NCBI GenBank assembly: GCA_039096225.1
Contig: JBBPEB010000033.1
Span: 586,501-650,500, forward strand
DNA: 64,000 bases
Direction of reading: 5' to 3'
Source of the DNA: Blastocystis sp. Blastoise
Taxonomy: Eukaryota > Sar > Bigyra > Opalinata > Blastocystidae
This document shows positions 1-64,000 of this stretch, piece after piece. The stretch's first letter is position 1. Each line of letters starts with the position of its first letter. The notes under the pieces were generated by a model. It made no database searches. It saw nothing but the letters and a program-made list of their open reading frames with translations, and was not told the origin of the DNA. A program made the position numbers and the translations under genes.

Positions 1-267
1 AGGTGAATATACGATTTTAAATAATATATAATATATAAAACCAAACGATAATTTAGTTAATTAAGAAAATGAAAAAGAATATTTGAAAAGACATAACATA
101 TAACATAAAGAAAACCGAAAAGAAGGAAGATAGAGAAAATAAACATATCAAAGAAAAAAAGAAAAGCGAAAAAATTATACTAAATAACTGAAAAACATGA
201 TAAATAAATGCAAATAACTTTTAAAAGTGACTAAAAAAAGATAGATATGAATAAAAAAGAAATACTT
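1..267. other. Intergenic, AT-rich
   Basis: No supported gene. This is A-rich sequence just downstream of the TAA stop of the UEV-pseudokinase gene. It presumably holds that gene's 3' end; no recognisable polyadenylation motif stands out. Confidence 0.5.
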
Positions 268-2340
<2,073 letters not shown>

Positions 2341-2894
2341 TTGTATGACAACAATATATTAGAATTTGAGCTTTGTTTGAATGTTTTTAAGTGAATAAAA
2401 GAGATAGTCCATCAAATAAAGACACTTTACTTCTGTTTTTGAAAAATATAAAAATATCATTCGAGAAATACGTCATCCTTATACGTTTTTATCAAAAATA
2501 ATCCAGTTAAAATTCAGATATAATCCAGATTATTTATTGTGTTCTTTACTTCCAGTCTTGAGCGACTGTTTTTGTTTTTCTTGTCAAGAATTCCAGTTAT
2601 TTATGTAGGATGTTGATTTATTTATGTTTTGCTCATTTTATGTTTTATGGACTGATTCTAGTTCTTAAAGAATAAAATAGAATTCTTTTGTTTAACAAAA
2701 AATATGCATTCAGTTATATAAATAAAAATACAAACGCATTAGTGAATTAAAAATACATACAATGTTTTATTATATTAAAAATACATAAATATATCAGATG
2801 ACCCAGTTGATAGTAAACTTTTGTGTAAAATAGTAAAAAAAAAAATAATATACAAAAAAAAAATAAAGAAGAAATGGACTCAATTGAAAACAAA
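2341..2894. other. Intergenic region between two minus-strand genes
   Basis: About 550 bases of AT-rich sequence without a supported coding exon. It contains the promoter side of the UEV-pseudokinase gene and the 3' flank of the CX9C gene. Confidence 0.6.
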
Positions 2895-3125
2895 TTATGC
2901 ATACATATCTTTTGTTTGGTGATTAAGTAAGCATTCATTATATTTTTCAAAGAATTGTTTGCAAGCATCAGGATTTCTAGGATTCTATATAAATAATAAT
3001 ATATAAAATGAATAATGAATATATATATAAATAGATACAGCCATAAGACATTTCTTAAGTATATATTGATCTAAACCACAAGGACCTTCAGTTGGCTAGA
3101 TATATACAATGATAGATTAACAGTG

Positions 3126-3159
<34 letters not shown>

Positions 3160-3890
3160 CATAAACATAAACATAAACATAAACATAAACATAATAATAT
3201 TTCAGATAATCCTAATATATGGTTGATCGATATCATTACGAGGAGGTAGAACACCTGATGAATAAGGACTGTTTGATTGATATTCTGCTTGAGGATAACT
3301 TTCGGAATAACCAGGATTATAAGGAGGAGGAATAGGATTGGATTGAGCAGGAGTAGTAGAAGCAGTAGTAGCAGGTTGAGGAGCTACAGGAGCAGCATCC
3401 GATGTAGTTTGTTTTTCTTTATTATCATCTTTATTACCACTAAAACTATTTACAACGCCATGAACAGCTTCATAGAATGTAAATAGAACATTAGGTAACT
3501 TTAATAGAAAAATAATACTTTAATATCATAATAAAATAGTATAGAATATAGAGAAACAAGATATTATTTATATATAATAACAGAATAATCAATATACTCA
3601 TGAGCTACAGCAGAACCAGTACCAAAAGCTAAACCTTGAGCAATAGAAGAAAGGAAACCAGGTCCTTTGACGTGAATTTCATGTTGAGCTGGAATTTGAG
3701 GAGCAGGAGCAGGATGAACGGGAGATGGTTGTGTAGGAGGAACAGAAGATGTATGCTGTTTTGTAGTATTCTGAGGTTTAGGATGTTGAGCAGATGAAGA
3801 TGCACTGCTTCTTGGCTTAGGAGCACTTTGACGACTAGAATAACTACGAGTCTGTGGTCTTGCACTATATGAAGAATGAGAAGAGCCTGA
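2895..3890 (-). CDS. Twin CX9C (CHCH) protein, CHCHD2/CHCHD10/Mix17-like
   Basis: The C-terminus contains two CX9C motifs: C-GLDQYILKK-C followed by C-KQFFEKYNE-C, ending NHQTKDMYA and TAA. This is the CHCH hairpin of proteins imported by the mitochondrial intermembrane-space disulfide relay. Before it lie a Ser/Arg-rich N-terminus, a Pro/Ala-rich stretch and GPGFLSSIAQGLAFGTGSAV, which resembles the Gly-rich hydrophobic segment of CHCHD2/Mix17. Supported exons: ~3890-3598, 3517-~3202, 3095-3039 and 2984-2895. The start codon is unresolved: an ATG near 4000 followed by a GTATAT donor could be exon 1, but no tested splice keeps the frame. The junction after NDIDQP (near 3210) also lacks a clear GT donor. 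Family assignment is firm at the C-terminus; the exact 5' end is not. Confidence 0.72.
3151..3195. repeat. ATAAAC hexamer repeat
   Basis: About seven tandem ATAAAC units following an (AAT)n run, within the CX9C gene's non-coding interval. Confidence 0.8.
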
Positions 3891-3899
3891 ACTACCTAT

Positions 3900-4536
3900 T
3901 CATCTTTAAATAAATAAAACCAATGTGAAAATACGAGAATTTCTATATAGATGAAATTGTGAGCATAAGAATTATAACTTAAGTATATACCTTGGCATTT
4001 GAAATCTTGAAAATATGCAGTAAACTAACGTAAAAAAAGAATAAGTGAGGTGTTTGTTTATGAAGTTTTTTAGAAGAATAGAATTTTCGAAATTCGTTTT
4101 TCACTTCTTTCGTTCTACACTGTCTCTCGATCATTTTTAAAATTTAAATAAGTCAAAGATAATGGTACTTATAAGTGATAGTCTTATATTACTCGACAAT
4201 ATGAAAACTTAGAGTTTTCTGATGCATTGATTTGCCATTTATATTTTTTGTGAATCAATACATGCATTATTGATATAAAGAACACCCATAATACATAATT
4301 TGATACCTAAGGTGCTTATCATAAATATGTTTTTAAATATTTCTTCAATAAAATGAAGATTGAAACGAAGTATTAGATTCTATTTCGTGCTAATTATATC
4401 ACTCATCTTAGATTATAAAATAAGAAGGGTTTGAACACTTTGTAAAACAAAACATTGAAAGATGCGAAAAAATACAGTTATAGATTTATATTAAAAAGAT
4501 AGATTGAATAAAACTAAGAAATATAAACGAATTCTT
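3900..4536. other. Upstream region of the CX9C gene
   Basis: About 640 bases between the CX9C N-terminal exon and the 3' end of the metallophosphoesterase gene. It may contain a tiny first exon of the CX9C gene near 4000. Otherwise nothing is recognised. Confidence 0.45.
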
Positions 4537-4795
4537 TTATTCATCTAATTCTCTGCCTTCATATAAACTGGAGCCAACAGATCCATTGCAATAATATTGA
4601 GTTCCATTAGTCCAATGTAATTGCTCTAATTCCCATCTTCTTAAAGATACTCCACGAATATAAGAAGTCCAATTACCTGTTTCTTCATCGATTTCTATCA
4701 TTCGTATACCACGATCAATCCTAAAATAGCATATATTATTATTATAAATAGTAAAATAAGAATTAAAATGATTAATATGAATAATCTATTATTTG

Positions 4796-4846
<51 letters not shown>

Positions 4847-6581
4847 AGTCATCTAGTTTATAACCACCATAGCCACTAACTCTACCATAACAGAGATGAA
4901 GACCATAATAATTACCATCATAAGTATTACGATGATCATGACCCATAAACATACCTGATACATCTCCTCTATATATATATATATATATAATAATTCTATT
5001 AAATAATGACGAATATCATAATATTAAATATATATTATTATTTTAATATATATAATAATTCTATTAAATAATGACGAATATCATAATATTAAATATATAT
5101 TATTATTTTAATATATATAATAATTCTATTAAATAATGACGAATATCATAATACTATATATTATTATTTTAATATATATAATAATTCTATTAAATAATGA
5201 CGAATATCATAATATTATATATATATATAATAATTCTATTAGATAATGACGAATATCATAATATTATATATATAAATAATAATTCTAATAAATAATGACG
5301 AATATCATAATATTATATATATATACCTCATAATCATTCTTGATACAAGTCCAGTATTTACAGAAGAACAACCGGAAAGATCATGCTTTTCTCCCTTAGT
5401 ACTAAACGATTCTCCCTATATATATATATAAACATATATATTAAAAAAAGAAAAAAAGTATATTTATAAAATAATATACTCTATATAGAAAGGTATGATA
5501 ATAATTCTATATATATATACAAAATTCCAAGCATTTAATATTTCGGGAGGTGGTATATGTAAAAATGATAATCCAGGAAGTTTTTTACCTTCTTTCTTTT
5601 CAACTTGTTGAGATTTCTGATAATACCATTCAACTGTATATAAAAATATATAATTTTTAAAATATAAAAATTAATACACTTTAAATAATAACATTTTTTT
5701 TAAGAAAAAAATCTAATTAATGAATAAGAATAAAATATAAATAATAATACTGTTAATACACTTTGAATAATAATAATATATGTATATAGATATACCGGTT
5801 TCAGGAGCAACACATCCCCAGCCTTTAACACCGCCACAATCTTTATTCTGAGAATCAAAAAACCATAAATTAAGGGCATTTGAATCATTATTTGATGCTT
5901 TTATTTGTAATAAATACTATAGAAGAAATATATATATATATATATTATATATAAAAGAATACTGTTCATTATAATAAATAGAATATAATAGTAAATATAC
6001 ATTAGAACCACCAGGTAATTCTTCAGGACCAACTTGTGAAACACTATTAGGATTTGTAATATCTAATTTCATCACTTCTTGACGTGTTAAATCTGCTTCA
6101 CCATCATGATTACCAAGAGCAAAAGCATAAGGAATATTTCTCTTTACTAAAGGCTCAGTAGCCATTTCCCAATAATGTTTATACCATCCTTGAGTCTTAT
6201 TCCACTTATATCCTATCATTATATATAAATAGTAACACAAAATAGATTAGTATTAATACAAAATATATTCATATTAAACAAAATATTTATACTATTACAA
6301 AATATATTATATTAACACAAAAATATATTATATTAACACAGAATATATTATATTAACACAAAATAACAAATACCAGAGACTAAATCACCTGTGATGGCTA
6401 CCATATCAGGTTGTTCATAATCAAGAAGCTTTCTTAAAAGAGCAAGGTTTTGAACATCCTTTTCATCTGCATCTGCAAAATGAACATCAGTCACTTGCAT
6501 GATTCTAAACTTCCCATTTTTGAAATGTAACTCTTTGCCAAAAACAAGAGCAATGAATAAAACAAACACAAGAAATCTCAT
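4537..6581 (-). CDS. Secreted calcineurin-like metallophosphoesterase (paralogue 1)
   Basis: Seven exons: 6581-6374, 6212-6001, 5916-5796, 5633-5521, 5415-5327, 4968-4846 and 4720-4537. They sum to 1050 nt (349 aa). MRFLVFVLFIALVFG is a clear signal peptide. Metallophosphatase motifs follow in order: FRIMQVTDVHFAD (D-x-H), AITGDLVSG (GD), FALGNHDGEADL (GNHD), SFLHIPPPE (H) and MFMGHDHRN (GHxH). This is the PP1/calcineurin-like fold as in secreted or vacuolar phosphoesterases such as the yeast Dcr2-type family. Substrate is unknown. The second metal-site region reads HFADAD where its neighbour has HYGDYD. The neighbour at 7242 is a divergently transcribed paralogue. Start is chosen at the ATG that opens the signal peptide; an upstream in-frame ATG at 6662 would bury it. 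Confidence 0.9.
4799..4843. repeat. (TA)n microsatellite in intron
   Basis: Roughly 22 TA units ending at the GTATAT donor of intron 6 of metallophosphoesterase 1. Confidence 0.9.
4981..5325. repeat. Intronic minisatellite, ~60-nt unit, about six copies
   Basis: The core TTCTATTAAATAATGACG recurs about six times, separated by TATATAAT and TATTATTTTAATAT spacers. The last copies carry substitutions (TTAGATAATGACG, AATAAATAATGACG). The whole array lies inside one intron of metallophosphoesterase 1. Confidence 0.9.
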
Positions 6582-7241
6582 ATTTATATATATATTTATT
6601 GTTTTTATATAATAAAAAGAACTTGAATTATTTGATAACAAAAAAGAAAAATGAAGATTCATGTTGAATCGTTGAGGATTGAGATTCGAGGAAATTATTT
6701 GTATTTCGATCTTTCAAGAGTTTCTATGATTGAGATTTTTTGCTTTTTCTTTATAAGTTTATTAAATATTTACATATATTCTTATTTTGAATGCCTAACG
6801 AGTATCTGTAATAATAAAATGATATAGTTTTATGAAAGTTAAGAACACATCTTATCTCAATGATATCAGTTTTAATGTCTAAACATGACTGCATAGAATC
6901 CAATAAGTGACATATATTATTTATATAACCAATTCCTATAAAATAAAGTCCGCAACAAAATAATTGTGCTGTTTTTAAAAATAAAAACATCTGATAATGA
7001 ATATAAACGATCTATTTAAATGAAGAGAATACAAATATAATAAAAAGAAAAGAGTTTCATAATAATATGTCATATGAATGCAAAAAATATATTAAAATAT
7101 TTTTTTAAATAATATCTATGGTTGATGCATACCTAATTAAAGCATATTTATCGCTAGATAAAATTTATATTATTCACAATACATAAAAAACACAAACACA
7201 AATTTTTTATTTTCTTGTTTATTTTTGTTGATTTGATACGA
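6582..7241. other. Divergent promoter region between phosphoesterase paralogues
   Basis: About 660 bases separating two divergently oriented paralogues, so it must carry both promoters. AT-rich, with no coding exon supported and no clear shared motif. Confidence 0.6.
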
Positions 7242-8488
7242 ATGAAGTGGTTTATAGTTTTGATTTTGCTTTATACTGTTTTTGCAAAGGATTTCCATTT
7301 CCATGATGGAAAATTTAGAATTATGCAAGTAACTGATACTCACTATGGTGATTATGATACGGAAGATGATAGTACAACTAAACTTGTAGAGGATCTACTT
7401 GAATTAGAGAAACCAGATCTTGTTGTTATTACTGGAGATCTTGTTTCAGGTTATAAATATAATGGAACTCAAGGATGGTACAAGCATTACTGGGAAAAAG
7501 CAACTAAGTCTTATATCAAGTATGGAATTCCTTATGCACTCGTTTTAGGTAATCACGATAGTGAGGGTGATTTAGATAGAAAACAAGTGATGAAATTAGA
7601 TATAACAAATCCAATGAGTGTATCACAAGTTAGTCCTGAAGAATTACCTGGTGGTTCTAATTATTATTTCCCTTTATATGGTTCAAATAATTCAACAAAA
7701 GTTGAAGTTATGTTATGGTTTTTTGATTCGATGTATAAATATTGTGGAGGAATTGAAGGATATGGTTGTGTAGAAACTGAAACAGTGAATTGGTATTATT
7801 CGAAAAGTAAACAAATTGAAAAAGAACTTGGTAAAAAGGGTGCCCTCGCTTTTATGCATATACCGCCACAAGAAATGATGACTGCATGGAATGAAGTAAG
7901 AATATTCTTACTATTAATAGTGTATTATTATTATAAATATAACCATTTAATATTATTATTATATAAATAACTTTTTAAAATATTATTATAATAGTTTTGT
8001 TTTTCTTATAAATATAACTATTTATTATTTATAAATATAACTTTTTAAATAATATTAGTATTTTAAGTATAATTATTTAGTATTTTTATTATATATACGT
8101 GTTACTATAGTTATAATTATTAATTACAAATATATATAATTAATAATTTATATACATATATATAATTATTCATTTTAACAATATCCATCTGTTGGCGAGA
8201 AACACGAAGTCAATTCTTGTTCTGCTGCTAACAGTGGCCTTGTCACTGCTATGCTAAATAGGTATATATTATAATAATTATAATGATATAAAGTATAATA
8301 GAGTTATATGTATTATATAAATGACAATCTATTGAGTATTATTGTCTTCTTGATAGAATAATAATAACAATAATAATTATATATAGAAAAGATATTTCTG
8401 GTGTTTTCTTTGGTCATGATCATCGTAATAATTATGATATTAATATTAATGGTATATATTTATATATATTTAATTATTTTAGACACAA

Positions 8489-8587
<99 letters not shown>

Positions 8588-9060
8588 TCATATATATAGG
8601 TCTTCATTTAGTTTATGGTTTGAAAACTGGATTTGGTGCTTATGATCCTCTTCCATGGTATATATAACATTATATATAAACATCAATAGATATTAACATT
8701 AAATATAGTCTATTCTATGATCAATAGAATTATATATTATTATCATTATATAAATCTAAAAAAAATCATTATCTATGATAAATATAATTATATAAAGTAA
8801 TTATCATTATATAAATTTAAAAGCCCACATATTTTATGATCAATATAATTATATATTATTATCATTATATAAATCTAAAAAAAAACATATTCTATCATCA
8901 ATGTAATTATATATATAGGAAGGAGCGTGGTGTACGTATGATAGAATTACAGGAAGGAGTGTCTACATATACTTCTTATTTACGTACATTATCTCATAAG
9001 ATTATTATTCAAGAAAATATGCACTGGACAAATGGAACACAATATCATTGTAATATGTAG
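7242..9060 (+). CDS. Secreted calcineurin-like metallophosphoesterase (paralogue 2)
   Basis: Five exons: 7242-7895, 8200-8261, 8387-8451, 8600-8657 and 8919-9060. They sum to 981 nt (326 aa). MKWFIVLILLYTVFA is the signal peptide. Motifs: FRIMQVTDTHYGDYD, VITGDLVSG, LVLGNHDSEGDL, AFMHIPPQE and VFFGHDHRN. All expected metal-binding residues of the metallophosphoesterase fold are present. It aligns end to end with the minus-strand neighbour, including the C-terminal MHWTNGTQYHCN. Exon 2 is placed after a GCGAG acceptor. The paralogue would predict coding from ~8182, which lacks an AG acceptor, so six residues are uncertain. Introns at VSG, GSN and ETV of paralogue 1 are absent here, and one intron here (NING) is absent there. 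Confidence 0.88.
8483..8582. repeat. (AT)n microsatellite
   Basis: About 45-50 uninterrupted TA units in intron 3 of metallophosphoesterase 2. The array can fold on itself and will be length-variable. Confidence 0.95.
8700..8915. repeat. Intronic ~65-70-nt tandem repeat
   Basis: Three to four diverged copies of a unit containing ATGATCAATAGAATTATATA and TTATCATTATATAAATCTAA, filling the last intron of metallophosphoesterase 2. Confidence 0.8.
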
Positions 9061-9580
9061 AAGCATATATTACTTATTATAAATGATATCTATTATATAT
9101 AATTGTTGTGTTACATAATAATATGAATGTTTCTTTATAAAAAAGTGATTCAGTGTTGAGATACACAAAAACATGCAATTTTAATACAAAAAAAAGAAGC
9201 AAACACATATTTGTAAGTATAAATATTATTATAACAGAAAGAGAGTAAGAGTAATAAATAATTAAGAACATTAAATAAAAACAAGGTTATTGTCAACAGT
9301 ACAAAAGTGTATAAGAATGAAACAATATATATATACTGTAAAGAATGAGAGAGAGTGAAATAGTAATATTTATTTTACATATATTATATTTAAAGCGTTA
9401 AAAAAATGAAGAGGGTTTTGAAGGGATAGAAGATTTATATATATAACTAAAATAAATAAAAAAAAATACAATATATACATTTGATAGGATATACTAAAAA
9501 AAGTGTATTATGTAAGCAAAAGAATATCTACAAAAAAATGATGTATACTATATATATATATATATACATATATATATTAT
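9061..9580. other. Convergent intergenic region
   Basis: About 520 bases between the 3' ends of the + phosphoesterase and the - acyl-CoA synthetase. No supported gene. Expected to contain both 3' UTRs. Confidence 0.6.
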
Positions 9581-13007
<3,427 letters not shown>

Positions 13008-14083
13008 GTTGCTTTTATATATTCAAAATACTATACCAAGTGTTTATTTATATAAAAACAGACTGCTAAAACGATGTCTTTAGAGGTCAATGTGATTGTG
13101 TGTATTCTTATTGGAAGTCTTTACACGTCTACCAATAAGATTCCGATGAAAACAAATAGAATATTCAAAAGAATAAAAACACATCGGACTTTACAGGTCA
13201 GCAAAGATTGGGTTGACAAAACTAGGTCATTCTTGGTTCATCCAATATATTCATAGATTTCCCAATAAAAGGCGTGAAAGACCATAATCGTGAAACTATT
13301 GCTTCTTCTACGTATTTAATGAATATATCCATGAATTAAATTTGAAGATAAAATAAAAAAGATTTTCTAAATACAAAAACGTTTTTTTACCTATATAATG
13401 TGAGATCCCCAGTAATACAAAGAAATGAAAAATACGACGTAATCAAAGGGTTGTAATGACGTCGTTGATTTATTGTGTTCCAGATTAGTTAATTTTTCTT
13501 CTTCTTCGTTGTGTGTTTTCTTTTTATAATTCAGGGTTCGTTTTCAATCATATTCATATATTCATTAAATGGAAGAAGAAAATCAAAAATTTAAAATGAA
13601 GATGAAATTAAACATCAAAATATATTGCTTACTATTATTCTCATAAAAGAACTAATTAAAATGTATAAATTAGAGAATAACAGTAAGATATCGAGAATAG
13701 TTTTAAAGTTATTGATATACTTATTGAATTGCTTTTCAAATGATTTATTTAAATCTTTATATTTATCATGTTTAATAAAACAAATGGAGTATATGCTAAT
13801 CATCTAAATCAATAATTTTCTTAAGTAGGTCTGTAAAATACATTTTTTATCTATCATATAAAAAAGATCTTCCAATTAGTCGTAATATAAATATTTTATA
13901 AGTAGCTTCTACTGTTATTTCAACAAAACAAAATGTAGAGATTGCGATAAAATAAAGTAACATAAAAAACAAAGTTATTGACGATTAGAGATCACAAAGA
14001 AATGAAAACAAACATAGATACATTTATGCAGAAAGAAAAAATTAAAATACTAAAATACATAACAAAAATCTTAGAGAATATCT
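13008..14083. other. Intergenic region between tandem synthetase copies
   Basis: About 1.08 kb containing the promoter of copy 1 on the 13.0 kb side and the 3' flank of copy 2 on the 14.0 kb side. Short open frames near 13074 and 13625 have no exon-like features and lie in AT-rich sequence; no gene is supported. Confidence 0.6.
13110..13463 (-). promoter_or_regulatory. Putative promoter elements of synthetase copy 1: CCAAT boxes and GACGTC
   Basis: CCAAT or its complement occurs at 13110-13114 (ATTGG), 13132-13136 and 13262-13266. A GACGTC palindrome (bZIP/CRE-like core) is at 13458-13463. The same two element types occur upstream of copy 2. Motif identity is seen in the sequence; function is inference. 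Confidence 0.4.
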
Positions 14084-15975
14084 TTAATTAGATTCTTCAG
14101 AATACATCTTTTCAATAGCATCATGATAATGTTGATGAACGACATTACGTTTTAATTTCATTGTAGCAGTTAATTCACCTCCACCTACAGACATATCTTT
14201 CTCTAATAAGGTCCATTTACGTATCTTTTGAGCTTGAGAAATAGCTTTTTCATTATTATATTTCTCTATAATACTATTTATATATTGACTCCAAATAGGA
14301 TCATTCATAACTTCAGTAGTAGTAACAGAAGTAGAACCAAGAGATTGAGATTGTTTAAGAGTAAGAAGAGATAATTTATTAGTAGGTTCTCCTTGTGCAT
14401 CTACTTCAGCTTTAAGAGCAATAAGACAAGATAAATACTTCTTTTTATCACCAACAACAATAATATTAGAAATTGAAGGACATAATTCAATAATACTATT
14501 TTCAATATATACAGGAGGAATATTTTCACCTCCAGCAGTAACAATAAGTTCCTTAATACGACCAGTAACATAAAAGAATCCATCTTCATCTGTTTTACCC
14601 ATATCTCCTGTATGAATCCAACCTTCAGGATCTAAAGTCTTTAAAGTCTCTTCAGGATTCTTAAGGTATCTATATATAATAGAGTTTATAAGTGAATAAT
14701 AATAATAATATATAATAATAATATAATACTAATAATAATATTAATAATAATCAGTATAATACTAATAATATATACCCCATCATAGTTAATCTACCTCTAT
14801 ATTGTATTTCATCATTATCACCTATTCTCATTTGACAACCAGGAACAGCTTTACCACAAGCACCAATCTATTTATAACATAAATATATAATTAAACTTAT
14901 TATCTTGAATAATTATAGTTAATGGAATATAGGAAGATAAAATAATAATTATGATTAAATGAATAATAATATTTACCTTCCAATCGCCAATAGAATTGTT
15001 CATAGCAACAGGAGCAGTACCTTCAGATTGTCCTAAAAGATCTAAAATAGGCATATCAAAAGAAGCAAAGAAATTAAGAGTTTCTTCAGTGACAGGAGCA
15101 GCAGAAACAACAAGAGAACGACAACTATATATACATTAACAACAAATAGGGATATCGATAGATGAATGAATTATTTAACTAATAATAATGAGTGTATAAA
15201 GAAAATAATTATAATTATAATAGTTTAAAAAAAAAAAGAATATAAAAATAATATATACCATTCAAATCCAAGTAAAGTACGAATTTTAGAAAGAACAATC
15301 TTATCATATAAAGACATAAACCAAGGAACAATTTCCTTCTTTCCTGTTTGGCGGGAAAGACAATGAACTTTAGCAGCAACACGAGCTTTTTCAGTTAAGA
15401 ACTTAACAATACCCTATAATAATAATGATAACAATATATAATGATTCTATTTCTAAATAATATATTTATCTACTATATATATAATATAAATACAGTTTTA
15501 GCAGCAACTCCTTCTTTAAGAGCTTCCATCATCTTTTCATAAACACGGGGAACAGCCACAAATACAGTAGGTTTAGCTTTACGAAGAGTCTTTGTAAGTG
15601 TACCTTTAAGGGCCATAGTATCCGCTATATAATAAGTATAATTATTTATATAAGAAAGATTAATAGAATTATTTATATAAGAAATCTATATATATAAATA
15701 TACCTAAGTACATAGTCATAGAAGATCTACAAGGAAGCATCAAATCGACATATTGAGCAGCAATATGATTCAAGGGAAGGAAAGATATCTATATATATAT
15801 ATAAATTATATTATTGATTCAAAAAAAACAGCAGCAAATAGATAAAATAATAATGAAATATTAATAATAATAATAAATACTAAACGTTCATTATCAAGAA
15901 GAGGTAGATTTTTACGAATAGCAAGTGCGTTTGTCATACAACCATCGTGAGAACACATAACACCCTTAGGTTCAC

Positions 15976-16020
<45 letters not shown>

Positions 16021-16866
16021 TAGAAAATGAATTTTAATTATAATAATATTATTATGTATATACAGTAGTACCAGAAGTATAAATAAGAGTAGCACAGGAA
16101 CCAGGTTGGCATTTCTCAACACGGTCTAATACTTCTTCTTCCTTAATATCTTTACCAAGAAGTAAGAAATCTTCCCAAGTATATATCTTTGCTAACTAGA
16201 ACAATAAATAGATATAATAGATATAATAGATATAATAGATATATATTATATATATATATACTCCTTCTTTTTCTTCTACTTCAGGCATACCGTCTTCAGG
16301 CCAATAACTATAATAATAAAATAAATAATAAATAATAATATTAAATATAATAAATAAAAGAATAATATAATAAACATAGCATACACAACAATGGCCTTTA
16401 AATTAGGGAGTCTATCTCTGATAGAAGCGATTTTAGTGGCTTGTTTACCTCCTTGACAAAGACAAACTTTAGCTTCGCAGTGATGTAAAACATAATAACA
16501 AGCTTCAGGATTATTGGTAGTATAAATACCAGCAGGACAACAATCACTTAACCAAGTACCATGGCAAGTAAAGAAATATTCAGGTGAGTTAAAACCAATT
16601 GCACCTACAGTATCTTTAGGTTTTAAATCAAGAGCAATAAGAGCCTTTGAAACCTTGAGAGCTTCTTGATAGTAATCAGCATATGTATAAACTTTATCAT
16701 CCTTAGAAACTACAGCAGGAATATCAGCATAAACCTTACAGGCATTACAGAATTCCTTGGGAATGGTCGTAGGTTCAGGATTGAATTCAATTTCTGGACG
16801 TCTAACAATTTCTATAGTGTCAGTAATATGAATACATCTATGAGAATCAGGAAGAGTTGCTGCCAT
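14084..16866 (-). CDS. Long-chain acyl-CoA synthetase, bubblegum type (copy 2)
   Basis: Ten exons: 16866-16385, 16307-16262, 16195-16064, 15976-15881, 15788-15704, 15624-15494, 15413-15259, 15124-14977, 14867-14776 and 14669-14084. They sum to 1953 nt (650 aa). All ANL motifs are intact: [15 protein letters not shown] across a canonical GTATAT intron, [55 protein letters not shown] and [18 protein letters not shown]. It is probably the functional partner of copy 1. Exon 1 (482 nt) equals the first three exons of copy 1 (111+101+270 nt), so two introns are present in copy 1 only. No signal peptide or peroxisomal C-terminal tripeptide is seen (ends EESN). Confidence 0.92.
15978..16018. repeat. 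(TA)n microsatellite
   Basis: About 19 TA units in the intron that splits the P-loop of synthetase copy 2, next to its normal acceptor. Confidence 0.9.
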
Positions 16867-18168
16867 TTTGATAAAAAATTAAAATATTATTTATCTTGTG
16901 TTTTTGAATAGAATATGATGTCATAAAAGGTCATGTTATCGTCTTTTGTTATTTAAATTAAAACCATAGAAAAAATGTCGTCATCCTCATATAATTGGCT
17001 TATCTACGACAAATAACCAATAGGATACACACGACCAAGACGTCGTCTATTTTCTTCTAAAAAAATAAATTAACGTGTATTTTTTAACATTTTCAACCAA
17101 TGAAAAGAAGAGAATTCTATGAAGTATTGGCAGACGTCATCACAAGGCTTCTTCCAGTCCTTTTTTTCTATTCGTTTTTTAAAAATTCTTACGATTATCT
17201 TATTCTATTTTAACTTGTTTTATTTATTTATTTTTGATGTTGTGTGATTCATTTGTATCATTCTAACAAAAATTAACAGCAAGCAATGCTAACAACTACT
17301 AAAAATTTTATTAATTCTAAAAACAGTTGAAAATTTAATTATTTACTTCTGATATTGTCGTGTTTATAATAATTGCATTCTGAACGCCATTAATATATAT
17401 GCTACGAATACTACTACTATTAAAAACTCTGAATATTTAAACAATCCAATAAATACATTATTTGAATAAGAATGTGTTGACAAATTATTATTATTTAAAT
17501 TGGATTTAGCTTAAAAGGAATATTTCTGTAAATTGGAATTCCATCTACTTTTCGTTACATCGTGATCTATGTTCACTTTGCAAGCAAATATATTATATAT
17601 ATATGTATATATAAACATATATGTACTGAAAAATTATCTCATATTCATTAACTACGTGAATTAAGTACTGAAACGTTTTTTTTTTGTGAAAAATAGTATT
17701 TATCAAATTGTTGCCACTTATTAACCGATGTCATACTTATATATTAAAGTAAATCTAAATAATAAATGATATAAAAATCATAATTTCAATTAATTACTAT
17801 CTTGTTGTCTTGTAATACTCTATATATCATAAGTAATAACTTCTTAAAGTCACTCTTATAGTATAATTATTATAAAACCATTTATTGATACAGAAATAAA
17901 ACAGATCATAAGCAAACAATAATTGAAAATACATTTTTCTATATTATGGTTACAACAGGAATAAAACAGAGAGTTGTTTATAATGAAATAATATATAAAA
18001 GCAATCAAATACACATTTCTTTGTTGAATTATACATTAAAGCAGGTACCAGTTTAATAGCGAGTATAAAAAATAAGCAGTATGTATATTTATAGTATTTA
18101 TATTTCTTAATATTAATGGATTCTATCTAAAGAAGATTTTTCAAAAAACATTTTTTTAAATACTAATT
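16867..18168. other. Divergent promoter region, synthetase copy 2 / prefoldin-like gene
   Basis: About 1.3 kb without a coding exon between two divergently transcribed genes. The half near copy 2 has CCAAT and GACGTC motifs; the other half is featureless AT-rich DNA. Confidence 0.6.
16994..17138 (-). promoter_or_regulatory. Putative promoter elements of synthetase copy 2: CCAAT boxes and two GACGTC
   Basis: ATTGG at 16994-16998, CCAAT at 17017-17021 and 17097-17101, ATTGG at 17126-17130, and GACGTC at 17039-17044 and 17133-17138. The pairing of CCAAT with GACGTC parallels copy 1. Binding by NF-Y- and bZIP-like factors is inferred from the motifs only. Confidence 0.42.
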
Positions 18169-18454
18169 ATGTCTACTATTGAAGAGATCCAAAGCAAAGT
18201 ATATATGTATTTGCATTTATGAGTCTATCTACATTTTTAATTAGCTTCATTTATATGAAACACAACACATTGAGATTCAATCTCTAAAGAACAAAAAGCC
18301 TATATATCAAAAACAAGGTGATGTATTCTTTATCGTCCCTAAAGAAAAAGTAATAGAACAAATTGATAGTATGAATTTCATTTTATATCTCTTAGTGTTT
18401 TTAGAAAATGTAACAAATCTCAAGGATGAAATAAAAGCTCTTCAAAAAAAGTAA
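18169..18454 (+). CDS. Small prefoldin-like protein (ASDURF-like)
   Basis: Three exons: 18169-18198, 18245-18368 and 18396-18454. They sum to 213 nt (70 aa). The introns are 46 and 27 nt, both GTAT...TAG. The protein is a short coiled coil with the centre KNKKPIYQKQGDVFFIVPKE. This resembles the KNRKVYRQQxxxNIFFLADR core of ASDURF, the PAQosome prefoldin-like subunit that in mammals is encoded by the upstream ORF of ASNSD1, and more generally beta-prefoldins. Here it is a stand-alone gene. Expected role: chaperone co-complex subunit. The assignment rests on a short motif and overall size. A TGTTTGTT sequence lies about 20 nt after the stop. Confidence 0.65.
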
Positions 18455-18733
18455 TGTTAGAAATAATTTATTTTAAGATGTTTGTTTGGTTGTTTTGTTT
18501 TTATTTTGTATGAAATAACTCAACTATATATAAAAAAAGAAAGAACTAGAAAACCTAATCGGAAAAGTACAAGTGAATAAAAAAAAATGATATAGATCAA
18601 AAAAGAAAAGAAGAAAATGAGAAAAAATGATAATGATAGAAAATAAGGTAATTTTAATAGTATATAATGAGTATATATATGCATATAATACAGAGATTTA
18701 TAAAAACTTAAATACATAACAAGTATATTAATA

Positions 18734-26555
<7,822 letters not shown>

Positions 26556-27333
26556 TCTTAAATGAATCACAAAGTAATAAGATGTTTTTCCGTGAAATAC
26601 TTCTCAAGTTTAGATTTTGTATTTGTTTTGTTTTATTTTTTGGAAATTTTAAATTATCTCAGTGAATTTCTTTATTTTTCGTAAAAACCTTATCATTAAG
26701 ATTTATTAAATAGCTGCTAATTCTCATATGAAGTGCTTCAGAACGAGTATGAGGTTCTCTAAAGCATCTTATATTTATTTATTGATGTTTCTACATTTTG
26801 AATGACATTTGATTCTCTTTATTTTTCATATATCGACAGCTATTTATATACAGATTGTTGTTTGTGACAATAGAGCATTGATTTATTTAGTAGAATCATT
26901 ATAGATACCTGATGTGAAAAAGAAATCCTTTTAGTCATGAGTTAAAACATTTCTTAACTAATTGTTCGTATTGTATATTGCATAATAGCAATATTTAAGA
27001 ACGTTATACTTGTGTTTAGGAACTGTCCATAATCTCAAATTTACTTTTAGATTGATCAAAAGACTTCTTATCGACTTTGATAAGTATTAAAGATGTTTAA
27101 ATGGAGTGATCTTGTAGAAATGACTATTTGAAAATGAACTTTTATTTAAATTTTACTCAAGTATTCTATTTGCTGAACTCATTTATTACACTTTTGAGCA
27201 CCCAATAGAATCAGGATTCTATGTCGTGTTTTTTTGGTTTCTCCTTTTTTTCCATGTTTCCCCCATTAATGTTCATGGTTTATGTTCTTTTTCTAATAAT
27301 TTTATTTATTGTTTTTGACACAAGACGTTTATA
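26556..27333. other. Divergent promoter region
   Basis: About 780 bases between the modular membrane protein (-) and the C45-like hydrolase (+). No exon supported and no motif recognised. Confidence 0.6.
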
Positions 27334-29283
<1,950 letters not shown>

Positions 29284-29559
29284 AAAAAGGCTGTTGCTGT
29301 CTTTAAGTAGAATATATACTTACTTGTTATGTGTACTTAAGATTGTTTTATCTTCTTACAATCACAACATCCAAGTTTTTATATTCTTTTCTTGTTAAAT
29401 TTAATTAGTGTTTTTATGTTCATAAAATACTATTAATATGTTTAATATCTTGTTTAGCTTGATTTTATTTTTGTTTATTATAACGATTATACAGTTTTAT
29501 TATAAATAGAAAATAGAAAATTAATAGAATAAAAGAATATGTTTCTATTTATAGTATAA

Positions 29560-30758
29560 TTAGAAGAGTTGAGGATAGAGTGATACAAGAGTACGACAAA
29601 AATGATTTAATGGAAATCCCATCACATTATAATAACAACCACGAATTCCTGTGATTAAACAGCCTCCAATGCCTTGAATTCCATAACCTCCCGCTTTATC
29701 CATAGGTTCACCTGTCTCTACATAGCCTATAAATATTGTTAATAAATATGGTTAATAAATATTATTAATAAATATCGTTAATAAATATTATTAATAAATA
29801 TTGTTAATAAATATTATTAATAAATATTATTAATAAATATCGTTAATAAATATTATTAATAAATATTGTTAATAAATATGGTTAATAAATATGGTTAATA
29901 AATATGGTTAATAAATATTGTTAAAAAATATTATTAATAATAATAAAAACAATAATAATAATAAAATAAAAATATATACTATGAATAATAGAATCACTTA
30001 AATTATCAAATTGAACTTCAGTACGTTCGTAAAATGTATGAATAACTTGCTTTGATTCTTCTTCACCATTAACTATATATATATAATATATTGACAACTT
30101 TAAGCATAATATATTAATAATAATATATAATACTTATAATAGCAACTCCACTAATCACGTGATGTATGTTATTACTGAAACTCCTAAATAACATATAATA
30201 ATAATAAATATAATAAACACAAATAATTCATAAGAAGCATAAATATACTAATAACAAATATAATAAACATAAATAATATATAATAAATAGAATAAATATA
30301 AATACTATATACTTTAACATTTCATAAGCATGATCTTTAAATTTTGGTTTTTCAACAATTTTATTGTCATATACAACTACTGTATCACAACCTGAATAAA
30401 TGAAATTAATAATAAATAATATATATATATATAGGATCTAACTTATTCTTATAAAACAAATATTAATTGATATACAAATATATAACAAAAATAGAATATA
30501 AATACCGATAATAATCTTTGGGAAAGGAGAAATGTGTTGTTCACGAAGCATTTTCGCAACAGATGACGCTTTTATAGTAGCGTTAGCTACTACATAATCT
30601 TCTGGAGTATATTTTGTTTTATCAAGATTTTCTTCAAAATCCGAAACAACTACTTGGAATTCAAGTCCTATTTGTTTAAGTATTTGAGATCTTCGAGGAG
30701 ACTTAGATGCCAACACGATTCCTAATTGGTTTAACTCAACTAATTTATCTAAAATCAT
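29560..30758 (-). CDS. Maf-like nucleotide pyrophosphatase
   Basis: Five exons: 30758-30506, 30391-30313, 30183-30134, 30072-29980 and 29726-29560. They sum to 642 nt (213 aa), the usual size for Maf/ASMTL-N proteins. Diagnostic motifs: [15 protein letters not shown] (substrate loop), GCDTVV with its conserved Asp, and [18 protein letters not shown] at the C-terminal end. Family members hydrolyse non-canonical or canonical nucleoside triphosphates to monophosphate plus pyrophosphate in the cytosol (house-cleaning function). No targeting sequence is visible. Introns are 61 to 253 nt, the last one a minisatellite. Confidence 0.94.
29730..29945. repeat. TTAATAAATAT(T/C/G) minisatellite, ~15 copies
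   Basis: A 14-15-nt unit (GTTAATAAATATTAT/GTTAATAAATATCG type) repeated about fifteen times, filling the last intron of the Maf gene. Confidence 0.92.
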
Positions 30759-31027
30759 TATTATTAATTGTTTATCACAAGTTTTTCCAAAAAAAAAAAT
30801 TTTAATTGTTCTTTTATTATTTTTGTAGGTTAGTTTTTGAATTATATTGATTATCTAAAATTATCAGAAAAAGTATTTTTATTATGTGGATGAATCTAAT
30901 TATACGTACAAAACCTTTATAAATGTTTAGGAACAACACACATACAACATGTATATATAAATTTTATAAAAGTCTTTGTGACTAGAACATAGAAATAATA
31001 ACAGAAAATTATAAAGAATTCGTTAAT

Positions 31028-31759
31028 TTATTCATTGTCTTCATTGTTATCATCATCATCATCGTCATCATTATCTTCTTCTTCATCATTTTCATCATCA
31101 TCCTCTTCTTCTTCTTCATCATCCTCATTATCTTCTTCTTCTTCTTCTTCTTCTTCTTCCTCTTCGTCGTCATCATCATTATCGTCTTCATCATCTTCAG
31201 GAGAATATTCACCATTAGCTAAGGAATCAGTATTGATTTCTTCACCTTCATTTTCAACGACTTCATCAACAGCAACTGATAGCCAATGAATAAGAGGTTC
31301 ACAAGTAGATTTGATATAATCATAATATTTTTCAGAAATACAAGAATATGTATATTTTGATTCTTTAACATTATACCATAATTGAATAATATTTTCATTT
31401 AATAAACCTTCATCAAAGAAATATTTAATAACAATAGGTGTATATCCTCTTAATTCAGGGTTCAATTTAAAGTGTAATACTAAACCATGTAATAAACATT
31501 CCTGATAACTCTCCTTTTGTAAATAATATTTGAATAATTTATAATATTTATCAATAAGAATTCTAATTTCATCATGAGTATGACAAGGAGCAAATAAAGC
31601 ATGTGCGAGAACACTAATACGATCATGAGCCTTCAAACCATTGGCTAATTGAATTTCCTTTAAATAATCGTGATTTTCAGTAGAAGTATGTTCTTGTTTA
31701 ATATAATCAGCAACACGGACACTAGCATCCTCTATAGAATAATAATAATAATAGCAAGT

Positions 31760-31790
<31 letters not shown>

Positions 31791-32686
31791 TAAAAATATA
31801 CCAAAGTTCTTCATAAATTCTTTAGCTTCACTATCCTTACTGGATTTTTTAGAATGTTTATGTTTCTTTTCTTTCTTTTCTTTTTTCTCTTTCTTTTCCT
31901 TTTTCTCTTTTTTTTCTTCTTTTTCTGAAGATTCTTCAGTCTTTGATTTCTTACTCTTTTTCTTTTCTTCTCCTTTAGCAACAGTCTCGTATTTTAAAAT
32001 AAAACCAACTATAAATATATACATTGTTTTTAATAATAATATTTAAATATATATTGAATAAATAAAATATAGCATAACCATAAGAATAAATAAAAAATAG
32101 GATAACTATAATCATATAAAAAAAAATCATAATAATATACCTAATTTTGAGCTACTAGGAACTAATTCTTCAGCACCGCAAGCATCACATTTATGATATA
32201 TATCCTTCTTCTTTCTAATAATTAAACCAGTTTCAGGTAAATGACAATTAGGACATAAAACATAAACATCAATGAAACCATTTAACATTTTTTGCATATC
32301 AGCTTGAGGATGATCACCATTTACTGAAGCTTTTGAAGTCTTTTCATCAAATTTAGATTGAGCACCAAGTTCATAACCAAAATACTAAAAATAATAATAA
32401 AATGAAACTAGTTAGAATAAGTTTTTTGAAAATAAATAGTATACATAATGAAAAATATATGTATAAACTAGTTTTCATTGATACAGCATATTAATAGTAA
32501 AAATAAAGATGAATATACCTTGGTAATATAAGCCGGAGGACGATGAAGAGCATCGGCAACTTCAGTTACGTTATCAATGATAGTTTTAATACCATTACCA
32601 CGACCCTCGGTATGAACCAAAAGACGAGGCATCTTATAACGATAGGCGGGATCGTCAGAATTACCAATATTAATAAGACCAGACAT
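31028..32686 (-). CDS. eIF5: Translation initiation factor eIF5
   Basis: Four exons: 32686-32519, 32384-32141, 32008-31802 and 31731-31028. They sum to 1323 nt (440 aa). N-terminal IF2B/IF5 domain: MSGLINIGNSDDPAYRYKMP, GRGNGIKTIIDNV, then a C4 zinc ribbon (CPNCHLPETG...HKCDACGA). A Lys/Glu linker with repeated KKE units follows, then the MIF4G-like W2 domain (AHALFAPCHTHDEI, YLQKESYQECLLHGL, IIQLWYNVKES). eIF5 is the GTPase-activating protein for eIF2 in the 43S preinitiation complex; the catalytic Arg of the family sits in the N-terminal tail, where R17 of MSGLIN...YRY is a candidate. Odd feature: after W2 the chain continues in an almost purely Asp/Glu tail of about 55 residues. Confidence 0.96.
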
Positions 32687-33386
32687 TTTTACTTATTTCT
32701 TTTCTATATATATGAAAGATAACGTATGCAATACTCTAAAACTATTAAAATATTCTCATCTTATATATATACATCAAGTTTTATGTCTTATAAACAAATT
32801 AAGAATTCATAATTTTTTCTTTCTTGTTGAATGAAAAGAAACGTACGAATCCTGGGAATTTTGTTTTTTTAGCCACAAAATTAAATATCATACAATACAC
32901 AAAATGTATGGTTTTTCTCTGGTAAATCATATTCAGACAATTTCATATCAAATCTGAATGTATTTATATATTTTTTACTTTTTTAGATAAACAAATTTTC
33001 ATTATTATCAATCAATGATCTATCATTAAAGAATATATGATCTATACATTACATATTAAAGAAGCAGAAGAGCAACTAAACCCAAATTAAAGTTTCAATT
33101 TAACAACAATTGACAATTAACAAGCATAAAAATCAAAAGATCGAATAAAAAGAAAAAAAATAAGAAAGCTTTTTATTAAAAGCAAAAGAAAATATTAGTT
33201 AAGAATTATAGAATAACTAAATATAGGATGAAAACTATAAAGTAGTTTCTAAAAGAATGTATCTATATATATGAAATTTAAAAAAAAAAACAATGAGCTA
33301 TATAGAATGTAATACAAATAAATAGAAATAGTTAACAACATCAAAGAAGTAGGAACAAAACAAATATATATATATATAAATAAATA
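32687..33386. other. Intergenic region between eIF5 and acyltransferase
   Basis: About 700 bases holding the eIF5 promoter and the acyltransferase 3' flank. No coding exon or RNA gene recognised. Confidence 0.6.
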
Positions 33387-35090
33387 TTATAATAAATAAT
33401 ATTTTATGAAATAGGATAGAGCGACAACAAAGAGATTCGCTACAATAGTATAAACCACACGATGACGCACAGGGTGATAACTATTTGTATCTTCTGGCTT
33501 TATACCTATATATAAATAATATATAGGTATTTATATATACAATAAATTGAAAATATATATATTTTGTTAAAAGAAATAATAATAATAATATTATAATAGA
33601 AAAAACTTGTTTATAGAATACTATATTATATATATATATACCAGGAAGTGGGAAGTCACAGGTTTTGGCGGTATCTTTATGATTTTTAAGATCTTGATAA
33701 GTTTCTTCCCAAAGATCTCTACATGCTTGAAACCATTCTTCTTTAGTCTTATAATCATTAGGCATAATAATCTATATATATATATATAGATTATATGATG
33801 AATTCAGTGATTAATAATAATAAATATATATATATATATAATATATATATATACTCTAGAAACAGAAGAAACAAGTGTAGTATTAAATTCAAGACATAAG
33901 GCTTTTTCATTCAACATTTGTTCCTATATATAGATTATTATATACTTTTTCATTAAAAAATAAAATTTTTAATTTATATTCTTGATATAATCAATAAAAA
34001 CACATTATGAAAGTATAGTATATGATTATAATAATAATAATAAACATAATAATAATAAATATAATAAAGATAATAATAATAATAATAATAAACATAATAA
34101 ACATAATAATAATAATAATAACCATACTTTATTTGAAGTAAGAACACATTGAATAGGGCAATTAAGATTATAAGCTACTTCCATAACTCCTGTTTTTAAA
34201 GGTAAATATCCTTCTTCTTGGAAACGATGACCTTCAGGATATACAATAACACCATCATTATATCTATATAATAAACATAATAATAATAATAAATAATATA
34301 ATAAATAATATAATAATAAACATAATAATAATAATATAGTAATAAACATAATAAACATAATAAACATAATAAACATAATAATAAACATAATAATAATAAA
34401 AATAAGTATATCTATATTTCCAGTTATAAACAAAGAATTCTGTAAATTTAGTTCTATCAATGCCTCTTCTTCTTCTAAACAACCATATAAATCCATTTAA
34501 CCAAGCACAAAAGGCCATTCCAGGAACACCGAAAACAACAGCATAACGAGAAATATAACTAGGACCACCACATAAACAACTATATATATATATATTTTTT
34601 GTGGAAAAAAAAAATATATATATATAGGATTCTTCCAATAAATAATAACAATAATAATAATAATAATAATAGCATATATATACGTATCAGTAAAGAAATC
34701 AGCCCAAGAACGATGATTACAGAAAAACATGGTTTTGCCTTTGTGAAGCTCTTCAGATTTCTCTGTGACTCGTACATGTACATGAAGATAAGTCATAAAC
34801 TATAATTTAAAACAATTCATTAGTATTAAATGATATCTCAAATAAAAAATGAATTCAATATTAATTAATTATCATAAAAATAATTCATTACAACAAAAAA
34901 TAAAGAATATTATTTATAATTTTCAAAAAAAAAATACTCTTCTTGAAATCTTCCAGATATTACAATTCCATGTGAACATAGAAACAATGGCACTTATAAT
35001 AGCAACAAAATTTAAATACATAAGTACAATGAACGTTTTAGTAGCATTGTAAATCTTATGAATTAATGTAGTGTTCTTGTGCACAGACAT
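33387..35090 (-). CDS. 1-acyl-sn-glycerol-3-phosphate acyltransferase-like (PlsC/LPLAT family)
   Basis: Seven exons: 35090-34938, 34799-34684, 34579-34412, 34263-34128, 33923-33855, 33771-33642 and 33505-33387. They sum to 891 nt (296 aa). An N-terminal membrane helix (FIVLMYLNFVAIISAIVSMF) precedes CNHRSWADFF, the NHx4D catalytic motif. VIVYPEGHRF is the acyl-acceptor motif (EGTR family, here EGHR). FRRRRGIDR is the conserved loop before it. A second helix lies at the C-terminus (VYTIVANLFVVALSYFI). The enzyme would acylate lysophosphatidate or another lysophospholipid in the ER. The intron between exons 3 and 4 has no GT: the exon ends AAATATAG and the intron begins ATATAC, with the same ATATAGATATA string at both ends. 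Confidence 0.88.
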
Positions 35091-35761
35091 GATTTAAAGT
35101 TAGAAAAGTAAATTAAAAATGATGATTTATGTTTTCTATAAAGAACAAGGAGACGGTCATTTAGAAGTCTATCAGAATGTGTGAATAAATATAAAAAATG
35201 ACTGGAGCTCACCAAATTAATCATGGTTTTCTTAGTACAACGTCTAGAGTATTCAAATCGAACATTACGTAGTTATTTTCAACCAATAAAATCTGTTGTC
35301 GTCATGAATAACTGTTTTCACTTTTTCCAATTTTCTAAACTATTCATTTTTTTAAATATTAATTATAGTATATATATGTCTTTTAAGTTACGTCAATGTA
35401 ATTCTAAAACTATCAGAATTATTTAAACAAAGAAATTCTCAATTATTGTTGATTCACTGACATAAAATCTTCAAAAAATAATAAGAAAATGTTTTATGTA
35501 TATATCAGAATATGTGCATTGACTGAAGCGACTATTGACGATAAGAAAGTAAACTCATTTTTCAATGTACTTTTTAGATTTTTAGAAATAACTCTGTTAT
35601 TGTTTTCTTCTGAGATTAAAGAGATGTGATTTTATTGAAAAACTGAATATCACGTTAAATTAATTAATAAAAAGAAAAAACATTTAAAAACAATTAAAAA
35701 CTTTAAAAAATCACGGGAAATACTATTTTAGATATATAGATAAAATAAACCTTATGCAACA
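35091..35761. other. Divergent promoter region
   Basis: About 670 bases between acyltransferase (-) and the 150-aa gene (+). A + open frame near 35223 has no supporting features and is not called. Confidence 0.55.
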
Positions 35762-36296
35762 ATGGCTGTATATATACTGATCAATATATTTTATAAGAGA
35801 CTATAGAGAAAGTTGAAATCGTTATCAAATAAAAATTCAAAAGAACAATCACAAGCAAATGATGTTAATTCACATGAGATTCAACAGAGGGAAACCAATA
35901 AAGCAAAGAAAACAAAATTAAAATCTGATATTGATCTAGAAATTGAAAAATTATCTAAATTATTTGATAATGTAGATAATTATAATATAAAAACAGAAAG
36001 CTCTCCAGAAAAAGAAACAAAAACAAATATTCAGGATAAACTTAAGCTTGAAAAACAAAATTCAAATCATAAGATGAATTCTAAAACATCTATAAAGAAA
36101 ATTGATTATATAAATATATCAAAGAGAACTAAGGATGCTTATAAAGAGTACTGTAAAAGTATGAATTATCTTGAATAACTAATCATAACTGAAATATATA
36201 GATATGCAAGGTATTGTTGATCCTATGTCCTTAGAGGAATTTGTGAGAAACGAAGCTGATTTCCATACTGATCTTTTTGAGGGTATTGCAGAATGA
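35762..36296 (+). CDS. Conserved-looking 150-aa Lys-rich protein, function unknown
   Basis: Three exons: 35762-35767 (ATG GCT only), 35807-36158 and 36202-36296. They sum to 453 nt (150 aa). The introns are 39 and 43 nt, both GTAT...TATAG. The middle is Lys/Asn-rich and low complexity with a short amphipathic helix (DIDLEIEKLSKLFDNVD). The C-terminus looks folded and conserved: SKRTKDAYKEYCKNMQGIVD followed by PMSLEEFVRNEADFHTDLF and GIAE-TGA. I do not recognise the family. The layout (basic disordered body, short acidic-hydrophobic C-terminal module) suggests a nuclear or nucleolar adaptor, but this is only inference. The two-codon first exon is a microexon. Confidence 0.7.
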
Positions 36297-37088
36297 GCTT
36301 CTATATTCAAAAACTAACAAACAAAAATGTCTTTTTGGTTGAGAATCGAGTGTGAAAAAGTATATTAGTGATTTTTTTTCATTAGTTTAATAGTTAAATA
36401 CTATGAATTTTTGTATAGAGCTCTAACTCACTTCATTTGCTAGAATATTTTCAAATTTGTAGAAAATAATATATTTAAAAGTCTTTAAGACACGAGTTTA
36501 TTGTTACAGATGTATTTAGACAAGAAAAATTGTGTGTATCACGAAGATTTTGACTTTAGCAATACATTTTGAGTAAACTAGAAGAATCAAAGAATAAAGT
36601 AAAAATAAAAACTGTTTATTAGATTCAATAAAAGTATAACTAATACTAAAACACTACAATTGATCATCTAATTGTTTAAAGCTATATGAAATATAGTATT
36701 TTCTATAAAATAAGATGTATTTATCGATGTTGTCTATTTTGCCAATTAAAAGAATATGGACTAATGTAATTCAATGACAGTATTAGGTATTCATGACAAT
36801 ACTGAATCAGCTGTTTTTAAATAAAACAAACAATAATGGTTTTTATTATTTTTCCAAGGTATTATTGGTAAATTAATGGTTAACCAATAAAATGGAAAGG
36901 GATAAAAAAGTCACCACTCGGTCTTTTTAAATGAAATCAAACGCTTTTGAAGGATTCCCAGGGTTATCCATATGATGATCAAAAAGAACTTTTTTAAAGT
37001 TAAATTCTTGATATCATAGTAATTAGAGCCTAAATTAAATAAAATAAGTATTCAGACGACCCTTGAGTCAAGTTAATTACCTTCTTCA
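36297..37088. other. Intergenic region between two plus-strand genes
   Basis: About 790 bases, no exon supported. Contains the promoter of the giant Asn-rich gene; nothing else recognised. Confidence 0.55.
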
Positions 37089-44725
<7,637 letters not shown>

Positions 44726-45941
44726 TTATATATTTATATATATACATATTTATATTTATATATATTTATATATTTATTATTTTATTTTTTGGAATAGTGT
44801 GTGTTTTTATCTTTATTATTTAATATATATATATATATGTATTTTTTTCTACTATAATTATTATTTATGTACAAATATTTTTTAATTATATTTAATGATA
44901 TTATATATGTATTTATATATATATCTATTTTTGATTACTTTTTTTTTAATATTATAATATAAACAATAATGTATTCAATATTTTTTATTTCTTAATTATT
45001 GTTTTTATTATATTTATATATTTAATATTTATTTTCACTGTACTATAAGTTTTTGTTTTGCATTATTTATATATATATATTATTATTATTTTCCTTTTTT
45101 GGAGATTAATATTAATCTTGTTTTTTATGCTATATAATATATATATAAAATTATTTATATATAACTATATATATATATACTTTTTAAATTATAAAATGTT
45201 TTTCTTCTTTTGAGTTTTCTATATATATAATTATATAATTTTTTTTTATTATATACTCAAATATATATATGTTACTCTCTTTTTCTATATATATATATAA
45301 TTGTTTTTTTTAGCATTCAAATTTATTAAGTTTCTTAAACTAGAGACTAATAATATTTATATATGTAATAAAGTTTTATATATTAATTTTTATTGCTTAT
45401 TTTTTATATTGTTTTAAATATTAAATAAAATTTTATTTAAATTTTTCATATTGATTCTTTCTTTATTTGTGTTTTCATTTCAAATATCCTTTTATTCTTT
45501 TTCATTTGAATTTTTAAAAATAGATAATCTAATGTTTATTTTAGTATTTCTTTTGATTTTTTAAAGTTAAATTTTTTAGATTTAAGTTATTATTTTTCAT
45601 TTTTTTTTAAATTCATTGTTTTATATATTGTTTTGTAACTTGTAATAATTATCATTATTATTAAAAATAATGAATGATATTTTTTATATTATTCATTTCA
45701 TATTTTTTTATAAGAATTAATGATAATAAAGTTTTTACTATTTTCAATAGAATTAATCGACAGATAATATTTTTGTTTTTGAAATGATTTATAAATAGAA
45801 TAACAATCAATAACATTTATATGAATAAAAGAATAAAGTTTATTGTATGATATTTAATAAACACTCTATAGTTATAACAAACGTTCTATAGAATTTACTA
45901 TAATAATATTCATATATATATATAGATAATTATTATTCTAT
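44726..45941. other. Convergent intergenic region, very T-rich
   Basis: About 1.2 kb between the stops of the giant Asn-rich gene (+) and the CCCH gene (-). Many short TATATA blocks alternate with T runs. No open exon with plausible splice sites was found. Confidence 0.6.
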
Positions 45942-46301
45942 TTATTCATTAGAATCATCATCATCAGAATCATAACCAATTAAGCCTGTTAACGATGATG
46001 TTATTACTTGTTGTGGAGTATTTATTGAATTATTACTGGCTATAACATATTATTATTATTATATATTATATGAATATAAATATAAAAACATATATATAAA
46101 TATATAAATATATACAGGCTAATTTTGTTTTTGATGTTATTTCTTTATTATTATCTATACATTTCTTTTCTATTGAAATACTAGATTTCTTCTTTATTAT
46201 AGGCTTTTTTATAATCTTAATAGTATTTGATTTATTATTAGAAACATTTGCTGGTTTTTTATTTATTGAAACAGATGTAAAATCAATCTCACTAGCTCTG
46301 A

Positions 46302-46336
<35 letters not shown>

Positions 46337-46940
46337 TATATATATACAATATTCCTGAACGATCTTGAAGTTTTGATTTTTGAGCTTGTTCTATATGTTA
46401 ATCAATAAAGATATTTAGTATTAAAAAAATAAAAAAACATTATAAAATTTATATATTACAAAAAAGAAAAGAAAATATTTACCAAACATTTTTAATTCTC
46501 TTTCATTCTTTTCTTTAATTTCTTTTTCTTTTCGTTCTTTGATTTGTCTTTGAATTTCATAGTCCTTAAATTCTTCATCACTAATAGGTTGAATTGATAA
46601 CTTATTTCTCGCCTTTTCAGCTAATTCAATTTGGTCCTTATCATAATTTGCTTTTAATTGATCATAAAGAGGTTTTTTTTCCAATTTTACTAAGTCTGGA
46701 TCAATACCCACCTTCTCATTCTCAATTTTCTCAATCTTTTCTTTATTAGTAGTTTCATCTATTAATTGAACACTAGTAGCTATAAATCTGACAGGAGCAT
46801 CACCTTCAAATGCTTTTTCAAGATTTGGATGAGCTAATGGACATGCATCACCACGAAAGCATTTTCCCTATAGTTGACAAACGATATCAATTATATGAAT
46901 AATCATTTACATTCATAAAATCTCTGCAAATACCATCCAT
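45942..46940 (-). CDS. CCCH zinc-finger protein
   Basis: Five exons: 46940-46911, 46867-46483, 46390-46348, 46297-46116 and 46039-45942. They sum to 738 nt (245 aa). The N-terminus is MDGICRDFMNGKCFRGDACP followed by LAH, a single C-x7-C-x5-C-x3-H zinc finger starting at residue 5; intron 1 (43 nt) falls inside the finger. Then comes a charged helical region (ELAEKARNKL; RQIKERKEKEIKEKNERELK), a Lys/Ser/Asn-rich linker and an acidic end (GLIGYDSDDDDSNE), a terminus seen in several splicing-associated proteins. CCCH fingers bind single-stranded RNA, so an RNA-processing role is likely. Orthology was not recognised. Confidence 0.85.
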
Positions 46941-47267
46941 TTCAATAGTTGAAAAAAAAATTATTTTGTATTTTTTCTTTTAACTCAAATTCTTTTTTTG
47001 TGGATAATTCGTTGCATAAAAATTATATAATATGACTACTGTATGTATGATTAATTTCATGCATATATAATTATAAACAAAACAAAACTAAAAAGCTTAA
47101 TACGAACATTAATAAAAGATTTTAAGAAAATAAAAATATATAATATCAATAGTATAAATATATATATTATATATATATAAGAATATTTCTAATAAAAATA
47201 ATTTTTATATTTATTGATTAATTTATGATTCAAATGAATTAAATATAGATAGAATTATTTATAGTAT
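46941..47267. other. Intergenic region
   Basis: About 330 bases, promoter side of the CCCH gene and 3' flank of the EH-like repeat gene. Nothing recognised. Confidence 0.6.
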
Positions 47268-50317
<3,050 letters not shown>

Positions 50318-50886
50318 CGCTTTAGTGTAAAGTATTTAAATAATAAAATATCTAAATAAAAATACTCGTTTCTCATAAAATAAACGAAAGACGAAAGTTC
50401 TTTAAAACTGTACACAAAACACGGTTATCTTTTGTATTTCTCCCCAAAACACAAGATATTCACGGAAAACGGCTTTAGAAAAACTATAATTTGTTTCTTT
50501 TCTTTGCTGGAATTAACTAAAAGAAAATATCCAGTAAAACTTCGCTTCTTTTATAGTATTTGAAATTATGTTTTACTATAATATATCTGTTAAGAAAAGA
50601 AAACCAGTTATTGGACTTTTTGAATTATGGGTTCTGTGCTGATTCACTCAATTGATCAGTAAAGTCATTCAATTCTTTTAAATTTTTGACTTGCTCATAC
50701 TTTTTTATTGATATCAACATATCTATTTTACGAATTATAAAAATCTCTGACAAAAAAAAATGTGATATGTAGTTAAATAAGGAGAAGAAAATGAATTTTA
50801 TGTGATGAGAACAATACTAGCTATATATAATATAATAAAGAACGTTAAAAAACTGAATATAAGAAAATGAGATAATTCAAAAAAAA
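50318..50886. other. Intergenic region
   Basis: About 570 bases between the EH-like repeat gene start and the stop of the small membrane protein. No feature recognised. Confidence 0.6.
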
Positions 50887-51252
50887 CTATTCTTCAAAAT
50901 GTAATTCAATCTTATCCATATTAACATATTCAGGTTGGTTTTGTGGAGCTTGATCTGTTGTTTCAAGATTATATGTTGTATGATTTTTTTTGTGGGCAAA
51001 AAATTTAATATAGACGAAAATACAAACAGCAAGGAGAATAACACAAATAATAATAAGAACAATTAACCATGGGAATCCAGCAGGACAACCTAATATATAT
51101 ATATATAATGTGTTTAAAATAATATTATTTATATATTTTTGTATATATGAAATGAAATTTATAATAATAATATTTGTATATATATATATATATATACCTT
51201 GGTCATTTATATGTTGATATATATGACTTGATGTAACCATATTACCAAATCC

Positions 51253-51290
<38 letters not shown>

Positions 51291-52129
51291 TATATATATA
51301 TACCATTAATAGAATATTGAACTTTACTTGTTGATCCAATAAGAACAGCTAAATTAGTAAACATATCTTTACCATCTTTTGTACAACTTAATTTTCTATA
51401 TATTTATATATAATACATAATAAATATTATAATATAAAAAAAATAGCATTTTAAAATTAAAAAAAAATAAGAAATTATTTTTAAAAACTTTAATAAACTA
51501 AAAAAAAATTATAGAATATATTCCTATTTATATAGAAATACCTTATACTAACAGGAGAATCATAAGGAGTAACACCTGTACATACTATACTTTCTTCAAC
51601 TGCTTTTTTATCAGAAATAAAAAATGTAATATCACTTAAAAGAAGAGTATAAAGATCTATATAGTTATTATTGAATAATCAATTTTAAAAGATATCAAAA
51701 TATTTATTCATACTATTTCCATTATTTGCAACTACATTATATCTATAGAAACAAAAATAGTTATTTTAGAAAAATAATTATATACTCATAAGTGATGACA
51801 TCAACAGGTTTTCCAACGCATGTTTTATCCTTCATAAACGCTTTACTTAAAGATACATGGCTTAAATCTCCATCAGGACTAACCAAAACATATGTATAAC
51901 CTATATAAAAAAACAAGTAGAACGTAATCAAAACAATTATTATGTATATAGATCATCACCTACTCACTCCAGACTCTGTATTACAGTTATCTGTAAATCT
52001 ACCACAAGCTATAGTGTATTAGTTTGTAATCTATATATATTAGAAGTGTTTACGTGCAGCAAGTGCAAGAACAGCGAAGAATAAGCAAAGAATAGCTTGA
52101 TTCATCATCAAAGAACTACTTAATGACAT
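50887..52129 (-). CDS. Small type I membrane protein, family of unknown function (member 1)
   Basis: Eight exons: 52129-52054, 52008-51964, 51900-51786, 51742-51714, 51656-51542, 51395-51304, 51251-51198 and 51089-50887. They sum to 729 nt (242 aa). N-terminal signal peptide (MNQAILCLFFAVLALAAP). The ectodomain has about six Cys (CGRFTDNC; KDKTCVG; SIVCTGV; KLSCTKDGKDMF; GCPAGFP). One TM helix follows (WLIVLIIICVILLAVCIFVY), then a ~40-residue tail with Tyr motifs (HTTYNLE, PEYVNM) and an acidic end. The GC-x-x-x-x-P just before the TM and the C-TKDGKD-F block recur in the gene at 63103. No domain family recognised. The donor of exon 2 was chosen among three overlapping GT sites because only one keeps frame. 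Confidence 0.8.
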
Positions 52130-52656
52130 AATTTATTAATCAAAATGAAATCGTGAAATTTACTGAATTCTATTCTATTTTCAAGGGAATGTCCTTTTCT
52201 TTAGGAATTGTGATTCTCATCATTTTTTGAGTCATTCAAGTGGAAATACACGATTTTTATGTAGGTTTATGTTCTATTTAAGGTTATATATGTGAAAAAA
52301 TCTAAAATAATTGTGTATAAATAATAAGATTGGAATCTCATTCTTTCTTTCATCAAATAAAACGTTTATTTATAGTACAAATATTCTTATAGTCATTTAT
52401 GTAATTGTAACAAACTTTCAAAAAGAAGATTAAGATAAAAATATTCAATAAAATTCTTCATTTACAAATAATTGTTTATTTTTTTAAATTCTTCATTGAT
52501 TTTAATGATAATTTATTTTGTGAACACTTGGAATATATATATGATAATATATGAATAATGCCCATATCAGTTATTACTAATCTGATAATGAAAAGTATTG
52601 TTTGAAATGTATAAAGTGACTTTATATTGTCTAAAAATGTTTACATGTAACTGAAT

Positions 52657-52699
<43 letters not shown>

Positions 52700-52796
52700 C
52701 AAAACAATATTTATAGATCCAATAGAATATAATAACAATAAGTTTATATATATATACAAAAAGAAACATATATTATAAATAAGAGTTTGTTCAACT
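52130..52796. other. Intergenic region with (TA)n run
   Basis: About 670 bases between the small membrane protein and the PDI 3' end, including a TA microsatellite near 52661-52695. No coding exon. Confidence 0.6.
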
Positions 52797-52999
52797 TTAT
52801 AATTCATCATCACGTTGTGCTATATATATTATATTATATTAATACTATTATATTATATTATATTATATTATATTATATTATATTATATTATATTATATAC
52901 TATTATATTATATTATATTATATTATATATACCATCAAGTTGTTCATCAACAAAATCTAATATAGATTCAGCAGTTGGTTGAAGACCAACTTCTTCAGG

Positions 53000-53043
<44 letters not shown>

Positions 53044-53853
53044 TATATATATATATACCTTAAGGTCTCCATTCATAGCAAACCATTTAATAGCAGGGGT
53101 TGTATGTAATTGATATCTATTCTATATATATAATATATATAGTATATATATATATATATATAACATATATATATATACAGCAATAGAAGGATATTTATCA
53201 CCATAAATATAAGTAAATATAACATTATCAGGATGACGAGGCACAGCTTGTTCGTAAGAAAATTAAGAACATTATATATATATTATATTATATTATATTA
53301 TATTATATTATATATATAGAATAAAAGATATAAATGCCTTTAAGAAGTTTTGACACTTTTCATGATTTTGTTTAATAAACATAACTAATACATTACGATG
53401 GCCATTGATAAAATGATCAAAATTAAGGGTATTTAATTCAATAAGTTTATTAAAATTAGTAGGTTGAATAGATTTTAATATATTTAAACGTCTTTTAACT
53501 TCAGGATATTTTTCGCTAAGAACATCAATAGATTTAATTTCATTTTTCACCTTTTTATATTCATCAGCTAAATAATCATTACCTTCCTTTATAGCCTATA
53601 TAATATATATATATATATAATATTATAATAGTTTTTATAATATTATAATACTATAAGAATAATAATAATGTCATAGAGTAATATATACTTGTTCAAGATA
53701 ATTAATATATATAGCAGCCTTCTTTAAAGTCGATTTCTTGATTTCAGCCAATATCTTCATTTTTTCAGCACGAATAGGTTCCTAAAAATAAGTATATATC
53801 AATAAATATATGATTCATAACTAATATATATGAATAGAATATGATATAATAAC

Positions 53854-53906
<53 letters not shown>

Positions 53907-55274
53907 TACATCAACAAGATCCTTAGAGAGTCTACTTAACTTCGCAGAAGTACCAAACTCATCATCAAAGCCACCACCAAAAATACGTTTAGACTCTGTA
54001 GATAGGGGATATATATATTATTATTATTATTATTATCTTTTTAAATATATATTATTTATAATCAAATACTAAATAATATATATATATATATACTATATTC
54101 ATTATTAAGGAATGTCATAAGAGTATCAACAGTGGGATTATCGACAGTTTCAGGTGTTTTGGAATTATCTCCTTTAAAGAACTTAAAAGTAGGATATTGA
54201 GTAATCTTATAATTATCACAGAAACGATCATATTGAAGACAATTTATTTTAGCAATAGAGACTTTAGGCTCATTCTATATATCATAATAAATATTATAAT
54301 AAATATAAATATAATAAATAAAAAGAATAGTAAAGTATAATAATAAATATTATAATAAATATAAATATAATAAATAAAAAGAATAGTAAAGTATAATAAT
54401 AAATATTATAATAAATATAAATATAATAAATAAAAAGAATAGTAAAGTATAATAATAATATAATAATAATAAATATATATACAGTCCAAGTATAAGCTAA
54501 TTTATCAATAGTTAATGCTAATTTTTGGCAATGAATACAAGTAGGAGTATAGAATTCTAAAAGAATATCTTTCTTTTCTTTTGTTAATGTAGCATATGTT
54601 TCAGGTGTTAATTGATTTACATAACTAGTTTTAGCAGTATAACCTAATTCTTTAGTTAACCAAGCAGTCTATATATAGTATTATATATAGTATTATTATT
54701 ATTAAATATATAGTATTATTAATATCATTATTAATATGATTATTAAATGCATACTATTATGAATATAATAAACTATCAAATAGTATAAAGAAAATAATAA
54801 TAATAATAATATTATAAATATACAAGATCATTTCCATTGAAACTAGCATATTTCTTAGTATCTTTATAGATCAATCGAATTTCAGGAGTTTCTGAATCAA
54901 CATCAATATCATATTTCTTAATAAGAGATGGATATTTCTCAGCTTTTACTGAACCAACAACAAACTAGAGAGTTATATAAAGAATAATCGCTATTAACTA
55001 TATACGTCTTTATAATCAATAAAAGAATTTTGAGCCATAACAATATCATAAAACTTAGATTCACAATTTTCACAAGCTCTGGTTTCAAAAACAATTAAAA
55101 CATTCTTGTCACCCTTAGAGGAAAGTAAATGTCCTAGATTCTTTTTCTTAAACTCAACAATACCGCTATAAACACAATAAAAACCAATAATTTATCACAA
55201 AAATACTTATCGATTCCCTCAGCAACAATTGTACTTATAATACAACAAAAAAGCAGAAGACAAGAAAACTTCAT
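52797..55274 (-). CDS. Protein disulfide isomerase with ERp29-like domain, ER retained (DDEL)
   Basis: Exons: 55274-55207, 55165-55006, 54964-54824, 54668-54483, 54274-54094, 53995-53910, 53781-53689, 53595-~53325, ~53262-53179, 53119-53059, 53002-52933 and 52819-52797. N-terminal signal peptide MKFSCLLLFCCIISTIVA. The first thioredoxin domain has ETRACENCESKF (CENC). The second has EFYTPTCIHCQKLA (CIHC). Then an ERp29-type helical domain (KDLVD...EIKKSTLKKAAIYINYLEQ) and a third thioredoxin-like region whose site is reduced to one Cys (NHEKCQNFLKAF). The C-terminus RDDEL is a KDEL-type retrieval signal. It catalyses disulfide formation and isomerisation in the ER lumen; the non-CGHC sites suggest altered redox potential. 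The junction between exons 8 and 9 (~53325/53262) has no GT-AG pair and remains unresolved. Confidence 0.88.
52835..52930. repeat. TATAT/ATTAT pentamer repeat
   Basis: About 18 TATAT/TATTA pentamers in the last intron of the PDI gene. A shorter relative is at 53283-53313 in the intron with the unresolved junction. Confidence 0.85.
54283..54475. repeat. ~60-nt tandem repeat, three copies
   Basis: Three nearly perfect copies of a unit containing AATAAAAAGAATAGTAAAGT, filling the intron between exons 4 and 5 of the PDI gene. Confidence 0.92.
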
Positions 55275-55883
55275 ATTTGGTTTTTCCAAAAAAATGAGTA
55301 ATCAAATACACAAATAAAATATCTGAATAGAAAATGAAAATAATTTAGGTTTCTTTTCAATCACTTTAATAAATTTCCAGAAGCACCAAAATTTCTCAAT
55401 ATAGATATAAACTGGAAGCCAAAGAAAAAACTGAAAATGTCTGAAAATAATATTTGGTTTTTCTATATTGTTTTCTTGAATGAGTGTTTCCTTATTGTTA
55501 AGTTAAAACAACATATACAGAGAATATTCTGATATAATGATACATCATATTTGCAAATTCTGTAACAAGGTTTTTAAAAATGAATGCACTATATGACAAT
55601 TCATTTGTTCGTTAGATTATTCAAATTAGTTCTGAACATATAATTAGCATATGCTTGTACAATAAACCCATTGAAATATTATTTAAATAAATATATTAAC
55701 ACAAAAATGTATTAAAAAATTAAAAAAAGTTAATATGCACCGCAAAAAAAACAATATTCATAGGATTCCATATTGAATAGGCATGTTTTAAAAAATGATA
55801 AATGAAAACAGAAAAATATCTAAAAACAAAATCTCGAATTGTATTTAAAATGATAATAAATATCAAAAGTGTAGATATATTAA
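55275..55883. other. Intergenic region
   Basis: About 610 bases, promoter side of the PDI gene and 3' flank of the sorting nexin. Nothing recognised. Confidence 0.6.
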
Positions 55884-56095
55884 TTATTTAAAAGTAGTAC
55901 AATTAGGGAATAAACGTTTGACAGCACAATCAATAAAATTCATAGTAATATTTTGTACAATATATGGATTTTGAAGCATTTCAAACATAATAGCAATAGA
56001 TTGACTAGAAGTAGTTTCACTCATCATAAATGTATGTTTATCAATAGATAATAAATCAGGATTCTTCAAGAATAACGTATAAGCCTATTTATATA

Positions 56096-56137
<42 letters not shown>

Positions 56138-57686
56138 CTGAGATATTATTATTATCATATATACTAATTGTTTTGTATCTTTCATTTCTTGAGTCGTACG
56201 TTCAGTTCGTATTTCTTTTCTCTATATATACAAATTTCAATAAAAATTAATAAGCAGTGCCATCATAATAATTTTTATTATGATTTTTTATAATAAAATT
56301 AATTTGTTTTTTAAATAATAATAATTATTTTTTTTTGTATAATAATAATAATAATATATATATATATATACTTTATAATTTGGCCATAATTCAGTTCTTA
56401 ATACACCCAAAAGAAAAGTGTATAATGAATCATTTATATATACTTTTGTTATATATTGAGCAAAGGACAAAAAACTTCCTCTTCCCGTTATTTGTAATAC
56501 ACTATATATATAATATATAATATATAATATATAATATATATACGTTTTTCCAAAATTATAGAATTGTTTATTAATCCAATTTCCTTTTTGAATATCATAT
56601 AATTCATTATAATATGCGTATATAGCATTAGACAATAAATCAAAGTCTTTTTGTATTACTAAATGTATATATAAATATTTATATTATTATTTTAAATTCT
56701 AATTAAATCAAAATAATTAAAACATATAAATGTTATATTAATATATGTATATATATATACATTGATCATCATCATTATTATTAAGAATGCCTTCACTATA
56801 AGTTGATAATGGAGTTAATAATCCTTTACTATCTCTCTCATCCCCGCGGTTATTTATGCTATCCATACTTCCTCTACTCATATCTGTCATCAATGACGTT
56901 ATAACACTATTCTCTCTTGATCGTTCTTTAGAAGATTCTGTATATATAGAAGCTTGATGAAAACATTCATTAGAGAGATTTGCATAGAGAATTGAATCAA
57001 AAGATTTATGATTTATAATCTATTTATAGTTAGAGTTATAGGTATAGTCATAATTATAGTTATAAATTTATAACTATATTAGTTATAGATATATTTATAT
57101 TTATAGTTATAAATTTTTAGATATAGTTATAAATTTATAGTTATAAATTTATAGTTGTATTTATAAAATAATGATATAAACATAAAAAAGTAGCATTTAA
57201 AAAAGGATATAATAAAAAATAAAGTTTATTATTATATAAATAAATCTATATAAATAAATAAAATATATAAATAAATAAAAAATATATATACTTGATCATT
57301 AGCACAAAGTCGTTCAAAATATCCATTTAATTCTGTTATACGGTCATTAATAAATTTATTAGAAAATGTATTAAATAAAGTAAATGTTTTTGGAGGGAAA
57401 GGAGGAATGTAGATTCCCGTGATTTTTGATACTAATTGAGAATGAAAATGATGAAGTTTAGAAAAACGACGATATATTCTATATATATAATTTTATAATA
57501 AAATAAATAAAATCAAAATTATACTATATATATATACTCCCATTGTTTTTGTTCTATTCGTACACTTAAACAATATTCGACGAATTTCGAATCACGTGAT
57601 TCTGAGATACGGTAATTAGTTACTCGAATATATACCGACTTTTGAGTCTTTGATACTGTCCTATTGATAGTATATATATATATATA

Positions 57687-57729
<43 letters not shown>

Positions 57730-60700
57730 TATTATTATTATTATATACTTTGGAACATATACGGGTGTTGTTGTGCCTATAAATAATGATAAATAGATAA
57801 AAATATTTATTAATAAATAATTATATATATATACTAGTTTGTTCATTATTTTTTAAATTTAATTTCGATAAATATTTTGAATTTATTTGTAAATCAGCAA
57901 ATTTCACTCCATTTAAGCCAGATAAGACTGATATTAATTTATCATACTATATAATAATATTATTGTTTTTATCATAAATATAAAAGATATTTATATAGTA
58001 TAACTTTAAGAAATAATAGAATAATATAACTAGCAATAATTATTCTTATAATTCTTATAATAATTATATATATATACATATTGTTTATCTGTTAATAGCG
58101 CATGAGGTCTATAAAACGATGTAGAACAATGTAAACCATATAAAAATGTATTCAATGACTATATATAGAGAGAGATTTAGTCATATATATGATTATCATA
58201 GTATATATTTACTATATTATATAAATGAATAGAATGATTATATAAATTAAGAATTATTATTATAGTAATAATATACTAAATGGTACATAGAAAGTATTTT
58301 TATTATTTATAAAAAAAATAATATTCATAATTATAAAAATGATTAATATAAAAATGGCATTATAATAAAATAAAAAATCTGATAATGATAAAAAATCTGA
58401 TAATAATAAAAAGTTTTAATAATAAAAAGCTTTAATAATAATAATAATAATAAATACAGATGTAAAAATAAGAAGAATAAGATTTTTTTGATTTTCATTA
58501 TAGGATGTATTCTTTAAGAAATCGGATGATGGAAGAGATTTCATTCCAAAAGAATGAAATAGAACAGCGAATTGAACATCTTGAATTAATCCGTAACGCA
58601 ATAGACGTTCAAGGCCGTTCAATAATGTCACAACACAAGAATCAGTTGGTACAATCTATATATATATATAGTAATAATTATGATATACAATAATAATAAT
58701 AATATAATAATATATAATAATAATATATACTGGTTTCTTTGTATCTTTAAGAAATGTATTAATACATAGTATAATTCCTTCATTCATTTGATCTAATAAT
58801 TCCTGTCGCTTCTTATTTACTTCTTCTAAAGTATCGTCATCCAAAGAGGAAAATACAGAGTCTAAAGAATAAATATACTTTTAATACTTATCATTACAAT
58901 TATCAATATAATTATATAGAAAATTATTACATAAATATATTAAAACATTAAAAAAAAATAGAAACCTATATAGATAATAAAATAATATATAATACTTCAT
59001 ACTATTTGCTTTATTATCATTATTTTGTAATGATAATGGTGAAATCATTTCTGTTAATATATTATTGCTATCTGTAAATGATGATAATAACATGTTTCCC
59101 GTGGTTATACTGGGTTTCAAAATAGGTGATATTTCTTCTGGAATCTTTGATAGATTTGTTGAGTGACTTAATGAAGATGATGTAATAACATTATTATTAT
59201 TATTCAACGTAAACAGTTCATTATTCATAAATATAGATTTATTATTATCTTTATTATTATTATTTAAATTCTTATTTATATTTTGGCTCATCATTTTTGG
59301 TTTTGATACAGGTGTATTAATAGCTACAGGTGTAGATAATCTTATATTAGGGGGAGATACCGATGGATTTCCATAAGTAATACTTGGACTAGACGGTGTT
59401 GGTAAGGTTAAAGGTGTTAAAGAACTTTCTTGATGAGGTGAAGTAAGAGAAGAAGAAAGAGTATTAATAGAATAAGGAATAGATTGTGATTGACTAGTTA
59501 AAGTAGAAGGATAAGATGTATATATATGTTCATTAGATATATTTGTAGGTATACTAATCGTATTATTAGTAGATAATGAAGATAAAGACATATCTGTATT
59601 AAGGGAAAGAAGAGTATTATGGTTATAGGATTGAATAGGAATAGGTAAAGAAGAAGGATAAGGAGATATATTATTATTATTATTATTATTATTCATATTA
59701 TTTTTATTATTATTAGTCATATTATTACTATTCATCGAAGACTGTATATTTTCATTATTTATATTATTGCTGATAATAGCAACAGAAAGTGCTGATTTTC
59801 CTTTATTACGAGAACTTAAATCTCTATTTTGAACTTTTTTATTAGATATAGATTGTTTTGAATTATTATTTAAATTCTGTGGAATTTCTTCATTTTCAGA
59901 AGTACTTATTATTGATGATAAAGTTACATTACTTAATGGTAAATTATTATCATTATTATTATTATTAACAATATTATTATTATTATTAGCGATATTACTA
60001 TTATTATCATTATCAATATCTATATTATTTGTTTGAGATAATGTGTTATATTTATTGTCTTTCATAAATTCATAATTATGAATAGAAGGATCAGAATATA
60101 TTATATTATTATCCATACTTAATAAAGAAATGTCCTCATTATCAACATATGTGGTGTCATCACAATCTGAAAATGTATCCATAGAATCAGGTATATAATG
60201 ATTATCTATATTTATAGTAATAATAAGATAATTATATATATATAATCAATTTCTCTATGATAAAAACATAAAAGAAAAAAAAACTTTTATTTAAAATAAA
60301 AAAAAAAGGAATGAATAAAAATAATTATATATATATATATACTATTTTGTTCTTCTAATCCCCATTGCATCATTTCTGCCGTACGCGTCATATCTTCATA
60401 GATACGAACTCCCCGGATCACGTGATGTCTATATTTTTTAATAATATCAATTAAACAATTCGCAGGCTTCACATCTTCTAAATATATTATTATTATTAAG
60501 ATTATTATTGGTAAAAATATAATAATAATATTTATTATTATGATTATTATTATTTCTCTTATTGTATATTATTATATAAAATTGTAAGTATATATATAAA
60601 TATAGCAATAACTATATATATATATACCTCCAAAATACATAGAAGATCCTTTTTCTATTTTTGAATGATAAACTGGTTTATTTTGTTGATTTGATTGATA

Positions 60701-62665
60701 TTTATATTGATCCATTAAAGAGGTATAGGACAGGAAGAAGGTTGACGGTTCAGGGCTATTCCCACGTAATAAGAAACAACCAAATTCCATCGATTTTAAG
60801 ATGATTTCAGCTTGTTCTCGAGAAAGATAAGGCTTAAAATATTGAAGAGCAATATCATTTGTAACAGAATTCTATGTGAATTGTAGTTATAATAAAGAAT
60901 AGATTATTCATAATAATAATAATTATTATTATAGTATTTATAATCATAATAATAAACAATATAATAATAATAAACAATATAATAATTATAATAATAATAA
61001 TATATACTTTTGGTACATATTGTTTATCGATATCTTTTTCTTTATTAGTTACCCATTCGTGTAATGTCTGTTCAGTATATATAACAGTAATAAATTGATT
61101 AATAGTATCAGGTGTAATAGATTCTAAGATATTTGCAAAGATACTATGCGTTAAAATCTCCGTAAAAAAAGTTAACGTACAAATAGACATTGATTCTGTC
61201 GAAGGTATTAATTCACGTACAATATTTCTAGATAACTATATATATGTATAATTATATATGATTTATTCTTAATGAAATAGATAGAATAAAATTAATATAT
61301 ATATGATTATAGAATAAAATAGATATAAATTCAATAGATATTATATATATATAATACACAGAAAACAATTCTAAAAAAAACAACAAAAATAATATAATTA
61401 TTCCACAATAAGTCTATGAATAAATCTATATACAGTTCTTAAGAATTCGATTTGTAATTCATTATCTAGCATACTATCATGAAAAGCACTGGTATGAGAA
61501 AACTTTTCAAAAATCTTTTTTTGATGATGTTTATTAATCAATAGATCATTAGACTCCTGAAATAACTATATATATATATATATAAAATGACTAATAAAAA
61601 AGTATATTAAATTATATATATTATTATATCCTTATAAACTAAATATATATAACTAATATATATATATATAGGATCATAAATAATAATAAAATAATGAAAT
61701 CTATATAATTATAAATATATATTTATATAATTAAAATTGATATATTAAATATTAATATATATATATACTTCAGGTTGTTTATTTCTAAGTTCTTTTGTAG
61801 CAGTTTTATAATAATATAATGATTCACTTAAACAATTAAAGAAATCAGCAATTAAACCAATTATAATTGGTTTTTGAGCAATTTTCTTTGTTATACTTCC
61901 AGTAGTATTTAAAAGTATATTCTTTATCGTTAATGGAAATGCAGATTCTCCACCTATCTTCTCTATATATATATTATTATTATTATATTTATTATTATTA
62001 CTATTATTATTATTATAATATTAATATTTATTATTAACATTATAATTATTATCTAAGACAATAATATTTATTATTATTATACAACGTATATAATTATATA
62101 TTTACCTTGATACCAACTTTGAATATAATCTCTCATAATAAGTGTAAGTATTTGATCTATAATAACATATATATATATAATTATTTATAATATTACTTTT
62201 ATAAAAAGAAAAAGAGAAAACTTTTAAAAATATACTTAATTCCACTGCAACTGATTGTGATAATTGATATTTCTTAATATAATCCTGAATAGGATCTGAA
62301 TCGTATGGACTTTCTTCTTTTTTAGTTTTCATGACTTCTTCAAATACTTCCTTGTGAATCTCACGTTTCTTATTTTCTACTTCTATTCTATCAGAGCTAC
62401 AAAGATATATAATTATTTCACGAATGAAGAAGGCAGAAAGTAAGAAACAAATGAAGTTTATCGAACAGTACAACATGTAACCTATAAATGGACACAAGTT
62501 TTTTACTAAATACAGCAGACACTTCAGTAGTAAATACCCAAAATAGGGTATATAGTATAAATAATGTGCAATAGTAGAGTGATTCATCTTAAAACAATAT
62601 AAAAACATTTCTAAAGCTACACAAAGATTCCCATGAATATCTTGTTGATGACAGAGAAACAACAA
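55884..62665 (-). CDS. Sorting nexin with PXA, SH2, RUN, PX and Nexin_C domains
   Basis: About 20 exons across 6.8 kb, joined in frame by GTATAT...TATAG introns; nineteen junctions were traced. Order from the N-terminus: a membrane hairpin (~62590-62400; PYFGYLLLKCLLYLVKNL and INFICFLLSAFFI); PXA domain (~62350-61010; LTLIMRDYIQSWY, FLRT, SRNIVRELIPS); SH2-like domain (~60850-60400; EFGCFLLRGNSPEPSTFFLS with the betaB5 Arg, then VYHSKIEK and ANCLIDIIKKYR); ~400 Ser/Asn-rich residues (60205-59003); RUN-like domain (58861-57835; VTLLNGLERLLRYGL, TSFYRPHALLTDKQYDKL); PX domain (57660-57292; VYIRVTNYRI, EIYRRFSKLHHFHSQL, PPFPPKTF); Nexin_C (56658-55884). PXA-PX-Nexin_C is the SNX13/14/25 layout of ER/endosome contact proteins. 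SH2 occupies the place where SNX13/14/25 carry RGS. Start could also be the internal ATG at 62587. Confidence 0.87.
60400..60871 (-). other. SH2-like domain within the sorting nexin
   Basis: Spread over two exons (60871-60628 and 60477-60343). LSREQAEIILKSMEFGCFLL is helix A plus strand B, with FLLRGN carrying the phosphotyrosine-binding Arg in place of the usual FLVRES. FFLSYTS is strand C, YHSKIEK gives the strand D His and basic residues, and ANCLIDIIKKYR is helix B. About 15 Gln/Asn-rich residues are inserted in the CD loop. Confidence 0.75.
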
Positions 62666-63102
62666 TTGAAAACAGTAGAAGTTTTAAATTGTATTTTTTC
62701 TTCATTAGACAATATGAAGAAGTATAAAACGGATTTTATGAAATTGTTTTATAATCTCATGAGATAACTAACATTTTTGTATGTGTTCTATCTTCCATAT
62801 ATATTGGATTAGTTCATGATAGTCTTATAATCAGATATTTAGCTTTTAGAAAATGTTTTATATGATGGTGATACATCTTATTTATTGATGATATTGTAGT
62901 AGCAATATGGAAATCGTGTTTTTATTAATAAATATCAAAAAAACAATTCTTTTCCATATTCAATAGAAATCTAAGCATGTATATATATATATTGAACAAA
63001 ACAATGAAGTTAATAAAATCAAAAGGGATTAAATATATTAATAGAAAAAAAGACAAAATGAGAATGAATTATAAAATAAATATGTATAATAGAATAAATC
63101 AA
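62666..63102. other. Intergenic region
   Basis: About 440 bases between the sorting nexin start and the stop of the next membrane protein. Nothing recognised. Confidence 0.55.
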
Positions 63103-64000
63103 TTAAACTTTAGGTAAATTCTTTTTATCCTTCATCCAAATAAAGAAAATACAGATAACAATAATAAGAATTATAGCATAAATACAATATAAGAATGTAT
63201 ATCCTGGAACTTCTAAATGAACAGAGCAACCTATAAACATATAATTATAATTATTAAAAATAATAGTTTAATGATTAGTTTGAATTTTTGAATATACAAA
63301 TCAATTATATATATATAGATATACCAGTTGTATCTACAAATGTATAAATAGCATCACCAATTGTTATATCAGATTCTATATATAATAACAATTATAAGAA
63401 TAATAAGTTAATTAAAATAAGATTAAATATAAGAATATTAAAAAAATATATATTAATATAAATTAATATAAAAATATAAATAAACAAAATAACATAATAA
63501 TAATAATATGTTTCTATATACCACCAATAGTAATATTATAACTAACAGAAGGGCTAGTAGCAAAAGCAACTAAAGGCTCAAAAAGATTTTGATCATTCTT
63601 AGTACAGGTAATATCCCTATATATATATTATTATTATCATATATATTAATACATATATAAGTTAAATTTAATTTATATTTAAAAAAAATAAGTACTAAAC
63701 ACTAGGAAAATAAATAATATATATTATTATTTTTTATAAAATCAAAAAAAATACAATATATATATATATACTTAGGATTATAAGCAGTTCCTGCAGTAAT
63801 TGGGGTTGTACAACTGATGTTAAGAGAAGAAATATCACTTGTAGAAAAAGTAACGGTAGGAGTAGTTATAGTGAAAGTATAGTTGTTAGCGCCATTATTA
63901 GTGAGAGTATATGGGAGAATAGCTTTAGCAAAAGAGGTACCAGAACATCCGGAAGCTGAGAATAAATTAAATGTCATATCAAGACTTTTAAAGACATTAT
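63103..64000 (-). CDS. Small type I membrane protein, same unknown family (member 2, 5' end outside window)
   Basis: Four exons are visible: 64000(partial)-63772, 63616-63522, 63375-63325 and 63230-63103. The ectodomain includes SASGCSGTSFAKAILPYTL, NISCTTPITAG and DITCTKNDQNLFEPLVAF. GCSVHLEVPG then leads into one TM helix (LYCIYAIILIIVICIFFIW) and a short basic tail (KDKKNLPKV). The TCTKNDQNLF block, its spacing to the GC-x-x-x-x-P motif and the TM position match the gene at 50887-52129, so the two are paralogues about 11 kb apart. Function unknown. The start codon and signal peptide lie beyond the window edge or in an unseen exon. Confidence 0.75.

Follow-up and report, generated by a model that had tools for sequence, protein, structure and literature searches.

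Known sorting nexins of the SNX-RGS class link the ER, lipid droplets and endolysosomes (PMC8864675). SNX13, SNX14, SNX25, yeast Mdm1 and fly Snazarus are described with a membrane anchor, PXA, a central RGS domain, PX and PXC. Not every member of the class carries RGS: as described in PMC8864675, human SNX19 has the PXA, PX and PXC domains and the N-terminal membrane anchor without an RGS domain. We have analysed a gene of the gut protist Blastocystis sp. Blastoise, in a 64-kb window of genomic DNA, that encodes a further variant of this architecture. From N to C terminus the protein consists of a hydrophobic anchor, PXA, SH2, an Asn- and Ser-rich linker, a RUN-like stretch, PX and Nexin_C (PXC). 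The order of PXA, PX and PXC is thus common to this protein and SNX13, SNX14, SNX25, Mdm1 and Snazarus, as is, probably, the anchor; where a central RGS is described for those proteins, this one has an SH2 domain and a RUN-like stretch, and RGS is not among its listed families. In having PXA, PX and PXC without RGS, again with a probable N-terminal anchor, it resembles SNX19 and the other RGS-less members, whose description in PMC8864675 contains no SH2 or RUN-like part. Within the open-access literature (subscription papers fell outside the search), we found no description of an SNX-RGS-class protein with an SH2 domain. The explanation we favour, with a probability of roughly 0.6, is that one genuine gene encodes an ER-anchored PXA-PX-PXC sorting nexin that, like SNX19, has no RGS and in which an SH2 domain has been inserted immediately behind PXA. 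The sequence features behind this reading are the domain order, an Arg and a His retained in the SH2 domain, and basic residues of the PX domain shared with CISK.

The gene lies on the minus strand, as do all the features given below, at positions 55884..62608 of the window. Hand splicing gives 20 exons and 1,390 amino acids. All 19 introns have the form GTA...AG with consistent phases, and the frame is open across the 20 exons. The GC content is 0.05-0.14 in the introns and 0.20-0.43 in the exons. The NCBI protein WA158_005630 (P0001) has the same exons and differs from the hand model in just two places, a deletion of 47 amino acids in exon 1 and three additional residues, LFQ, at intron 3. 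The latter arises because the acceptor chosen by NCBI lies 9 bases before that of the hand model, and either is possible. For intron 4 a GTGGAA donor was considered and rejected, as GTATAT restores the PXA frame and matches the NCBI model. A preliminary description of this DNA had drawn the gene boundary at 62665; the start is at 62608 in both models. The Blastocystis poly(A) motif TGTTTGTT occurs at 8 places in the window, none of them near the end of the gene or in intron 7, and is therefore unusable as an end mark here.

The larger difference between the models concerns the anchor. Codons 25-71 (62396..62536) encode a hydrophobic stretch of 47 amino acids, with a best 19-residue Kyte-Doolittle mean of 2.2. 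The NCBI model excises 62537-62397 as an intron, so the stretch is absent from P0001. Its GC content of 0.30 is exon-like, hence the ER anchor of the class is probably present. The Blastocystis protein is thus probably membrane-anchored.

The sorting nexin core is well supported by Pfam. The PXA domain (PF02194; amino acids 118-297, exons 1-5, 61086..62257) scores 82.7 bits (E 5.1e-23), the PX domain (PF00787; amino acids 1070-1146 by Pfam, exons 14-16, 56993..57554) scores 55.3 bits (E 9.6e-15) and the Nexin_C domain (PF08628; amino acids 1251-1365, exons 17-20, 55962..56578) scores 31.8 bits (E 2e-7), and all exceed their cut-offs of 27, 21.6 and 22.3 bits, respectively. The preliminary assignment to the PXA-PX-Nexin_C class of sorting nexins is supported. 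Among PDB sequences the PX domain is closest to a designed CISK PX (E 1.1e-7), followed by SNX25, and the basic residues RRF...PPK...R are common to this PX domain and that of CISK. The protein also matches BAR_3 at 18.8 bits, against a cut-off of 31.7, but this match begins within the low-complexity linker and was set aside, and a search of P0001 against NCBIfam returned two unrelated weak matches, both far below their cut-offs. Searches of the whole genome with the PXA, RUN and Nexin_C profiles missed this gene too, and found no match elsewhere in the genome or in 14 control genomes; the exons probably split these domains, and the searches are uninformative either way. A further PX exon is found on contig 32 (29% identity, E 0.019), in a frame that by eye resembles a sorting nexin of a different type. 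A collection of 5.77 billion proteins was searched three times for homologues; the searches (569, 1,845 and 7,359 candidates at E<=0.001, 10 and 10, respectively) recovered only the gene's own protein, P0001, and other Blastocystis proteomes may be missing from the collection.

The SH2 domain (PF00017; amino acids 334-418, exons 6 and 7, 60437..60841) needs a more careful argument. The cut piece scores 25.2 bits (E 1.7e-5) and aligns with profile positions 1-77 of 77, while in the whole 1,390-residue protein the score is 20.2 bits. With a cut-off of 21 bits, the cut piece and exon 6 alone are above it and the whole protein is just below. A six-frame search of the 33.3-Mb genome gave a single PF00017 match, exon 6 alone, at 24.1 bits (E 0.0011). 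In an alignment with SHP2 the phosphate-pocket Arg of strand B is kept, FLLR being aligned with FLVR, and so is a later His, in VYHSKI; the SH2 signature with an FLLR Arg noted previously is thus borne out. A sceptic could argue that the resemblance is due to chance and that nothing more than diverged helices, possibly the remains of an RGS domain, occupies the interval. The score is indeed weak, with its whole-protein value under the cut-off, and a single-sequence structure prediction of exon 6 alone, made without an alignment, is helical and poor (pLDDT 55.8). However, a full-length profile match that is the sole one in 33.3 Mb is hard to reconcile with chance, SH2 was not matched at E<=1 by any of five copies that had been reversed or shuffled, and SH2 structures in the PDB are retrieved by sequence, with a best E of 0.00087. 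Furthermore, RGS is not listed for this protein at E<=10, although few matches with E greater than roughly 0.1 pass the filters of HMMER. We consider chance resemblance very unlikely. With the whole of P0001 as the PDB query the best SH2 match reaches only E 0.041, and the homology collection's own Pfam list for P0001 contains neither SH2 nor RUN. Of the five scrambled SH2 controls, one showed slight similarity to an unrelated family, AP1AR, at 14 bits.

The interval between PXA and PX had been described as one in which SH2 takes the position of RGS. The SH2 domain does lie between PXA and PX, but it abuts PXA and is distant from PX, from which it is separated by a linker of 401 amino acids and the RUN-like stretch; it is the latter that adjoins PX. 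Nor does replacement of RGS by SH2 follow, given that SNX19 belongs to the class and is described without RGS (PMC8864675). Elsewhere in the genome there are two RGS matches at E<=10, one of them above the cut-off, and no PXA- or PX-like frame was seen by eye in the open reading frames surrounding that one. The linker (exon 8, 59003..60205) is of low complexity, with 91 Asn and 69 Ser. The RUN-like stretch (PF02759; about amino acids 851-1005, exons 9-12, 57893..58861) stays below the cut-off of 22 bits, with 17.0 for the complete protein and 21.0-21.6 for cut pieces. The match is confined to the C-terminal third of the profile (at best positions 80-126 of 131) and involves amino acids 965-1004 (58146-57896). 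A PDB search gave two weak matches, neither to a RUN structure, and three RUN pieces that had been reversed or shuffled as controls gave no match at all. A RUN-like stretch does lie where the preliminary description placed it, but with a partial match below the cut-off the assignment is tentative, RUN-like at most. If it holds, a RUN-type domain before PX is a feature shared with SNX29, which combines RUN with PX and is not known to have PXA, PXC or SH2.

The linker exon also raises the question of whether the region holds two genes. The first would encode PXA and SH2 and end within exon 7 or beyond it, and the second would begin at a Met in exon 8 and encode the RUN-like stretch, PX and Nexin_C. 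There is an early in-frame Met in exon 8, and read-through from exon 7 meets a stop after 18 codons. Against these stand a GTATAT..ATAG pair at intron 7, which resembles those of other introns and preserves the frame when spliced, and the joining of exons 7 and 8 in the NCBI model. The 137-bp gap between the exons has a GC content of 0.10, which is intron-like, compared with 0.22 in flanking intergenic DNA; it was by this base composition that the split proposed as a refutation was examined. For known members of the class, PXA and PXC are also predicted to fold together, which implies that both belong in one protein (PMC8864675). Two genes are thus highly improbable. A single spliced gene with an open frame carries PXA, SH2, PX and Nexin_C at the place originally proposed. 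Overall, the earlier observation is partly confirmed and its interpretation partly supported.

The kinases of the genome bear on what the SH2 domain might bind. A genome-wide pattern search for the classical HRD(L/I)AARN-type loop gave four matches, none of this type, and of the best 30 of 135 kinase matches, the 24 loci that show a loop all lack this type. Kinase loops of the sequences HRDLKTLN and HRDLKSAN are present, which we take to be TKL-like, and PTP-like exons occur in the genome. Phytophthora infestans, like Blastocystis a stramenopile, also has SH2 domains, with four plausible SH2 proteins described (PMC3019232); two HRD(I/L)AARN kinases are described there, whereas none was found in our searches of the Blastocystis sp. 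Blastoise genome. The lack of a classical tyrosine-kinase loop in these searches weakens the case for phosphotyrosine reading. It is in keeping with a real SH2 fold that does not read phosphotyrosine, and either binds pSer or pThr weakly, as the SH2 of Spt6 binds the Ser-phosphorylated CTD (PMC3507883), or is a structural spacer. The retained pocket Arg and His, the TKL-like loops and the precedent of Dictyostelium, where a TKL can serve SH2 proteins (PMC4758236), speak for phosphotyrosine, and we regard a non-phosphotyrosine role as rather unlikely.

For the ER-anchored sorting nexin that we favour, a mechanism can be proposed. The hydrophobic stretch would hold the protein in the ER, PXA and PXC would fold together and enclose a lipid cavity, in line with predictions for the animal and yeast relatives, and PX would dock on PI3P membranes. 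The SH2 domain would bind a phosphorylated partner, so that phosphorylation could set or clear a contact between organelles, or the lipid traffic through it. As the searches found no catalytic loop of a classical tyrosine kinase, that phosphate would most likely come from a TKL or dual-specificity kinase. The RUN-like helices, in turn, might conceivably bind a small GTPase. An SH2 module placed among lipid-handling parts may tie organelle contacts to phosphorylation signals.

A bolder and still doubtful proposal is that of a phosphotyrosine-gated ER lipid-transfer tether, in which phosphotyrosine produced by a TKL would control one ER-endosome contact, perhaps along with a small GTPase. The setting is a stramenopile genome in which this is the only canonical (PF00017) SH2 domain found and no classical tyrosine kinase was found. 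If true, this would be a phosphotyrosine circuit whose main reader is a membrane-contact protein. More generally, if the SH2 nexin is real, signal-reading modules of different kinds can occupy the interval from PXA to PX, and Blastocystis would offer a simple setting for SH2 function in the absence of classical tyrosine kinases.

The gene under study occupies window 62608-55884 on the minus strand. Spliced by hand, it has 20 exons, with introns that start with GTA and end with AG in 19 of 19 cases and keep consistent phases, giving a product of 1,390 amino acids with a single, terminal stop. The product is present in the protein collection as the NCBI hypothetical protein WA158_005630 of the stramenopile Blastocystis sp. 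Blastoise (1,346 amino acids), which is identical apart from two differences: it is without 47 amino acids of exon 1, and at intron 3 it carries three more residues, LFQ. We regard the gene itself as well supported. The open spliced frame is also consistent with the preliminary description, in which a single gene ran from PXA to Nexin_C. A division into two genes between exons 7 and 8 is formally conceivable, because exon 7 read onward meets a stop after 18 codons and a Met lies early in exon 8. However, the 137 bases between these exons look like an intron, with a GC content of 0.10 against 0.22 and 0.219 in the flanking intergenic DNA, a GTATAT start, an ATAG end and a preserved frame, and NCBI's model joins the exons too. 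We consider two genes very improbable, and treat the locus as one.

Most introns of this gene start with GTATAT and end with ATAG, and they span 42-299 bp at 5-14% GC. With 33.3 Mb in 34 contigs, and a GC content of 0.22 in the window, the genome is unlike those of Blastocystis ST1, ST4 and ST7, for which parts of PMC5608401 give 13-19 Mb, 40-55% GC and short introns with a mode of 30 bp.

The 47 residues are encoded by 141 bases, 62537-62397 (minus strand), which the NCBI model treats as an intron. This segment is open in frame and has a GC content of 0.30, within the span of the 20 exons (0.20-0.43) and above that of the 19 introns (0.05-0.14). The protein reaches its highest hydrophobicity in the part encoded here (best 19-residue mean 2.2). 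A hydrophobic N-terminal ER anchor is described as a feature of the class in a section of PMC8864675. We take the stretch as probably coding, against NCBI's model; a membrane anchor has probably been misannotated as an intron in WA158_005630.

A Pfam search of the whole protein listed seven families. PXA (82.7 bits), PX (55.3 bits) and Nexin_C (31.8 bits) are all above their cut-offs, as the preliminary description had proposed, while SH2 (20.2 bits, cut-off 21) and RUN (17.0 bits, cut-off 22) fall below theirs. BAR_3 (18.8 bits, cut-off 31.7) and YIF1 (8.1 bits, cut-off 27.6) were disregarded. RGS was absent from this list, in which HMMER's filters leave few matches weaker than E 0.1. The claimed RUN domain amounts to a partial match: the excised piece scores 21.0 bits over profile positions 81-126 of 131, and 21.6 bits (80-126) with tighter ends, so that the assignment is a weak one.

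The domains run in the order PXA, SH2 directly after it, a linker of 401 amino acids (91 Asn, 69 Ser), the RUN-like stretch, PX, a short linker and Nexin_C. According to part of PMC8864675 a central RGS is typical of the class, yet SNX19 and some fungal members are without one, and the present protein, with no RGS listed, resembles these in that respect. As members without RGS are known, and as the SH2 adjoins PXA with the RUN-like stretch nearer PX, 'SH2 in place of RGS' describes an order: the SH2 does lie between PXA and PX, but this does not establish that an RGS was replaced.

The SH2 signature had been proposed from its FLLR arginine. Excised with its flanks, the domain scores 25.2 bits over all 77 profile positions, and no SH2 match at E<=1 was seen in five reversed or shuffled versions. 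Against the PDB, the piece found SH2 domains, with 68 distinct sequences at E<=10, of which SHP2 was the best (E 0.00087) and the best 60 also include GADS, tensin-like, Crk, VAV2 and CSK; the whole NCBI protein gave weaker SH2 matches, led by GADS (E 0.041). In the SHP2 alignment FLLR stands opposite FLVR, and the His of VYHSKI opposite that of VTHVMI. Two further residues, Arg in LSREQAE and Lys in HSKI, presumably occupy positions that contact phosphate in Src. Exon 6 folded by itself, with no alignment, came out helical and poor (pLDDT 55.8, pTM 0.32); this predicted fold counts against an SH2, but carries little weight because it covers half a domain from a single sequence. At the sequence level, the SH2 identity is fairly well supported. 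When the whole genome was searched in six frames with PF00017, exon 6 of the present gene alone matched (24.1 bits, E 0.0011), which makes this the only canonical SH2 within the reach of that search, since divergent SH2s, as expected in Spt6, or intron-split ones may escape it.

The PX domain matched eight distinct PDB sequences at E<=0.001, including CISK/SGK3, SNX25, SNX16 and KIF16B. RRF/RRY, PPK and a later Arg, which we take to be the lipid-touching residues of PI3P-binding PX domains, are kept in the CISK alignment. In contrast, PPK is missing from the alignment of SNX25, a class relative, so lipid choice is not inferable from the class.

Several other features were recorded in the window and genome. 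AMP-binding enzymes of acyl-CoA synthetase-like type (PF23562) have two near-identical C-terminal exons at 9581-10189 and 14084-14728 (minus strand), which look by eye like a recent tandem duplication. At 513-2358 (minus strand), frames judged by eye suggest that a ubiquitin-conjugating-like part precedes a kinase-like one; three frames searched against Pfam gave nothing at E<=0.01. A 1,738-residue open frame at 39222-44438 (plus strand), in which Asn, Ser and Pro are highly abundant, likewise had no Pfam match at E<=0.01. The sole RGS match above cut-off in the genome search is a frame on contig 24 (about 4839-5183 of the stretch L046), which by eye seems separate from PXA or PX frames.

Homology searches of 5.77 billion proteins returned the gene's own protein alone, so the SH2 form is known from one genome. 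This does not imply that orthologues are absent, because Blastocystis proteins diverge fast (median identity between subtypes 59-61%, in part of PMC5608401) and the search requires shared five-residue words. None of the titles and abstracts returned by searches of the open literature describes such an SH2 sorting nexin; the one paper in which the terms for sorting nexin, SH2 and PXA coincide deals with Sam68 and SH3 proteins. By term search, 'SH2' is absent from the main text of a review of SNX-PXA-RGS-PXC proteins (PMC7956473), as are 'tyrosine', 'SH2' and 'sorting nexin' from that of the ST1 genome paper (PMC5608401).

Protein kinases are numerous in this genome, with at least 135 PF07714 matches counted by exon. 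A catalytic loop was found by pattern in 24 of the best 30 of 135, and in all 24 a Lys stands at the position taken by Ala or Arg in tyrosine kinases. Genome-wide, the patterns HRD(L/F)xAxN and HRDIxAxN occur at four places (HRDLKADN, HRDFLAAN, HRDIKASN and HRDIPAEN), none of them HRD(L/I)AARN or HRDLRAAN, although loops cut by introns would escape; around HRDFLAAN, no kinase-like frame was seen by eye among nine ORFs of at least 60 amino acids. Phytophthora infestans, another stramenopile, differs in having two HRD(I/L)AARN kinases, along with four plausible SH2 proteins, according to part of PMC3019232. PTP-like exons gave four matches at E<=10, two of them above cut-off. The kinase that serves SH2 proteins can be a TKL, as in Dictyostelium (a passage of PMC4758236), and a BRAF homologue of Blastocystis hominis is mentioned in a passage of PMC5974376.

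Within the known class of PXA-PX-PXC sorting nexins, we conclude that this protein represents a real and new combination of domains.
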